Below are positions 1 to 64,000 of a stretch of DNA of 64,000 nucleotides, piece by piece. The stretch is taken from assembly GCF_030848395.1 (NCBI RefSeq), contig NZ_JAVDBT010000008.1, positions 62,001 to 126,000 of the forward strand, given 5' to 3'. This stretch comes from Pseudogemmobacter lacusdianii (GTDB lineage Bacteria; Pseudomonadota; Alphaproteobacteria; Rhodobacterales; Rhodobacteraceae). Position numbers and translations under genes: made by a program. Numbering within the stretch: the first letter of the stretch is position 1; every line of letters begins with the position of its first letter. Under the pieces are notes generated by a model. The model was not told the DNA's origin. It saw only the letters and a list, made by a program, of their open reading frames with translations, and did not search any database.

Positions 1-1894
1 TGTTCAGAAGGAACAGGTAGAGCGGACGCTGTTGCGCGGCGAGTTTGCCGGGCAGGTCCGGACGACGGATGTAGAAGAGCCAAGCGAAGGCCAGACCGAC
101 AAGCATGGCGATGAAGGGCGAGATCTTCACCCATTTCGGCACGTAATGCGCATCATGCAGCACATGGTTGTCGGGGTGCATGAAGATCGCACCTTTGGGG
201 GCCACAGCAACTTCGGCCGGAGCCGCGGCGGTCTCGGCCTCAGCCGCGCCTTCGGTTGCCACAACAGCGCCTGCTGCCGGAGCCTCTTCGACCTCGGTGG
301 TTTGGTGCTGTGCAGCCTCCATGCCGAACCAGTCGCGCACAGCGGTCTCATCGCCGAAGAAGACTTTGTACCACATCATCCCCGAGAAGGCCGCGCCAAG
401 CGCCAGCACACCCAGCGGGATCAGCATGACAGCGGGGCTTTCATGCGGCTCGTGATGGCCGTGACCATGGTCGCCATGGGCGTGGTCGTCGTGACCATGC
501 GCATGATCGTCGTGACCATGTGCCCCTGCCCGGCTTTTGCCAAAGAAGGTCAGGAACATCAGCCGCCAGCTGTAGAAGCTGGTGAAGCAGGCCGCGATCA
601 CCAAAAGCACGAAGGCGAAGGTCGAGCCGACAAAGGCGCTTTCAATCACGGCGTCTTTCGACAGGAAGCCTGCAAAGCCGTAATGGGTCAGCGGGATACC
701 TACGCCGGTAATCGCCAAAGTGCCGATCATCATCGCCCAGAAGGTCAGCGGGATCTTCTTCCGCAAACCACCGTAGTTGCGCATGTCTTGCTCATGATGC
801 GTGGCATGGATGACCGAGCCTGCACCAAGGAAGAGCATTGCTTTGAAGAAAGCGTGGGTGAAGAGGTGGAACATCGCCACCGAATAGACGCCCACACCGG
901 CAGCCACGAACATATAACCCAGCTGCGACATGGTCGAATAAGCGATCACGCGTTTGATGTCGTTCTGCACCAAACCAATGGTCGCAGCGACAAATGCGGT
1001 GATTGCGCCAAGCACGGTGATGAAAGCCGTCGCCTCGGGCGCATATTCGTAAAGCGGCGACATGCGGCAGACGAGGAAGACACCGGCGGTCACCATGGTT
1101 GCGGCGTGGATCAGCGCCGACACAGGCGTCGGGCCTTCCATCGCATCCGGCAACCAAGTGTGCAGGAAGAGCTGCGCCGATTTACCCATTGCGCCGATGA
1201 AGAGCAGCACGCCGATCACATTGGCCGCATTCCACTCCGAGCCAAGGAAGGCGATCGTGGTCTCAGCCAAGGCCGGAGCGGCCGCAAAGATATCATCAAA
1301 GCGGATCGAATCCGTCAGGAAGTAGATCGCGCAGATGCCGAGAAGGAAGCCGAAGTCGCCAACACGGTTGACGATAAAGGCCTTCATCGCAGCAGCGCCC
1401 GCCGAGGGCTTGCGATAGTAAAAGCCGATCAGCAGGTAGGAAGCGACGCCCACCCCTTCCCAGCCGAAGAACATCTGCACCAAGTTATCCGAGGTCACCA
1501 GCATCAGCATGGCAAAGGTGAAGAACGACAAATAGGCAAAGAAGCGGGCGCGGTAGGGCTCGCCCTCTTTCCAATTGTCGTCATGCGCCATGTAGCCAAA
1601 GGAATAGAGGTGAACGAGCGCCGAGACCGAGTTCACCACGACCAGCATGATTGCGGTCAGGCGGTCGATGCGAATGCCCCATTCGCTGCCCAAAGTGCCC
1701 GATTCAATCCAGCGCAGAACAGTGATCTGCTGCGTCTCGGCGCCAATGTTGAAAAAGATAACCCAGCTCAGAGCCGCGGCAAGGAATACCGCCGCCGTGG
1801 TCAAAACCTGCGCCGGCTTTTCGCCGATGATCCGCCAACCGAAGCCACAAAGAATGGCCCCGATCAAGGGAGCAAAGAGGATGATCGTCGCCAT
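1..1894 (-). CDS. nuoL: NADH-quinone oxidoreductase subunit L (NuoL), C-terminus cut by window edge
   Basis: Large antiporter-like membrane subunit of complex I that helps drive proton translocation. From the ATG at 1894 the frame stays open to base 1, giving about 631 residues of an expected ~700. Conserved blocks include [54 protein letters not shown] (shown in part, with the functional Lys) and [10 protein letters not shown] His/Asp-rich loop of roughly 25 residues (about positions 440-530 of the window) interrupts the C-terminal part, and an Ala/Glu-rich stretch follows it. The start overlaps the stop of the preceding small ORF by one base (TAATG). Identification is firm; the exact C-terminus is unseen. 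Confidence 0.97.
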
Positions 1895-2073
1895 TACTCG
1901 GTCCTGCCCTGGCTAGCTGCGCAAGCGGAAGAGCCGCAGCGCGTCGATTGGAATTCATCCGCCGCAACCGCGCCGCGCGAGCGGCAGGTCGGGCATTCAA
2001 GATCGACCATGCGGCCATTCAGGGCCGTGATCTGCATCCCGAAGACATTGGTGTCACCCGGTTTGAGGGCCAT
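1894..2073 (-). CDS. small zinc-ribbon-like protein between nuoK and nuoL
   Basis: A 59-residue ORF that starts at ATG 2073 and ends with TAA overlapping the nuoL start by one base. The protein has a CPTC pair and later two further cysteines in TRCGSSACA, a pattern fitting a single zinc-ribbon or treble-clef-like knuckle. It lies 3 bp after nuoK and is almost certainly co-transcribed with it. I do not recognise a named family. It could be one of the unassigned reading frames known in Rhodobacter and Paracoccus complex I operons. Coding is inferred from the tight packing and translational coupling. Confidence 0.6.
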
Positions 2074-2076
2074 GGA

Positions 2077-2382
2077 TCAGCCCTTCATCACGTTGACGTC
2101 TTCCACCTCGATGGTGCCGCGGTTGCGGAAGAAGACCACAAGGATGGCCAGACCGATGGCAGCCTCGGCGGCGGCGACAGTCAGCACGAACAAAGTGAAG
2201 ACTTGGCCCGTGAGATCGCCCAGATAGGACGAGAAGGCGACAAGGTTGATGTTCACCGACAGCAAGATCAGTTCAATCGACATCAGGATGACGATCACGT
2301 TCTTGCGGTTCAGGAAGATCCCGAAGATGCCAATGACGAAAAGCGCTGCCGCCACCGTCAGGTAATGTTCAAGTCCCACCAT
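2077..2382 (-). CDS. nuoK: NADH-quinone oxidoreductase subunit K (NuoK)
   Basis: 101 residues with three transmembrane helices, matching the family length. It begins [20 protein letters not shown], and the family's [19 protein letters not shown] block (with the conserved membrane Glu) follows. A longer in-frame start five codons upstream (MRERK) is possible, but MVGLEHYL matches the usual N-terminus. It is an antiporter-like membrane-arm subunit of complex I. The gene is followed after 3 bp by the zinc-ribbon ORF and nuoL. A 156-bp spacer separates it from the upstream accessory gene. That spacer holds a small GCGGC/GCCGC hairpin but no convincing terminator. Confidence 0.97.
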
Positions 2383-2538
2383 CTTACGTTCCCTCAAGGC
2401 CTTTGTGGCCCGCTGTCTCTTTGCCCATGGCCGTCATCGGGCCCTGCGTTGCGCGGCTTTACGCCGCCCTATAATCGGTTGCGGCGCGAACCGCAAAACC
2501 TCTCCTGCCCTTATCCCCTGTTTTCAGAGGCTTGGCAG

Positions 2539-3072
2539 TTATCCTCCCGGCTTAAGCTCGGGGTAATACGTCTTGCATCCGCAATCGAGGCGGAAGCTAC
2601 GGCCCATCATCGTCAGCCGGTCTTTGGTCTTGGCGCTGGCGAATTGCGCCAGCTTGCGCTTGGCACCGGCTTTGGCCGCCACTTCCAGCGTCAGATCGCC
2701 TTTGGCTGCGGCTTGGCTCAGATCTTTGACCAAAGCCTCCATCTGCCCCTGTCCGCCGCCTTGCATCAGATCAAAGCTTTGCGGACCCAAGAGCGCCGCC
2801 TTGCCGGTGTTGCAATCCATCACGATGAGGCTTGCTTCGCCGTAGCAGACATTGCCCTCATAAGTTTCTTGCAAAAGAAACCCGCCCGGCAGTTGGCTCA
2901 CTTCACCCAAGCCCGCAAAGTCGATCTCGCTGACAACCGAGCGCGCTGAGCAAGCTTCGCCGCGCTCGACTGTGGTCGAAGGCGTCAATGGCGCGGGCGA
3001 GCAGGCGAGGCTGGGCGATGCCAGCAGCACCGCCATCGCCCCCCCAGCCAGATATGCCAGCGCCTTGGTCAT
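2539..3072 (-). CDS. periplasmic cysteine-containing protein of unknown function in nuo operon
   Basis: 177 residues. The N-terminus MTKALAYLAGGAMAVLLA is a clear signal peptide, with a cleavage-like SLACSPA region. If the Cys is lipidated the protein would be a lipoprotein; the LAC context makes this possible but not certain. The mature part has at least seven cysteines, including a DCGC near the C-terminus, suggesting disulfides or metal binding in the periplasm. It sits between nuoJ (3 bp away) and nuoK on the same strand, so it is probably co-expressed with complex I. I do not recognise a family, and any role in assembly is only inference from context. Confidence 0.7.
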   Translation of the reverse strand: MTKALAYLAGGAMAVLLASPSLACSPAPLTPSTTVERGEACSARSVVSEIDFAGLGEVSQLPGGFLLQETYEGNVCYGEASLIVMDCNTGKAALLGPQSFDLMQGGGQGQMEALVKDLSQAAAKGDLTLEVAAKAGAKRKLAQFASAKTKDRLTMMGRSFRLDCGCKTYYPELKPGG

Positions 3073-3075
3073 GGA

Positions 3076-3666
3076 TCAGAGCCCCTGCCCCGGTTTCACG
3101 TCTTTCAGCTCAAGCTGTTTGGCCGGGTCGCGCCACATTTGTTGCAGCACGTTTTGGCGCTTCACATCTTTGCGGTGGCGCAAAGTCAGAAGGATCGCGC
3201 CGATCATCGCCACCAAAAGCACCATTGCCGAGGCTTGGAAGAGGTAGATGTATTTGTCGTAAAGGATCATCCCCAAAGCGCGCGCATTGTCGACACCGTC
3301 CAGAGCGGTCGAACGCTCCGTCTCGCCCCAGAAACCAAGGCCAATCATCAATTGCATGATGAGCACCAGACCGATCAAAAGGCCAAGCGGCATATAGCGT
3401 GCCATCTCGCCCTTCAGGGCCGCAAAGTCGATGTCGAGCATCATGACAACGAAGAGGAAAAGCACCGCCACAGCGCCGACATAGACGATCAACAGCAGCA
3501 TGGCGACGAATTCAGCACCCAACAGCACCATCAGCCCGGCGGCCGAGAAGAAGGTCAGGATCAACCAGAGCACCGAATGCACCGGGTTGCGCGCCACGGT
3601 CACCATCAGACCCGCCGTAACGGTGACAATGGCGAAGAGGTAAAAGGCGAAATCGACCACGGTCAT
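3076..3666 (-). CDS. nuoJ: NADH-quinone oxidoreductase subunit J (NuoJ)
   Basis: 196 residues with five predicted transmembrane helices, the normal size. Family blocks are seen in [18 protein letters not shown] (conserved early helix) and [20 protein letters not shown], the helix-3 region with the flexible pi-bulge of complex I. It is a membrane-arm subunit next to NuoH that couples quinone chemistry to proton movement. It starts at ATG 3666, three bases after the stop of the upstream CMD-like gene. Confidence 0.97.
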
Positions 3667-3669
3667 GGA

Positions 3670-4074
3670 TTAGTCTTCCTTCTTTTCGGCAAAGACGGCT
3701 TGCGCCAGCTCCAATGCCTTTTGCATGGCGGGCAAGCCGCCGAACATGCTCATCTGCCAGATCACCTCGGCGATTTCGCGCTCGGTGGCTCCGGCCTGCA
3801 AAGCATGGCGCACGGTGGCCTTAATCTGAGGCTCGGCCTGCGCGCCCAAGACGGTCAGCGCAGCCAAAGTGACGAAAAGCCGGGTTTTGGCGTCCAAGCC
3901 TTCGCGGTTGAAGGTCTTGCCAAACCACATCTCCATCATGTCCTTGGACATGGTGGGGAAAAGCTTGTCGAGCCCCGGCATCTGCATGTTTTCCAAAGCA
4001 GGGTTGAAAGAGCGCAGCATCTCTTGCCCGCTTTCCATCATCTGCTGGACCATCTTGCTGTAAGTCTCGGTCAT
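3670..4074 (-). CDS. carboxymuconolactone decarboxylase (CMD)-like protein
   Basis: 134 residues from ATG 4074. The C-terminal half shows the AhpD/CMD helical repeat ([18 protein letters not shown], then [19 protein letters not shown]). It lacks the CxxC pair of AhpD peroxidase-type members, so it resembles the gamma-carboxymuconolactone decarboxylase branch or a non-catalytic relative. The start overlaps the stop of the collagen-like gene by 4 bp (ATGA), implying coupled translation inside the nuo operon. No aromatic catabolism genes are nearby, so a decarboxylase role is unlikely; the true function is unknown. Confidence 0.75.
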
Positions 4075-4562
4075 CGCCCGGCCCTCACGCAAAGATAAAA
4101 GTTAACCGCTGCCCAGCCCATCACTTCGGTGCTGGAGACGCCCGGATTGGAAACCGTTTGCCCCGGCGTCACGGGATATTGCGGCGAGGTCAGGAGTTGC
4201 GTTTGCCCAGCCGAGACCCAGCCTTTCGGGCAAGCGCCTTCATTGCGGACCAAGATTGCGGCATCTTGGCCCAGATCCCCTGCCCCAGCCGGGCCCATCG
4301 CACCCGCCGGACCTTCGGCCCCTTCCGGGCCAACCGGACCGGCAGGCCCTTGCGGACCGGCCGGACCAACGGGACCTTGCGGCCCCAATCCACCCGCCGG
4401 ACCGGCAAGACCTTGCGGTCCTGCAACCCCAGCCGGGCCAACCGGGCCCGATGGCCCCATCAGAGCCGGTGCCGTGACGAATTGGTCATGGACAAGCGCC
4501 GAAAGCCCGAGGGCGATAACGCCCCCGGCCACAGCAGCCAATCCTGTTTCCAACCAACGCAT
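4071..4562 (-). CDS. membrane-anchored collagen-like (Gly-X-Y) protein inside nuo operon
   Basis: 163 residues. An N-terminal hydrophobic segment (about residues 5-25) acts as signal or anchor. About 20 Gly-X-Y triplets rich in Pro and Ala follow (residues ~36-95, e.g. [16 protein letters not shown]). A C-terminal globular part carries two or three cysteines (EGACPKGW and FYLCVRAGR). The triplet block should form a triple helix in the periplasm or on the surface. It lies between nuoI and the CMD-like gene and overlaps the latter by 4 bp. Collagen-like repeats expand and move easily, so homologues may vary in length. Function is unknown, and the placement within complex I genes is unusual. Confidence 0.75.
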
Positions 4563-4571
4563 CAGCGATCC

Positions 4572-6102
<1,531 letters not shown>

Positions 6103-6112
6103 GTTCCGTCCC

Positions 6113-6526
6113 TTACACCGTCGGTATGCCCAGTTCACCGCAATCCATCACCGTCACTTCGGCGTCGATGGTATGCCGTCCCCGAGGCAGAGCGGCTGAG
6201 ATGAGATAAACCGCATCCCCCCGCCAAGTCTCATTCGTTCGTGCCACCTGCGTTTGCACATGGCGCGCAAACCCAAATCCTCGGATCAGCGCATATTGGG
6301 CTGCCGCACAGCGGCCGTATCGTTCCACATCGGCCTCATTACGCGCGCCGGTCATGGCGACACGAAACTTGACCATTTCTCCGTCCAAAAGCACCGTCTC
6401 AATCCCCAAGTATGAGGGATTGAGCGGCCCCTGTGACACCTCCGCACCGCCCGTGCAAGCCCCGACCGCCGCCGTTGAGGCGAAGATCAGGCCCGCCGCA
6501 AGGCGCTGAGGAAGCAAGCGTGCCAT
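6113..6526 (-). CDS. small lipoprotein-like protein in nuo operon
   Basis: 137 residues from ATG 6526. The N-terminus [16 protein letters not shown] leads to AAVGAC, a lipobox-like site, suggesting an outer- or inner-membrane lipoprotein. The mature part includes [20 protein letters not shown], a pattern seen in several small Rhodobacteraceae proteins that I cannot assign to a family. It lies between nuoG (2 bp) and nuoH (10 bp) on the same strand. Function is unknown; a link to complex I rests on location only. Confidence 0.65.
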
Positions 6527-6528
6527 GC

Positions 6529-8547
6529 TTACTCGGCCGCCAGCGGCGCGGACTGCCGCGCTTTGGCCATAGCCGAAAGCTCTGCCATGACCTGAGACGC
6601 GCGTGCAACCGGGTTCGTCAGGTAGAAGTCCTTGATCACATTGCGGAAGCTGGCTTTGCCCAAGGGCAAGATTTCCAGCGCCTGCCACTCATTTTCCGCC
6701 GGCTCATCAATGCGGCCCAGATGCGGATGTGCAGCAACAAGTGCGCTGCGCAAAGCAGCCAGCGAATCCCACGGCAGTTGCGCACCGACTTCAGCCGAAA
6801 GCGCACGCAGGATCGCCCAGTTCTCCTTCGCCTCACCCGGCGCAAAGCCTGCGCGAAGCGCCAGCTGCGGGCGACCTTCGGTATTGACGAAAAGCCCGTT
6901 CTCTTCCGTCCAAGCCGCACCCGGAAGGATGATGTCGGCGCGGTTGGCACCGCGATCGCCATGGCTGCCTTGGTAGATCACAAAGGGACCGGGGGCGATT
7001 TCGACCTCGTCGGCGCCGAGGTTGTAGATCACCTCAGCCCCTTCGGTCGCCGCCACCAGACCGCCTTCGGTCACAGCGCCCACGTCCATCGCACCCACGC
7101 GGCTTGCCGCCGTGTGCAGCACCAGAAGCTTCGCGCCCGAGGCCTCGCAGATCTTCATGGCTTGCGCCAGAACCGCCGCGCCATCGGCCTCATTCAAAGC
7201 GCCCTGCCCGATGATGACCACAGCGCCTTTGTCTTGCAACGCGCTCAGGTCAGAACCTGCATGCGCCTCCAAAGCGGCGCGGTCAGCGCCGAGATGCGCA
7301 TAATCATAGGTCAGATCCACGGCTTCGCCGATCAGCGCCACATTGGCACCAAGCGTCCAAGCCTTGCGAATACGGGCGTTCAGCACCGGCGCTTCCACGC
7401 GCGGGTTCGACCCGATGATCAGCACCGATTTCGCCGCATCGATATCTTCGATCCGGGCATTGCCGACATAGGCCGAGCGGTTGCCGATCGGCAGACGCGC
7501 ACCATCGGTGCGGGCCTCAACCTTGCCACCCAGCGACTCGATCAGCTGTTTCAGCGAATAGGTCGCCTCGACCGAAGCGAGATCGCCGACCAGACCAACG
7601 GTTTTGCGGCCCTTCATCGCGGCAGCGGCTTTTTCCAAAGCCTCACCCCAAGTGGCTTTGCGCAACCGGCCATTCTCGCGGACATAAGGCACGTCCAGAC
7701 GCTGGCGGCGCAACCCGTCCCAGATGAAGCGGGTCTTGTCCGAGATCCACTCTTCATTCACGCCGTCATGGTTGCGCGGCAGAATGCGCATCACTTCGCG
7801 GCCTTTGGTGTCGATGCGGATGTTCGAGCCCAAAGCATCCATCACATCGATGCTTTCGGTCTTGGTCAGCTCCCACGGGCGGGCGGTGAAAGCGTAAGGC
7901 TTCGAGGTCAAAGCGCCGACCGGGCAGAGGTCAATGATATTGCCCTGCAGGTTCGAATCCAAAGTCATATTGAGATAGGAGGTGATCTCGCTATCCTCGC
8001 CGCGACCGGTTTGGCCCATCTGGGTGATGCCGGCCACTTCCGAGGTGAAGCGCACGCAACGGGTGCAGGAAATGCAGCGCGTCATTGCGGTCTTGACCAA
8101 GGGGCCAAGGTTCAGCTCATCCGAGGCGCGCTTCGGCTCGCGGTAGCGCGAGAAGTCCACGCCATAAGCCATCGCTTGGTCTTGCAGATCGCATTCGCCG
8201 CCTTGGTCGCAGATCGGGCAATCGAGCGGGTGGTTGATGAGCAGGAACTCCATCACACCTTCGCGGGCCTTTTTGACCATCGGCGAGGTGGTCTTCACCA
8301 CCGGAGCCTCACCATTCGGGCCCGGACGCAAGTCGCGGACCTGCATCGCGCAAGAGGCGGCCGGTTTCGGCGGGCCACCGACGACTTCCACAAGGCACAT
8401 CCGGCAGTTGCCAGCGATCGACAGCCGCTCATGGTAGCAAAAACGCGGGATCTCGACCCCGGCCGCTTCAGCCGCCTGGATGATGGTCATTGCCCCATCC
8501 ACCTCGACCTCGATGCCGTCGATATTGATCTTTTTCAGGTTCGACAT
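6529..8547 (-). CDS. nuoG: NADH-quinone oxidoreductase subunit G (NuoG)
   Basis: 672 residues, the large iron-sulfur subunit of the NADH module. The N-terminus (start [18 protein letters not shown] at 8547) has the [2Fe-2S] ferredoxin domain ([15 protein letters not shown]), then the His-ligated N5 cluster motif ([19 protein letters not shown]), then CISCTRC with a distal DLCPVGAL cysteine for N4. The C-terminal half is the molybdopterin-oxidoreductase-like fold without a cofactor. Electrons pass from NuoF/E through this chain to NuoI and NuoB. An upstream in-frame extension overlapping the next gene was rejected as the start. Confidence 0.97.
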
Positions 8548-8551
8548 GCCG

Positions 8552-9088
8552 CTACTCCGCCGCCACGCTGCCGCAAGCTTTGGTGCGCCAAAGCTGTGCA
8601 TCTTTCAAATGAGACCAGCCAAAGGCATGATCGCTGTCGCCATGGCTTTCGCGATGACGCCAGCGGGACATACCCTCGGCCGCGGTCGGATGGCTGCCCG
8701 CAGGCACCCACCACAGAACCAGATTTCCGTTGCCCTTCGCCGCATACCACTCCGCTTTGCGGGCGTAAAACTGGCGATGGACCGTATTCCAGACGAAATG
8801 CTCCAAAGCTTCGACCGAAGTCCAGACCGAGAGCGAATGGGCGATATTGGGGTGGTTGAGCTGGGCGCGATCCTCATCCGAGAGATCGCTTTCCAAGGCG
8901 CCGTCCCTGCCCGCATCCTCATCCGTCATGCGCCAGACATAGCCCTCAGCGCTTTCGGCAATCGCATAGACCCGGTCGAGACCATTGGCGAAATCCGCGG
9001 TGCGCGGATCCTCCCAGCCATAGGCCAGCGTGCCGAAGTTATATTCGGCAAGCTGCATGTCGCGGGAAAGGGTCGGGGTTGATGTCAT
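8552..9088 (-). CDS. DUF3291-type protein
   Basis: 178 residues, starting at ATG 9088. [19 protein letters not shown] followed by a region rich in Trp and His ([38 protein letters not shown]) matches the DUF3291 family, a ferredoxin-like alpha/beta-barrel relative of the ABM monooxygenase fold. The substrate is unknown. It is 4 bp from nuoG and overlaps the upstream DUF5333-like gene by 4 bp, so it belongs to the nuo transcription unit. DUF3291 genes also occur outside nuo clusters, so the connection may be regulatory rather than structural. Confidence 0.75.
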
Positions 9089-9504
9089 CCCTTATCCCTT
9101 AGCAAATAGCCGATCAGCGAGCTTTTCGCGATCTCAGCGCGACCAATCTTGCAATGCGCAGCGGCATCGCCCTCTTTGGCGCCGGATTTTGCCAGCCAAG
9201 CAATGGCTTCTTTCTTGCCGCGGGCCTTTTCAGTCTTCGAAGTGACGAAGTTCTTCACCTCGGCCGAGCTATAGCCCTTTTTCAAGGCGTAATCGCGCAG
9301 CTTGTTCAGCTCACCCAAAGCGCGCAGCTTGCGCGGCTCCATGGCGGGGCATGTGTCGGCGATCTTATCGGCGATGAAGCCCTGCAACAGGATATTGTTG
9401 ATATGGGCTTCTTTGTTGATGGGCTCCAGCGCCAAAGCGGGCGCGGCACCGAGCAAAGCAACGGCGATCAAAGTGGGTTTCAACGACAGGGTAAACGGGC
9501 GCAT
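9085..9504 (-). CDS. secreted DUF5333-like protein
   Basis: 139 residues from ATG 9504. MRPFTLSLKPTLIAVALLGA ending in APALA is a classical signal peptide with an AxA site. The mature protein is helical (EAHINNILLQGFIADKIADT) with two cysteines. It resembles the Rhodobacterales DUF5333 proteins usually found beside nuoF/nuoG. The stop overlaps the DUF3291 start (ATGA). A longer reading frame upstream to 9630 lacks signal character and is not preferred. Function is unknown; the protein acts in the periplasm if the signal is right. Confidence 0.7.
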   Translation of the reverse strand: MRPFTLSLKPTLIAVALLGAAPALALEPINKEAHINNILLQGFIADKIADTCPAMEPRKLRALGELNKLRDYALKKGYSSAEVKNFVTSKTEKARGKKEAIAWLAKSGAKEGDAAAHCKIGRAEIAKSSLIGYLLRDKG

Positions 9505-9602
9505 CTTGGCCTCCTTGGCATAATAAGATGCCATGAAGGTGGGGGCGCAGGGCGTTGATATGCCATGACAAGGGGCGGTTCTCGCGGGGACGTGAAGCGG
9601 CG

Positions 9603-9875
9603 TCATGCGCAGCCCTCCACATAGACCCAAGTACCCGCCTCAAACCGGTCGTAGATAGAGGCTTTGACTTTGCCGCCGCACAAAGCGTCGGCGTCACGAC
9701 GGGCGGCAATGCCATCCCACATCGCATAAGCCGGGCCATTGGTGCGCGTCACGCGCACGGCCTTGCCCGCTTGCACCAAACTCGCACCGATATCGGCGCG
9801 CGGAGCCACAGGCGCCGGGCTTGCGGCGACGCAAGCGGCCAAGGGCAAAACCAAAAGCGGAAGGGCGGCTCTCAT
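9603..9875 (-). CDS. small lipoprotein with C-terminal VEGC motif (paralogue of next gene)
   Basis: 90 residues from ATG 9875. A signal peptide with lipobox LAAC (MRAALPLLVLPLAACVAAS) predicts a lipoprotein. The C-terminus GTWVYVEGCA closely mirrors that of the neighbouring upstream gene (GAWVFVEGCL), and both have a cysteine about 25-30 residues before it, likely disulfide-bonded to the final Cys. The 4-bp overlap with that gene and the shared tail suggest a tandem duplication. It lies in the nuo operon between nuoF and the DUF5333-like gene. Function is unknown. Confidence 0.65.
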   Translation of the reverse strand: MRAALPLLVLPLAACVAASPAPVAPRADIGASLVQAGKAVRVTRTNGPAYAMWDGIAARRDADALCGGKVKASIYDRFEAGTWVYVEGCA

Positions 9876-10269
9876 AGACAGCCCTCGACGAAGACCCAAG
9901 CCCCGTCCGAGCCAAGAATAGGCGCGGCCCCGGCATTGGCAATCATGCCTTGCGCAGCGCAGGTGGCAGACAGCACTTCGCGAGCACGGTAGCCCTCATC
10001 CGCCATCGAGCCGCCATCCGCGCGCGCAACCCGAACCGAACCACTGCCCGCTGGCGCAAGCGACACCGCTGCACCATTAACCGTGGTCTGATCCACCACA
10101 GGCCGGTCGATCTGCGTCAGATAATCTGCGCCGCCCAAAGAGACGGTTTCTTGCAGCGGAGTCGCCACAGCATTGGGATCAGCCGCGCCCGTGCTGGCCA
10201 TGTCTTCAGCCCCAGCGGCAAAGCCGCAGGGCAGAAGCGCAAAAGCCAGAAGAAGGGCGCGGGCGCGCA

Positions 10270-10270
<1 letters not shown>
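9872..10270 (-). CDS. secreted protein with C-terminal VEGC motif
   Basis: 132 residues, starting at ATG 10270, which overlaps the nuoF stop (ATGA). The N-terminus MRARALLLAFALLPCGFAAG is a signal peptide. The conserved end CAAQGMIANAG...AWVFVEGCL parallels the neighbouring 90-residue lipoprotein. The middle is low complexity. It is co-transcribed with nuoF by position. No named family is recognised. Confidence 0.65.
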
Positions 10271-11800
<1,530 letters not shown>

Positions 11801-11809
11801 GGCTTGCCC

Positions 11810-12985
11810 TTAGTAGTCGTTCGAGCGGGCGCGTTCGAGGAAACGCTCCAGCCCTTCGGTCACGATGATCTTGGCCTGCGCCACCCAACGATCGCGGGTG
11901 ATCCGGCCTTTGAAACGGTCCATCTTCGCATCGAAGAAGGCAACGTCTTCTTCGCTCCAACCAGCGATCTGGTCGAAGTGGAAGACACCGTTGTCGTTGA
12001 GAAGCTTCTCAGCCACCGGGCCGATGCCTTCGATCTTCTTCAGATCATCGCCAGCGCCCGCGCGCGGCGCGGCAAGCTGACGGGCGTCCAAAGCTGCAGC
12101 GGGCTTCGCGTCGCCGGTTGCCGTGTTCTGGCCCGGAGCCGCAACGGCCACACCAGCCGGAGCGGTGGCATCCGTCTCAGGCTTGCCTGCCGAAAGCGCC
12201 TCACCCAAAGCCGGATCAAGGCCCTTCTCAGCCTTGCGCACAGCTGCAGTTGGCTTTGCAGCTTTCGGCGTCTCGGGCTTGGCGATCCAAGGCGTCGAGA
12301 GCGGCACTTCGGTGCCGTCGATACGCTTAACGGTATCGCCGATGCTCAAGGCCAGGCCCACGGAAGCATTGCGCTCCACCCGGCCCTCGGCATGGGCTTG
12401 CAACGAGGTCAAACCGGCTGCGGGCTCGGACGAATAGCGCCCGATCTGCGAGCCCGGCACCGGCACTTCGCCGGTGGTGAAGCGCGCGATCAGCTGACGC
12501 AGTTTCTCGGGCGTGAGATCTTCGTAATAATCCTTACCGATCATCGCCATCGGCGCGTTGGCGCATGCGCCAAGGCACTCGACCTCTTCCCAAGAGAATT
12601 TGCCATCAGCCGAGAGCGTATGCGGCGCCGGCGCGATCAACTCTTTGCAGACCGCGATCAGATCTTCTGCCCCGCAGATCATGCAAGACGTGGTGCCGCA
12701 GATCTGGATATTCGCCACCGAACCAACCGGTTGCAGTTGGAACATGAAGTAGAAGGTCGCGACTTCCAGCACGCGAATATAGGCCAGCCCCAAAAGGTTG
12801 GCGACATTTTCAATCGCGGGACGGCTGAGCCAGCCCTCCTGCTCTTGGGCGCGCCACAGAAGCGGGATCACCGCCGAGGCCTGACGGCCCGCGGGATATT
12901 TGGCGATCTGGCCCTCGGCCCAAGCCAAGTTGGCCGGGGTGAAGGCGAAGGAGTCCGGCTGAACCGGATGCAGGCGGCGGAGCAT
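11810..12985 (-). CDS. nuoE: NADH-quinone oxidoreductase subunit E (NuoE) with C-terminal helix-hairpin-helix-like extension
   Basis: 391 residues, about twice a standard NuoE (~165-240). Residues ~1-190 hold the thioredoxin-like [2Fe-2S] domain, with cluster ligands in [14 protein letters not shown] preceded by the paired Cys and in [13 protein letters not shown] long Ala/Lys-rich linker follows. A final domain (residues ~320-390) contains [20 protein letters not shown] and [15 protein letters not shown], a helix-hairpin-helix-like fold. Extended NuoE proteins are known in Rhodobacter. The start overlaps the nuoD stop by one base (TAATG). It delivers electrons at the N1a cluster in the NADH module. 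Confidence 0.96.
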
Positions 12986-14226
12986 TAGCGGTCAACCTCT
13001 CCGAACACGATATCAAGCGTGGCGATGATGGCCGAAACGTCGGCCAGCTGGTGGCCTTTGGCCAGATAATCCATCGCCTGCAAATGCAGATAGCCCGGCG
13101 CGCGGATCTTCGAGCGATAGGGTTTGTTGGTGCCATCGGCGACCAGATAGACGCCGAATTCACCCTTCGGCGCCTCAACCGCCGCGTAAACCTCACCTGC
13201 CGGGACGTGGAAGCCCTCGGTGTAAAGTTTGAAATGGTGGATCAGCGCCTCCATCGAGGTCTTCATCTCACCGCGTTTCGGCGGGGTCAGCTTGCCGCGG
13301 GCCAGAACGTCGGTCTGGGCCGAGCTTTCGCGCAGTTTGGCGCAGGCTTGCAGGATGATCTTGGTCGATTCCCGCATCTCGGCCATGCGGCAAAGATAGC
13401 GGTCATAGCAGTCGCCATTCTTGCCGACCGGGATCTGGAAGTCGAATTCGTCATAGCATTCATAGGGTTGCGCGCGGCGCAAATCCCAAGCCATGCCCGA
13501 GCCGCGCACCATCACACCCGAGAAGCCCCAGTCCAAAGCGTCTTGCTTCGAGACCACGGCGATATCCACGGTGCGCTGCTTGAAGATCCGGTTTTCGGTC
13601 AAGAGCGTGTCGAGATCGTCGATGAACTTCGGGAAAGCCTCGGCCCAAGTCTCGATATCATCGATCAGTGCCGGCGGCAGGTCTTGGTGCACGCCACCGG
13701 GCCGGAAATAGGCCGCATGCAGACGCGCGCCACAGGCCCGCTCGTAGAAGATCATCAGCTTTTCGCGCTCTTCAAAGCCCCACAGCGGCGGGGTCAGCGC
13801 GCCCACGTCCATCGCACCGGTCGTGAGGTTCATCAGGTGGTTCAGCACCCGGCCGATTTCCGAGTAAAGCACGCGAATGAGCTGCGCCCGGCGCGGCACC
13901 ACGGTGCCGGTCAGCCGCTCGATCGCCAAGCACCAAGCATGTTCTTGGTTCATCGGCGCCACATAGTCGAGGCGGTCGAAATAGGGCAGGTTTTGCAGAT
14001 AGGTCCGCGATTCCATCAGCTTCTCGGTGCCGCGATGCAGCAGGCCGATATGCGGGTCGCAGCGTTCAACGATCTCGCCGTCCAGCTCCAGCACCAGACG
14101 CAAAACGCCGTGTGCCGCAGGGTGTTGCGGGCCGAAGTTGATGTTGAAGTTGCGGATGCGCTGTTCGCCGGTCTCGAAATCCATCGAGCCGTCGTCATAG
14201 GTGTTGCGCCGGATATCGCCGTCCAT
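12985..14226 (-). CDS. nuoD: NADH-quinone oxidoreductase subunit D (NuoD)
   Basis: 413 residues, the 49-kDa-type subunit that lines the quinone site with NuoB. Conserved [16 protein letters not shown] opens the domain (quinone-site His residues), followed by [16 protein letters not shown] and [16 protein letters not shown]-type blocks. The C-terminal DIVFGEVDR is typical. The ATG at 14226 overlaps the nuoC stop (ATGA); one further in-frame codon upstream is not needed. Confidence 0.98.
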
Positions 14227-14831
14227 CACTTCGCCTCTGCTTTCTGATCACCCGGGAGGATGTATTCCGCCCCTTCCCAAGGCGACATGAAGTCGAACTG
14301 GCGGTATTCTTGCACCAGTTTCACCGGCTCATAGACCACGCGCTTTTGCACTTCGTCGTAACGCACTTCGACATAGCCCGTGGTGGGGAAGTCTTTGCGC
14401 AAAGGATGACCACGGAAGCCGTAGTCGGTGAGGATGCGGCGCAGGTCCGGATGCCCCGAGAAGAGGATACCGAACATATCGAAGACTTCGCGCTCTTCCC
14501 AGTTCGCCGCCGGATGCAGGCCAACCAAAGACGGCACCATCTCATCTTCGCGCACAGCCACTTTCACCCGGATGCGCTGGTTCCGCTGCATCGACAGGAA
14601 GTGGTAGACCACGTCAAACCGCGCCACGCGCTGCGGGTGATCCACAGCGGTAATATCCACGAGCGAAGTGAACTGGCACGAGCTGTCATCGCGCAGATAT
14701 TCGATCAGCGTGGTCAGATGCGCCAGATTGGCGGTCACGGTCAGTTCACCAAAGGCGACCTCGGTGGATTGCACGGCATCCACCTGCTTCAGCGCGATCA
14801 GCGCGCCCAGTTCAAGCAAAGCTTCGGACAT
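14226..14831 (-). CDS. nuoC: NADH-quinone oxidoreductase subunit C (NuoC)
   Basis: 201 residues, the 30-kDa-type peripheral subunit. The signature [13 protein letters not shown], with [18 protein letters not shown] and [13 protein letters not shown] just after, is complete. NuoC and NuoD are separate here, unlike the fused form in Escherichia coli. The gene is 4 bp downstream of nuoB. Confidence 0.98.
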
Positions 14832-14835
14832 CCGC

Positions 14836-15725
<890 letters not shown>

Positions 15726-15859
15726 GAGATACTCCTTACAGCTGGCCACGGGCGAGCTGCGGGTGCTGGCCACCCGCTTCTACTCTTGGTCCCTCGTTTA
15801 CTCTCGCCCTTTGGCGGGGTCAACGGACCGGGGGTGAAAACCAATGGTTGCACATGCAG

Positions 15860-15873
15860 AAAATGCGCATTTT
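15860..15873. promoter_or_regulatory. 14-bp perfect palindrome upstream of nuoA, operator candidate
   Basis: AAAATGCGCATTTT is a perfect palindrome in the ~250-bp space between nuoA and the next upstream minus-strand gene, about 135 bp before the nuoA start. The surrounding spacer is less GC-rich than the genes and is the natural place for the operon promoter. A transcription factor dimer could bind here. No sigma70 boxes are convincing by eye. The bound regulator is unknown. Confidence 0.4.
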
Positions 15874-15976
15874 GCCGCAGTGCTCCCCTGCGCATTCCGA
15901 GTGTTTTAGTTGGTTATTGAGGGCATTCAATGTGCCACGCCCGGTCGCGGATGACAGACATAGTGTCGCGCGCGAC

Positions 15977-16405
15977 TTAATCGCACCACCCAGCCCGGCG
16001 CCCCCCGTCATAGGGGCGGCCATGGCCCGCTGCCAGCATCATGCGGCTGGCGTTTTGGCCGTCCAAAACCAGATGGACCAGCACGCGGCGGTATTTGTCT
16101 TGGCCGGAAATTTCCACCCGCACCTCTTGCGCCGCATAGATCATCGCCTTCAACGCCTCCTTGGCAGCTTGGGCCAAACGGATTTCAGCCGGGCATTGGC
16201 CCCGCATCTCGGGCGTGTCGATATCCATAATCCGCGCCGCTTGCTGCCCATCAGGGCAGTCCAACCCCAGCGAGTCGCCGTCGATGACATAGGCGACGCG
16301 GCAGCCCTGCCCCGGTTGCACGGGCGGATCGGCCCAGTGCACCAACGCCAACATCCCCAGCACCGTGAGGAAGATATAGGCGACCAAATTCAGATGACGC
16401 AGCAA
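15977..16405 (-). CDS. thermonuclease (SNase)-like secreted protein
   Basis: 142 residues. An N-terminal hydrophobic segment (LNLVAYIFLTVLGMLALV) acts as signal or anchor. CRVAYVIDGDSLGLDC and ARIMDIDTPEMRGQCP match the staphylococcal-nuclease-like fold (calcium/substrate Asp and the IDTPE block), and a YRRVLVHLVLDGQNASRMML block follows. The full active-site Arg-Glu-Arg triad is not clear by eye, so activity is uncertain. It lies 2 bp after the DegT-type gene and probably ends its operon. Confidence 0.7.
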   Translation of the reverse strand: MLRHLNLVAYIFLTVLGMLALVHWADPPVQPGQGCRVAYVIDGDSLGLDCPDGQQAARIMDIDTPEMRGQCPAEIRLAQAAKEALKAMIYAAQEVRVEISGQDKYRRVLVHLVLDGQNASRMMLAAGHGRPYDGGRRAGWCD

Positions 16406-16407
16406 GC

Positions 16408-17646
16408 CTATTGCACCTGCGGCGCGGTTGCGGCCTCAACCTCATCGGCCTGCCCGATGCGCAAAACCTCGGCGCGCAAGATACGGGCGATTTGCGCGGC
16501 ATCCTCGGGACTGAAGGTCAGCGGCAAGCGCAGATCGATGAGGCCTGCAAGGATGCGGTCGGTCTGCGGACAGGATTGTGCGCCCGCGTAGCGCCAATGC
16601 ACATAGCGGCTGGTGAAGGCGACGGGATCGCCCGCGCCGAACCATTTCAGCTCAACTCCGCGCGCAGCAGCGGCGGCGAGAAGCGCCACAATGCGCGGCT
16701 CCTCCCAATCGGGGAGCAGGAATTGGAACGAAGACCCGACATAGGCCTCTTCCTCGGGACGCGGGATCAGGCGCAGGCCGGGGGTGGCTTGCAAGCCTGC
16801 CTCAAGGGTTTGGTAAAGTGCGGCCCAGCGTTGGCGGCGCTCAGCCAGCATGGCGATTTGCGGGCGCAGGATCGCCGCCCGCAGATTGTCCATCCGCCCG
16901 GAAACATTGGGAATATCGAGCTTGATCGCCTCAAACACTTCGGGCTCCGGTGCTGCGGGATGCTTGCCGTAAAGCATGTAAGAGCCCGACAAGAGCACCA
17001 TCTTCGCAGCGATCTGCGGATCATCGGTGATCAAAAGTCCACCCTCGCCCGAGTTCATATGCTTATAGGTCTGCGTCGAATAGCAGGCGACCGTGCCGTG
17101 CCGACCACTGGCGATCCCGCGCCACTCCGCCCCCATTGTATGGGCGCAATCCTCAATCACCGTCACACCAAGGCGCGCACAAAACGCCATCAGCGCCTCC
17201 ATATCGCAGACGTGGCCGCGCATATGGGAGAGCAGCAAGAGCTTCGCGCCCGAGGCTTTCGCTTGCGCCTCCAAATCGGCAAAATCGATCACCAGATCCG
17301 CAGTGATCTCGACAAAGACCGGACGGCCCCCGGCGGCGGCAATCGCTCCCGGCACGGGTGCCAAAGTGAAAGCATTGGTTAGGACCGGATCGCCCGGCGC
17401 CATACCGCAAGCCCGCAAAGCACAGCCCATCGCATAACCGCCCGAGGCGACGGCAAGGCAATATTTCGCCCCTGTAAAGGCGGCAAATTCCACCTCGAGC
17501 AAAGCGGCCTCCGCCGTCTCACCCGGCACGGTATTGTAGCGATGCAGCCGCCCGTGGCGCAGGACCGCCAAAGCCGCCGCAATCCCCGCCTCCGAGATCG
17601 GCTCTTGCTGGGTGAAACTGCCGGTAAAGACCTCAGCCGTGCTCAT
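16408..17646 (-). CDS. DegT/DnrJ/EryC1/StrS-family aminotransferase
   Basis: 412 residues. The fold-type I PLP enzyme family is shown by EVEFAAFTGAKYCLAVASG near the N-terminus, VIEDCAHTMGAEWRGIASG (PLP-pyridine Asp) and YSTQTYKHMNSGEGGLLITD with the Schiff-base Lys. Relatives aminate keto-sugars or make 3-amino-5-hydroxybenzoate, but the neighbours here (an MFS exporter with 4-bp overlap and an SNase-like protein) give no sugar pathway. The substrate is therefore unassigned. Confidence 0.82.
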   Translation of the reverse strand: MSTAEVFTGSFTQQEPISEAGIAAALAVLRHGRLHRYNTVPGETAEAALLEVEFAAFTGAKYCLAVASGGYAMGCALRACGMAPGDPVLTNAFTLAPVPGAIAAAGGRPVFVEITADLVIDFADLEAQAKASGAKLLLLSHMRGHVCDMEALMAFCARLGVTVIEDCAHTMGAEWRGIASGRHGTVACYSTQTYKHMNSGEGGLLITDDPQIAAKMVLLSGSYMLYGKHPAAPEPEVFEAIKLDIPNVSGRMDNLRAAILRPQIAMLAERRQRWAALYQTLEAGLQATPGLRLIPRPEEEAYVGSSFQFLLPDWEEPRIVALLAAAAARGVELKWFGAGDPVAFTSRYVHWRYAGAQSCPQTDRILAGLIDLRLPLTFSPEDAAQIARILRAEVLRIGQADEVEAATAPQVQ

Positions 17647-18926
17647 TCCGGACGCCCCCCTGCGGCTTCAATGCGGCGCTCATGCCGGATCAGCACGAAC
17701 AGCCAAACCCAGATCGCCGCAAGGATGAATGCCGCAGTGCGATAGGCGATATCGGGGTTCTGCACCACGCGGCCCTCATCCATGAAATGCGCAAACAGCA
17801 ACGCAAAGAACAAAGTGCCCAAGAGCATGGCGATATTGGTGATGGCCGAGATGCCGCCCTGCAACTCGCCTTGCGCATCCTCGGGCACCCGGCGGGTGAG
17901 GATCGCGGTCAGGATCGGATGCACGAACCCTTCAGGCCCATGCAACAGCGTCAGGATCAGCACGGCGACCACGCCGGTGGCCAGCCAGCCATAGCCCGCC
18001 ACAACAAGCACCGAGGCCGCAAGCCCAAAGAGAATCGTATTATATTCGCCAAAGCGCTTGGTCACCGGTCCGGTGAGGAAGGCCTGGCAGACCGCCGAGA
18101 CCAGACCAAAGGCCGCTAAGGTCAGCCCGACCATCTGCTCGGACCAGCCGAATTTCGCGATGCCCCAGAAGGACCAGACCGCCGGGTAAACCGCGGTGCC
18201 AAAGAAATAGACCCCCATCAGCAGGCACAAGGGCAAGACGCCGCGATAGGTAGAGAAGACCTTGAAGGCTCCAAAGGGATTGGCGCGCATCCATTCAAAC
18301 TTGCGCCGGCTTTCCAAGGGCAGCGACTCGCGCAGCACAAACCAGCCATAGGCGAAATTGGCCAATGAGATCGCGGCGGCAACCCAGAACGGCACCCGCG
18401 CGCCAAAGCCGCCCAAAAGACCGCCAATCGCCGGGCCAATGATGAAGCCCACACCAAAGGCCGCGCCCATCAGGCCAAAAGCGCGGGCGCGCTCTTCGGG
18501 GGCGGTGACATCGGCAATATAGGCCGAAGCGATGATCCAGCTGGAGCCGCAGATGCCTGCGATCACCCGGCCGATGAAAAGCCATACCAGATTGGGTGCC
18601 CAAGCCATCAGGATGAAATCCAAGCCCAGCCCGAAAATTGCCAGCAAAAGCAATGGCCTGCGCCCGTAGCGGTCTGAGAGGTTGCCCATGAGCGGCGCAA
18701 AGGCGAATTGCGCCAGCGAGAAGGCGGCGAACATCCAGCCGCCGATCCATGCCGCCTCGCCGATGCCAACATGGCCCACATCTTCGATCAGCTTTGGGAG
18801 CACCGGCATGATGATGCCAAAGCCCACCATATCTAGAAAAACGGTTACCAAAACGAAGATCACCGCATGGCGCGCAGCCGCGGGCGTTTGGTCAGAGGCG
18901 GCGGGGGTTTCGGCGGATGTGTTCAT
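17643..18926 (-). CDS. MFS transporter, TCR/Tet-type drug efflux family
   Basis: 427 residues, 12 predicted transmembrane helices. MFS motif A is seen as [14 protein letters not shown] after helix 2, and motif C-like [12 protein letters not shown] in helix 5, pointing to a drug/proton antiporter of the TetA type. The start is taken at ATG 18926 ([12 protein letters not shown]); nine further in-frame codons exist upstream. The stop overlaps the aminotransferase start by 4 bp, so export of that enzyme's product is conceivable. True tetracycline efflux is not implied. Confidence 0.85.
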
Positions 18927-19151
18927 GGCCGCAGGCATAGGCCCGCACGGCAAGATTTGTCAAACCCAGCACCGACACGCGGTGATGACGGAATTTGTCA
19001 TTGGTCAGGCCCGCCGCTTTGGCGCATCTTCACAAGCAAGGCAGAGACGGCCCCAACAGCTCGACGCTGGGATAGCCCCCTGCACCACGATTGTCGCTTT
19101 TCCCCCTGTGATCCCGGCCCTTCATGCTGGGAGTAAGAAAGGATCGTCCCG

Positions 19152-19520
19152 ATGCGCTTGAAATCTTTCCTGACCCGCCCCGTTCTCGCTGGCTTTGTTG
19201 CGCTTAACCTTGGGTTTGCCGCCTTGCCCGCCCGCGCCGATCTTGTGATCCAAGGGCGTGCTGCGCAGGCGCTGCATTGCTCGGCCATGCTCTATATGGT
19301 CTCTGAGCAGCTCTATAACGCTGGCTATATGAACCGCTCCGAGCTGAACTGGGCCCAAGGCGCTGCGGTGAAAATGCTCGATTATGTGCCGGGCACCGAT
19401 GACCAAAAGGTCGCCGCCATGGGCCAACGCTTTGACAAGATCAGCCGCACTCGTTCGCTTGAAGGGCTGATGCAGGAATATAATGACACCTCGACCTGGT
19501 GTCAGAAACATTTCCTTTAA
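19152..19520 (+). CDS. small secreted protein of unknown function
   Basis: 122 residues with a signal peptide (MRLKSFLTRPVLAGFVALN to ALPARA). The mature ~95 residues are helical with two cysteines (LHCSAMLYM and TWCQKHFL), likely a disulfide. It stands alone, 225 bp after the divergent MFS gene and convergent with gph. I do not recognise the family; similar small periplasmic proteins occur in Rhodobacteraceae. Confidence 0.6.
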   Translation: MRLKSFLTRPVLAGFVALNLGFAALPARADLVIQGRAAQALHCSAMLYMVSEQLYNAGYMNRSELNWAQGAAVKMLDYVPGTDDQKVAAMGQRFDKISRTRSLEGLMQEYNDTSTWCQKHFL

Positions 19521-19529
19521 AGCAATGGC

Positions 19530-20204
19530 TTAGCGCTGGTCGAGCAGCTGGCGCGCCAGTTCGGGCAATTGCTCAAAATGCTCCAACAACGCATCGGGCT
19601 GCAGGCGAGACACGCCTGCGCCCTCATGCCCAAAGGTGACCAAAGCGATCGGCACACCTGCCGCGCGGGCGGTGCGGTAGTCGGTCTCGGTATCGCCCAA
19701 CAGCATGCTGCGCGGCGCGTCACCCGCTTGGCGCACCGCCAGATGATAGGGCGCGGCATCGGGTTTGCGCACCGGCAAAGTATCTGCCCCGACCAAAGCG
19801 CCGAAATAATCGCGCACATGCAGCGCGCGCAGCAAAGTCTCGGCCAGCCCCTCGGGCTTATTGGTGCAAACCGCCAGCGCACGCCCCTCCGAGCGCAAAG
19901 TCTCAAGCGCCGCGACAACGCCGGGATAGAGCACGGTATGCACGCAAATCGCATCGGCATAGGCGGTCAGCAGCGGCTGATACCAGCGGTTCACCACCTC
20001 TTCATCGACCGGCCCCAGACGGCCCAGCCCGCGCCGCAGCATCGCCCGCCCGCCGTTCAGCGCCTCTTGCGCATCCTCGGGGCCGAGCTGATCGCCCACC
20101 CCCATGGCCCGAAAACAACTGTTGGCAGCGGCCAAGAGATCGCCCGAGGTATCGGCCAAAGTGCCGTCGAGATCGAAGACCACACAGCTCGACGCTTGCA
20201 ACAT
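19530..20204 (-). CDS. gph: phosphoglycolate phosphatase-type HAD hydrolase
   Basis: 224 residues. HAD motif I is VVFDLDGTLADTSG, motif II AVCTNKPEGLAETLL, and motif III/IV MLLGDTETDYRTARAAGV. These fit Gph, which removes phosphate from 2-phosphoglycolate produced by DNA repair or photorespiration. It is divergent from glmU with ~85 bp between, an arrangement seen in related genomes. Substrate specificity within HAD phosphatases cannot be read by eye. Confidence 0.85.
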   Translation of the reverse strand: MLQASSCVVFDLDGTLADTSGDLLAAANSCFRAMGVGDQLGPEDAQEALNGGRAMLRRGLGRLGPVDEEVVNRWYQPLLTAYADAICVHTVLYPGVVAALETLRSEGRALAVCTNKPEGLAETLLRALHVRDYFGALVGADTLPVRKPDAAPYHLAVRQAGDAPRSMLLGDTETDYRTARAAGVPIALVTFGHEGAGVSRLQPDALLEHFEQLPELARQLLDQR

Positions 20205-20288
20205 CTCGAAACTCTCCGTTATTCGCAGCCCCTTGGCGGCACCCTACGCCCCGCGTAGAACGTCATCACAAAAAAAGGAAGGGGCAGC

Positions 20289-21638
20289 ATGCAGGTCTCA
20301 CTGATCATCTTGGCGGCGGGCCAAGGCTCGCGGATGAACTCGGACCTGCCAAAGGTCTTGCACCGCGTGGCCGCCGCCCCGCTTTTGCACCACGCGATGA
20401 GTGCTGCCCGCAGCCTTGAACCTGCGCGCACCGTTGTGGTCGTAGGGCATGGCGCTGATGAGGTTCGCGCCGCGGCCGAGCGCTTTGATCCGCAGGCCGA
20501 GACGGTGCTGCAAGCCGAACAGCTCGGCACCGGCCATGCCGTGGCACAAGCCGCCCCCTTGCTGGCCGAGGCGCCGGGCGAGGTGATCGTGCTTTACGGC
20601 GACACGCCCTTCATCCGGCCCGAGACCTTGCAAGCCATGCTGGACGCCCGCGCGCAGCATGATGTGGTGGTTCTTGGCTTTAATGCTGCAAATCCAGGCC
20701 GTTACGGGCGATTGCTCACCCAAGGTGAGAGCCTTCTGGCGATCCGCGAATATAAAGACGCATCGGATGAAGAACGCGCGATAAGCCTCTGTAATTCCGG
20801 CGTTATCTGCGCTTCTTCGAAGAACCTCTTCACACTGGTCGCTCAGCTTGGCAATGCCAATGCGGCGGGTGAATATTACCTGACCGATGTTGTAGAACTC
20901 GCTCGCGCCGACGGTCAATCCGCCGGTGTGGTGATCTGCGATGAGGCGGAAACGCTTGGGATTAACACCCGCGCAGAACTGGCTGATGCAGAAGCGAAAT
21001 TCCAAAATCGCGCGCGGGCTGAGGCTTTGGAAAATGGCGTCACCCTGACCGCACCCGACACGGTTTACTTCGCGCTCGACACTTTCATTGGCCGCGACGC
21101 GATCATTGGCCCGAATGTCATCTTTGGCCCCGGTGTCACCATTGAATCCGGCGCCGAGATCCGGGGCTTTTGCCATCTTGAAGGCGCCCATGTCAGCCGC
21201 GGCTCTGACGTTGGCCCCTTTGCCCGCCTGCGCCCCGGCGCTGAACTGGCCGAGCATGTGCATGTCGGCAATTTCGTTGAGATCAAGAACGCCATCCTCG
21301 ACGAAGGCGTCAAAGTCGGCCATCTGAGCTATATCGGTGATGCCGATATCGGCGAGCGCACCAATATTGGCGCGGGCACGGTGACCTGCAATTACGATGG
21401 GGTAATGAAGCACCGCACCCGCATCGGCAAAGACGTTTTCATCGGCTCGGACACCATGCTGGTCGCCCCGGTGAGCATTGGCAATGCGGCGATGACCGGC
21501 TCGGGTTCGGTGATCACGCAAGATGTGCCGGCCGAGGCCTTGGCGCTTGGCCGCGCTCCGCAGGTGACGAAACCCGGCCTTGCGACCCGGTTGATGGACA
21601 AATTGCGCGCGATCAAAGCCGCAAAAGCGAAAGGCTGA
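20289..21638 (+). CDS. glmU: bifunctional UDP-N-acetylglucosamine pyrophosphorylase / glucosamine-1-phosphate N-acetyltransferase
   Basis: 449 residues. The N-terminal uridyltransferase half opens with LIILAAGQGSRMNSDLPKVLH, with YGDTPFI and a GYGRLL-like GRYGRLL block. The C-terminal left-handed beta-helix holds hexapeptide repeats (from about residue 250) and the acetyltransferase region YIGDADIGERTNIGAGTVTC and NYDG. The two activities turn GlcN-1-P into UDP-GlcNAc for peptidoglycan and lipopolysaccharide. It is followed by glmS after 3 bp, so two steps of the pathway are co-transcribed. Confidence 0.97.
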   Translation: MQVSLIILAAGQGSRMNSDLPKVLHRVAAAPLLHHAMSAARSLEPARTVVVVGHGADEVRAAAERFDPQAETVLQAEQLGTGHAVAQAAPLLAEAPGEVIVLYGDTPFIRPETLQAMLDARAQHDVVVLGFNAANPGRYGRLLTQGESLLAIREYKDASDEERAISLCNSGVICASSKNLFTLVAQLGNANAAGEYYLTDVVELARADGQSAGVVICDEAETLGINTRAELADAEAKFQNRARAEALENGVTLTAPDTVYFALDTFIGRDAIIGPNVIFGPGVTIESGAEIRGFCHLEGAHVSRGSDVGPFARLRPGAELAEHVHVGNFVEIKNAILDEGVKVGHLSYIGDADIGERTNIGAGTVTCNYDGVMKHRTRIGKDVFIGSDTMLVAPVSIGNAAMTGSGSVITQDVPAEALALGRAPQVTKPGLATRLMDKLRAIKAAKAKG

Positions 21639-21641
21639 ACC

Positions 21642-23459
21642 ATGTGCGGGATTGTCGGTGTGCTGGGCCATCACGAGGTGGCGCCACTTCTGGTCGAAGC
21701 GCTGAAACGGCTGGAATATCGCGGCTATGACTCGGCGGGGATTGCGACGGTGAACCAAGGCCAGCTCGACCGCCGCCGCGCGGTGGGCAAGCTGGTGAAT
21801 CTCTCGGATCTCTTGGTGCATCAACCGCTTGCGGGCAAAGCAGGCATTGGCCACACCCGTTGGGCGACCCACGGCGGGCCCGAATTGCGCAACGCCCACC
21901 CCCACCGTGCCGGCCCCGTGGCTGTGGTGCACAATGGCATCATCGAGAACTTCCGCGCTTTGCGCGAAGAGCTGGCCGCCGATGGCTATGCGCAGGAATC
22001 CGAGACCGATACCGAGACCGTCGCCCTGCTTGCCAAGCGCGAGATGGACCGCGGTGCCGCTCCGGTTGAGGCCGCCCGCCTCACCCTCAAACGCCTGCAC
22101 GGCGCTTTTGCTTTGTGCTTCCTCTTCGACGGCGAAGAAGACCTGATGGTCGCCGCCCGCAAAGGCAGCCCGCTGGCCGTGGGTTGGGGCGAGGGAGAGA
22201 TGTTCATCGGCTCGGACGCCATTGCATTGGCGCCGATGACCGACCGGATCACCTATCTGGAAGAGGGCGATTGGGTCACCGTAACCCGCGCCGGCGCGCA
22301 GATTTTCGACGCACAAGACCAGCCGGTCGCGCGCCCCGAGACCCGCGTTCAGCTGGACGCGACCCGGATCGAAAAGGGCGGCTATAAGCATTTCATGGCC
22401 AAAGAGATTGCCGAGCAACCGCTGGTGATCGCCGATGCTCTGCGCCATTACACCGGCGGCGGGCAAAGCCTGCGCCTGCCCGAAGAGCTTGATTTTGCTA
22501 GCATTGACCGCGTGACCTTGGTCGCTTGCGGCACCGGCTCTTACGCCTGCCATGTGGCGAAATACTGGTTCGAACAGATCGCTGGCCTGCCCGCCGAGAT
22601 CGATATCGCCTCGGAATTCCGCTACCGCGACCCGGTGCTTTCGCCTGCCTCGATGGCGGTCTTTGTCAGCCAATCGGGCGAGACGGCGGATACTTTGGCC
22701 GCGCTCCGCTATGCCACTGGCAAGGTCGCGCAGGTGGTCTCGGTGGTGAACGTGCCGACCTCCTCGATCGCGCGCGAGGCCGATCTTGCACTTCCGATCC
22801 TTGCCGGGGTTGAGGTCGGGGTTGCCTCGACCAAGGCCTTCACCTGCCAGCTCACCGTTCTGGCGCTAATGGCGCTGAAAGCGGGCCTCGATCGCGGGCG
22901 GCTGACGCCGGAAGCGGTGGCCAAGCAGCTTGCCGTTTTGGGCACATTGCCGGGCCTGATGAGCGCGACTTTGGGCCTATCAGACGCCGTGGCGCAGGTC
23001 GCAACCGATCTGGCCAAAGCGCAAGACATCCTTTTCTTGGGGCGCGGAACCATGTTCCCGCTTGCCATGGAGGGAGCCCTTAAACTTAAAGAAATAAGCT
23101 ACATACACGCCGAAGGTTATGCATCAGGTGAACTGAAGCACGGCCCCATCGCGCTGATTGATGCCCAAGTGCCGGTGATCGTTCTGGCCCCGAAAGACGG
23201 GCTTTTCGAGAAGACCGTCTCCAACATGCAAGAGGTGATGGCGCGCAACGGCAAGGTGCTCCTGCTCTCAGATGCCGCAGGCATTGCCGAAGCCGGCGCG
23301 GGCACTTGGAAGACCCTGACCCTGCCGCAGGTGGACCCGCTCTGGGCGCCGATCCTCTATGCGCTCCCCGCCCAACTTCTGGCCTATCACACCGCCATTG
23401 CCAAAGGCACCGATGTGGACCAACCCCGTAACCTTGCCAAATCGGTGACTGTCGAATGA
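21642..23459 (+). CDS. glmS: glutamine-fructose-6-phosphate aminotransferase (isomerizing)
   Basis: 605 residues. Mature Cys1 follows the initiator (MCGIVGVLGHHEVAP), heading the N-terminal glutaminase domain with HTRWATHGGP. Two SIS sugar-isomerase domains show CGTGSYACH and SQSGETADTLAAL; the C-terminus NLAKSVTVE is canonical. It makes glucosamine-6-P, the committed step to UDP-GlcNAc, and pairs with glmU just upstream. The stop overlaps the next gene by 4 bp. Confidence 0.98.
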   Translation: MCGIVGVLGHHEVAPLLVEALKRLEYRGYDSAGIATVNQGQLDRRRAVGKLVNLSDLLVHQPLAGKAGIGHTRWATHGGPELRNAHPHRAGPVAVVHNGIIENFRALREELAADGYAQESETDTETVALLAKREMDRGAAPVEAARLTLKRLHGAFALCFLFDGEEDLMVAARKGSPLAVGWGEGEMFIGSDAIALAPMTDRITYLEEGDWVTVTRAGAQIFDAQDQPVARPETRVQLDATRIEKGGYKHFMAKEIAEQPLVIADALRHYTGGGQSLRLPEELDFASIDRVTLVACGTGSYACHVAKYWFEQIAGLPAEIDIASEFRYRDPVLSPASMAVFVSQSGETADTLAALRYATGKVAQVVSVVNVPTSSIAREADLALPILAGVEVGVASTKAFTCQLTVLALMALKAGLDRGRLTPEAVAKQLAVLGTLPGLMSATLGLSDAVAQVATDLAKAQDILFLGRGTMFPLAMEGALKLKEISYIHAEGYASGELKHGPIALIDAQVPVIVLAPKDGLFEKTVSNMQEVMARNGKVLLLSDAAGIAEAGAGTWKTLTLPQVDPLWAPILYALPAQLLAYHTAIAKGTDVDQPRNLAKSVTVE

Positions 23460-24124
23460 CCCCCTTTGAAGAGCTTTTGTCGCGCGAAACCCCCGAGCGT
23501 GCGGCGGAAGCTGCCGCCTATCACAAAGCCCCTCGCCGCTATCTGGGCCTGACCACGGCTGAACTGGCCGAGCTGGTGCAGGGCTGGCGCGACGCTCGCT
23601 CGGTTGAAGAGCGCGTGGCTTTGGCCGATGAGCTGTGGCAAAGCGATGTGCATGAGGCGCGGATGGCGGCGGCCAAGCTTCTCGTGCAGGCGCGGATCCG
23701 GCCGGACGCGGGCGTTTGGGCGCTGATCTGCGCTTGGGTGCCGCAGCTTGACGCTTGGGCGATCGCCGATGCTGTGACGGATGCCGGTGCGCGGCGGCTG
23801 GTGGCAGATCCAACCCGGCTTGACGAGGTTGAGGCTTGGACCGGTTCCGAGCATCTTTGGTCCCGCCGCGCGGCCCTCGAGATGACGCGGCCTTGGGCCA
23901 AGCTCAGCAAGGTGAAGCCCGAGGATCTGGCGATCCGCGAGCGTGTGCTGGCTTGGGCCGAGACCTACACGACGGACCGCGATTGGTTCATCCAAAAATC
24001 CCTCGCCGATTGGCTGCGCGATCTGTCGAAACATGACCCCGAACGCAGCCGGTTGTTCCTTGAAGAGCATGGCGAGAAGATGAAGCGCTTTGCCCGCAAA
24101 GAAGCCGGCCAGCATCTCGGATGA
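23456..24124 (+). CDS. AlkD-like DNA alkylation repair protein
   Basis: 222 residues of all-helical HEAT-like repeats. The pattern (LVQGWRDARSVEERVALADELW, DLLVAD-like RRLVADP, LWSRRAALEM, DWFIQKSLADWLRDLSKHDP) is typical of the AlkD alkylpurine glycosylase superfamily. The DWFIQK-type motif is the most diagnostic piece. Catalytic Asp identity was not confirmed. It overlaps glmS by 4 bp. Confidence 0.8.
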   Translation: MTPFEELLSRETPERAAEAAAYHKAPRRYLGLTTAELAELVQGWRDARSVEERVALADELWQSDVHEARMAAAKLLVQARIRPDAGVWALICAWVPQLDAWAIADAVTDAGARRLVADPTRLDEVEAWTGSEHLWSRRAALEMTRPWAKLSKVKPEDLAIRERVLAWAETYTTDRDWFIQKSLADWLRDLSKHDPERSRLFLEEHGEKMKRFARKEAGQHLG

Positions 24125-24200
24125 GCGCCTGACGGCGCAAGCTTTTGTCTCGCCTCTGCGCGCCTCGCGGCGCGCAACCGGCTCGGGCGGCCTCCGGTGG

Positions 24201-24252
24201 GGATATTTGAAAATTCTGAAAGAAATCCGCCTCTTTCAGAACTTAAATATCC
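24201..24252. repeat. imperfect inverted repeat with GGATATTT ends, terminator-like
   Basis: GGATATTTGAAAATTCTGAA on the left pairs with TTCAGAACTTAAATATCC on the right, leaving an ~10-nt loop. It sits between the convergent AlkD-like and lipoprotein genes and is flanked by GGCCTCCGGTGGG / CTCGGGGAG. A similar GC-rich hairpin next to GGAGTATTT occurs at 32804-32845. This looks like a dispersed Rhodobacteraceae intergenic element that may also end transcription. Confidence 0.5.
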
Positions 24253-24294
24253 TCGGGGAGTGTGGAGGTGGGGCGAAGCGCCCCGCCCTTCAGC

Positions 24295-24750
24295 TCACGA
24301 TCCCAAGATCGTCATTTGCGGCAGATCGGTCAGGCTGATGCCAAGCGCCTGATAGGCCGAGAGTGACATCAAAGCCGCCCCGCTGCCCGGCCGCAGTTCC
24401 ACCGCCAGCACCTTGCCATTGGGCGCGCGGACCGAGCCTTTTTGCACCTTACTGACCAAAGAAGTCTGCACCCAAAGCCCCGCATCCGCCGGTGAGCCCA
24501 AAGCCACCACTTGCGTGCCCAAGGCGCCTCCGCTGGCACCGGCCGCCAAAGCCGCCTGTTTTTCAGCCGCCGAAGTCGTATCCAAAGCCGCAACCGACTG
24601 CCCAGAACCCAAACCGGCCAGCGGTTGCGTCTGCACGGGTGAGGCAAATTCGGTGGCAAGACCGGGATCAGCGGGTGCCGCCTTGCGGCCCGGCAGCGCC
24701 GAGCAAGCCGCCAAAGACAAAAGTAAAACCGGCACTAGGTAAAGGCGCAT
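24295..24750 (-). CDS. lipoprotein of unknown function
   Basis: 151 residues from ATG 24750. A lipobox LAAC follows MRLYLVPVLLLSL, so the Cys at about residue 16 is probably lipidated. The mature part is Ala/Ser/Gly-rich, with a conserved-looking C-terminus (VRAPNGKVLAVELRPGSG, then LMSLSAYQALGISLTDLPQM). The C-terminal block suggests a small SH3- or aspartic-like beta fold, but no family is assigned. It is monocistronic, between convergent AlkD-like and divergent moaA. Confidence 0.6.
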   Translation of the reverse strand: MRLYLVPVLLLSLAACSALPGRKAAPADPGLATEFASPVQTQPLAGLGSGQSVAALDTTSAAEKQAALAAGASGGALGTQVVALGSPADAGLWVQTSLVSKVQKGSVRAPNGKVLAVELRPGSGAALMSLSAYQALGISLTDLPQMTILGS

Positions 24751-24927
24751 AGCAAGCACTCACTCTCTTCTTTTCAAAGGAGGATAGTCCCCAGTCCCTG
24801 CCCTCGCAACCTCTTGAACATGCGCCAAGCGGCGCGCCGCCCGCTTATGATCTTAGATGCCGCCCCTCTGCCCATCCGTGCCGCTTTCAAGCTTGTGCGG
24901 TGACCGCGCCGACCTTAGGTTAACCTC

Positions 24928-25932
24928 ATGTCCGCAGCCCCGCTCATCGACCCGTTCCACCGCGCCATCTCCTATCTGCGCGTCTCGGTCACCGACCGTT
25001 GCGATTTTCGCTGCACCTATTGCATGGCCGAGCATATGACCTTCTTGCCGAAGGCCGATTTGCTGAGCCTTGAAGAGCTGGACCGGCTTTGCACCTCGTT
25101 CATCGGGCTTGGCGTGGAAAAGTTGCGCATCACTGGCGGCGAGCCTTTGGTGCGCAAAGGCATCCTGACCTTTTTCGAGGCGATGGCGCGGCATCTGCAA
25201 ACCGGCGCTTTGAAAGAGCTGACGCTGACCACCAATGGCAGCCAATTGGGCAAATATGCCCAAGCCTTGGCCGATTTGGGGGTGAAGCGGATCAACGTCT
25301 CGCTCGACACTTTGGACCCGGCGAAATTCGCCCAGATCACCCGCTGGGGCCGCTTGCCTCAGGTCTTGGATGGCATCGCGGCGGCCAAGGCGGCCGGGCT
25401 GCGGGTCAAGATCAATGCCGTGGCTTTGCAAGGCTTTAACGAGGATGAGCAGTTCAGCCTGACCGAATGGTGCGCCCGCGAAGGCCATGATCTCACTTGG
25501 ATCGAAGTGATGCCGATGGGCGAGATTGAGCCTGCGCGGCTGGGCCAATATTGGAGCCTGCGCGAGCTGCGCCGCCGCTATGAAGACCGCTACAGCGTCA
25601 CTGATCTCGCCGAGCGCACTGGCGGCCCTGCGCGATATGCGCGGCTTGAAGAGAGCGGGCAGAAGATCGGCTTTATCACGCCTTTGACGCATAATTTCTG
25701 CGAAAGCTGCAACCGGGTGCGGCTGACTTGCACGGGTGAGCTTTACATGTGCCTTGGCCAAGAGGATATGGCCGATCTGCGCGCGCCTTTGCGGGCCAGC
25801 CCAGATGACGCGCTTTTGGAGCAAGCGATCCGCGCCGCGATCGCGCGCAAGCCCAAGGGGCATGATTTTGACTACAGTCGGCAAAGCGTCTCTGGTCAGA
25901 TGACCCGCCACATGAGCCATACCGGCGGATAA
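24928..25932 (+). CDS. moaA: GTP 3',8-cyclase MoaA
   Basis: 334 residues, radical SAM enzyme for the first step of molybdenum cofactor synthesis (GTP to cyclic 3',8-dihydro-GTP). The SAM-binding [4Fe-4S] motif is CDFRCTYC. The second cluster cysteines lie in [18 protein letters not shown]. The C-terminal Gly-Gly (SHTGG) is present. The start ATG 24928 is chosen from family length. No other moa genes are nearby. Confidence 0.96.
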
Positions 25933-25939
25933 GCCTTTA

Positions 25940-25990
25940 AATTTATTATAAAATCGACCGGAAGCGATATTCCCCCCGCCTCCGGTCGAT
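25940..25990 (-). terminator. hairpin terminator for the hemP transcript
   Basis: Perfect 10-bp arms ATCGACCGGA (25953) and TCCGGTCGAT (25981). On the minus strand the hairpin is followed by a T/A-rich run (TTTATAATAAATTTAAA), fitting rho-independent termination of leftward transcription from hemP (stop at 26084). It may also act on moaA read from the other side, although no U-tract follows there. Confidence 0.6.
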
Positions 25991-26083
25991 CGTCGCTGTT
26001 GGGCTGGCCCATTTGCGACTTCAAGCACCAACCCACGGCCCATTGGGGAGCTATAAGCCGGGGGGAAGTGCCTTTGATAAAGC

Positions 26084-26254
26084 TTATTTCGTCAGGATCA
26101 GCTTGCCCATCCGAGTGATCCGCAGGGTGTAAAGCTGCCCCTCAAGGTCGATCCGAGCCAAGCTGCCGCCTTCGGTCAGGACGCGGGCCTCATGCACCGG
26201 GGTTGCGTCAGCGGTCAGCCAAGGGGTCAGGAAAGGTTCTGCACGCATATTCAT
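26084..26254 (-). CDS. hemP: hemin uptake protein HemP (copy 1)
   Basis: 56 residues. The C-terminal HEARVLTEGG...LARIDLEGQLYTLRITRMGKLILTK is the HemP/HmuP signature (ends in KLILTK, as does copy 2 at 31649). HemP is a small regulator or accessory for heme uptake genes in alpha- and betaproteobacteria. It starts at ATG 26254, overlapping the stop of a 47-residue ORF (ATGA), so the two are co-translated. An upstream TTGACA at 26493-26488 is a weak promoter hint. No heme receptor lies next to it. Confidence 0.85.
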   Translation of the reverse strand: MNMRAEPFLTPWLTADATPVHEARVLTEGGSLARIDLEGQLYTLRITRMGKLILTK

Positions 26255-26394
26255 TTCCGCATCTCCAAATGGTCGATCAACGCCTCAAGCCGGGCGCAGG
26301 GCATCAGCCCATCGAAAAGACCGGCCATCGCGCGGCGCAGCAGCTCGAAAGCATCTACGGCGGGGGCTTCAAGCCGCGAAACCTGCGGGGACAT
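26251..26394 (-). CDS. small ORF coupled to hemP
   Basis: 47 residues (MSPQVSRLEAPAVDAFELL at the N-terminus, ending LIDHLEMRK). It overlaps hemP by 4 bp. It has one cysteine (LMPCARLEAL) and no signal peptide. It is probably a real gene because of the coupling, but the family is unknown. It may take part in iron or heme control together with HemP. Confidence 0.5.
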   Translation of the reverse strand: MSPQVSRLEAPAVDAFELLRRAMAGLFDGLMPCARLEALIDHLEMRK

Positions 26395-26514
26395 GGCGCT
26401 CTCCTATGGGGGTAAAACACACCGGGCTAGCGCTAGAGAGCCGCTTTGCTTGGTCACAGCTACATTCCTGACTAATTTAATAACCTTTGTCAAGCGCGCT
26501 GGAGGGCGTGATTG

Positions 26515-26548
26515 AAAAAGGGGGGGGCAACCTGCCGGTGCCCCCCCT
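26515..26548 (-). terminator. rho-independent terminator after dipeptidase gene
   Basis: Opposed runs GGGGGGGC and GCCCCCCC around AACCTGCCGGT form a strong stem; on the minus strand a run of five T follows. It lies about 28 bp after the dipeptidase stop codon at 26577. Confidence 0.8.
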
Positions 26549-26576
26549 TCTTTGACCGCGTTCTGCAAAGGAGCGC

Positions 26577-27635
26577 TTACTTGCCCCAGGTTTTCTCCAG
26601 CACCCGCATCCAGTTCGAAAAGGCTAGCTTTTCAACCAGTTCAGCGCCGAATTGGTGGTCCAAGCAAGCCTGCACCAGACGCGGCAGGCCTTCGACATCT
26701 GCGATCCCGGCAGGCATCATCGCCCCGTCGAAATCCGAGCCAAAGCCCACACGATTCTCGCCCAAGCGCGAAATCAGATGGTCGAGATGGCGCATCATCA
26801 CATCCCAGTCGAAATTGGGGTCTTCAAGCCCGTCCGGGCGCAGGAAGCCCACGGCGAAGTTCAGCCCCACCATGCCGTCGCTTTCGGCAATAGCATCCAG
26901 CTGCCAATCGGTCAGGTTGCGGGTCGAATGGCAGATGGCATGGGCGTTGGAATGGGTGGCAACCAGTGGCGCATCCGAGACGCGCATCACATCGCGAAAG
27001 CCGGCCGCGTTGAGATGGCTCAGGTCCAGCATGATCCGCAAGCTGTTGCATTCGCGGACCAAAGCCTCCCCCGCCGGGGTCAGACCGGGGCCGGTGTCGG
27101 GATCTGCGGGAAAGCGGAAAGGCACGCCATGGCCAAAGATCGTCGGGCGCGACCAGACCGGCCCCAAAGAGCGCATCCCCACCGCATGGAAGAGATGCAA
27201 AGCATCGAGATCGGCGCCAATCGCCTCGGCGCCCTCCATATGCAGCACGCCCGCAATCGCCCCCGCATCCACGGCCGCGCGAATATCTTTGACCGTCAAG
27301 CAATGGCGGAAGGCGCCGCCCGAGGCCCGCACCATCCAATGGAACAGCCCCGCCTGATGCATCGCCGGGCCGATCGCCTCGGGCGCGTGGATCAGCTCGG
27401 GCAAGGGCATGTCATAGGGCGGCGCGCGAAAGCCAGCGACGGCATCATCGCCTTCGTCGTCATAGGGCGAGGGCACATAGATGGCGAACATACCGCCCGC
27501 AAAGCCGCCGGCTTGCATGCGCGGCAGGTCAAGATGGCCCTTCCCTTCGCCGGTCAGAAAGATCTCGGACCGCCGCTCGGGCGCCATGTGCAGCCGCAAG
27601 AGGATGTCATTATGACCGTCGAAAACCTTTTGCAT
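26577..27635 (-). CDS. membrane dipeptidase, peptidase M19 family
   Basis: 352 residues. Zinc ligands are seen in VFDGHNDILLR (HxD), HMEGAEAIG (bridging Glu), LDLSHLN and ATHSNAHAI, with GFGSDFDGAM near the C-terminus. The family hydrolyses dipeptides with either D- or L- C-terminal residues; no signal peptide is seen, so it is likely cytoplasmic like many bacterial members. It stands between the hemP locus and phoB and appears monocistronic, with a strong terminator. Confidence 0.92.
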   Translation of the reverse strand: MQKVFDGHNDILLRLHMAPERRSEIFLTGEGKGHLDLPRMQAGGFAGGMFAIYVPSPYDDEGDDAVAGFRAPPYDMPLPELIHAPEAIGPAMHQAGLFHWMVRASGGAFRHCLTVKDIRAAVDAGAIAGVLHMEGAEAIGADLDALHLFHAVGMRSLGPVWSRPTIFGHGVPFRFPADPDTGPGLTPAGEALVRECNSLRIMLDLSHLNAAGFRDVMRVSDAPLVATHSNAHAICHSTRNLTDWQLDAIAESDGMVGLNFAVGFLRPDGLEDPNFDWDVMMRHLDHLISRLGENRVGFGSDFDGAMMPAGIADVEGLPRLVQACLDHQFGAELVEKLAFSNWMRVLEKTWGK

Positions 27636-27782
27636 GGCAGGCCGCGCTCCTAGGGATGGTTGGCGCGCATCTGAACCGGCGAGAGACCGATTGGCAAGGT
27701 TTTACGGCATGCCCTGCGCCAGCATACGGGGCGCAAAAGGGGCGCATGACGCGCCCCTTCCATAGCCTTCAACCCGTCACTT

Positions 27783-28475
27783 TCAGCCCAAAGCGTAGCC
27801 CGCCCCGCGCACCGTGCGCAAAGGATCGTCGCCGCCCTCAGCCATCAGGCTTTTGCGCAAGCGGCCGACATGGACATCGACGGTGCGGGTGTCGACATAG
27901 ATGTCGCGGCCCCAAACCCGGTCCAAAAGCTGATCGCGGCTCCAGACGCGACCGGGCTTTTCGATCAAAGCGGTCAGCAAGCGAAACTCGGTCGGGCCAA
28001 GCTTCAGCACCTTATCGGCGCGGTAGACCCGGTGGGTTTCGGGATCAAGGCGAATGTCGCCCCATTCCAGCACCACGCCAGCGGTCGAGGGGCGAACCCG
28101 GCGCAGCTGCGCGCGCGCCCGCGCCATCAACTCCAGCACCGAATAGGGCTTAATCACATAATCATCGGCGCCGGTCTCAAGTCCGCGGATCCGGTCCACC
28201 TCTTCGGCGCGGGCCGAGAGCATGATGATCGGGATGCGCCGCGTCTCGGGGCGCATCTTCAACTGGCGACAGACTTCGATCCCGGAGAGCTTGGGCATCA
28301 TCCAATCGAGGATGATGATATCGGGCCCCTCTTCTTCCACCAGCAGCAAGGCATCTTCACCATTATCCGCTGCGATGACACGAAAGCCTTCTGCATCAAG
28401 GTTATAAGCCAGAACCTCACGCTGAGCGGGTTCATCCTCGACCAGCAGAACCACGGGCCTTTCGTCTTGCGCCAT
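27783..28475 (-). CDS. phoB: phosphate regulon response regulator PhoB
   Basis: 230 residues. The receiver domain carries the phosphoacceptor in IIILDWMMPKLSG, the switch Thr/Ser region and VIKPYS Lys. The C-terminal winged helix (RTVDVHVGRLRKSL, TVRGAGYAL) binds Pho boxes. AAGGAG precedes two close ATG codons; 28475 (MAQDERPVV) has the better spacing, and 28481 is possible. It follows phoU on the same strand, but no phoR or pst genes are in the window. Confidence 0.93.
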   Translation of the reverse strand: MAQDERPVVLLVEDEPAQREVLAYNLDAEGFRVIAADNGEDALLLVEEEGPDIIILDWMMPKLSGIEVCRQLKMRPETRRIPIIMLSARAEEVDRIRGLETGADDYVIKPYSVLELMARARAQLRRVRPSTAGVVLEWGDIRLDPETHRVYRADKVLKLGPTEFRLLTALIEKPGRVWSRDQLLDRVWGRDIYVDTRTVDVHVGRLRKSLMAEGGDDPLRTVRGAGYALG

Positions 28476-28502
28476 CACCATCTCCTTCAACAGTCGCCGG
28501 GT

Positions 28503-29207
28503 TTAGCCTTGCAAAAGCCCGGTTGATTCCACCTTTGGCCGCGCCACATCGGGCAGCTGGCCGCGCACAAAATAAATCACCTGCTCGGCAATCGAGGTGG
28601 CGTGGTCGCCCACCCGCTCGATGTTCTTGGCGATGAAATGCAGATGCATACAGGCCGAGATGTTGCGCGGGTCTTCCATCATATAGGTCAGGAATTCGCG
28701 GAACAAAGCGTTGTAAAGCTGGTCGATCTCATGGTCACGCTGGCGCACCTCTTCGGCGCGTCCGGCATCGCGGGCCACGAAAGCATCCAGCGCATCGGAG
28801 AGCATCGCCACCACGGCCCGCGCCATCCTCCGGATCGCCCCGCCCGAACTGCCCACCGGCGCCATCGGCAGCAAAACCAGCGCGCGTTTGGCCAAGTTCT
28901 TGGCGTAATCCCCCGACCGCTCCAGCGCCGAGGCGATGCGCATCACCGAAAGCACCAGCCGCAAATCGCCCGCAGCCGGGGCCTCAAGCGCCAAAAGCCG
29001 CGCACAATCGGTCTGGATCTCTTCTTCCAGCGCATCAATCGCCGCATCGCCCTGCCGCACCCGCTCGGCCAAGGTCGCGTCGCGGCGTTCAAGCGCTTCT
29101 GCTGCATCCAAAAGGGCCGCCTCAACCAGCCCGCCCAACTTCATCACGCGGGCCTGCACGGCTTCCAGATCGGTGTCGAAGCGGCGGCGAATATGTGGGT
29201 CCAGCAT
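28503..29207 (-). CDS. phoU: phosphate signalling protein PhoU
   Basis: 234 residues from ATG 29207 (MLDPHIRRRFDTDLEAVQ). Two repeated PhoU three-helix bundles are seen, with the metal-binding type motifs EEIQTDCARLLALEAPAAGD / RIASALERSGDYAKNLAK and FIAKNIERVGDHATSIAEQ. PhoU restrains the Pho response by linking the Pst transporter to PhoR. It is 27 bp before phoB. The upstream spacer has a Pho-box-like sequence. Confidence 0.95.
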   Translation of the reverse strand: MLDPHIRRRFDTDLEAVQARVMKLGGLVEAALLDAAEALERRDATLAERVRQGDAAIDALEEEIQTDCARLLALEAPAAGDLRLVLSVMRIASALERSGDYAKNLAKRALVLLPMAPVGSSGGAIRRMARAVVAMLSDALDAFVARDAGRAEEVRQRDHEIDQLYNALFREFLTYMMEDPRNISACMHLHFIAKNIERVGDHATSIAEQVIYFVRGQLPDVARPKVESTGLLQG

Positions 29208-29283
29208 GGTCAATCCTTCGCGGGCCGGGGATGCGCGGGCTGCCCGGACTTTGGGTGGTGTCGCACAGCCCTGAGACATCTGC

Positions 29284-29312
29284 GTAACGAGTTTGTGACA
29301 GTTTGATGAAAA
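29284..29312 (-). promoter_or_regulatory. Pho-box-like direct repeats upstream of phoU
   Basis: Read on the minus strand: TTCATCAAAC then TGTCACAAAC then TCGTTACG. The ~10-11-bp spaced repeats resemble PhoB half-sites (CTGTCAT-type). The site is ~75-105 bp upstream of the phoU start, suitable for autoregulation of phoU-phoB. Third repeat is weak. Confidence 0.5.
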
Positions 29313-29347
29313 TGTGCAATGCAGCGCGCGGGCCAGACGCGGGCAGT

Positions 29348-30283
29348 TTAGCGCGATTTGGCCAAAAGCGCCTCAATCTCAGCCCGCGCGGGCATCGCCC
29401 CTGCCGTACCGGGGCGCGTCACCGAAATCCCCGCCGTGGCACAGCCAAAACGCACCGCCTCAATCACCTCGCGCCCCTCGGTCAGCGCCACGGTAAAGCC
29501 GCCATTGAAGGCATCGCCCGCGCCCGTGGTCTCGACCACCGGCCCCGCGCTGATCACCGGCACATGCACCGAGCGTTCTGCATCCCGGTAAAGCGCGCCA
29601 TTGCCGCCAAGGGTGATCAACACCGCCCCCACACCCCGCGCCAGCAAAGCATCCGCGGCCTGCTCGGCGCTGGTAAGATCAGTGACTGGAATGCCGGTCA
29701 GGATCTCGGCTTCGGTCTCATTGGGGGTTAGGTAATCGCAAAGCTGCAGCATCTCATCGCTGAGCGGCGCAGCCGGCGCGGGGTTCAAGATCGTCGGCAC
29801 GCCAGCGGCACGGGCGATCTGCAGCCCGCGCAAGGCCGCCGGGATCGGCTGTTCCAGCTGGGTCACAAAGGCCGCAGCGCCCTTGATAAGCCCTGCCCGC
29901 GCCTCGACATCCGCAACCGAGATTCGCGCCGCCGCCCCCGGCGAGACGATGATCGCATTGTTGCCGGTGCCAGATTCGAGGAAAATGAAAGCCGCCCCGG
30001 TGAAGCTTTCGCTGTCCTCTTCGACCTCGGCCTTCACCCCGGCGCGTGCCCAAGTTTGCCGTGCGATCTGCGCAAAATCATCGCGGCCAAGCCGGGTGAT
30101 GAAATGTACCCCCGCCCCTGCTTCGCCTTGCGCCATTGCCGCCGCGACGGATTGATTCGACCCCTTCCCCCCCGGCCCCAAGGCAAAGCCCTCACCGATG
30201 ATCGTCTCGCCCATCTTTGGCTGGCGAATGGCCCGGTAAGAGGTGTCGGCGACGAAAATGCCAAGGATCACAATCGGTTTCAT
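29348..30283 (-). CDS. rbsK: ribokinase-type PfkB sugar kinase
   Basis: 311 residues from ATG 30283. The family signature 1 GPGGKGSNQSVAAAMAQG and signature 2 VETTGAGDAFNGGF (catalytic Asp and anion hole) are both complete; TPNETEAEILTG is a ribokinase-type marker. It most likely phosphorylates ribose at O5. No ribose transporter is adjacent, and other PfkB substrates cannot be excluded. A long N-terminal in-frame extension was rejected. Confidence 0.85.
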   Translation of the reverse strand: MKPIVILGIFVADTSYRAIRQPKMGETIIGEGFALGPGGKGSNQSVAAAMAQGEAGAGVHFITRLGRDDFAQIARQTWARAGVKAEVEEDSESFTGAAFIFLESGTGNNAIIVSPGAAARISVADVEARAGLIKGAAAFVTQLEQPIPAALRGLQIARAAGVPTILNPAPAAPLSDEMLQLCDYLTPNETEAEILTGIPVTDLTSAEQAADALLARGVGAVLITLGGNGALYRDAERSVHVPVISAGPVVETTGAGDAFNGGFTVALTEGREVIEAVRFGCATAGISVTRPGTAGAMPARAEIEALLAKSR

Positions 30284-30588
30284 AAGCGACCTCTCTTCAG
30301 AGCAAGGAAAACATCGGCAGCGCATCAACAGAGCGCGCACCGCCCGCCAACCAACGGGCTACGCCCCGCCCGCCGTCATTACCACCGAATCTGGCCCTGA
30401 CGCCACTGCACTGGACACAAGCTCGCGTCAGGACTTGCCCCAAGCCCGGTTATCTGCGCATCATAATTTGTGACTTCCGATCAAAACTTTGTGGCCATCT
30501 TTCTGACGCTGTAAGTCCGCCATCTGTGCTTTGACTGTTGCGATCCTCGGCCCGTCTCCACCAAGCATCCCTAACCTGCCCTGAACCA
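30284..30588. other. divergent intergenic region, rbsK / alpha-beta hydrolase
   Basis: 305 bp without a supported gene. It must hold the promoters for the leftward kinase and the rightward hydrolase. It has an AT-richer stretch around 30465-30500 (ATCATAATTTGTGAC, TCAAAACTTTGTGG), where ATAATTTGTG and AAACTTTGTGG form an imperfect direct repeat. No clear operator or RNA was found. Confidence 0.4.
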
Positions 30589-31386
30589 ATGACATTAACC
30601 TATTCTTGGCCAAATCCCGACCGCGACTACGCCAATGGCGCCTTCATCCCTGAAGGCGACAGCTATCTGCCGACTTGGAATGCGGTGGCGGGTGCGTTTC
30701 GCGCCAATGCTGGGGATCGGGCACGTCTGGACCTGCCTTACGGTCCCGGCGCGCGGCAGAAGTTTGACCTTTTCCTGCCCTCCCGCCCGCCCGAGGGCGT
30801 CTGCGTCTTTGTGCATGGCGGCTTTTGGATGGCGACGGGCCGTGAGAGCTGGTCGCATCTGGCGGCAGGGCCTTTGGCTTGGGGCTGGGCGGTGGCAATG
30901 CCGTCCTACACTCTGGCCCCCGATGCGCATATCTCTGAGATGACGCAGGAAATTGCCGCTGCCTGCCGGGCGATCTCGGCCGAGATCGATCTGCCGATGG
31001 TGGTTACCGGCCATTCGGCGGGCGGCCATCTCGCGGCGCGGATGGGTTGCGCGGATATCAATCTGCCGATGATCCACCGTGTGCTGCCAATCTCGCCTTT
31101 GGCGGAACTGGGACCGCTGATGGCAACGCAGATGAACCAAACCCTGCACATCACCGAGGCCGAATGCGCGGCAGAAAGCCCCGCGCGGTTGTCGTTGCGC
31201 GAAGGTGTCTCGGCGCGCGTGTGGGTCGGCGCCGATGAACGCCCTGCCTTCTTGTGGCAAGCGCGCACCTTGGCCGAGGAATGGGCCTGCCCCATGACGG
31301 CCGAGCTGGCGCGGCATCATTTCGACGTTGTCGACTCGCTGGCCGATCCGCATTCCGAATTGGTCGAGCTTTTGTTGGAAAGCTAA
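30589..31386 (+). CDS. alpha/beta hydrolase, arylformamidase/esterase-like
   Basis: 265 residues. The oxyanion-hole block VFVHGGFWMATGRESW (HGGFW) and nucleophile elbow TGHSAGGHLAARM place it in the BD-FAE / kynurenine formamidase-like group. The catalytic His is probably in ARHHFDVVDSLADPHSEL. Start ATG 30589 (MTLTYSWPNPDRDYANG) matches family N-termini. No kynurenine pathway genes are near, so the ester or formamide substrate is open. Confidence 0.82.
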   Translation: MTLTYSWPNPDRDYANGAFIPEGDSYLPTWNAVAGAFRANAGDRARLDLPYGPGARQKFDLFLPSRPPEGVCVFVHGGFWMATGRESWSHLAAGPLAWGWAVAMPSYTLAPDAHISEMTQEIAAACRAISAEIDLPMVVTGHSAGGHLAARMGCADINLPMIHRVLPISPLAELGPLMATQMNQTLHITEAECAAESPARLSLREGVSARVWVGADERPAFLWQARTLAEEWACPMTAELARHHFDVVDSLADPHSELVELLLES

Positions 31387-31428
31387 GGCTCGAGCCACAG
31401 CACAAAAGCTGCAGAACAGTCTGCGCTG

Positions 31429-31460
31429 AAAGGCCCCGGCAAAAACCGCGGGCCTTTTTT
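31429..31460 (+). terminator. rho-independent terminator after hydrolase gene
   Basis: AAAGGCCC (31429) pairs with GGGCC plus Ts (31450), then six T. It ends the hydrolase transcript ahead of the hemP copy 2 promoter region. Confidence 0.8.
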
Positions 31461-31648
31461 ACCTTCCCAAAGCCAGCCCAGCGCCATCTGCCGCGACGTT
31501 ATCACCACGAATCCGGGGGAAATGCCCTCTCGCTTATACCTTAGTGAAAATATCAGCTTTACTCTTCCAAGTGTTTTTGTCACCTATAGCCCAACCCGCA
31601 GCCAGCCGTGTTGGTCAGCCAGCGACATGACGTCTATGGAGGTGACTT

Positions 31649-31840
31649 ATGGACCGTCCGCAGGCCGAAGCGGCCAGCCCGTCGGCCCTTCACGCTGCCG
31701 CGCCGAAGCTTTTCGGAACCGAACCTTGCCACGACGCCCGGGTGCTGACCGGCGGCGGCAACTCGGCCAGAATTTTGCTGGGAGATCAGGTCTATGCCCT
31801 GCGCATCACCAAGGCCGGCAAGTTGATCTTAACCAAGTAA
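31649..31840 (+). CDS. hemP: hemin uptake protein HemP (copy 2)
   Basis: 63 residues. The C-terminal CHDARVLTGGGNSARILLGD and YALRITKAGKLILTK show the same family as copy 1 at 26084. A very strong Shine-Dalgarno (GGAGGTGAC) precedes ATG 31649. It begins an iron cluster with bfd 57 bp downstream and bfr further on. The sequence around 31520-31580 is AT-rich and may hold an Irr- or Fur-type site, but no defined box was recognised. Confidence 0.85.
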   Translation: MDRPQAEAASPSALHAAAPKLFGTEPCHDARVLTGGGNSARILLGDQVYALRITKAGKLILTK

Positions 31841-31896
31841 AGCGGGCTTTGGCCTGCTGTCTTCTCGAGTGACCCGAACCCCAAAGGCGCTTTGCG

Positions 31897-32148
31897 ATGA
31901 TCGTCTGTAGCTGTCTGAACATCTCCGACCATGACATCCGCAAGGCGGTGGATTGGATGCGTGCCGCAGACCCCGACACGGTGATCACCCCCGGGAAGGT
32001 CTATCACGCTTTGGGCAAACGCGCCGATTGCGGCGGCTGCATGCCGTTGTTTCTTGATACGATGCGCGCGCGCGACAGCTTTGCTGTGGCCGGAGGCGAA
32101 GCCCCGCCAATGCTGCGCAACCGCTTGGCCAGACTTGCGCGCGGATAA
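31897..32148 (+). CDS. bfd: bacterioferritin-associated ferredoxin
   Basis: 83 residues. The BFD-type [2Fe-2S] ligands are CSC at residues 4-6 and CGGC around residue 46 (MIVCSCLNISDHDIRKAV and DCGGCMP). Bfd reduces stored ferric iron so that bacterioferritin can release it. Its position directly before bfr fits that role. The ~20 C-terminal residues are Ala/Arg rich and not conserved in the family. Confidence 0.92.
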   Translation: MIVCSCLNISDHDIRKAVDWMRAADPDTVITPGKVYHALGKRADCGGCMPLFLDTMRARDSFAVAGGEAPPMLRNRLARLARG

Positions 32149-32307
32149 GTTGCGACACGGCGCTATTATTCAATCTATTGAAGATCTTACCTTTACCAAA
32201 AGCGCGCATAGACATTGCGACAAAGCATGACTAACCTTTCCCTCAGTCCATGCCACGGCAGCCTGTCGAAGCCGGGAAAAGTCCGACACAAAGTGAAAGG
32301 TACGGCC

Positions 32308-32793
32308 ATGAAGGGCGACGCAAAAGTCATTGAATATCTGAATGCTGCACTGCGCTCTGAGCTGACGGCGGTGAGCCAATATTGGCTGCATTTCCGCCTG
32401 CAAGAGGATTGGGGATTCGGTCATCTGGCGGCGAAAAGCCGTGCCGAGTCGATCGAAGAGATGCAGCACGCCGACAAGTTGATCGCGCGGATCATCTTCT
32501 TGGAAGGCCATCCGAACCTGCAAAAGCTTGATTCCCTGCGGATCGGCCAAAACATCCGCGAGACGCTGGAATGCGATCTGGCCGGTGAGCATGATGCCCG
32601 CACGCTCTACATCGAAGCGCGGCGGCATTGCGACACGGTGGGCGATTTCGTCACCCGTTCACTCTTCGATGAGCTGATCGCTGATGAGGAAGGCCATATC
32701 GACTTCCTTGAGACCCAGCTGAGCCTTTATGACACTTTGGGCGCGGCACAATACGGGCTTTTGAACGCCAAACCAGCGGATCAGGCCGAGTGA
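32308..32793 (+). CDS. bfr: bacterioferritin
   Basis: 161 residues. Ferroxidase ligands lie in [15 protein letters not shown] (Glu), [14 protein letters not shown] (Glu/His, plus the Met that would bind heme between subunits) and [13 protein letters not shown] (Glu/His). It forms a 24-mer iron-storage cage. Start ATG 32308 ([12 protein letters not shown]) is canonical; an upstream 31-codon in-frame stretch is noncoding leader. The 160-bp leader after bfd is AT-rich (TATTATTCAATCTATTG) and may have its own promoter. Confidence 0.96.
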
Positions 32794-32803
32794 GCTAAGG
32801 CAG

Positions 32804-32828
32804 CCGGAGGGGCTTCGCGCCCCTCCGG
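32804..32828 (+). terminator. GC-rich hairpin followed by CCGCGGAGTATTT element
   Basis: CCGGAGGGG and CCCCTCCGG form a perfect 9-bp stem with a 7-nt loop just after bfr. GGACCTCCCCGCGGAGTATTT follows, similar to the element at 24201. It is probably the bfr terminator and a copy of the dispersed intergenic element. Confidence 0.6.
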
Positions 32829-32963
32829 ACCTCCCCGCGGAGTATTTAAGTCAAGATGAAAGGGCTTTGCGTTTCGGCGCAGGGCCCTTTTGCATTGCGG
32901 CCCCTGACCGAGGTGACGGCGCAAGCTCTGGCCTGCTGCGGCAGCTAGATGAATGAATTGCAT

Positions 32964-32981
32964 ATCAAAATTCTATTTGAT
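32964..32981. promoter_or_regulatory. inverted repeat operator candidate for the 33033-38352 operon
   Basis: ATCAAAATTCTATTTGAT has 6-bp arms (ATCAAA/TTTGAT) in an AT-rich spacer 52 bp before the aminotransferase start. The geometry fits a dimeric regulator such as a GntR- or LacI-type protein. No such gene is adjacent, so the regulator would be encoded elsewhere. Confidence 0.45.
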
Positions 32982-33032
32982 CTGTGATGTGCTCCGTCGC
33001 AGGCTGACCGGGATATCTTGAAGGATCCCGCC

Positions 33033-34376
33033 ATGTCGCAGCCCAATCATCGGCCCAGCACTCTTGCCACCACAACCCTGCCCAAGGTGGTGCGCGCCAA
33101 GGGCTCGTATCTTTGGGATGCCAATGGCAAGCAATATATCGATGGCTCGGGCGGGCCTGCGGTCTATAGCATCGGCCATGCCAATGAAGAGGTGAATGCC
33201 GCGATCATCGCCCAGTTGCAGAATATCGCGCATGGCTATCGCTACAATTTCACCACCGATGCTTTGGAAGAGCTGACCGAGATCCTGCGGGACCGCTGCG
33301 GCGGGGATCTGCGCGAGATGGTCTATGTCACCGGCGGCTCCGAGGCGGTGGAGAGCTGCCTCAAGATCGCGTTGCAGTACCAAACCGCGATCGGCCAGAA
33401 ATCGCGCCGGATCTTCATCAGCCGCGAGCGGTCTTGGCATGGCAACACCTTCGGCTCGATGGGGGTTTCGGGATTTGTCGAGCGCACCGTGGCCTATGAA
33501 GGCGCCTTCATCCCTTCGGTGAAGCTGTCACCTGCCAATGAATACCGCCCCATTGCCGGGGCCACCGCCGAGACCGCGGGGGCGGCCGCAGCCGCCGAGC
33601 TCGAAGCCGCGATCCTGCGGCTGGGGCCGGAAAAGGTGGCCGCTTTCATCTTTGAGCCGGTGGTGGGTGCGGCGGGCGGCTGCGTACCCGCCCCTCCGGG
33701 CTATGCAGCAAAAGTGCGCGAGATTTGCAGCCGATATGGGGTCTTGATGATCTCGGATGAGGTGATGTCGGGCGCGGGTCGCACCGGCACCTGGCGCGCT
33801 TTGGCCTATGACGGGGTAGAGCCTGATATCATGTCGGTCGCCAAGGGCCTTGCTGCGGGCTACCAACCCCTTGGCGTTGCGATCTATTCCACCAAGATCC
33901 ATGAGGCGATCATCGCCGCCGATGGCGCCATCGGCACCGGCCACACTTTCACCGGCCATACCACCGCCTGCGCCGCCGGGGTGGCGGTGCAAAAGATCAT
34001 CCAGCGCGAAGGGCTTTTGGACCGCGTCAAAGCCAATGGCCCAAGGCTGAAATCTTGGCTGGGCGAGGCTTTGGCGGGCGTCGATGCCATCGGCGATATC
34101 CGCGGCCGGGGCCATTTCATCTGCGCCGAGCTGGTCGCCAACCGCGCCACCAAGGCCCCCTTCCCAGCCGAGCGCAAGCTCTTCGCCAAGATCCGCGCGC
34201 AGGCGATGCAGAACGGCCTTATCTGCTATCCGGTGGGCGGCAATGTCGACGGGGTGAACGGCGATATCGTCATCTTCGCCCCGCCCTATAACTGCACCGA
34301 CGCCGAGTTGACCGAGATCGTCGACAAAGGCGCGCGGTCGATCCGTGAGGTTTTGACAGCGGAAGGGCTGGCCTGA
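33033..34376 (+). CDS. class III PLP aminotransferase
   Basis: 447 residues from ATG 33033 (AAGGA six bases upstream). LMISDEVMSGAGRTGTW contains the PLP Asp, and SVAKGLAAGYQPLGV the Schiff-base Lys. Family members move amino groups from omega-amino acids or polyamines to pyruvate or alpha-ketoglutarate. It heads a five-gene operon; the next gene overlaps its TGA by one base (TGATG). The substrate is likely the amine product of the downstream hydrolases, but this is inference. Confidence 0.88.
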   Translation: MSQPNHRPSTLATTTLPKVVRAKGSYLWDANGKQYIDGSGGPAVYSIGHANEEVNAAIIAQLQNIAHGYRYNFTTDALEELTEILRDRCGGDLREMVYVTGGSEAVESCLKIALQYQTAIGQKSRRIFISRERSWHGNTFGSMGVSGFVERTVAYEGAFIPSVKLSPANEYRPIAGATAETAGAAAAAELEAAILRLGPEKVAAFIFEPVVGAAGGCVPAPPGYAAKVREICSRYGVLMISDEVMSGAGRTGTWRALAYDGVEPDIMSVAKGLAAGYQPLGVAIYSTKIHEAIIAADGAIGTGHTFTGHTTACAAGVAVQKIIQREGLLDRVKANGPRLKSWLGEALAGVDAIGDIRGRGHFICAELVANRATKAPFPAERKLFAKIRAQAMQNGLICYPVGGNVDGVNGDIVIFAPPYNCTDAELTEIVDKGARSIREVLTAEGLA

Positions 34377-35302
34377 TGTCGAAGATCATCATTTCCTGTG
34401 CGGTCACGGGTTCCATTCACACGCCTTCGATGTCGCCGCATCTGCCGGTGACAGCGGATCAGATCGCCCAGCAAGCGGTTGATGCCGCCAAAGCCGGGGC
34501 CACGGTGCTGCATTTGCATGCCCGCGATCCTTTGAACGGCCGCCCCTCCTCGGACCCGGCGCATTGGGCGGGGTTTCTGTCGCGGATCAAGCTCGGTTGC
34601 GATGCGATCATAAACATGACCACCGGCGGCTCGGCGGTGATGACGATGGAGCAGCGGCTGGCGGCGCCTTTGCAGGCCCGGCCCGAGCTGTGCAGCCTTA
34701 ACATGGGGTCGATGAACTTTGCGCTTTACCCGATGCTGGGCAAAGGCCGCGACTGGCTGCATGAGTGGGAAGAGCCCTTCCTGCGCAACTCGGACGATCT
34801 GGTCTTCAAAAACACCCCCCGCGATATTGAGGCGGTCTTGCAGCTGATGGGCGCCGATCGCGGCGCGCGGTTTGAGTTTGAATGCTACGATGTCAGCCAT
34901 CTCTATATGCTGAAGCATTTCCAAGACCGTGGACTGGTGCAGGGGCCGATCTTCCTGCAATTCGTGATGGGGGTACTGGGCGGCATCGCGGCCGAGCCTG
35001 AGCATCTCATCCACCTGAAGACCACCGCCGATCGGCTGTTCGGTGACGGTTACCTCTGGTCGGTTCTGGCAGCGGGCCGCAAGCAGATGGCAATGGCGGC
35101 AATGGCGGCGGGCATGGGTGGCCATGTCCGGGTCGGGCTTGAGGACAATCTTTACATCTCGCAAGGCGTGCTTGCGCCGTCGAACGCCGCACAGGTGGAA
35201 AAGGTGCGTGAGATTGTCGAGCATCTGGGCCGCGTTGTCGCCAGTCCCGATGAGGCCCGCGTCCTGCTGGGCACCAAAGGTGCGGCTCAGGTGGCGTTTT
35301 GA
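34376..35302 (+). CDS. BKACE family beta-keto acid cleavage enzyme (DUF849)
   Basis: 308 residues. ISCAVTGSIHTPSMSPHLPVT, ATVLHLHARDPLNGRPSSDP (zinc-binding HxH) and INMTTGG are hallmarks of the BKACE/DUF849 TIM-barrel enzymes, which cleave a beta-keto acid with acetyl-CoA to give acetoacetate and a new acyl-CoA (as 3-keto-5-aminohexanoate cleavage enzyme does). Coupled to the upstream aminotransferase, it may split a keto acid formed by transamination. Substrate class cannot be read without structure-based residues. Confidence 0.85.
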   Translation: MSKIIISCAVTGSIHTPSMSPHLPVTADQIAQQAVDAAKAGATVLHLHARDPLNGRPSSDPAHWAGFLSRIKLGCDAIINMTTGGSAVMTMEQRLAAPLQARPELCSLNMGSMNFALYPMLGKGRDWLHEWEEPFLRNSDDLVFKNTPRDIEAVLQLMGADRGARFEFECYDVSHLYMLKHFQDRGLVQGPIFLQFVMGVLGGIAAEPEHLIHLKTTADRLFGDGYLWSVLAAGRKQMAMAAMAAGMGGHVRVGLEDNLYISQGVLAPSNAAQVEKVREIVEHLGRVVASPDEARVLLGTKGAAQVAF

Positions 35303-35754
35303 GCCTGCTTCTCAGCGCCAGCCCCACAGCGGCACAGCTGGCCTATGGCTTGCGCGCTTTGGCAACCAGCATGGACGATCCCTACCGGATGGAGGAAGCC
35401 TTGCTTGCCAAAGCCTTAGCCCGCGGCGCTTTACAAGGCGTCGTGGCGCTTGAGGGCGAAGACATCCGCGGCGTCGCGGCCTATTCCGCCTTCCCCTCCA
35501 CCACCCGCGGCCAGATCGGCGCTTTCGTCACCGACCTTTGGGTGGATGAGCGGATGCGCGGCACCGGCCTTGGCCGCCAGCTATTGGCACGGGTGCGCGA
35601 TGAGATGGCAGCGGCTTGGGGCGGCTCCTTCATCCGGCTCAATTATTACGATGACAACAAGGGCGCTGCGGGTTTCTACGACCGTTTGGGCTTTCAGCCC
35701 CGATCGCAAGAAATCTGGGTGACTTTGGAGAAAGAAAGGCTGGCGGCTTTATGA
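35299..35754 (+). CDS. GNAT-family N-acetyltransferase
   Basis: 151 residues. FVTDLWVDERMRGTGLGRQL is the acetyl-CoA pyrophosphate loop (R/Q-x-x-G-x-G), and YDDNKGAAGFYDRLGF the C-terminal GNAT element. The start overlaps the BKACE stop by 4 bp, and its own stop overlaps the HDAC-like start. Pairing an acetyltransferase with a deacetylase-type enzyme suggests acetylated intermediates in this route. Confidence 0.85.
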   Translation: MSLLLSASPTAAQLAYGLRALATSMDDPYRMEEALLAKALARGALQGVVALEGEDIRGVAAYSAFPSTTRGQIGAFVTDLWVDERMRGTGLGRQLLARVRDEMAAAWGGSFIRLNYYDDNKGAAGFYDRLGFQPRSQEIWVTLEKERLAAL

Positions 35755-36764
35755 AAGCCTATCTCGACGCGCGGCAAAAGCTGCATGACCCCAAGCACTT
35801 CATGGCCAATGGCACGGTCTCGCCCAACCCCGAGGTGCCCGCCCGTGTCGGCGTCTTGCAAGCCGGGGCCGAGGCTGCGGGTTGCCGGTTTGAAGCGCCT
35901 GAGGACCACGGCATGGGCCCGATTGCCGCCGTGCACTCGGCCGAATACCTGACCTTCCTGCGCCATGCCCATCGCCGTTGGAGCCGGATCGAGGGCGCCT
36001 CGGACGAGGTGATCCCCAATATCCACCCCGCCTCGCGCCGCGACAGCTATCCCAAATCCGTGCTGGGCCAAGCCGGGTTCCATCAGGCCGACACCGCTTG
36101 CCCCATTGCCTCGGGCACATGGGAGGCAGCCTATTGGTCGGCGCAAACCGCCGTCACAGCGGCCCATGCCGTGGCAAAAGGCACCCGCGCCTATGCGCTC
36201 TGCCGCCCGCCGGGGCATCACGCTTTCGCCGATCTCGCGGGCGGATTTTGCTTTCTCAACAATGCTGCCATCGCGGCCGAGGCTTTGCGCCTACAAGGCC
36301 TGCGCCCAGCGATTTTGGATGTGGATGTGCATCACGGCAACGGCACGCAGGGCATCTTCTACCACCGCTCGGATGTGCTGACCGTCTCGATCCACGCCGA
36401 TCCGATCCGGTTTTACCCGTTCTACTGGGGCCATGCGCATGAGCGTGGCGAGGGCGAAGGTCTGGGCTATAACCTCAACCTGCCCTTGCAGCGCGGCACC
36501 GGCGATCAGACCTATATGGAGAGCCTCGCCCAAGGCTTGGACGCGATCGAAAGCTTCGGGGCCGATGTGATCGTCATCGCCCTTGGCCTTGATGCGCATG
36601 AGAATGACCCGTTCAAGGGCCTCCGCGTCACCACCCCCGGCTTTGCGCAGATCGCCAGCGCGATTGCCGCCACCGGCAAGAAGCTCCTCGTGGTGCAAGA
36701 GGGCGGCTATATGTCGGACGATCTGGGTCCGAACCTGACCTCCTTCCTTCAGCCATTGGTCTAA
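35751..36764 (+). CDS. histone-deacetylase-like amidohydrolase (acetylpolyamine amidohydrolase type)
   Basis: 337 residues. Zinc and catalytic motifs are RPPGHHAFADLAGGFCF (tandem His), AILDVDVHHGNGTQGIFY (zinc Asp/His) and ALGLDAHENDP (second zinc Asp), with VQEGGYMSDDLG at the C-terminal end holding the conserved Tyr. Bacterial members deacetylate acetylpolyamines or related amides. In this operon it probably cleaves an N-acyl amine before transamination. Firm family call, inferred substrate. Confidence 0.9.
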   Translation: MKAYLDARQKLHDPKHFMANGTVSPNPEVPARVGVLQAGAEAAGCRFEAPEDHGMGPIAAVHSAEYLTFLRHAHRRWSRIEGASDEVIPNIHPASRRDSYPKSVLGQAGFHQADTACPIASGTWEAAYWSAQTAVTAAHAVAKGTRAYALCRPPGHHAFADLAGGFCFLNNAAIAAEALRLQGLRPAILDVDVHHGNGTQGIFYHRSDVLTVSIHADPIRFYPFYWGHAHERGEGEGLGYNLNLPLQRGTGDQTYMESLAQGLDAIESFGADVIVIALGLDAHENDPFKGLRVTTPGFAQIASAIAATGKKLLVVQEGGYMSDDLGPNLTSFLQPLV

Positions 36765-36768
36765 CACC

Positions 36769-38352
36769 ATGGCATTGCGTGGCTTTTTTACGCCCGGCCC
36801 CTTTGACGATGGCAGCCCCGTCACCGGGCATTACTATGAAATGGCCAGCGCCGACCCGGCCCGCCCACAGGTCTGGGGCTACACCGACCGCATCAGCCAC
36901 GCCCCCGGCGAGGAATTGCGCCTGCACATCTGCGCCTCCGCCGCACAAGTAACCCTGCGGATCGAGCGGGACGGGATCACGCCAGAGCTGATGCACAGCG
37001 CAGAAATCCCCGGCGGCCTTGCCCCAACGCCTGCCGATTGCTCGACCAAAGGCTGCGACTGGCCCGAGCGGTTCCGCATGGTGCTGCCCGCGCATTGGAA
37101 AAGCGGCGTCTACCGCATCCACCTCTCGGTCCCCGGCCATGAAAGCCAGCACATGTTCGTGCTGCGCGCCGCGCAACCCCAGCATAAAATCGCGATGATT
37201 TTGGCGACCGGAACTTGGTGCGCCTATAATGATTGGGGCGGGTCGAACCATTATCAGGGGCTTTGCGGGCCGGAAGGGCACGACTTTGCCTCGCATGTCT
37301 CGGTGCTGCGGCCTTGGGCCACTGGCTTTGTCGCTTGGCCGGATGATGCCCCGCGCATCCCCCATGCCACCCCTCCGGGCCGCCCGCCGGATTATCCGCA
37401 TATGGATTATGCCCGCGCCCATGGCATCTCGAAGAAATACGCCTCCTCGGGCTGGGCGGCGTTTGAGCGTCCCTTCGCGCTTTGGTGCGAGGCGCAGGGC
37501 ATTGGCCTTGACTACCTCACCCAGCATGACCTGCAACGCGACCCTGATTGCCTTCAGGGCTACCCGCGCGCGCTGATCGTCGGCCATGACGAATATTGGA
37601 GCTGGGAGATGCGCGACGCGCTGGAAGCTTGGCTCGACAAGGGCGGCCAGCTCTGCCGCTTTGCCGGGAATTTCTTTTGGCAAACAAGGCTTAGCGCCGA
37701 TCTGGCCACGCAAATCTGCTACAAATCCCGCGCTGGCACCGAAGACCCAACCCCCGACCGCCGCCGCCTCACCGATCATTGGGACCACCGCGAGATTGCC
37801 CGCCCCGCCACGCTAACCCTTGGCCTGACCGGCGCCGCAGGCGTCTACGCCGGATGGGGCCGCACCGCCGCGCATGGCGCTGGCGGCTTCACCCTCTACC
37901 GCCCCCGTCACTGGGCCCTGCGCAGCACCGGCCTTGGCTACGGCGATGTCTTGGGGCGGGATTCCAAAATCTTCGCCTATGAAGTCGACGGCATCGAACA
38001 TGAGATGCGCCACGGCCTGCCCTTCGCCGCGCCCAAGGCGGCGCTGGCGGGTGATCTCACCATCATCGGCCTCAGCCCCGCCACCACTTTGGCCCATAGC
38101 GAGGGGCAGCATGACGCCGATCCCTTCATCGCCGATGAGGATGCTGTGGGCCTTGCGCAATCGCTTTACGGAAGGGTCGATGAGGAAACCCTTGCGCGGG
38201 TCACCCATGGCAATGGCGCGATGGTGGAATACCGCCGCGGCAAAGGCGCGGTCTTCAACGCAGGCTCTTGCGAATGGGTTGCGGGGCTGATCGCCGGAGA
38301 CAGCCCGGTCGAACAAGTCACCCGCAACGTGCTTTTGGGCAAATGGCTCTAG
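36769..38352 (+). CDS. N,N-dimethylformamidase beta-subunit-like protein
   Basis: 527 residues. ATGTWCAYNDWGGSNHYQG, the VLRPWATG region and VGHDEYWSWEMRDALEAWLDK resemble the large (beta) subunit C-terminal region of N,N-dimethylformamidase, an iron enzyme with glutamine-amidotransferase-like fold that hydrolyses a formamide bond. No alpha-subunit gene is adjacent, so it may act alone or on another amide. It follows the HDAC-like gene with 4 bp between and ends the operon. Confidence 0.78.
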   Translation: MALRGFFTPGPFDDGSPVTGHYYEMASADPARPQVWGYTDRISHAPGEELRLHICASAAQVTLRIERDGITPELMHSAEIPGGLAPTPADCSTKGCDWPERFRMVLPAHWKSGVYRIHLSVPGHESQHMFVLRAAQPQHKIAMILATGTWCAYNDWGGSNHYQGLCGPEGHDFASHVSVLRPWATGFVAWPDDAPRIPHATPPGRPPDYPHMDYARAHGISKKYASSGWAAFERPFALWCEAQGIGLDYLTQHDLQRDPDCLQGYPRALIVGHDEYWSWEMRDALEAWLDKGGQLCRFAGNFFWQTRLSADLATQICYKSRAGTEDPTPDRRRLTDHWDHREIARPATLTLGLTGAAGVYAGWGRTAAHGAGGFTLYRPRHWALRSTGLGYGDVLGRDSKIFAYEVDGIEHEMRHGLPFAAPKAALAGDLTIIGLSPATTLAHSEGQHDADPFIADEDAVGLAQSLYGRVDEETLARVTHGNGAMVEYRRGKGAVFNAGSCEWVAGLIAGDSPVEQVTRNVLLGKWL

Positions 38353-38353
38353 C

Positions 38354-39598
38354 CTACCAAACCGGGTTTTCGTGCCGCGTCTTGCCATAGCGCGACAGCC
38401 CCGGGCTTAGCGCGAAAAGGCTCGCTTGCAAGGCATGGTAGATGTCGGGCTTACCGGCGAATTGCGTGACGGTGGGCTTGCCTGCCGCATCAATCTCTGG
38501 GAACCAACCGCCCCGCTCGGCATCGATGAAATGCTCTGCCGCGAAGGTCCAAAGCCGACGATACCAAATCTCATCGCCCGGATTGCGTTCCAGCTTGATC
38601 AAAGCCGCCAGCACGCCAATGGCTTCCGTCACCGGCCACCAATAGCGATCCCGGATGCGCGGGGCGCCGTCAAATTCCAGCGTATAGAAGATGCCCCCCT
38701 TCTCATCATCCCAACCATCGCGCAAAGCGGCCTCGGTGATCGCCCGCGCCAAAGCTGGTGAGCCATCCTCGGGCCGCCCCGCCAGATCCCACCATTGCAG
38801 CAAAAGCCGAGCCCATTCAAAGGAATGGCCGGGAGTGGTGCCCGCCGGGCGGAACATCGGATTGCCGGAATAGTCCCGGTCCACCGACCAATCCTGCCGG
38901 TAATGCTCGGGGATGGCATGGCCGTATTGCGGGGCCTGCTGGCGCAGGAAGAAGTCCAAAATTCGCCCGGCGCGGTGCAGATAAATCGCCTCCCCCGTCG
39001 CCTCATAAGCGGCCAGCAGCGCCTCAACCCCGTGCATATTGGCGTTCATGCCGCGATAATCGGAAAACGGCGTCCAATCGCGGTTCCACTCATCGGCAAG
39101 GAGGCCCGCAGCCTCCTCCCACAGATGCTGGTTCAGCACCTGCGTCGCCTCAGCAATCAGATGATCCGCCAATGGATGCCCCGCCGCCTTCGCCGAGGAG
39201 CCTGCGAGAAGCACGAAAACATGGCCATAGGTCAGCTTGCGTTGGTCGTGAATTTCATCCCCGTCCAGCGCCCAAAGCCAGCCGCCAAATTGCGGGTCAC
39301 GGTGGTGCGAGGCCAGATAGCGCATGCCCTGATCGATAAGCGCATCCGCCCCCTGCCACCCGGCACGTTTCGCCATGGCATAAGAATGCACCAGCCGCGT
39401 GGTGGTGTGCAGCTCTTGCACCGCATTCGGCAGGGGTTTTCCTTCATAATCTAGCGTATGAAAGCCGCCCGCAGGCTTTGGTGAGACGGCAAAGAACCGC
39501 AAAGCCGCCGCCGCATCCTCGGCCAAAAACGCCCGGTGGCCCGGATCATCCAGCCAAAAGCCAGCTGCTTGCGGATCGCCCGGAACCTGCTTCACCAT
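38354..39598 (-). CDS. AGE-family sugar epimerase/isomerase
   Basis: 414 residues from ATG 39598 (MVKQVPGDPQAAGFWLDD). Blocks HTTTRLVHSYAMAKRAG, KLTYGHVFVLLAGSSA, NANMHGVEALLAAYE, PGHSFEWARLLL and RYWWPVTEAIGVLAAL are those of the (alpha/alpha)6 barrel shared by N-acylglucosamine 2-epimerase, mannose isomerase and YihS. The His residues in NMHG and PGHSFEW are the catalytic type. The convergent stop is 1 bp from the operon end at 38352. Exact sugar is not determinable. Confidence 0.85.
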   Translation of the reverse strand: MVKQVPGDPQAAGFWLDDPGHRAFLAEDAAAALRFFAVSPKPAGGFHTLDYEGKPLPNAVQELHTTTRLVHSYAMAKRAGWQGADALIDQGMRYLASHHRDPQFGGWLWALDGDEIHDQRKLTYGHVFVLLAGSSAKAAGHPLADHLIAEATQVLNQHLWEEAAGLLADEWNRDWTPFSDYRGMNANMHGVEALLAAYEATGEAIYLHRAGRILDFFLRQQAPQYGHAIPEHYRQDWSVDRDYSGNPMFRPAGTTPGHSFEWARLLLQWWDLAGRPEDGSPALARAITEAALRDGWDDEKGGIFYTLEFDGAPRIRDRYWWPVTEAIGVLAALIKLERNPGDEIWYRRLWTFAAEHFIDAERGGWFPEIDAAGKPTVTQFAGKPDIYHALQASLFALSPGLSRYGKTRHENPVW

Positions 39599-39669
39599 CT
39601 GCCCCTCCCTCGCCTTTTCGCCAGTATAAGCAGCGACAAGAGCACGGCGCCAGCCAGATAAAACCCCCT

Positions 39670-39822
39670 TTAGCGCGCGCCGATCCACCAGGCCAAAACC
39701 GTCGTGATAAGCATGACGGCCGCCAAAGCCACCGCACCGATCGGAACTTGCAAGGCGCTAGGCGCGCGGTCCTTTGCGGCAAAGATCTCGTAAAAATGCG
39801 GATCGAAGCGACCATCCATCAT
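39670..39822 (-). CDS. small single-pass membrane protein
   Basis: 50 residues from ATG 39822. MMDGRFDPHFYEIFAAKDRA precedes one hydrophobic helix (VPIGAVALAAVMLITTVLAWWI). The start overlaps the upstream hydrolase stop (ATGA), so it is coupled to it. Function unknown; it may tether a partner to the membrane. Confidence 0.5.
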   Translation of the reverse strand: MMDGRFDPHFYEIFAAKDRAPSALQVPIGAVALAAVMLITTVLAWWIGAR

Positions 39823-40418
39823 CTCGCACCTCCAAGGCTCGGGTTTCGGGATCCGTGAGCCAAGCTCTGCACAAACCGCACCGCCTTGGCGCGATCCTCC
39901 TGCCGCAAAAGCCCATCGCGCAGCGCCTTGCCCTGCGGCCAAGGACCATAGCCCGAGGCGACATTGATATGCCCCGCATGCCCCAGATCAACCAAACTTG
40001 CCCCCCAAGCCGTGGCCAGATCGCGGGCCCGCGTGTAGCCCATCCAAGGGTCATTGCGACTGGCAACCACGGTCACCGGCAAGTCCAGACGCCGCTCGGG
40101 GATAGGGCCAAAATGGCCAATCCGATCGTTGCCCTCTGTTTCAGCCGGAGCCACCAACATGGCCGCGCGCACCCTAAGCTGAGGCCATGTGCTCAGAAGC
40201 CGCGCGATCAGCACCGCCCCCAAAGAATGCCCAACCAGAACGGAATCAGGATGTTGCATGATCATCGCCGCCAGCTCGACCTCCCATAGCTGCGGCATCG
40301 GGCGCGATGGATGCGACAGTTCAACCATCAGCGCCTTGGGATCCGTCGCCGCCCACCAATTCTGCCAATGCGGGCCGGGCGATCCGTCCAGACCGGGAAC
40401 GATCAGGGTCTTGGTCAT
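39819..40418 (-). CDS. RBBP9/YdeN-like serine hydrolase
   Basis: 199 residues from ATG 40418. TLIVPGLDGSPGPHWQNWW, VLVGHSLGAVLIARLL (Ser nucleophile), ASRNDPWM (Asp) and DLGHAGHINVASGYGPWP (His) give the complete triad of the RBBP9 family. A function in the cell is unknown; relatives are small esterases. It is followed by the 50-residue membrane protein. Confidence 0.85.
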   Translation of the reverse strand: MTKTLIVPGLDGSPGPHWQNWWAATDPKALMVELSHPSRPMPQLWEVELAAMIMQHPDSVLVGHSLGAVLIARLLSTWPQLRVRAAMLVAPAETEGNDRIGHFGPIPERRLDLPVTVVASRNDPWMGYTRARDLATAWGASLVDLGHAGHINVASGYGPWPQGKALRDGLLRQEDRAKAVRFVQSLAHGSRNPSLGGAR

Positions 40419-40695
40419 GGCCTTTGCTCCTATTGGAAATGGCTCGCCCTTTAATCTACCAAACTTGTCGTGATTGGCGATTCTAAAGACTGCCAGCCAA
40501 AGGGAAGATCCTTCCCCCTGCCCGCCTCCCCACAAATCCGGCCTCGCCTGGCTTCCTGCGCTGCGCGAAGAGCCTGCGCCGAGAACAGGCCCGTCAAATC
40601 ACGACAAACTTTAGCGTGAATATTCCCTTGCGCCCTAATCGACCCTATGGCTGCATAGACAGAGAGCCTTAGCCGCGCAAAATAGGAGAGTTTCG

Positions 40696-40941
40696 ATGAC
40701 AGCAGCCCCGCAAAGAGGCAACCGACCAGCCCTTGTGCTGGGCCGAGCAGCGCCCGTTCCGCTGATCTCAGATCACACCTGCGCCGTGGGGCTGATCGAC
40801 CGCCGCACAGGGCGCCCCCACCGGATCAATGGTCAACCAGTTGTGCTTTATACCAAAAAGCCCGCCGCCGCAGTGGCCAAGCTGCTCTCAGGCCGCGATG
40901 TCACTGTCTGGGAAGCGCGGGTCGATCTGATCGAAACCTAG
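40696..40941 (+). CDS. hypothetical protein
   Basis: 81 residues, preceded by GGAGAG. The sequence (CAVGLIDRRTGRPHRINGQP, VVLYTKKPAAAVAKLLSGRD) is basic and looks like a real small soluble protein, perhaps related to conserved Rhodobacteraceae hypotheticals. It is the last host gene before the tRNA-Thr attachment site. Confidence 0.55.
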   Translation: MTAAPQRGNRPALVLGRAAPVPLISDHTCAVGLIDRRTGRPHRINGQPVVLYTKKPAAAVAKLLSGRDVTVWEARVDLIET

Positions 40942-41033
40942 TGCAGTCTCGGCCACATTCAGCTCAAAGAGCTCCCCACCATCAGCGGAACCGCCGCATC
41001 CGCGACCGATCGCTTTCGAACATGCGGATGTGA

Positions 41034-41080
41034 TGGTGCCCCCAGAGGGGCTCGAACCCCCGACCCCCTGATTACAAATT
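41034..41080 (-). tRNA. 3' half of tRNA-Thr(UGU), left attachment site of prophage
   Basis: Read on the minus strand: TTTGTAATCAGGGGGTCGGG, then the T arm with GGTTCGAGCCCC, then acceptor CTGGGGGC and an encoded ACCA. The anticodon loop TTTGTAA gives UGU (Thr). The 5' half (D arm and 5' acceptor) is absent, and the next bases to the right do not pair, so this is a remnant. It is the expected attL: recombination in the anticodon arm would move the intact, functional tRNA to the right prophage end outside this window. Confidence 0.8.
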
Positions 41081-41187
41081 CTATGCCTATGGTATGTTGA
41101 GTCGAGTTTAGCGACTCCATATATCCACAGATCAATGGGTTAGCGTATCCGCTAGTATAGCGGGTCCTGTATAACCACAACATCTGG

Positions 41188-41206
41188 TTAGCACAAAATT
41201 AGCACA
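41188..41206 (+). repeat. direct repeats TTAGCACA, possible integrase arm sites
   Basis: TTAGCACA occurs at 41188-41195 and 41199-41206, one helical turn apart, ~110 bp from the tRNA junction. A GAGTCG/CGACTC hairpin lies at 41099-41117. This 160-bp stretch has no gene. Short spaced direct repeats near an att site fit tyrosine-recombinase arm binding. They could instead be part of the early promoter for host RNA polymerase. Confidence 0.4.
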
Positions 41207-41216
41207 CTGCCTCCAA

Positions 41217-41229
41217 TGGATCAGTCCAA
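41217..41229 (+). repeat. first copy of TTGGAYYRATCCAA-type inverted repeat
   Basis: TGGATCAGTCCAA directly abuts AGGAGAGAG, the ribosome-binding site of the RNA polymerase N-half. Other copies: 44111, 44534, 46343, 52690, 54743 (plus strand); 57903 and 61901 (minus arm); half copies before GGAG at 50788, 56695 and 48714. Most sit just upstream of a start codon. The motif is AT/GC mixed and palindromic. Confidence 0.65.
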
Positions 41230-41241
41230 AGGAGAGAGACA

Positions 41242-42057
41242 GTGAAAGTGCAAGCGTGGTGGGCTGACATGCCAACCGAGCAACTTCGTGAGTCTGCATG
41301 GGAACGTCAGATGGGCGTGGCAGGGATGGAGGCTTTCGAGCAGTCCAGATACCGGGCTAACGGCACCCAGAAGGAGGCTTCGGAGACTTCGGCTGGACAG
41401 AAGCTCATGCGGAAGTTGCTCACCCGAGCGACCGAAGCCATCGAAAAGATGCAGGCTGAAATCATCGACAGGCACCGCGTCGAGCGGGCGGTCAAAGGCA
41501 CGGTCCTCATGGTCCCTGCTGACACCTGTGCGGTCATTGCCCTCAAGATCATCTTGGATCGGACCTTCACGATCATCAATGGGACCGATGGCTTCAGCTT
41601 CCAGACCATCTGCAAGGAAGTTGCCAAAGGCATCGAACTCGAACTCAATTTCCGCAACTGGGTGCGAAAGTCCAAGGAGTCGGCCAAGGCTTACGCTGAG
41701 GCCCAAGGATATAAGTCTGTCCCAAAGTCGATGGCCGAGAGGCTGATCGAAGATGAAGGCCGCGACCGTCAGTCGATCTGGCGATGGAAGAAAGCCTTTG
41801 CGGAACTGAACGAGTTCAAGTGGGACAACCTCGCCCAGCATTACTGTGGTGATGCCTTAGTGACCACGGTCGTTGAGGCCCTGCCCGACTGCTTCGTCTT
41901 CGTCTCTGAAATGCGGAGAGGCAAAGCCATGAAATACGTCCGCATGACCCCTGAACTTCGCAAGACCTTTGAAGAGATGGAAACCCGTATGGCCCGCCTT
42001 CAGGTCATCAAGAAACCCATGCTGTCCCGGCCCCGGCCTTGGAGGAAAGAAGACTAA
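41242..42057 (+). CDS. T7-type RNA polymerase, N-terminal half (separate gene)
   Basis: 271 residues from GTG 41242, with AAGGAGAGAG seven bases upstream. It corresponds to the N-terminal ~270 residues of T7 RNA polymerase (promoter-recognition and hybrid-binding part): LRESAWERQMGVAGMEAFEQ parallels the T7 REQLALEHESYEMGEARF region, and VRMTPELRKTFEEM with PMLSRPRPW parallels T7 ELAPEYAEAI and VVPPKPW. It stops right after PRPWRKED, where T7 continues into the next domain. The rest of the polymerase is encoded at 42293. TAATG couples it to a 64-residue ORF. Probably the first early gene. Confidence 0.88.
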   Translation: MKVQAWWADMPTEQLRESAWERQMGVAGMEAFEQSRYRANGTQKEASETSAGQKLMRKLLTRATEAIEKMQAEIIDRHRVERAVKGTVLMVPADTCAVIALKIILDRTFTIINGTDGFSFQTICKEVAKGIELELNFRNWVRKSKESAKAYAEAQGYKSVPKSMAERLIEDEGRDRQSIWRWKKAFAELNEFKWDNLAQHYCGDALVTTVVEALPDCFVFVSEMRRGKAMKYVRMTPELRKTFEEMETRMARLQVIKKPMLSRPRPWRKED

Positions 42058-42251
42058 TGCCTCACCCTCAGAAACCTCTGAAGTCTTACGATGAAGAAGA
42101 CTGGGAGGAATATTACGCCGACCCCCAAAACTTCGCCCGTATGTTCAGCGACTATGACTGTCTGCGGACACAGAAAGGCGACCTATCAACCTCCCAAGAG
42201 GCTCAATTGGACGTGATCCAACGGAGCATCGCCCAGCGCATTGCCCATTAA
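42057..42251 (+). CDS. small acidic ORF between the RNA polymerase halves
   Basis: 64 residues (MPHPQKPLKSYDEEDWEEYY at the N-terminus), overlapping the stop of the N-half by one base. It is acidic in its first half, with no membrane segment and no recognised family. It lies where a fused polymerase would be continuous, so it either came in with the split or is a partner of the two halves. Coding is supported by translational coupling only. Confidence 0.6.
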   Translation: MPHPQKPLKSYDEEDWEEYYADPQNFARMFSDYDCLRTQKGDLSTSQEAQLDVIQRSIAQRIAH

Positions 42252-42292
42252 GCGGCAAGAAGCAATCCCAACGTGAATTTCGAGGCTTGAGC

Positions 42293-44059
42293 ATGACTGT
42301 TCAATATGAAGGCGGCTATTTCATGATCCCTGAGCCTTTGGTTCGGGGCTACGGGCCAAACGCCCACACCGCAAAGGATATGACGAAGCTCTCTGGATAC
42401 ACCGTGGAGGCCGTCAATCACATCCAAGACACGCCTTGGCAGATCAACCCTATGATGTTCGATCTGATCACCCGCATCGCTGAGGAAGGCGCCAACCTAA
42501 CTCTAACGGCCCACGGCGAAGAGGAAGTGATCCTCCGAGTTGAGGAACCCGTGGACCCAAGGTCCTACGACCCGATCTTTGACGACATGACCAAGGAGGT
42601 CTGGGAAGGCTTAGAGGCCAAGGCCAAGCAAGAGTTCAAGTCCAAGAGGGCAAGAGCCTTGACCCGCTGGGAGGAAGAGCTTGGCGAATACCGAGCAACC
42701 CAACGCATCCTTGAGATGGCAAGGGAGATGGCTCAATTCGAGCTATTCTACTTCCCCCACAACCTCGACTTCAGAACCCGCATCTACCCGATCCCGACCG
42801 ACCTGACGCCGCAATCCAATGACCTCTCAAAAGGTCTTCTTCGGTTTGCCCGTCCATGCCGTTTGGGTAAGGAAGGGGTGTTCTGGATGGGCTTCACCGT
42901 GGCCTCACAATGGGGTGAGGACAAGCTATCCCCGGCTGACCGCTTCCGCTTTGCCTCTGAGGAAACCTTCTTCAAGCAATGCGAGGCTTGGGTCGATGAT
43001 CCTTATACCAACCGGGGCTGGCTCAAGGCTGACTCCCCATTCCAGTTCCTTGCTGTGGCCCATGAGTGGGTCTGGGCAATGCGCTCAAGTGACCCTGAGT
43101 CCTTCATGAGCAAACTGCCGGGGAACCTCGACGGCTCCTGCAACGGCGCTCAACACCTGTCTATCATGTCTCGGGACCTTGTGGGGGCCACCGCGACCAA
43201 CTGCCGTTCGGCTGAGAAGACAGGCAACAAACGGTTCGACCTCTACATGGAGGTCGCTGACCGGGTATGGGCAAGGGTCGAGCAGGATGCCGCCCAAGGA
43301 GAGGCTGTGGCGCTTGAGTGGGTGCCTAAGATGATGAACCCGAGTGATCGTCGCAAGGTGGTCAAACGGGCTGTCATGACGGTTCCCTATGGGGTCACGG
43401 AGTATGGTGTTGCTGAGTTCATGATCAAGGACAAGCACGTCGAGCGGGACCGCTGGGACGCTGCTAAATACATGCGGGACCTGATCATGGAGTCCATTGA
43501 CGCCACTATGGCTGAGGGCCGGAAGCTGCAACGCTGGTTCCAAGCCTGTGCCGTGAAGTGCGCCCAAGCTGGTCTGCCCCTGATCTGGGACACCCCGGCT
43601 GGGTCCAAGGTGACTCAAGCCTATCGGAACGTCATCCAGAAACGCATCCAATCCTTCTCTGCCAAGTTCTACGTCTACGAAGAACCCACGGCTGACGAGG
43701 ACGAAGAAGACTTCCTTCGCCGGATCGGGATGGACGAAAAGAAGATGGGAACAGCGGCCCCGCCAAACGTGGTCCATAGCTGCGATGCTTCGCACCTTCA
43801 GATCACGACCTGCCGGATGGCTGATGCTGGGATCAAAGACTTCTCAATGATCCATGACAGCTTTGGTTGCCACTTTGCCCACATGAGTCTGATGCGGGAA
43901 ATCCTGCTTCAGTCAATCGTGGACATGTATGCCGACAACTATCTGGAACGCTGGAAGGAGTCGGTCGAGCGTTATAGCGGCCTGACAATGCCTGAGCCGC
44001 CTCAGTTGGGTCAGTTTGACCTGAATGAAATCCTCGGAAGCGAGTTCTGCTTCTCTTGA
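42293..44059 (+). CDS. T7-type RNA polymerase, catalytic C-terminal half (separate gene)
   Basis: 588 residues from ATG 42293 (GAGG seven bases upstream; a TTG two codons earlier is less likely). It begins MTVQYEGGYFMIPEPLVR, matching T7 GGGYWANGRRPLALVR just after the break. Catalytic motifs are present: HNLDFRTRIYPI, NLDGSCNGAQHLS (motif A Asp, T7 D537), RKVVKRAVMTVPYG (Lys631 and Tyr639 equivalents), VHSCDASHL and IHDSFG (D812 equivalent). The C-terminus ILGSEFCFS parallels T7 ILESDFAFA. With the N-half the total is ~859 residues, against 883 in T7. Nothing essential is missing, so the pair probably forms an active two-subunit enzyme. Confidence 0.95.
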   Translation: MTVQYEGGYFMIPEPLVRGYGPNAHTAKDMTKLSGYTVEAVNHIQDTPWQINPMMFDLITRIAEEGANLTLTAHGEEEVILRVEEPVDPRSYDPIFDDMTKEVWEGLEAKAKQEFKSKRARALTRWEEELGEYRATQRILEMAREMAQFELFYFPHNLDFRTRIYPIPTDLTPQSNDLSKGLLRFARPCRLGKEGVFWMGFTVASQWGEDKLSPADRFRFASEETFFKQCEAWVDDPYTNRGWLKADSPFQFLAVAHEWVWAMRSSDPESFMSKLPGNLDGSCNGAQHLSIMSRDLVGATATNCRSAEKTGNKRFDLYMEVADRVWARVEQDAAQGEAVALEWVPKMMNPSDRRKVVKRAVMTVPYGVTEYGVAEFMIKDKHVERDRWDAAKYMRDLIMESIDATMAEGRKLQRWFQACAVKCAQAGLPLIWDTPAGSKVTQAYRNVIQKRIQSFSAKFYVYEEPTADEDEEDFLRRIGMDEKKMGTAAPPNVVHSCDASHLQITTCRMADAGIKDFSMIHDSFGCHFAHMSLMREILLQSIVDMYADNYLERWKESVERYSGLTMPEPPQLGQFDLNEILGSEFCFS

Positions 44060-44065
44060 GGACAA

Positions 44066-44099
44066 AAGTGTCACCGTAAAAGGACTGACACAGGGTAAG
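44066..44099 (+). promoter_or_regulatory. T7-like phage promoter, copy 1
   Basis: TAAAAGGACTGACACAGGG (from 44078) aligns with the T7 promoter start TAATACGACTCAC at 10 of 13 positions and ends in GGG, as T7 does at +1, with one base less between. It is preceded by AAGTGTCACCG, so GTGTCA and TGACAC also form an inverted repeat. It lies directly after the polymerase gene, as T7 class II promoters do. Confidence 0.6.
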
Positions 44100-44135
44100 G
44101 ATCGCTCCAATGGATCGGTCCAAGCTCAGCCTTTG

Positions 44136-44169
44136 AAGTGTCACCGTAAACGGACTGACACAGGGCAAG
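44136..44169 (+). promoter_or_regulatory. T7-like phage promoter, copy 2
   Basis: Second copy (TAAACGGACTGACACAGGG) exactly 70 bp after the first, differing at one position in the core and after GGG. The strict conservation in noncoding DNA argues for function. No third copy was seen up to 57 kb on the plus strand or in the minus arm within the window. Confidence 0.6.
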
Positions 44170-44219
44170 AATCCCAACCTTTAAATCCAAAGGCCCGTGG
44201 GCCAACGATGGAGAACACC

Positions 44220-44468
44220 ATGAAGAAGATCACCCTTACGCTGACGATGGCACTGGCACTGGCTGGCTCCGCTGTGAGGGCAAACGAACAGCCCCAGTTC
44301 GTCAACTTCGACGGTTGCGAAGGCAAGCTGGTCGAGGGGACCAACTATTATAACTTCGTTGAACCGGGCTGCAAAACCTACAGCCGCATCCACGGTAGCA
44401 CCCCCGGCGAAGACAAGCGTGAAGAGATGCGCCAAGCGAAACAACGCGAACAAGCGGCGAAGAAGTAA
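44220..44468 (+). CDS. small secreted protein behind the tandem promoters
   Basis: 82 residues from ATG 44220 (GGAGA six bases upstream; an in-frame ATG lies four codons earlier). MKKITLTLTMALALAGSA with VRA is a signal peptide. The mature ~60 residues have two cysteines (NFDGCEGKL, VEPGCKTYS) and a Lys/Glu/Gln-rich tail. It stands alone between the two T7-like promoters and a strong terminator. It could act at the envelope, for example in superinfection exclusion, but no family is known. Confidence 0.65.
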   Translation: MKKITLTLTMALALAGSAVRANEQPQFVNFDGCEGKLVEGTNYYNFVEPGCKTYSRIHGSTPGEDKREEMRQAKQREQAAKK

Positions 44469-44503
44469 TCGCTGCCTCAGGGACACCCCCTGAAACATCA
44501 TGA

Positions 44504-44530
44504 GTCCCGGCCTTAGTGCCGGGGCTTTTT
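44504..44530 (+). terminator. rho-independent terminator
   Basis: CCCGGC (44506) and GCCGGG (44518) with loop CTTAGT, then CTTTTT. It ends the short transcript carrying the secreted protein. Confidence 0.8.
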
Positions 44531-44559
44531 ATCTTGGACTAATCCAACGGAGAGAGTGG

Positions 44560-44808
44560 ATGAACAAACTCATGACGGTCCTCTTGACCGTCCTCACGCT
44601 GGGACGAGGCAATGCCTTGGACTCCATCCTGAGCGACTTCAAGAAGTCCATCAACAAGCTCGACCGCTACATGGAAAAGCAGGTCGATAAGCACGGGAAG
44701 AACCTGAGCAAAATCGACAAGCTGTCTGAAATGAACAACGCCATCGACGCAGCGGTGGTGAAGGCAGCGGCGGTCAAGGACAACCTGCGTAGCTTGATCA
44801 AGGAATAA
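44560..44808 (+). CDS. small phage protein of unknown function
   Basis: 82 residues from ATG 44560; CGGAGAGAG and an inverted-repeat copy (TTGGACTAATCCAA) lie upstream. The N-terminus (MNKLMTVLLTVLTLGRG) is hydrophobic, and the rest is a helical, coiled-coil-like segment (DFKKSINKLDRYMEKQVDK). It may be a small membrane-bound or signal-bearing protein. It precedes SSB by 2 bp. Confidence 0.6.
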   Translation: MNKLMTVLLTVLTLGRGNALDSILSDFKKSINKLDRYMEKQVDKHGKNLSKIDKLSEMNNAIDAAVVKAAAVKDNLRSLIKE

Positions 44809-44810
44809 TA

Positions 44811-45416
44811 ATGGCAAGATTCGAGTTCAAAACCCACGTCAGTCCGAAGGTTGAGGCCATGTGGTGCTTCCTTTCGGCACCCCAAGCGCCCTTCAAAGAG
44901 GGGGCTGCTGCAATGTATGCCATCACGGGTATTTTGGACGACACCGAAGACAACCGTGCGTGGATCGACGGCATCATCTCAACGGCTCAAGCCGAGGCTA
45001 AGAAGGCCGGGGTGAAGCTGAAGAAGGTCTTCCACAACCCCTTCGAGTTCCCCGAGGACGTTGACGAGGATGAATACCTTGTTGACCCCGCGACCGGAAA
45101 GTCGAAACGGCCAGAACAATTCCGTGGTAAGATCATCTTCAAGGCGAAGACCCAGTTCCAGCCGGGTCAGATTGACTCCGCCCGTGTGGACCTCCCACCG
45201 GATGTGAAGATTTTCGGCGGCGACATCGTGAAGATCAAATTCGCGGCTGAGCCTTACGAGAATGGCGCTAACAGCGGTATCACCCTCCGGCTCCGCACCG
45301 TCCAGTTGCTTGAGAAGCGCACTTCGTTCAACCGTGGCCCGGACACCGATGGCTTCGAGGATGAAGATGGCTATCGCGCTGGTGGCGGTGGTGGTGAAGG
45401 ACACGAAGACTTCTGA
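44811..45416 (+). CDS. single-stranded DNA-binding protein, T7 gp2.5-like
   Basis: 201 residues. Length, the early aromatic/basic region and the very acidic, Gly-rich tail ending in aromatic Phe (RAGGGGGEGHEDF) fit phage gp2.5-type SSB (DUF2815). QFRGKIIFKAKTQFQPG and LPPDVKIFGGDIVKIKFAAE are OB-fold-like strands. It protects ssDNA and recruits DNA polymerase and helicase through its tail. Its TGA overlaps the RusA start (TGATG). Confidence 0.85.
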   Translation: MARFEFKTHVSPKVEAMWCFLSAPQAPFKEGAAAMYAITGILDDTEDNRAWIDGIISTAQAEAKKAGVKLKKVFHNPFEFPEDVDEDEYLVDPATGKSKRPEQFRGKIIFKAKTQFQPGQIDSARVDLPPDVKIFGGDIVKIKFAAEPYENGANSGITLRLRTVQLLEKRTSFNRGPDTDGFEDEDGYRAGGGGGEGHEDF

Positions 45417-45859
45417 TGGAGTGGGTAGGCTTTGACATCAAGGCCGAACCCGTCCCTGCATCCCGTCCTAAGGTCACGGCACGAGGCATGGCTTATTACC
45501 CTGCCCGCCATACGGCCTACGTCGAGTTCCTGAAGAAATATCTCAAAGAGGTCCCTGCCCTAGCGGCTAAGGCTCTCTTTGAGGTCAAACTTCTGTTTGT
45601 CATGCCCCGATACAAAACATCGGAGTCAAATACCCATAGGGCTGATGTGGACAACCTGTCCAAGCTGCCTCTGGACTGCATGACCAAGGCTACCGACGAG
45701 GACGGGAACCGCCGCTTTTGGGAGGATGACTGCAAGATCGTCCACCTGACAGTGCTGAAGCGGTTCGCAAGGGAGGGAGAGGAACCCCACACGAAGGTCC
45801 GACTACGAGCCTTAGAAGGTGATGTGGACGACCTAGTTGACGAGGCATTTCACCAATGA
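45416..45859 (+). CDS. RusA-family Holliday junction resolvase
   Basis: 147 residues. NTHRADVDNLSKLPLDCMTK with WEDDCKIVHLTVLKRF matches the RusA pattern (catalytic Asp residues in RxDxDNL and the WxDD element). It would resolve four-way junctions in replicating or recombining phage DNA, in place of T7 gp3 endonuclease. It is coupled to both neighbours by overlapping codons. Confidence 0.85.
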   Translation: MEWVGFDIKAEPVPASRPKVTARGMAYYPARHTAYVEFLKKYLKEVPALAAKALFEVKLLFVMPRYKTSESNTHRADVDNLSKLPLDCMTKATDEDGNRRFWEDDCKIVHLTVLKRFAREGEEPHTKVRLRALEGDVDDLVDEAFHQ

Positions 45860-46326
45860 CCAAGACACCTGAGAAGTCCAAGGCCCAATTAGCGTTGGCT
45901 AGAGCATGGGCCTCAGGGGTGTTCGATGCTCGGGCGCAACTCCCAACCGGAGGGGCCGTCATTCGGATCGACTCCGTGGACGAAGCCCTACTGAAGCGGT
46001 TCCAAGAGACCGTGGGCGTAGGTCAGATCAAGATTGACGACACGAAGAGAACCAAGGGTCCGGTCTATATCTACCGGACTATGAACTTGGATGACTCCCG
46101 AGAACTCCTGAAGTTCGTCTCTCCGTTCCTGTCAGCCAGAAAGTTGCGCCAAAGCTCTGAAGTGCTTGGCCGCATTGAGAGAAACCCCACATGGCGAAAG
46201 AAGAACCCAGAGAAGGCCGCTTCGTGCGTAACTGTCCTTGCCCCGAGTGCGGAGGGACAAGCCGAGCAGCACTCTACTCCAACGGATGGATACACTGCTT
46301 CGCCTGCGACGGTAACTTCCCCGTAG
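45856..46326 (+). CDS. LAGLIDADG-like domain protein, degenerate
   Basis: 156 residues, 4-bp overlap with rusA. RAWASGVFDARAQLPTGGAV, then LLKRFQETVGVGQIKIDD and LLKFVSPFLSARKLRQSSEV, follow the LAGLIDADG half-domain layout (helix motif, beta strands, GVG turn, then Kk-type helix). The motif glycines are partly replaced by Ala, so nuclease activity is doubtful. Its last ~45 codons overlap the primase-helicase start in another frame. It could be a domesticated homing endonuclease. Confidence 0.6.
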   Translation: MTKTPEKSKAQLALARAWASGVFDARAQLPTGGAVIRIDSVDEALLKRFQETVGVGQIKIDDTKRTKGPVYIYRTMNLDDSRELLKFVSPFLSARKLRQSSEVLGRIERNPTWRKKNPEKAASCVTVLAPSAEGQAEQHSTPTDGYTASPATVTSP

Positions 46327-47858
46327 AGGGTGCTTCTTCCAGTGGATCAGTCCAAAGGAAGACCAAAATGGATAAGCCCCGGATCGTCGGGGAAAGTCAG
46401 GCCCTCCCCAAGCGTGGTATTTCCGCTGAGGTCTGCAAGCGGTTCCACTACCAAGTAGGCACCGTCCCCAACGACTACCCCTGTCACCCCGACTCGACCA
46501 TTGCGAAGATGAAGGGGAAGACGGTCCACATCGAAAACTTCTATGACGGCGAGGGGAACCTTGTTGGTCAGAAGCTCCGCGATAAGGACAAGAACTTTGC
46601 TGTCATTGGTGACATTGGGGACCGACTGTTCGGTTCGCATACCATCAAGAAGGGCGGCAAGGTCCTCATGGTCACTGAGGGGGCCATCGACTGCATGTCC
46701 TATGCTGAGGTTCGTAAGAACTGGGACGTGGTGTCGATCCCTAACGGCGCTGCGGCTGCCGCGAAGGCCATCAAGGCCAACGTGCCACTGCTTGAGAGCT
46801 TCGAGAAGGTGGTCTTCTGTTTCGACAATGACGAGGCAGGGCAGAACGCACTCGAAGCCTGTAAAGGCATCCTCTCTCCGGGGAAGATGCACATTGCAGC
46901 CCTACCCGGCGAATACAAGGACCTGAATGAAGCTCTGGTCGCTGGGGATGTGAAGGCTTTTATCCATGCTGTGAGCAACGCAGAGAGTGTCCGTCCTTCT
47001 GGGCTGGTTGAGGTTGATGACATCATCGAAGAGGCCATGAAGCCTATCGAATGGGGTCTCCCTTGGTTCCTCAAGACGCTCACCAAACTGACCTATGGTC
47101 GGCGCTACGGTGAAATCTATGGCATTGGCGCACCAACTGGCGGCGGTAAGACCGACTTCCTAACTGAGCAGATCGCCTATGATGTGACTGAGTTGGGTCT
47201 GAACGTGGGGGTCTTCTTCCTCGAACAGAAGCCCACTGAGACCGTCAAACGGATCGCTGGGAAGCTGGCTGATCGACGCTTCCACGTCCCTGACGATGGA
47301 TGGACCTTGGATGAACTCCGAGAAGCCGCCAACAGGCTACGGGGCAAGATCACCTTCTATGACTCCTTTGGTGAGACTGACTGGACCGAGGTCAAAACCC
47401 GGATCAGGCACGTCCACATGACCAAGGGGACCCGTATCTTCTACGTTGATCACCTGACGGCTATGGCCGACACGGCTGACGAGAAGGGAAGCCTTGAGCA
47501 GATCATGAAAGAGCTTGCTGGCCTAGCCAATGAGCTAAACGTCATCATCACCTTTGTTTCCCACCTTACGACCCCTGACGGCACCCCTCACGAAGAGGGC
47601 GGTAGGATCGCGGTGCGGCACTTCAAAGGCTCAAGGTCCATTGGCTTCTGGTCGTTCTACCTCTTCGGTTTGGAGCGTAACCAACAGGCTGAGGACGAAG
47701 GAGAGCGTCACACGACGACCTTCCGCATCCTCAAGGACCGATACACGGGTCAAGCCACCGGGGTCACGTTCCCTATGGGCTACTTGGCCGCAACCGGACG
47801 AGTGATCCCACCTGAAGTCATGGGCTTCGAGAAACCTCAGAAGGACGAAGAGTTCTAA
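46191..47858 (+). CDS. T7 gp4-like primase-helicase
   Basis: 555 residues. Zinc-binding primase module CPCPECGG...HCFACDGNF (four Cys, residues ~15-40), a TOPRIM-type primase core (VTEGAIDCMSYAEV, VFCFDNDEAGQNALEACK), then a RecA-like helicase with Walker A GIGAPTGGGKTDF, a FFLEQKPTE block and Walker B-like RIFYVDHLTAM. It primes lagging strands and unwinds DNA for the family A polymerase. The ATG at 46191 lies inside the preceding gene. A second in-frame start at Met60 (46368) would give a helicase without zinc finger. Confidence 0.93.
   Translation: MAKEEPREGRFVRNCPCPECGGTSRAALYSNGWIHCFACDGNFPVEGASSSGSVQRKTKMDKPRIVGESQALPKRGISAEVCKRFHYQVGTVPNDYPCHPDSTIAKMKGKTVHIENFYDGEGNLVGQKLRDKDKNFAVIGDIGDRLFGSHTIKKGGKVLMVTEGAIDCMSYAEVRKNWDVVSIPNGAAAAAKAIKANVPLLESFEKVVFCFDNDEAGQNALEACKGILSPGKMHIAALPGEYKDLNEALVAGDVKAFIHAVSNAESVRPSGLVEVDDIIEEAMKPIEWGLPWFLKTLTKLTYGRRYGEIYGIGAPTGGGKTDFLTEQIAYDVTELGLNVGVFFLEQKPTETVKRIAGKLADRRFHVPDDGWTLDELREAANRLRGKITFYDSFGETDWTEVKTRIRHVHMTKGTRIFYVDHLTAMADTADEKGSLEQIMKELAGLANELNVIITFVSHLTTPDGTPHEEGGRIAVRHFKGSRSIGFWSFYLFGLERNQQAEDEGERHTTTFRILKDRYTGQATGVTFPMGYLAATGRVIPPEVMGFEKPQKDEEF
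46343..46370 (+). promoter_or_regulatory. internal ribosome-binding site and ATG (Met60) for short helicase form
   Basis: Inside the primase-helicase frame, TGGATCAGTCCAAAGGAAG with ATG at 46368 makes a good internal start, Met60, just after the zinc domain. In T7 the 4B helicase starts at Met64 of 4A. The same inverted-repeat motif as elsewhere stands before this Shine-Dalgarno. Confidence 0.65.
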
Positions 47859-48121
47859 TGGATCAATCTAAAGCAGGCGTCCCTGATCAGGTCAGGGTCG
47901 TCGCACTCCAACTCGCCATCCAAGCTCACGCAAGCATCAAAGACGGCTACCCCGATGGGGTCATCTGTCAGGCCCGTGAGTTTGTGGAGTTTGTCACCAA
48001 CAACGACCCCGTTCTGGACTGTGGTGTCCCTGAGGATGGGGTCGAAGTCGATGAAGATGGCAACACCGTAATCCACCTGAGCGAATACCTCAGGGGATCA
48101 AACAAAACCGACAACACATAA
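47858..48121 (+). CDS. small acidic phage protein
   Basis: 87 residues, ATG overlapping the helicase TAA (TAATG). The N-terminus MDQSKAGVPDQVRV lies on a degenerate copy of the inverted-repeat motif. It is acidic toward the C-terminus (GVEVDEDGNTVIHLSEYLRG). No family recognised. It is followed by the TerB-like gene after 8 bp. Confidence 0.55.
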   Translation: MDQSKAGVPDQVRVVALQLAIQAHASIKDGYPDGVICQAREFVEFVTNNDPVLDCGVPEDGVEVDEDGNTVIHLSEYLRGSNKTDNT

Positions 48122-48129
48122 GGAGAGAG

Positions 48130-48573
48130 ATGATGTTCGGGAAGATGCTTGAGAAACTGAGCGGTGGCTTTTCGCGCCTTTCAGGCCGCACTGACCTGCT
48201 GGAAGGTATCGCCGCCGCTGCTGCCCTTGTCGCCGCTGCTGACGGGGACATCGAAGATGAAGAAGTTGTCGCGGTCCTCGCCGCCCTTGAGAACCACCCG
48301 GTCCTCTCAAAATCCTTCAAGTCGAGCGAGATTGAGCGCATTGCTGACACCATGCTGAAGCGGGCGAAAGCCGGGGCTGCTGGCCGTCTGGGCCTGATGC
48401 GTGAAATCGAAGAAGCCAAAGCACGTTCCTCGGTCGAAGACCTTGAGATGCTGCTGGTCATCGCCATCGACGTTTCCAACTCGGACGGCGAGATGGAGCC
48501 GCAGGAGAAGGTCGTTCTAGGCAAGATTGCCAAGACGCTGAACCTGAACCTCAGCACCTATCTGGACCTCTGA
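48130..48573 (+). CDS. TerB-like protein
   Basis: 147 residues; AGGAGAGAG precedes two adjacent ATGs (48130 and 48133). The helical repeat AAAALVAAADGDIEDEEVVAV with VIAIDVSNSDGEMEPQEK is the TerB / DjlA-N acid-metal pattern (Asp-Gly-Asp, then Glu pairs). TerB-fold proteins occur in tellurite resistance and phage-inhibition loci; in phages their role is unclear. It is probably a soluble metal-binding protein. Confidence 0.75.
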   Translation: MMFGKMLEKLSGGFSRLSGRTDLLEGIAAAAALVAAADGDIEDEEVVAVLAALENHPVLSKSFKSSEIERIADTMLKRAKAGAAGRLGLMREIEEAKARSSVEDLEMLLVIAIDVSNSDGEMEPQEKVVLGKIAKTLNLNLSTYLDL

Positions 48574-48574
48574 G

Positions 48575-48715
48575 ATGCCGGAATACCTGAAGAACCCTTG
48601 GGTCTACGGGGCCATGGCCTTGGTTGGCCTTCAATTCACCGCAGGCATGGTCATGGATGTTATCCTTGGCGCTGCTATGGTGGGTATCGTGGCCTATCAG
48701 GCTAATCGGATGTGA
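48575..48715 (+). CDS. small membrane protein
   Basis: 46 residues from ATG 48575, one base after the TerB-like stop. MPEYLKNPWVYGAMALVGLQ leads into a hydrophobic stretch with two possible short helices, ending YQANRM. It may be a membrane partner of the TerB-like protein. A hairpin (GGGAGGG/CCCTCCC at ~48722-48743) follows; without a U-tract, termination is uncertain. Confidence 0.5.
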   Translation: MPEYLKNPWVYGAMALVGLQFTAGMVMDVILGAAMVGIVAYQANRM

Positions 48716-48761
48716 TCCAAAGGGAGGGGCTTAGGTCCCTCCCAAAATCCCCTGAGGACAG

Positions 48762-50555
48762 ATGACAGAACTTCTCTTCGCTGACTGCGAGGGGGACAAC
48801 TTCCTAGACGACATCACCAAGATGTGGACTTTCCAGCTTGCCAGTGGTGTTGACGGAACAGTTGAGGTCTATGCAGACCAGAAGGGCTTCCCCTCACTTA
48901 ACGAGGGCTTGGAGCGTATGAAATCAGCCGAGAAGGTCGTCTTCCACAACGCCTTCGGCTTCGACTTCTTTGCCATTAACAAGCTCTATCCCGGCACCCT
49001 TCGTCGGGAACAGATCATCGACACGTTGATCATCAGTCGCCTTATGGACTCGACCTCCATGCGGCACAACCTTGCCGAACTTGGTGAGGGTCTAGGCTTC
49101 CCCAAGGGCCATCATACGGACTTCTCGCGGTTCTCTGCTGAGATGGTGACTTATGGTAAGCAAGACGTTCGCATCTTGCAGGAGGCATGGAAGGGGAGCG
49201 TCCACCGCAAGTTCCGGTCGTTCGGTAAGTTCTACGAGGAATACAAGGACGCCTGTGAGCTTGAGTTCTATGTTGCTTACTGCATCGAAAAACAGCGCCA
49301 GCATGGGTTTAGGTTCGACTACGACCGAGCCTTAGAGCTTGAGGCGCAGTTCAGACAGGAACAGAGGGACTTCCAAGACCAACTTCAGGAAGCCTTCCCG
49401 ACGATCATCACACCCCGTTACTCGGAGACCCAAAGGGACAAGGCCACAGGTCAGTTCAAGCGGCTCAAAGATGACGTGGATGTCTTCAATCCCGGCTCTC
49501 GGGACCAAATCGCCCAGCGCCTGATCGCCAAGTATGACTGGAAGCCTAAGGCTAAGACCCCCAAGGGGAAGCCTCAGGTGGACGAGACTATCTTGGAAGC
49601 CCTGCCCTACCCTGAGGCCAAGCTCTGTGCTGCCTACATGAAGACGGGTAAGAAGCTGGGGATGATCGCTGACGGCGAGAACGCATGGCTCAAGCTGGCA
49701 ACTCAAACCAACACCGGATGGCGTTTACACGGCCAGATTAACACTCTGGGCGCACGGACCCACCGGATGTCCCACTTCAAGCCTAACATGGCTCAGGTGG
49801 ACTCGGATCACAGGCTGAGGGAACTCTTCCTGCCCGATCTTGGTGACGACTTGGTTGGTGTTGACGCTGAGGGTCTTGAGCTTCGTATGCTGGCCCACTT
49901 CTTGGCTCCCTATGATGGCGGCTCCTATGCCGACACCGTTCATAACGGCGACAAGAAACTGAAGACGGACATCCACTCGGTCAACCAAAGAGCCGCTGGG
50001 TTGTTCTCAAGGGACAGCGCCAAGACCATGATCTACGCCTTCTGCTACGGCGCCGGAGACGCCAAGCTGGGTCAGATTATGTTGGACGATCTAAAGGAGG
50101 CTGGGGAACCAGCACCTAAGGCGTCCCCGTCGAAGCTCGGAGCGGGCCTTCGTGCGAAGCTGCAAACTGGGATTACAGGTCTCGGTGAGTTGGTGGCTAA
50201 GTGTAAGCGGACCCACCAGTCCAAGAACGCCCTACCGGGTTTGGATGGCCGATGGATACCCAACCTGTCCGACCACGCCGCCTTGAATACCCTGCTGCAA
50301 GGCAATGGGTCGATCATCATGAAGAAGGCTTTGATTGTCTTCGATGAAGAGGTTGAGGTTCGTGGTCTGAGTGAGAAGGTAAGCTACTGCGCCAACGTCC
50401 ATGACGAGTTCCAGCTATCGGTCGATCCTGATTATTCGACCTTGGTGGCTGAGATTGGTCAAAAGTCCATCACCCGAGCCGGGGAACTCCTGAAAGTCCG
50501 TTGCCCCTTAGTTGGGTCTGCTGACATCGGGAAATCGTGGGCAGACACTCACTGA
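48762..50555 (+). CDS. DNA polymerase I-type (T7 gp5-like) replicative polymerase
   Basis: 597 residues, shorter than T7 gp5 (704). The N-terminal 3'-5' exonuclease has Exo I LFADCEGDN (Asp/Glu), Exo II VVFHNAFGFDFF and Exo III YGKQDVRI. Polymerase motif A is DLVGVDAEGLELRMLAHF, motif B is KTMIYAFCYGAGD region, and motif C CANVHDEFQ. It replicates the phage genome with the gp4-like helicase. A further small gene starts on its TGA (TGATG). Confidence 0.95.
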   Translation: MTELLFADCEGDNFLDDITKMWTFQLASGVDGTVEVYADQKGFPSLNEGLERMKSAEKVVFHNAFGFDFFAINKLYPGTLRREQIIDTLIISRLMDSTSMRHNLAELGEGLGFPKGHHTDFSRFSAEMVTYGKQDVRILQEAWKGSVHRKFRSFGKFYEEYKDACELEFYVAYCIEKQRQHGFRFDYDRALELEAQFRQEQRDFQDQLQEAFPTIITPRYSETQRDKATGQFKRLKDDVDVFNPGSRDQIAQRLIAKYDWKPKAKTPKGKPQVDETILEALPYPEAKLCAAYMKTGKKLGMIADGENAWLKLATQTNTGWRLHGQINTLGARTHRMSHFKPNMAQVDSDHRLRELFLPDLGDDLVGVDAEGLELRMLAHFLAPYDGGSYADTVHNGDKKLKTDIHSVNQRAAGLFSRDSAKTMIYAFCYGAGDAKLGQIMLDDLKEAGEPAPKASPSKLGAGLRAKLQTGITGLGELVAKCKRTHQSKNALPGLDGRWIPNLSDHAALNTLLQGNGSIIMKKALIVFDEEVEVRGLSEKVSYCANVHDEFQLSVDPDYSTLVAEIGQKSITRAGELLKVRCPLVGSADIGKSWADTH

Positions 50556-50782
50556 TGCTCTTCGATCCCTCGCAACAAACAACGGCCCTCTTCGTATCGG
50601 AGGGGGCTGCGTCTCGGGCTGCGACTATGGTGGCCCGCCAACACATCGACAAGGTTTCAGGGACCAGTGTTCGCCCTCACCGCCGTCAAGGAGAGATGCT
50701 GGGCTACAAGGTCCTCGTCCACTTCAAAGACGGAAGACAGACCTCGCCGCTGACCAACAGCGACTTTGAGCGTCTGCATTAG
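50555..50782 (+). CDS. small phage protein
   Basis: 75 residues, overlapping the polymerase stop by one base. MLFDPSQQTTALFVSEGAAS and LGYKVLVHFKDGRQTSPLTN suggest a compact beta-rich protein, with no recognised family. Coding is supported by coupling to polI. Confidence 0.55.
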   Translation: MLFDPSQQTTALFVSEGAASRAATMVARQHIDKVSGTSVRPHRRQGEMLGYKVLVHFKDGRQTSPLTNSDFERLH

Positions 50783-50804
50783 ATCACATCCAAAGGAGAG
50801 AGAA

Positions 50805-51053
50805 ATGGATACCCAAGAATTAATTGGCCGCAAGGTCAAACCCCGCTCGACGTTCAATTTCAAAATCTACAGCGGCCCCGGCAAGCCTGAAGATGAAGGT
50901 GTCATCGCCCGTCTGGGTGACGAGACCGACTTCGACGGCATCGTCTGGGTGAAGTGGGCTGATGACGTTGAGACTGATCACCTGATCATCGCTGAGGATG
51001 TCACTCCCGACGACGAATACGACACCCACTACGCTGTGGTGCTGATCGACTGA
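50805..51053 (+). CDS. small acidic phage protein
   Basis: 82 residues from ATG 50805 behind AAAGGAGAGAG (half copy of the repeat motif at 50788). KVKPRSTFNFKIYSGPGKPE and TDFDGIVWVKWADDVETDHL are notable. It looks like an SH3/OB-like small domain, unknown function. Its TGA overlaps the next gene's ATG (TGATG). Confidence 0.55.
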   Translation: MDTQELIGRKVKPRSTFNFKIYSGPGKPEDEGVIARLGDETDFDGIVWVKWADDVETDHLIIAEDVTPDDEYDTHYAVVLID

Positions 51054-51811
51054 TGGCAAAGATCACCGCGTTCATCGACGCCGACATTCTGCTCTATCGG
51101 GCAGCTTCGTTCTGCGACGACGAGTTCGATGGTGAACCTATGAGAGACGTGCGTCAGGCAATGACCATGTTCGACATGCTGCTGAAGAAGTGGCTCAAGG
51201 ATGTCGAGAAGGCGGTGAAGCTGGATGACTACTTCTTGGTTGTGTCCAAGGGTAGAACCTTCAGGAAGGACCTGTATCCCGAATACAAGGCCAACCGGAA
51301 GGACATCAAGCCTCACCCCGTCCTCTTCCCCTTGAAAGACGAAGTGATGGAGCTTCAGGCTACCATCTGGGAAGACGACATGGAGGCCGACGACCTGATC
51401 GGCATTAGGGTCACTGAAGACCCCTCCATGCGTCTCGCCGTCTCTGCCGACAAGGACTTCGCAACGCTTCCCTGTCAGTTGTTCACCCCAGCCTCACATG
51501 GGAAGACCCAAGGGTCACTCACGTCCTACAACGAGGACGAGGCTAACTGGAACTGGCTGATCCAAGCCATGACCGGGGACACCATCGACAATTACAAAGG
51601 CATCCCCGGAGTGGGGCCGAAGAAGGCCGCTAAGGTCATACCAGCCCCTGCCCCATTGGATGTCATGTGGCCTGCTGTTGAGCGGGCTTTCATCGACGCA
51701 AAGATGACCAAGGACGATGCCCTAACGATGGCCCGCTTGGCTCGGATTTTACGTCACGGCGATTACAATTTTGAGACCAAGGAAACGAAGCTATGGACAC
51801 CTTCAAGGTAG
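51053..51811 (+). CDS. 5'-3' exonuclease, FEN/T7 gp6-like
   Basis: 252 residues. FIDADILLYRAA holds the first metal Asp, EDDMEADDLIGI and VSADKDFATLPCQ the acidic cluster, and GDTIDNYKGIPGVGPKKAAK the helix-3-turn-helix DNA-binding motif. It would remove RNA primers and degrade host or branch DNA ends. It overlaps the next frame by 19 bp. Confidence 0.88.
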   Translation: MAKITAFIDADILLYRAASFCDDEFDGEPMRDVRQAMTMFDMLLKKWLKDVEKAVKLDDYFLVVSKGRTFRKDLYPEYKANRKDIKPHPVLFPLKDEVMELQATIWEDDMEADDLIGIRVTEDPSMRLAVSADKDFATLPCQLFTPASHGKTQGSLTSYNEDEANWNWLIQAMTGDTIDNYKGIPGVGPKKAAKVIPAPAPLDVMWPAVERAFIDAKMTKDDALTMARLARILRHGDYNFETKETKLWTPSR

Positions 51812-52350
51812 GTGATCTGGTCGAGTGCGTGAGCAAGGACCCCCTTACCTCCCGCCTGCACAACGGCAATCTCTATACGATCACCAGAATTGCGAATGGG
51901 TTCTGTTGTGTATGGGATGAATATGGAGATGAATCTGGGTGGTATCCACACCGCTTCAAGAAGGTTGGGCAACCGACCGCTGGGATCAACCCTAAGGACG
52001 CCATAGGCTCCCTGAAGCCCTCCCTCCGGTTCGTCCCTATGGCCCCGATCTACATGGCCGGGGAGGCTATGGCGGATGGTGCGGAGAAGTATGGCCCCTT
52101 CAACTGGCGTGAACAGCCTGTGAACGGCTCGGTCTACTTCGATGCCGCCCAGCGCCACTTGAACCAATGGTTCCACGGGAATGACCGGGCTGAGGACTCC
52201 AATGTCCACCACCTCGCTCACGCCATCGCCTGTCTGCTGATCATTCTGGATGCCGAAACCCAAGGCACCCTGAACGACGACCGACCGAAGATTGGTAAGC
52301 CTCTGGATGACTTCATCGCAGCCAACACCAAGACCAAGGTGGCGGCATGA
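51793..52350 (+). CDS. dATP/dGTP diphosphohydrolase-like (DUF5664) protein
   Basis: 185 residues. A small N-terminal domain (FKVGDLVECVSKDPLTS) is followed by GINPKDAIGSLKPSLRFVP, ADGAEKYGPFNWREQ, RHLNQWFHGNDRAEDS and HHLAHAIACLLIILDAE, the DUF5664 / dATP-dGTP diphosphohydrolase N-terminal pattern of HD/MazG-like phage enzymes. It may adjust the dNTP pool. It overlaps the exonuclease end and the next gene by a few bases. Confidence 0.75.
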   Translation: MDTFKVGDLVECVSKDPLTSRLHNGNLYTITRIANGFCCVWDEYGDESGWYPHRFKKVGQPTAGINPKDAIGSLKPSLRFVPMAPIYMAGEAMADGAEKYGPFNWREQPVNGSVYFDAAQRHLNQWFHGNDRAEDSNVHHLAHAIACLLIILDAETQGTLNDDRPKIGKPLDDFIAANTKTKVAA

Positions 52351-52550
52351 GCGATCCTGAAATCCACGGGACGATCAAGGATGCTATCATCACCGACTGG
52401 GGTATCGCCGTGGGCTACATCCATGGGGATACCAAGGGTCGCTTCATTGACGGGACGTTGATCAGCACCTCTCGCATCCTCAAGCAAGAGGGTGACATCA
52501 TCCATACGCGCAACTCGGTTTACCGGGTCGAGCGTAAGCAGGGCAACTAG
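52347..52550 (+). CDS. small phage protein
   Basis: 67 residues, 4-bp overlap with the upstream gene. ATKI-like beta strands (IIHTRNSVYRVERK) and IHGDTKGRFIDGTLI suggest a small beta-barrel. No family known. A 167-bp spacer with a tRNA-like sequence follows. Confidence 0.5.
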   Translation: MSDPEIHGTIKDAIITDWGIAVGYIHGDTKGRFIDGTLISTSRILKQEGDIIHTRNSVYRVERKQGN

Positions 52551-52610
52551 GGTCGCTCCCTAGGACCACACGGCTGCGGGGCAACGTGTCTAAACAAGCC
52601 CGCCCATCAT

Positions 52611-52684
52611 CTCCCCAAAGAGTGCTGTGGGCAAAGCCTCCCTCTAGGCCAAGAGGGGCAATCGGTTCGACTCCGTGCGGGGAG
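52611..52684 (+). tRNA. tRNA-like sequence, degenerate or atypical
   Basis: 74 nt. Acceptor CTCCCCA pairs with CGGGGAG (six of seven), and the T loop with GGTTCGACTCC is a perfect B box. A GCT/AGC D stem and CCTCT/AGAGG anticodon stem exist, but the anticodon loop has six rather than seven bases, positions 8-9 are replaced by a longer link, and the T stem has two mismatches. No encoded CCA. It is therefore probably a decayed tRNA or a tRNA-mimic RNA rather than a working tRNA. Confidence 0.3.
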
Positions 52685-52717
52685 CCTTCTTTAGACTAAA
52701 TCCAATGGAGAGAACGA

Positions 52718-53035
52718 GTGGCTGACATCAAGCTGAACTTCAACTGGGACATCAACGAAGACGGCGAAGTCGAAATCACCCTGTCTCCGTCCAAGGACTC
52801 GGGGGTTGTTCTTGGGACATTCACCCTTGACGACGACCTGTTCATCCAAGGTCTCCAAACCGACATCAACGCCTTCACGACCGAGGGCGCTGGTGAGGAA
52901 GTCTTCTATGCCTACGAGGACTTAGCCGACAACCTGACCGACATCGCTGAGACGATCACCAAGATGATCGAAGAGGCCAAGAAAGGCCGTGAGGTCGCTC
53001 GGTTCAAAGTTTACCACAACAAGCGGAGAGCCTGA
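52718..53035 (+). CDS. small acidic phage protein
   Basis: 105 residues from GTG 52718, behind an inverted-repeat copy (TTTAGACTAAATCCAA) and TGGAGAGAA. The sequence (ADIKLNFNWDINEDGEVEIT) is acidic, with a helical C-terminal half (DNLTDIAETITKMIEEAKKG). No family recognised. Confidence 0.6.
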   Translation: MADIKLNFNWDINEDGEVEITLSPSKDSGVVLGTFTLDDDLFIQGLQTDINAFTTEGAGEEVFYAYEDLADNLTDIAETITKMIEEAKKGREVARFKVYHNKRRA

Positions 53036-53036
53036 G

Positions 53037-53789
53037 ATGCAGGTCGATTTCCTTAACCACTGGGGTAGCGACCTTGACGTGGTGAATAATGCCCGAGTGA
53101 GCTTCGACAAGCAGTCTACGCTTAACCATTTGGGCAACCTAAGCCTCGAAGACCAACGCCTGATTGGCTACCTCGCTCGGGGCTGTAAGCAAGGCTATTG
53201 GAACGACCTGATCCTCGAACTGAAGGCCACTTCAGAGACCGAGCAGATCATCGCCATCCTGAACGAAGTCAAACACATGCCTGAGCATTGGGCACCCTTT
53301 GCCAACGGCATTGGGGCTAAGTTCCGCATCAAGCATACCATCCCGATCATGCGGCAGTTGTTCAAGACGAAAGTTGGCACGGTCGAGAGCGAAGTCAGCC
53401 GCCGCTATGTGGACTACACACCCGAGGTGCATGAGCCTGTCTGGCGGAAACGGGCCGAGGATGTGAAGCAGGGTTCTGGCTCCCAGTTCCCTGAGGACCG
53501 TCAGTGCCTCCTGAACCTGATTTATGGCACTGCCACGGATGGCGCTGTGAGGGCTTATGACGCTCTCTTGGAACTCGGGGTCTGCCCTGAGCAAGCCCGC
53601 TTCGTTCTGCCTCAAGGCGCCTACACCGAGGCCGTCATCTCGAACAGCCTCTATGGCTGGGCCAGAGTTTATAACCAACGGTCTGACCGGAAACATGCCC
53701 AAGGCGAAATCGCTGACGTTGTGGACATCATCGCTAACCACATGAGCAAGCTCTTTCCGGTTTCGTGGAAGGCGCTGACCCGCTCGTGA
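53037..53789 (+). CDS. thyX: flavin-dependent thymidylate synthase ThyX
   Basis: 250 residues from ATG 53037 (GGAG nine bases upstream). The C-terminal part of the ThyX signature is kept as SEVSRRYVDY, but the RHRxxS part is replaced by FKTKVGT, a divergence also seen in marine phage ThyX, where it reads QLVKHxVG. It makes dTMP from dUMP with FADH2. Together with class II RNR it supplies dNTPs. The stop overlaps a GTG start of the next gene. Confidence 0.85.
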   Translation: MQVDFLNHWGSDLDVVNNARVSFDKQSTLNHLGNLSLEDQRLIGYLARGCKQGYWNDLILELKATSETEQIIAILNEVKHMPEHWAPFANGIGAKFRIKHTIPIMRQLFKTKVGTVESEVSRRYVDYTPEVHEPVWRKRAEDVKQGSGSQFPEDRQCLLNLIYGTATDGAVRAYDALLELGVCPEQARFVLPQGAYTEAVISNSLYGWARVYNQRSDRKHAQGEIADVVDIIANHMSKLFPVSWKALTRS

Positions 53790-53923
53790 AGCTCTACTAC
53801 GTCGAAACAAAGGTTCGCTGCCCCTGCGGGTGGCGACCTCTCCGCATCATTTCAGGCACCCTCTCTGTCCGGTGTCTCGAATGTAAACACCCCATCCAAA
53901 TCCCAGAGAAGGATCAAAAATGA
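53786..53923 (+). CDS. small zinc-ribbon protein
   Basis: 45 residues from GTG 53786, 4-bp overlap with thyX. Four cysteines as RCPCGW and RCLECKHP form a zinc ribbon. It probably binds nucleic acid or a protein. It overlaps the next ATG (AATGA). Confidence 0.6.
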   Translation: MKLYYVETKVRCPCGWRPLRIISGTLSVRCLECKHPIQIPEKDQK

Positions 53924-54093
53924 CGCCTGAAGATATTGCTGCCCTACGGAACACCGCGAACAAACTGCGCCAACTCTGGGGCAATAACCCGGATTCCGCT
54001 CTGATCGACAAAGCCGCTGACCTGCTCGACCAACCCCCAGCAACCGAAGTCCCGGCTGCTGACAAACCTTCCAAAACCGCCAAGAAAGGCTGA
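53920..54093 (+). CDS. small Ala/Pro/Lys-rich phage protein
   Basis: 57 residues. The first half is helical (MTPEDIAALRNTANKLRQLW), and the tail is a disordered Pro/Ala/Lys run ending KPSKTAKKG. No family known. Confidence 0.5.
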   Translation: MTPEDIAALRNTANKLRQLWGNNPDSALIDKAADLLDQPPATEVPAADKPSKTAKKG

Positions 54094-54097
54094 GACC

Positions 54098-54706
54098 ATG
54101 ATCATGAACAACCCCTTCGCACAACGCTTCATCCCGCAAGTCGTCGCCTTTATGGAGGCGGCTGGTCAAACCCCGAATATGGGTCTTCAAGCCCAGCTTA
54201 TGCTGGAAGAGTCTCAAGAGGCTTTGGAAGCTCTGGACGCCTATCATGCCAACCCCTCTGTCGAACTCGCCGCTGCCTTGCTGAAAGAAATCGGTGACGC
54301 CCTCTATGTGTCGGTCGGTGTTGCAATTGCGGCTAATTACTACCGTGATAACAATCTGGTCTTTGAGCGGATTGAAGCCAGCCCGGAAGGGGTCATGGCC
54401 TTGGACGGCTTCGGTAACATCCTCCATGAAACCGCAGCCATGATCGGTGACGAAGGTGTGGCGGAAATCCTACAACGGGTTGTGGACTCCAACATGACCA
54501 AGGTCGCTGGCGGCGTGGTCCGTGACCCAGAGACGGGGAAGGTTTTGAAAGGTCCGAACTATGTAGCCCCGGACCTGACTGATCTTGCCGTGACCGTCCA
54601 TGAGAAGGTCTCCAAGATGAACGAAGAGCTTGAGGGTCTTATGACAATTCTTGCCGCGCTTGGTATCGCACCTGAACAACCTGCCTCAACCGAGTTGGCG
54701 GCGTAA
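54098..54706 (+). CDS. MazG/PRA-PH-like nucleotide pyrophosphohydrolase
   Basis: 202 residues. LMLEESQEALEALDAYHAN with LLKEIGDALYVSVGVAIAAN is the MazG/HisE-type EExxE...D metal motif, and MTKVAGGVVRDPETGKVLKG with PNYVAPDL is the phage-type C-terminal element. It probably hydrolyses an NTP or dNTP to the monophosphate. A second nucleotide diphosphohydrolase-like gene lies at 51793. Confidence 0.75.
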   Translation: MIMNNPFAQRFIPQVVAFMEAAGQTPNMGLQAQLMLEESQEALEALDAYHANPSVELAAALLKEIGDALYVSVGVAIAANYYRDNNLVFERIEASPEGVMALDGFGNILHETAAMIGDEGVAEILQRVVDSNMTKVAGGVVRDPETGKVLKGPNYVAPDLTDLAVTVHEKVSKMNEELEGLMTILAALGIAPEQPASTELAA

Positions 54707-54733
54707 GAACACCCGGCGCAACCGGAAGTGTGT

Positions 54734-54768
54734 GGGTCTCCTTTGGATCGTCCAAGGGAGACCCTTTT
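54734..54768 (+). terminator. rho-independent terminator containing the repeat motif
   Basis: GGGTCTC (54734) and GAGACCC (54758) with the inner TTTGGATCGTCCAA form a long stem, followed by TTTT. The repeat motif here is inside a terminator, so it is not tied to start sites alone. Confidence 0.75.
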
Positions 54769-54792
54769 ATTTCAACCATCAAGGAGAAAGAT

Positions 54793-56508
54793 TTGACGTT
54801 TAAGTCAAACACCAACCCCATGTTCCGCTCGGCCTTTTCCGAGGACATCTTCAACCACAAGTATGCCCATAAGGCGGACTTTTCTGGTGCGGAAACTTGG
54901 GACGACCTCGCTGCCACTCTGGTCATTGACGTTTGCGCGGGCTTTTTGACTCCCCATGAGATGATCGCCCTTTACGAGTTCATCCGCGATCTGAAGTTCA
55001 TCCCCGGTGGCCGCTACCTCTACTACGCTGGCCGTCCGAACAAGTTCTTCAACAACTGCTATCTGTTGCGGTCGGAAGAGGACACCCGAGAGGACTGGGC
55101 CAACCTGTCGTGGAAGGCCGAGAGCGCCCTGATGACTGGGGGCGGTATTGGGAACGACTACAGCCGCTATCGCGCCGAAGGGACCCCTATTGCCCGCACT
55201 GGTGGCAAGGCATCCGGCCCCATCCCGAAGATGCAGATGATCAACGAGATTGGTCGTCGCGTCATGCAGGGTGGAAGCCGTCGATCCGCCATCTATGCTT
55301 CGCTGGATCGGACCCATCCCGATGTCTTCAAGTTCCTCGCCGCCAAGAATTGGCATGAGCAACCTGTCGGCACCACTGGCCTGACCTATTGGGACATCAA
55401 GCAGCAGGACTTCAACTTCCCTGCCCCGCTCGACATGACCAACATCTCGGTCAACTACAAGACTGACTGGCTGGTCCCTTACAACGATCTGGGTGAACTC
55501 AAGTATGTCGGAGACGCCGCTGACCCTGTGTTCCGGCAGAACGTCCTTCAGGCGCTTCAGACTGGTGAACCGGGCTTCAGCTTCAACTTCTTCGAGAAGG
55601 AGAATGAGACGCTGCGGAACGCCTGCACTGAGGTCACTTCCGAGGATGACTCCGATGTCTGTAACCTTGGTTCCCTGAACCTTGGACGCATCCAAAGCAA
55701 GGAAGAGTTGGCCCAAGTCACCGAGCTTGCGGCCAAGTTCCTCCTACTCGGGACCCTCAAGGCACAACTGCCCTACGAGAAGGTCTACCGGGTGCGGGAG
55801 AAGAACCGCCGCTTGGGTCTTGGAATTATGGGTGTCCATGAGTGGCTGCTGAAGCGTGGCTATCGTTACGAGGTGACACCTGAGCTTCACGAGTGGCTGA
55901 CCGTCTGGAAGACTGGCACCGACTACCATGGCGACAAGTTCGCTGACGAGCTTGGGATCAGCCGTCCGGTCGCTAAGAGGGCCATCGCTCCGACAGGCTC
56001 CATCGGCATCCTCGCCGGGACGACCACGGGGATCGAACCCCTGTTCGCCGTTGCCTACAAGCGCCGCTACCTGAAGGGCCAGAACGACTGGCACTATCAG
56101 TATGTGGTCGATGGGACGGCCCAAGAGTTGATTGAGGTCTACGGTCTTGATCCTGAGTCCATCGAAACCGCTGCCGACCTTGCGTTGGACCCGGAGCGGA
56201 GAATTAGGTTCCAAGCAGATGTCCAAGATTACGTCGATCAGTCGATTTCCAGCACCATCAATCTCCCTGCATGGGGCAGTGCCGGAAATAACCCTGACAC
56301 GGTGGATGGTTTCGCTCGGACCTTGGCTCAGTATGCTCCCCGCCTTCGGGGCTTCACTTGTTACCCTGACGGGTCTCGGGGCGGTCAACCACTGACCCAT
56401 GTTCCCTACAGTGAGGCTAAAGCCCAACTCGGGGTCGAGTTCTCGGAGGCTGTCCAGACCCACGACATCTGCGACATCTCGGGTAAGGGTGGGAGTTGTG
56501 GTGTCTGA
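54793..56508 (+). CDS. class II (B12-dependent) ribonucleoside-triphosphate reductase
   Basis: 571 residues from TTG 54793, preceded by AAGGAGAAAG; in-frame GTG 63 bp upstream has no Shine-Dalgarno and lies in the terminator. RPNKFFNNCYLLRSEED has the redox Cys; GGGIGNDYSRYRAEG, CNLGSLNLGRI and RNACTEV contain the catalytic Asn-Cys-Glu. APTGSIGILAGTTTGIEPLF binds the base. The C-terminal GKGGSCGV provides re-reducing Cys. It makes dNTPs without oxygen dependence, which fits roseophage-type biology. Confidence 0.88.
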   Translation: MTFKSNTNPMFRSAFSEDIFNHKYAHKADFSGAETWDDLAATLVIDVCAGFLTPHEMIALYEFIRDLKFIPGGRYLYYAGRPNKFFNNCYLLRSEEDTREDWANLSWKAESALMTGGGIGNDYSRYRAEGTPIARTGGKASGPIPKMQMINEIGRRVMQGGSRRSAIYASLDRTHPDVFKFLAAKNWHEQPVGTTGLTYWDIKQQDFNFPAPLDMTNISVNYKTDWLVPYNDLGELKYVGDAADPVFRQNVLQALQTGEPGFSFNFFEKENETLRNACTEVTSEDDSDVCNLGSLNLGRIQSKEELAQVTELAAKFLLLGTLKAQLPYEKVYRVREKNRRLGLGIMGVHEWLLKRGYRYEVTPELHEWLTVWKTGTDYHGDKFADELGISRPVAKRAIAPTGSIGILAGTTTGIEPLFAVAYKRRYLKGQNDWHYQYVVDGTAQELIEVYGLDPESIETAADLALDPERRIRFQADVQDYVDQSISSTINLPAWGSAGNNPDTVDGFARTLAQYAPRLRGFTCYPDGSRGGQPLTHVPYSEAKAQLGVEFSEAVQTHDICDISGKGGSCGV

Positions 56509-56719
56509 TCGTCTGTTCGAGATGATGGACGACATCGAAGTGAGGACCGGGGCGTTTGAACCCGGCCTCGCCGTCGAAGCCCTTAGGGAGTCTGGGGACC
56601 ATCTCATAGCCGATCTGATTGAAGGCTTGGTGGACCGGATCGAAGAGCTTCAGAGAAAACTTGAGAGGACGGAAGCCCGTCTTCCATTGAAACAATCCAA
56701 AGGAAGGAAGAGACGATGA
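56501..56719 (+). CDS. small phage protein
   Basis: 72 residues from GTG 56501, overlapping the RNR end in another frame. Helical (FEMMDDIEVRTGAFEPGLAV, RIEELQRKLERTEARL), possibly coiled-coil. Ends 4 bp into the next gene. No family recognised. Confidence 0.5.
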   Translation: MSDRLFEMMDDIEVRTGAFEPGLAVEALRESGDHLIADLIEGLVDRIEELQRKLERTEARLPLKQSKGRKRR

Positions 56720-56898
56720 CCCGTAAATTTGAGGTCAGCGCCGTTCGCTGGACAGGTGACGAGGTTTCTTTCGAGACCATTACCGATTTCAAAGCTGATG
56801 GTAGCTTGCTGATCATGCAGCATGATGGCGAGAGAATTACCGTTCTCCCTATGCAACACTATGAGGCAGTCCACCTGACTCCCATCCCGGTCCACTAA
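56716..56898 (+). CDS. small phage protein
   Basis: 60 residues, ATGA overlap on both sides. The sequence MTRKFEVSAVRWTGDEVSFE and GERITVLPMQHYEAVHL looks like a small beta-sheet protein. No family known. It is preceded by an AATCCAAAGGAAGG half motif at 56695. Confidence 0.5.
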   Translation: MTRKFEVSAVRWTGDEVSFETITDFKADGSLLIMQHDGERITVLPMQHYEAVHLTPIPVH

Positions 56899-57236
56899 TG
56901 GCTCTGCTGGATAAGCGGATGCAGGACGCCACCAAGTTCAACCGCAATCTGCTGGTCCCTTGGTATCTCATGGCGTCCTACGCCTACTATGAGTTGGACG
57001 AGCCTTTCCTAACTGACGCTGCTTTCGATGCGATGGCTAAGCGTATGCTTCAGGGTTGGCCCGCTATCCGGCATCGCCACAAGCACCTGATCACCGAGGA
57101 CGACCTGAAGGCAGGCACCCTGCTCAACCGGGATTTTCCGGGGATCGTCAAAGGTGCTGCAATGGACCTGATCCAAAGCACGAAGAAGAGGAAGACCGAT
57201 GGTCGTAATCCTAAAGCGAGGGAATCCCCCATCTGA
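56898..57236 (+). CDS. phage protein with NAD-DNA-ligase Ia-like motif
   Basis: 112 residues. ASYAYYELDEPFLTDAAFDA resembles the YYxxDxPxxSDxxYD element of the Ia domain of NAD-dependent DNA ligase, but no adenylation domain follows. The protein may be a stand-alone helical domain used in DNA repair or replication. It is also a common type of small phage protein, so the ligase link may be only structural. Confidence 0.55.
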   Translation: MALLDKRMQDATKFNRNLLVPWYLMASYAYYELDEPFLTDAAFDAMAKRMLQGWPAIRHRHKHLITEDDLKAGTLLNRDFPGIVKGAAMDLIQSTKKRKTDGRNPKARESPI

Positions 57237-57390
57237 GCGCCGACATGCTGTGACGTGTCGATACTGCTCGACTGTTTTTGAGTTCAAAGAGTTCGAGGCC
57301 AAATATCATAGCGACCAGCGTGACGGTGATTTTTTCGAGATTAACTGCCCGGTCTGTCTCAAGCCTGTGACAAAGAGCGCAAGAACATGA
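57199..57390 (+). CDS. small zinc-ribbon protein
   Basis: 63 residues, starting inside the previous gene (38-bp overlap). CRYCSTVFEF and NCPVCLKPV supply four cysteines for a zinc ribbon. Its stop overlaps the next ATG (ATGA). Confidence 0.6.
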   Translation: MVVILKRGNPPSERRHAVTCRYCSTVFEFKEFEAKYHSDQRDGDFFEINCPVCLKPVTKSART

Positions 57391-57482
57391 ACGACAACCC
57401 CTTTCTGGGTCTGCTGTTCGCCATCGCCGTATTCTTTTGGCTAACGCTGAAAGACGATGATGACGACATGACGCCAGTATGA
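57387..57482 (+). CDS. tiny single-helix membrane protein
   Basis: 31 residues (MNDNPFLGLLFAIAVFFWLT, then KDDDDDMTPV). One hydrophobic helix plus an acidic tail. It is the last gene of the plus arm; the terminator follows immediately. Confidence 0.5.
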   Translation: MNDNPFLGLLFAIAVFFWLTLKDDDDDMTPV

Positions 57483-57538
57483 AAAAATAAGCCCCACCTT
57501 GGAACCTCTTATGAGGAACCTTGGTGGGGCTTATTTTT
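57482..57538. terminator. bidirectional terminator between convergent phage arms
   Basis: AAAAATAAGCCCCACC and GGTGGGGCTTATTTTT form a 16-bp stem, symmetric with A and T runs on both sides, so it stops transcription from both directions. Inner CCTC/GAGG adds to it. Confidence 0.85.
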
Positions 57539-57540
57539 CC

Positions 57541-57840
57541 TTACCCGCCGATGCCTAGGATCACTAGGTCGAACATGGCTTGAATAACGCTGACAGGGAC
57601 TTCGGTGGGGCCTAGGCCAAACCAATAGAGGCCGATCAGGAGACCAAACCATAGCATCATCAGTGGACGCCAGTTACGCTGTAGCCAGCTTCCGTCCTTA
57701 TGGTCAGTTGCGACAACTTTGGCGGCTGTCTCAATCATTTCCTTACTCGAACGGATAGCACGGGCCTTCTCGCCAACGGCGCCGACAACGGTGCGAACTA
57801 CGCGGGGAAGGATCACTTTAGCAATCTTCCCGACAGCCAT
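57541..57840 (-). CDS. 3TM-type holin (GTA_holin_3TM-like)
   Basis: 99 residues from ATG 57840 (GGAGA upstream). A basic N-terminus precedes DHKDGSWLQRNWRPLMML, then hydrophobic helices (LWFGLLIGLYWFGLG and a C-terminal VIQAMFDLVILGIGG). The RNWRP-type motif is typical of the Rhodobacterales gene transfer agent holin family. It would open the membrane for the endolysin, whose gene stops 1 bp upstream. Confidence 0.75.
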   Translation of the reverse strand: MAVGKIAKVILPRVVRTVVGAVGEKARAIRSSKEMIETAAKVVATDHKDGSWLQRNWRPLMMLWFGLLIGLYWFGLGPTEVPVSVIQAMFDLVILGIGG

Positions 57841-57841
57841 T

Positions 57842-58438
57842 TTACATTCTCCAAATACGAGCCAACAAGGAGGGTTCCTCATTGTCATTTGCAGGTTCTG
57901 TCTTGGACTGATCCAACCCAGCCATAGCTAAGGCAGTAACAGTCGTATCAACCCCTCGGCGGAACCAGCCAAGACCATAGGTCTCGAAGGTGCTGATGTT
58001 GGCCCAGAACATGAGCCTTTGAACTGAGAACTCCTTGACCAGCTTGGTGAGGTCCTTCTTGGCGACAGCGGCCAAGGTTTTAGGACCGAGGATTCCATCC
58101 TGCCCAGCGCCTGCCGCTGCTTGAAGGAGCTTCACGGCTCGACTTACACCGTGGTTCACCGCAGCATCGAAGACGATGTAATCAAGTCCAATAGCCAGTT
58201 GATCACAACCAGCCTTGCCCCAAAAGTCCTTCGCATAGATGGCCTTGGCCTGATCCAGCGTGATATTCTTGATGTCGAGGTGTGGGTAGGACATGGCAGA
58301 GATGCCGAACTTGGTTCCCTTGAGTTCACCTACGCCGATCTTCCCGGTGGTCCAGTTTCCCCGATCCCGCCGATCATTGGTAAAACCCCCCTCATGTCCA
58401 ACGACAAGTTCAAAGGACTTCTCGAAGTTGCTTCTCAT
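57842..58438 (-). CDS. endolysin, GH108-type muramidase with peptidoglycan-binding domain
   Basis: 198 residues. VVGHEGGFTNDRRDRGNWTT has the catalytic Glu of glycosyl hydrolase 108 (N-acetylmuramidase). KFGISAMSYP and AGAGQDGILGPKTLAAVAKK belong to the PG_binding_3-like C-terminal module. No signal peptide, so it needs a holin. The inverted-repeat motif at 57903-57916 lies inside its 3' end. ATGA overlap with the small holin gene. Confidence 0.88.
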   Translation of the reverse strand: MRSNFEKSFELVVGHEGGFTNDRRDRGNWTTGKIGVGELKGTKFGISAMSYPHLDIKNITLDQAKAIYAKDFWGKAGCDQLAIGLDYIVFDAAVNHGVSRAVKLLQAAAGAGQDGILGPKTLAAVAKKDLTKLVKEFSVQRLMFWANISTFETYGLGWFRRGVDTTVTALAMAGLDQSKTEPANDNEEPSLLARIWRM

Positions 58439-58632
58439 AGGATTTTACCCTCCTTTCCGAAAATACGGACCCGGCCCCATTCGTAAATGCGGATCAGCGT
58501 CCAGATGATGGCCAGCAGAGCGGCAGTCTCGGGTAGCCATGCTAGGTAGCTACCCAGAGCGGCAGACCCAGCAGCCACGTCCCCAACGTCTTTCATATCA
58601 ATAGCCTCTATGCTGAAGTCTGGTTTGCTCAT
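58435..58632 (-). CDS. class II (T7 gp17.5-like) holin candidate
   Basis: 65 residues from ATG 58632 (an in-frame GTG is six codons upstream). DVGDVAAGSAALGSYLAWLP and ETAALLAIIWTLIRIYEWGR make one strong membrane helix plus a weaker one, with a basic tail, as in T7 class II holins. Position just before the endolysin supports this. A second holin-like protein follows the endolysin; one may be the antiholin. Confidence 0.6.
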   Translation of the reverse strand: MSKPDFSIEAIDMKDVGDVAAGSAALGSYLAWLPETAALLAIIWTLIRIYEWGRVRIFGKEGKIL

Positions 58633-58636
58633 GTTT

Positions 58637-59410
58637 TCACATACCCTCACTGATTGAGGTTATTGGGTGGTAAGGGGTGAACGTCCCGCTGTTGGCAATA
58701 TCGCGGAAGGCAGCTTGTGCCCAATCCCGTATATGCCTCAGTTCTTCCAGAGTGGTTGAATTGGTTAGCAGAACTTTACAGGTCCGTCTGACCTCTTTTA
58801 TTTTTGCCCCCACCGCCCGCCACAAATCTGTCTGGAAATTAACATCATCCAAGACAGCCTCAATCGTAGCTTCAGGGTCTGCCGCTCTTAATGCGTTCAA
58901 TTCAGCCCGAAGCATTGGGTAGTTGTCTAAATCCGGGTTAGGGTCCTTAACCCAGCTATCTGCTTCGAGTCGAGTTTCGCTGTATTCCAGAGCTTGACCA
59001 CCTCCCGTGGAGGTGAGGAAAACAGAGCGACACTGTTCAGCCGCTTCATCAGCGAGGTTTATAAGCTCCGCTTGGACTGCAATATAGGATCGAGTCTCTA
59101 CGACATAACCACGAACCACTTTGTCCTCATAGATCACCCAATCGGACTGATCTTGGAGGGAACATCTCTCGAAGTGGGGATCAATCTCAGGAGGCGGTTG
59201 AACTATGACAGGAACCCAACCGTCCCGTCCCTCAGCCAACCTAGGTATCCCCATGTCATCTAAGACCACCTGCCCAGCAGAGTCTGTCATGAACCCACCT
59301 GCCCGCAAAACATCGTCGGACACAGGCGCATCTTCGTAAATCCAAGTCGGCCTCTCTCCCACCGATAGGATTTTAGACCTATCGGCAGTTACCAGCGCAT
59401 AAGTAGTCAT
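58637..59410 (-). CDS. tail-fibre-associated phage protein of unknown function
   Basis: 257 residues from ATG 59410, coupled to the upstream tail fibre gene (ATGA). The N-terminal part (TTYALVTADRSKILSVGERP) is followed by helices (AVQAELINLADEAAEQCRSV, TTLEELRHIRDWAQAAFRDI). Location between fibre and holin genes suggests a tail-fibre tip or assembly protein. No family assigned. Confidence 0.65.
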   Translation of the reverse strand: MTTYALVTADRSKILSVGERPTWIYEDAPVSDDVLRAGGFMTDSAGQVVLDDMGIPRLAEGRDGWVPVIVQPPPEIDPHFERCSLQDQSDWVIYEDKVVRGYVVETRSYIAVQAELINLADEAAEQCRSVFLTSTGGGQALEYSETRLEADSWVKDPNPDLDNYPMLRAELNALRAADPEATIEAVLDDVNFQTDLWRAVGAKIKEVRRTCKVLLTNSTTLEELRHIRDWAQAAFRDIANSGTFTPYHPITSISEGM

Positions 59411-60045
59411 AGTTTCCAAACTCCCGCCTCTTTCAGATATTTCTTAGCGGGTTTCCAAATACCGCCGTCTTTAACCCATCCCGTGCCTACTTTCCAAACA
59501 CCGGAGTCCTTAACAAAGACCCCATCATTCGGCTCATAGTGGATATTGAGTTTAACCCATGACAGAGAAACCGCAGTCTTGTTATCTCCAATGGGGGCTG
59601 TGAAGGCGCAGACAACTCCGAACGTGGGGCTATTAACCATTACGTCTGTCAAGTTAGACACGCCCCAGAGGTCCGCTGCGCCGCCTACTGTCAATTCGTA
59701 GAGAACGGGATTATTAACGATAGATACTGGAATTGTCGGACTACTTTGATTACTACCTATAAGAACACCACCATGCGTCAGTTGGAGAACATGTGCGGCG
59801 CCATCTGCCCCGGCGACCCCTACCCGCATCTTCATCTCAACACCGACAATACGGGAGCCACTGGGAATGGGTGGAAAGCCTGTAATCCACAGTTGTTGAG
59901 TTATCGTGGCGGAGTTCTTAGGCGCTGCGGATGTGGCTGTCGATGTTGAGTCAACAATTACGTTACCGGGGTTTGCCCAAACTAGAGAGGACCCACCTGT
60001 GGCTGTAACTACAGCGGTTCCTATTTTGAAGTCAGTCTGAGGCAT
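59407..60045 (-). CDS. tail fibre-like protein with C-terminal repeats
   Basis: 212 residues. The C-terminus has three short repeats: VKDSGVWKVG, VKDGGIWKPA and LKEAGVWKL, typical of phage tail fibre tips. The remainder is beta-rich, with SWVKLNIHYEPND just before the repeats. It overlaps the next gene by 14 bp. Host recognition is likely. Confidence 0.72.
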   Translation of the reverse strand: MPQTDFKIGTAVVTATGGSSLVWANPGNVIVDSTSTATSAAPKNSATITQQLWITGFPPIPSGSRIVGVEMKMRVGVAGADGAAHVLQLTHGGVLIGSNQSSPTIPVSIVNNPVLYELTVGGAADLWGVSNLTDVMVNSPTFGVVCAFTAPIGDNKTAVSLSWVKLNIHYEPNDGVFVKDSGVWKVGTGWVKDGGIWKPAKKYLKEAGVWKL

Positions 60046-60283
60046 AGGCCCTCTCTAGTGCCGAATTGATCAGCTTTTTGACTTCATCATCGCAGAGGTG
60101 CCAAACCTTCATTTTAATATTCTCCGCCGCGTCAACGATCACCCCTTGGACTGGTCGTGTGAATAACTCTGCCAGTGTCTTATCCCCCCACCGTCTCGTC
60201 CTAATCGTGGTCCGACACATATCGTTGAGCTTGATTAGGGGGTGTTGCATCACCTCTTCAGGATGCGTCTGTAAAGTGAACAT
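60032..60283 (-). CDS. small phage protein between fibre genes
   Basis: 83 residues from ATG 60283, with AAGGTGG eight bases upstream. MFTLQTHPEEVMQHPLIKL and CDDEVKKLINSALERAYASD. Helical and soluble. It may be a fibre chaperone or connector; no family is known. Confidence 0.55.
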   Translation of the reverse strand: MFTLQTHPEEVMQHPLIKLNDMCRTTIRTRRWGDKTLAELFTRPVQGVIVDAAENIKMKVWHLCDDEVKKLINSALERAYASD

Positions 60284-60285
60284 AG

Positions 60286-60900
60286 TCACACCACCTTGAA
60301 GTAAATGTCCCCATTAGCGCCTCCTGTCGGGTCGGCGGCGCCAAAGGAGAAGGCCCGGTTAGCCATGGTTCCCACAGCATCCAACTTCGTCTTGTCCTCT
60401 TTGGACATGAGGCCGTCAGCGGTTTGTGAAGCATTACTAAGGACAGGGGTAGGTCCTGTTGGGCCAATATCCCCTTTATCACCCTTATCACCCTTATCGC
60501 CTTTATCGCCTTTGACGCCTTGGATACCTTGGATACCCTGAGGACCTGCCTCGCCTTGAATACCTTGGATACCCGGAGGACCCTGAGGACCTTCATCCCC
60601 CTTGTCCCCTTTATCGCCCTTATCGCCTTTGACGCCTTGGAGACCTTGGATACCTTGGATACCCTGAGGACCTTCATCCCCCTTGTCCCCTTTATCGCCT
60701 TTATCGCCTTTGACGCCTTGAGGTCCTGCTGGGCCTTCTGGTCCTATGAGTGAGGCTAAATAGTCATCTAGGGTGCCTGTGTTACCGACTGAGAGCCAGA
60801 GGTCGTATGCGTTATCAATCGTGAGTAAGAACCTCTCGAAGAGTTCCTGATCACGTTTTTGACCACCCCGCAGTGCGTAGAAGGAAGTGCTTTCTTTCAT
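60286..60900 (-). CDS. collagen-like tail fibre protein
   Basis: 204 residues. The N-terminal ~50 residues (KRDQELFERFLLTIDNAYDL) probably attach to the tail. Gly-X-Y triplets run from ~52 to 150, including GDKGDKGDKGDEGPQGIQG repeated units (the 72-bp DNA repeat is near-perfect). The tail ends with ADGLMSKEDKTKLDAVG and FGAADPTGGANGDIYFKV, the standard phage fibre C-terminal module. It probably binds the host surface. Confidence 0.85.
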   Translation of the reverse strand: MKESTSFYALRGGQKRDQELFERFLLTIDNAYDLWLSVGNTGTLDDYLASLIGPEGPAGPQGVKGDKGDKGDKGDEGPQGIQGIQGLQGVKGDKGDKGDKGDEGPQGPPGIQGIQGEAGPQGIQGIQGVKGDKGDKGDKGDKGDIGPTGPTPVLSNASQTADGLMSKEDKTKLDAVGTMANRAFSFGAADPTGGANGDIYFKVV

Positions 60901-61481
60901 GCGATACCCCCACCGTAGGGAGTGACAACAAGTCCACCCGCGAGTTCATCAAGAGCAGACATTTCATCAATCTCAGCCTTCAGCGCCGCCGCGACTTGCT
61001 CGAACTCAGCCTTTCGTGCATCAGTGTAATAAGTGGCGGCGAAGATCAGACCGGAGAAGATAACAAGATCAGACAACACCAATCCGTAGTTGGTCGTCCC
61101 ACCGGGGTCCGGCGTCTTGTCAAACTCTGCGTAATACTCGATTTCGATGACGGACTGGGGCTGGAAGGTTCCGTAGAGCTTGAAACCATCAATACCCAGC
61201 TTGAACCCAGACATCGCGTCAGTCTGCCCGCTGGTTAGTCTCTTCAGAGGACGCCCATCAAGCCTAACCTCAATCAGACCTAGGTAGTCCCGAGGGACAT
61301 CTACAATCCCGTCAAAGGCTTCTGGGATGATGAAGCTTTCAATTGCCTTCTGTAGCGGGGTGCGGAGAAGTCGCTCGACCCGCCGAAGTCCCATACTGAT
61401 GAACTGATCGGCAAGTTCGTCGGAGCAATCGTCTCGGTTCAGGAACCCATGAAACAGGGTCCGAAGCTCAGTGTAATCCAT
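60897..61481 (-). CDS. head-tail adaptor / tail tubular-type protein
   Basis: 194 residues. MDYTELRTLFHGFLNRDDCS with SMGLRRVERLLRTPLQKAIE is the layout of SU10-type adaptor proteins (gp4/gp11-like) that join portal and tail. The core IEVRLDGRPLKRLTSGQ and VIEIEYYAEFDKTPD are beta-rich. ATGA overlap with the fibre gene. Confidence 0.65.
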   Translation of the reverse strand: MDYTELRTLFHGFLNRDDCSDELADQFISMGLRRVERLLRTPLQKAIESFIIPEAFDGIVDVPRDYLGLIEVRLDGRPLKRLTSGQTDAMSGFKLGIDGFKLYGTFQPQSVIEIEYYAEFDKTPDPGGTTNYGLVLSDLVIFSGLIFAATYYTDARKAEFEQVAAALKAEIDEMSALDELAGGLVVTPYGGGIA

Positions 61482-61511
61482 AGCGGCTCCTTTGGGGTTT
61501 ATCCAAGAAGC

Positions 61512-61835
61512 TCAGTGGTCGAAGGTCTTGTCGCCTGAAATGATGAAGGCGTCATAATGTTCGAGGCGGAGCTTTTGGAGGATTTCATTAGCTGGCGCCG
61601 ACCAGAAGTCGAAGCCTTCGCGTATCCATTTGTTGACCAGCCCCTCAGGGATGGTTGCGACTGGGGTTAGACCGTTGAGGCGGAACGAGAAGTTCTCTTT
61701 AGCCTCTTGCAAGTCGTCCCAAAAATCTTTGCCGAGTTCTTGCTCGGACGTGATGACATCCTGTTCGTCGCCCTGCCCCAGTATGAGGTCTTCAGTAGCT
61801 CCAATCAGGTTCGGGTATGCTGTGCGGTGTGTCAT
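61512..61835 (-). CDS. small virion-associated protein
   Basis: 107 residues from ATG 61835 behind TTGGAGAGGCA. MTHRTAYPNLIGATEDLILG and LVNKWIREGFDFWSAPANEI. It lies between capsid and adaptor genes, a common place for head completion proteins. No family recognised. Confidence 0.6.
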   Translation of the reverse strand: MTHRTAYPNLIGATEDLILGQGDEQDVITSEQELGKDFWDDLQEAKENFSFRLNGLTPVATIPEGLVNKWIREGFDFWSAPANEILQKLRLEHYDAFIISGDKTFDH

Positions 61836-61844
61836 TGCCTCTCC

Positions 61845-61894
61845 AAAAAAGAGAGGACCACCTAAGCCGGGAGAGAGACGGCTCAAGTGGTCCT
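61845..61894 (-). terminator. strong terminator after major capsid gene
   Basis: AGGACCACTTGAGCCG and CGGCTTAGGTGGTCCT (minus-strand order) form a ~16-bp stem, followed on the minus strand by CTCTTTTTT. As in T7 (Tphi after gene 10), a terminator after the capsid gene would lower expression of downstream tail genes. Confidence 0.85.
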
Positions 61895-61900
61895 CAGGTG

Positions 61901-61919
61901 CCTTGGATTTAGTCCAAGG
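61901..61919 (-). repeat. inverted repeat CCTTGGATTTAGTCCAAGG, repeat family copy
   Basis: Perfect 7-bp arms. On the minus strand it reads CTTGGACTAAATCCAAG, closely like the copy at 52690. It lies between the capsid stop and the terminator, so it could be a promoter, a processing site or a regulator site. Confidence 0.6.
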
Positions 61920-61949
61920 TAGACTTGGGTGGGGCCTTAGCCCCTACCC

Positions 61950-62870
61950 TTAGGTCAGGTTGGTGATCAGGGCGGTGGCCTGTTTGTTGTTGTGCTTCAG
62001 GCCGAACTCACCAAGCATCATCCAACGCTCAGCGTCACCGACTTTCGCCAGCTTCTCGCGGAACCAGTTACGACCCTTCAGGACAGCCAGCTTCCAGTTG
62101 GCCGGATCGTAGAGCAGCGCATCGGAAGCACGGAGGCGGCGGTTCTTGACCACTCGCACAGTGCCGAACGGCGACTCATAGACGTTGACCACGTTGGTCA
62201 GCTTGGTGTCACCGTTGTCGGTGGTGTGGGTCCGACCCGAGGATTGCAGCCAGCCTGCGATCAGCTTCGAGTCCGAAGGCTTGATCATCAGCGTGGTGGC
62301 ATCCGAACCAGCGTTGTAGAGCTTCTCGTGAGCCGAGATGACCGCAGTCTCAGTCAACGGGCCAGCTTGGTTGCCAGCAGTCGAGCCGTCCGAGTCGATG
62401 GTTACGGTCACAGCCGAGTCGATCTGAGCTTGAACACCAGCGAACTCGCCAGCAACAGCACCAGCAGCGGCGACATAGGTCTGACCAGTGCCGACCAGAG
62501 AGTGTTCAAGGTCCATCTTCAGGAGCTTGCCAGTCTTCATGGTCTCACGGGCGGTCACTTTATCACGGCCATAGAGCTTCACGGCGTCAGCGGTCCCCGA
62601 GACTTTGAAGGTCTCTTCGAGGATTTGAGTGCCGTTCTGACGCATGGTCGGCTGGTCGCGGTTGCTGTCAGCGGCGTCAGCGCCTTCGAGCTTGGCGTTC
62701 TTAGCGACAGCCCGCAGTTGGTCTTCCATCCACTGGTAGAGCGTGTTCTCGACGGTCTCAGTCTTGATCGAAGACAGGAACGGAGTGTCGCTCGGGGTGA
62801 TCATGGAGATGTAGTCCGAGACCTCTTCTTTTTTGCCAACGAGGTCGAACGTCTTCAGGTGAGTGGGCAT
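61950..62870 (-). CDS. major capsid protein, DUF5309/SU10-type HK97 fold
   Basis: 306 residues. KKEEVSDYISMITPSDTPFL and the later KTETVENTLYQWMEDQLRAV open the DUF5309 (SU10 MCP) family. FGTVRVVKNRRLRASDALLY and PANWKLAVLKGRNWFREKLA are the C-terminal family blocks. This capsid type differs from T7 gp10, although the replication genes are T7-like. It is flanked by the scaffold gene (9 bp) and the terminator. Confidence 0.85.
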   Translation of the reverse strand: MPTHLKTFDLVGKKEEVSDYISMITPSDTPFLSSIKTETVENTLYQWMEDQLRAVAKNAKLEGADAADSNRDQPTMRQNGTQILEETFKVSGTADAVKLYGRDKVTARETMKTGKLLKMDLEHSLVGTGQTYVAAAGAVAGEFAGVQAQIDSAVTVTIDSDGSTAGNQAGPLTETAVISAHEKLYNAGSDATTLMIKPSDSKLIAGWLQSSGRTHTTDNGDTKLTNVVNVYESPFGTVRVVKNRRLRASDALLYDPANWKLAVLKGRNWFREKLAKVGDAERWMMLGEFGLKHNNKQATALITNLT

Positions 62871-62879
62871 TGTATATCC

Positions 62880-63842
62880 TTACTTCTTGGTGGCGGCGAA
62901 GAACGCTTCAGCCACGTCATCAACAGAGCCAGAGGCGGCGGCAGCTTTGCGGAGCTTCTGAACAGCGGAAGCTTCCCGATCTACGGTCTCCGATTTCTTC
63001 AGAACCTTGGTCGGGGCTTTCGCCACCTTCTCCTTGACTTCCGTCTTCTTCTCTTGGGCGAGGTCGTAGAGTCGGGCCTTGTTCATCATCACGATGGCAC
63101 CGGGGTCCACGATGGTATTCACAGTGTCCCGGTCCATGCCTTGGGCCACTGCGTAAGTCCTGATCTGGTCGTAGAGCGCGTCATTCCAATCAGGGATGGC
63201 CTTGGCGATGACTTTCATCGACTCCTTGGCCTGTTCACGGAGAAGACGTTGATGTGCGTCACGGCTCCGTTGGACGAACTCCTTACCCTCAATTTCAAGG
63301 GCCTTGAGTTCACTTTCGGCACTCTCCTTGGCGGCGCGGAGGGCATCGAACTCTTCTGGGTCAAGCTCACGGGAGGCGCGGAACAGGTCCACGTCCTTGT
63401 ATTTCTCAACCTTCTCCTTGGCCGCTTTGAAGCGATCATCAAGGACTTTAGCGAGATAGAGACCTTGCGTCTCCATAACCCGGCGTTGGGCGGCGAGAGC
63501 AGCGGCAGTGGTCTCAAGCTGGGTCTTCTGCGCTGCGAGGGCCTTCAGGTCTTTGACGGCGAACTTCTGTTCCTTGCCATCGACCGTGACAACGACCTCA
63601 GCGTCATCTTCAGCGACCTTTGGTGCAGGGTCTTCATCACCCTCACCTTCTTCAGCAGCTTCAGAGCCATCACCTTCATCCTCACCACCATCATCTTCGG
63701 CGGTTTCAGCCTCGGTGGAGACCTCTTCCTCTTCATCCTCAACTTCAACCCCAGCTAGGGCTTCCTCGTCAGGGGTCGATTTCATAAACGCTTCTACAGC
63801 GTCATCTAGGCTTGTTTCAGAGCCTGTCAGTTCAGGGTCCAT
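62880..63842 (-). CDS. capsid scaffolding protein
   Basis: 320 residues from ATG 63842. The N-terminal ~85 residues are extremely Glu/Asp-rich, then KDLKALAAQKTQLETTAAAL starts a long helical core with Gln/Glu/Arg, ending in helices (VDREASAVQKLRKAAAASG). Position directly before the capsid gene and such composition are typical of phage scaffolds. It shapes the procapsid and is then lost. Confidence 0.8.
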   Translation of the reverse strand: MDPELTGSETSLDDAVEAFMKSTPDEEALAGVEVEDEEEEVSTEAETAEDDGGEDEGDGSEAAEEGEGDEDPAPKVAEDDAEVVVTVDGKEQKFAVKDLKALAAQKTQLETTAAALAAQRRVMETQGLYLAKVLDDRFKAAKEKVEKYKDVDLFRASRELDPEEFDALRAAKESAESELKALEIEGKEFVQRSRDAHQRLLREQAKESMKVIAKAIPDWNDALYDQIRTYAVAQGMDRDTVNTIVDPGAIVMMNKARLYDLAQEKKTEVKEKVAKAPTKVLKKSETVDREASAVQKLRKAAAASGSVDDVAEAFFAATKK

Positions 63843-63850
63843 GTTTTCTC

Positions 63851-64000
63851 TCACACGATAATAGGTTCATCTTCGTCGCTGTAGACCAGAGACTTCATGG
63901 CCTCATGGTCAGCGTGGGCGACAAAGGAGCGGAGGGTAGCAAGCAGGTTGTCCAGACACCGGGCCTCTAGGTAGAGAAGCTGACGCTTGTCGGTCTCATG
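63851..64000 (-). CDS. partial phage gene upstream of scaffold (C-terminus only)
   Basis: Open frame from the window end to TGA at 63851. 49 residues seen (ETDKRQLLYLEARCLDNLLA and AMKSLVYSDEDEPIIV at the end). It is acidic at the C-terminus. It lies where a portal or small head protein is expected, but identity cannot be told from this piece. Confidence 0.55.
   Translation of the reverse strand, partial: HETDKRQLLYLEARCLDNLLATLRSFVAHADHEAMKSLVYSDEDEPIIV

Follow-up and report, generated by a model that had tools for sequence, protein, structure and literature searches.

The T7 RNA polymerase is the standard example of a polymerase made of one chain and underlies much biotechnology, and laboratories split it to build logic gates. 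According to the consulted parts of two reports, co-expressed fragments of the artificially split enzyme rebuild a promoter-specific polymerase (PMC4299498, PMC4299499), with cuts at residues 67, 179 and 601 named among five published seams. The natural precedent is RNAPII of phage N4 (Schitoviridae), which, as described in the consulted part of PMC4496689, is encoded by adjacent early genes, forms an active heterodimer of gp15 and gp16, requires the single-stranded DNA-binding cofactor gp2, and is accompanied in the same phage by a virion polymerase. Insertion of an endonuclease has been proposed as the origin of the split in N4-type polymerases (PMC5418858, in the part consulted), and the products of phage genes split by homing endonucleases, namely Aeh1 nrdA, T4 gene 60 and the DNA polymerase pair 43A/43B, are described as reassembling (PMC2988022, likewise). 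A single-subunit polymerase is given as a hallmark of the Autographiviridae in the consulted part of PMC10134795. In the consulted portions of the open literature (e.g. PMC8631192, PMC10386132, PMC8224337), we found no natural split of a T7-type polymerase outside N4-type phages. Here, we describe a real, conserved two-gene T7-type polymerase, for which N4 and synthetic biology provide precedents and which belongs to an arrangement far commoner than first supposed.

A two-gene T7-type polymerase in a prophage

The window, that is, the whole stretch of 64,000 nucleotides that was analysed, contains all but the last of the following features:

41034..41079, no strand: attL, a tRNA-Thr remnant of 46 bp, 93% identical to the attR copy
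41217..41233, plus strand: 17-nt near-palindromic element TGGATCAGTCCAAAGGA, overlapping the ribosome-binding site of the N-half
41242..42057, plus strand: N-half, GTG start, 271 aa, promoter-binding N-terminal domain of a T7-type RNA polymerase
42057..42251, plus strand: middle ORF, 64 aa, predicted three-helix protein
42293..44059, plus strand: catalytic half, best start ATG 42293, 588 aa
44066..44173, plus strand: two 38-nt direct repeats, AAGTGTCACCGTAAA...GACTGACACAGGG, 92% identical, directly 3' of the catalytic half
G000:C48:147440-147485: attR, inside an intact tRNA-Thr gene

Domain matches and alignment with fused relatives bear out the proposal, made in a sequence-only reading of this DNA, that a T7-type polymerase is divided here between two intact genes, one for its N-terminal domain and one for its catalytic part. 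The N-half matches Pfam RPOL_N (E 1.5e-8) and positions 7-246 of the 816 positions of PHROG phrog_414 (RNA polymerase; E 3.1e-21), and the catalytic half matches positions 278-816 of the same profile (E 4.9e-149) as well as PF00940 (E 3.3e-84). In the alignment, the N-half ends ..SRPRPW RKED-stop and the catalytic half opens M TVQYEGGYF, the counterpart of this junction in fused relatives being ..PPRPW TSPF EGGYW; four residues follow the PPxPW block before the N-half ends, and GGYW comes shortly after the start of the catalytic half. Because the two ends together reproduce the sequence of the fused relatives, no residue block is lost at the junction. In T7 numbering, where PPKPW occupies 274-278 and GGGYW begins at 283, the cut falls between W278 and G283, and the catalytic half conserves all of the T7 residues that were checked (D537, Y571, R627, K631, Y639, H784, H811 and D812); the same reading had placed the break between these two blocks and had held the catalytic motifs to be unbroken, in both respects correctly. 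It had also described the catalytic half as an intact gene of about 590 aa, and the gene is indeed intact, but that length assumes a TTG start at 42287, and the better start, ATG 42293, gives 588 aa. Of the properties that define the T7-type family, the locus has the catalytic residues and the promoter-binding N-terminal domain, and has two genes in place of one polypeptide.

The predicted fold of the N-half as a lone chain (pLDDT 86.2) has T7 RNA polymerase elongation complexes as its top PDB matches (E 3.5e-7), aligned over 253-267 columns and hence over most of the length of the N-half, and it retains a beta hairpin at 217-234. The ATG of the middle ORF overlaps the stop codon of the N-half (TAATG), with GGAGG ahead of the middle ORF, and the ribosome-binding site of the catalytic half in the window is modest (GAGG). 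When used as a query against the whole genome, the catalytic half found a single place, a distant giant polymerase surfacing only in a later profile search.

The pair of att sites and the integrase, which adjoins the attR tRNA-Thr gene, delimit an element of 44.4 kb and confirm that the locus belongs to a prophage, as had been supposed; about half of it extends to the right of the window. The element encodes a portal, terminase, major head and scaffold as well as replication proteins, namely a primase-helicase, DNA polymerase, RusA and a single-stranded DNA-binding protein, of the gp2.5 type (44811-45416); the early genes lie on the plus strand and the structural genes on the minus strand.

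N4 RNAPII, the precedent named in the sequence-only reading, is the right one, but its cut lies at another place. In both phages, two genes jointly cover a T7-type polymerase, the portal belongs to phrog_1216, and the early genes are on one strand, with the structural genes, a giant polymerase included, on the other. In the consulted N4 literature and against a T7-like profile, the N4 cut separates DxxGR, which lies in gp15, from motif A, gp16 starting at about position 454 of the profile; gp15 also has a GGY-like block, aligned only weakly. The cut in the window is about 170 residues earlier. Unlike the window polymerase, that of N4 has a shortened N-terminal domain. The major head protein belongs to phrog_1357 in N4 and to phrog_1328 in the window prophage, and the genome is 70 kb in N4 compared to 44.4 kb here, the range for Schitoviridae in the consulted part of PMC8878043 being 59-90 kb. 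The prophage accordingly shares the portal of that family and departs from it in the giant virion polymerase, the major head family and genome size. It also lacks the Autographiviridae hallmark, the polymerase being split. The temperate T7-like phages LUZ100, Rhizobium phage RHEph21 and Roseobacter phage CRP-227 encode an enzyme of the same family, with an integrase nearby and a single-stranded DNA-binding protein downstream, but in one gene, and are 30-32% identical over the catalytic part (tblastn). With Aeh1 nrdA, T4 gene 60 and 43A/43B, as described in the consulted source, the locus would share the encoding of one enzyme by two genes; it differs in that the split comes without a recognised endonuclease gene, no endonuclease family having been recognised in the middle ORF or in 9 scanned gap ORFs of relatives.

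Split relatives and the history of the cuts

The window protein alone, used as a query, found no viral contigs and 4 candidate stretches in genomes, none of them a relative, so that profiles were required. Profile searches, which the earlier reading had suggested as a check on the conservation of the split, recovered six other contigs of the same clade that are split at the same place, five from IMG/VR (L172, L012, L013, L175 and L180) and one Paracoccus MAG (L092). The contrary picture, in which relatives would be fused without the middle ORF and the present copy would have decayed, was not encountered: L092 and L180 have no middle ORF, yet are split. The N-half is the less conserved one, with 41-49% identity to the window (5 contigs), compared to 58-68% for the catalytic half (best segments, 5 contigs; L180 gives no percentage); the L013 contig covers only the end of the N-half. 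The dN/dS ratios, usable for few pairs given that many distant pairs of halves are saturated, are 0.19 for the N-half (L012-L175) and 0.10 for the first exon of the catalytic gene (L013-L175), values that show purifying selection on each half in these close pairs. In L013 and L175, the catalytic gene is interrupted at motif B by a group I intron (RF00028, 79 and 77 bits). Within cellular genomes, counting the source genome itself in each case, the catalytic half was found in 4 of 394 genomes of the family (at 1e-10) and the N-half in 1 of 394, the clade profile in 1 of 13 genomes of the genus, and a second profile in 3 of 385 genomes of the class (at 1e-40).

Pooling seven profile scans and other searches yielded 339 loci, of which 203 are fused (193 distinct catalytic sequences), 125 were called split, 6 are truncated at the start, 4 were classed as other (two of these being N4 records) and 1 is weak. 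Removal of L097 (a draft contig with several frameshifts and a fused junction), of L247, L256 and L257 (split at another site) and of 10 repeats of contigs or sequences already counted reduced the 125 to 111. The assumption that the arrangement is unique to this prophage is thereby overturned, with at least 111 further distinct loci split at one or the other of two sites. Site 1, the cut of the window, is represented by at least 34 distinct loci besides the window, the six clade contigs included (33 distinct catalytic sequences), and site 2, after T7 residues 297-300, by at least 77 (61 distinct catalytic sequences). Site 2 lies some 20 residues beyond the cut of the window and belongs to a distant clade; its loci, which come from two scans, are viral contigs without exception. 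Among the matches listed, the best to a named phage is 39.4% identical for site 2 and 38.3% for site 1 (L095 as query), and the six named phages inspected closely (L005-L010) are all fused. L247, L256 and L257, which comprise two distinct sequences, break just before DxxGR, a candidate third site; the N4 cut coincides neither with this break nor with sites 1 and 2. Because the searches targeted relatives, the counts of split and fused loci are minima rather than natural frequencies.

The gaps between the halves, measured up to the first Met in the open frame, range from -61 to 1,767 nt across the 111 loci. At site 1, the halves are more than 100 nt apart in 25 of 34 loci and overlap or nearly touch in 6; at site 2, 66 of 77 pairs overlap or are at most 3 nt apart, at least 31 of them overlapping by 4 nt. 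Frame offsets of 0, 1 and 2 occur in 13, 12 and 9 loci, respectively, at site 1, and in 18, 12 and 47 at site 2.

For phylogenetic analysis, 13 loci and partial catalytic regions were excluded, leaving 210 representatives, 111 of which (all 49 split and 62 of the 161 fused) were placed in a tree built by a quick method and drawn with a midpoint root. Site 2 forms a single clade with a support of 100, whereas all 24 site-1 rows fall within one group of 30 rows (support 91) that includes six fused ones; site 1 requires five changes, at least two of which are forced by well-supported branches. Given that the two sites are far apart in the tree, splitting most likely happened at least twice, and site 1 may reflect either one origin followed by re-fusions or several origins. 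The clade around this group comprises 36 rows, 12 of them fused, and in these 12 the linker at the split spot is 8-28 residues long, compared to 5 residues in 123 of 144 other fused proteins, as if the linker had loosened ahead of the split. The distances between N-halves closely track those between catalytic halves, with correlation coefficients of 0.92 for 24 site-1 loci and 0.89 for 22 site-2 loci, and none of 2000 permutations reached such a value at either site.

The two halves as probable subunits and the alternatives

The best reading of the locus is a two-subunit (heterodimeric) T7-type RNA polymerase, which we regard as highly probable in view of the confident model of the N-half, the agreement between the distances of the halves, and the precedents of N4 RNAPII and the artificially split T7 enzyme. 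The promoter-contacting parts of T7 are located on either side of the cut found here, so both chains should be needed. Chain 1 (271 aa) would supply the promoter-binding N-terminal domain, and chain 2 (588 aa) the C-linker, thumb, palm, fingers and specificity loop. Each chain would be translated from its own start codon, and the two would join noncovalently into one promoter-specific enzyme that would transcribe the early and replication genes of the phage. We infer this assembly, the need for both chains and the use of promoters as probable; the sequence-only reading had suggested that the halves may assemble. Since more than 100 other sequences are split at this or a nearby place, the arrangement looks like a stable way to build the enzyme rather than a broken gene.

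Several observations count against a heterodimer. The catalytic half of the window has a modest GAGG site and is not preceded by the 17-nt element that precedes it in 6 relatives; the N-half is the less conserved half; simple co-inheritance would equally give congruent histories; and the wide spacing of 25 of the 34 site-1 pairs speaks against a tight subunit pair. In the T7 enzyme cut at 179, as described in the consulted part of PMC4299499, the DNA-binding part resides on the C-terminal fragment and the N-terminal fragment is needed for elongation, a division of roles that is likewise counted on this side.

The middle gene, which had been suggested as a possible partner or regulator of the halves, does not appear to be a necessary partner. 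It is present in five of the seven clade loci (the window, L172, L012, L013 and L175), where its products are 36-39% identical to the window copy and share invariant positions in all five copies (W, Y, P.NF, F.DY), with dN/dS of 0.13-0.43 among three close pairs, 0.21-0.25 between the window and those three, and 0.75 between the window and L172. The presence of the gene in most of the clade, the identity and invariant positions of its products, the confident three-helix model (pLDDT 85.6) and the TAATG coupling to the N-half in the window would suit a third subunit or assembly factor required by the enzyme of this clade. We consider such a role improbable: L092 and L180 are split without the gene, searches at E up to 10 recovered it nowhere else in the L180 record or the genome that contains L092, and its product cannot, given these two loci, be a general subunit. 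Other split loci hold different genes in the gap, or none, with anti-repressors in L195 and L203. The middle ORF matched no known family in Pfam or PHROG and gave one match at E 0.6 among PDB sequences, and the fold search with its model returned nothing at E 0.001 or better. The middle gene would encode a small clade-specific protein at a spot where such phages often insert extra genes, and the gap between the halves can be read as a favoured site for extra genes rather than the place of a general subunit.

That the halves do not form one enzyme at all, the N-half having become a separate DNA-binding regulator and the catalytic half a polymerase that works by itself with less specificity, would accord with the activity of N4 RNAPII, which has a much shortened N-terminal part and requires a cofactor (PMC4496689, in the part consulted), and with the gaps at site 1, which exceed 100 nt in most loci and reach 1,767 nt. 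The N-half model, however, retains the fold and the beta hairpin at 217-234 and matches T7 RNA polymerase over most of its length, and the close or overlapping genes in 66 of 77 site-2 loci are subunit-like; we regard this alternative as somewhat less likely still than a required middle subunit. A single chain joined after transcription or during translation, by an intron, frameshift or read-through, is very unlikely. Splicing does occur in the lineage, given the group I intron at motif B in two relatives, and the 4-nt overlaps in at least 31 site-2 pairs could be taken in the same sense; yet all three frame relations occur at both sites, on which ground we reject a frameshift or read-through, each half has its own start, and the gaps in L180 (31 nt) and L092 (-8 nt, to the first Met) leave no room for an intron. 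Intron searches found no match at the window junction (E up to 5), at those of L174 and L175 (E up to 1), or at those of L172, L173 and L180 (gathering scores). The varying gaps and frame relations, together with the absence of an intron at the tested junctions, make a hidden single chain unlikely. Decay or an assembly error would be a natural suspicion, given that integrated phages often decay and that the observation began with a single genome; it is refuted by the relatives that conserve the split, which is common to seven separate assemblies. Each half has a dN/dS far below 1 in the usable pairs, the catalytic residues are unbroken, and the prophage has an integrase and genes for portal, terminase, major head, scaffold and replication, so that the probability of decay or error is practically negligible.

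The window polymerase represents one of two well-sampled natural split lineages, with a possible third, that are cut elsewhere than N4. The natural cuts, at about 278-283 and 297-300, also differ from the artificial seams named in the consulted sources. Natural pairs would show the interfaces that hold a split polymerase together and why evolution cuts there, and would offer ready-made split enzymes.

A giant second polymerase and a recurrent 17-nt element

The structural module of the prophage encodes a protein of 1,707 residues, the C-terminal part of which is T7-polymerase-like: it matches PHROG 414 at 6e-18, and a profile-profile comparison gave a probability of 98.9% (E 1e-17), compared to 0.1-0.4% in four control comparisons, which used single sequences and hence had less power. 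The positions of motifs A, B and C are recognisable in all three copies, those of the window prophage and of the L180 and L172 records. The search covered 42 records, several of them fragments, and found no further match in the L173 (17-kb) and L175 (10-kb) records, in 20 other site-1 and 5 site-2 records, or in 8 fused viral records, the L247 record and 3 named fused phages. The protein matches phrog_414 and not phrog_2206, the giant virion polymerase of N4 (3,406 positions); a direct comparison with N4 residues 1-1675 and 998-2103 found no similarity but had little power, given that the T7-like profile also misses the N4 stretch. In a tblastn comparison with named phages, the only matches were weak ones, in 8 Vibrio phage records, and fell on ordinary phage polymerases. 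This giant T7-family polymerase may be carried in the virion; with the split enzyme, it constitutes an N4-like pair of polymerases in one 44.4-kb prophage and raises the testable question of how such temperate phages begin transcription.

The T7-like promoter surroundings that had been attributed to the locus were not recovered as such; what recurs instead, across the early region, is the 17-nt near-palindrome, which overlaps ribosome-binding sites. Further plus-strand matches start at 44535, 46343, 47859, 55683 and 56688, and the 9 matches on both strands, some of them sites counted on both strands because of the near-palindromy, compare with 0.53 expected, none of 100 shuffles reaching 9. 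Allowing up to 3 mismatches, the element is located within 60 nt ahead of the N-half in all six assessable clade loci and ahead of the catalytic half in six of seven, missing there only in the window. It may serve as promoter, operator or translation signal, and its position ahead of both halves in the relatives suggests that each half is separately controlled there.

A broader reading, which we put forward tentatively and as a whole consider rather less than probable, joins these results: T7-type splits would recur at a flexible domain join, with at least two origins outside N4 and perhaps more, as an AND gate in which two separately controlled chains restrain a self-amplifying, toxic polymerase, and the window clade would have independently reached the N4 programme in a 44-kb temperate phage, with a giant polymerase probably carried in the virion and a two-subunit polymerase. 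As for the 17-nt element itself, variants with TAGA..TCCA would disrupt the stem if it formed a hairpin.

A giant polymerase-domain protein right of the window

To the right of the window, the structural module of the same prophage encodes a giant protein:

L184:4559-9682 (G000:C48:130559-135682 in contig coordinates), minus strand, 1,707-residue protein

The C-terminal region of this protein is a T7-family polymerase domain in which the positions of motifs A, B and C are recognisable; it is a candidate virion RNA polymerase. A giant protein with a polymerase domain is also present in records of the split-polymerase relatives L180 and L172 (L357 and L358).

Breaks and insertions in other polymerase loci

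A third break of the T7-like polymerase lies just before the DxxGR motif, where a stop codon is followed, 11 nt on, by a new ATG in a different frame; the three contigs concerned represent two sequences, 89% identical. At two other split loci, an anti-repressor (Ant) gene separates the halves, and in two relatives, the catalytic-half gene is interrupted at motif B by a group I intron (Rfam RF00028).

L247:1575-1591, break before DxxGR
L256 and L257, near 3897-3913, break before DxxGR
L195:753-1604, Ant gene
L203:1089-1673, Ant gene
L174:1467-1723, group I intron, 79 bits
L175:3193-3398, group I intron, 77 bits

Other features of the window

Two 38-nt repeats, both with inverted ends GTGTCA..TGACAC, directly follow the 3' end of the catalytic half. 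The protein encoded at 51793-52350 matches the PHROG 'endolysin; inhibits RNA polymerase' (1.9e-44), a doubtful name because the same residues also match a dATP/dGTP pyrophosphohydrolase family.

44066-44103 and 44136-44173, 38-nt repeats
60460-60753, repeat run, spacing in multiples of 9 nt

Inspected by eye on the minus strand, the latter run reads as a collagen-like Gly-X-X stretch.
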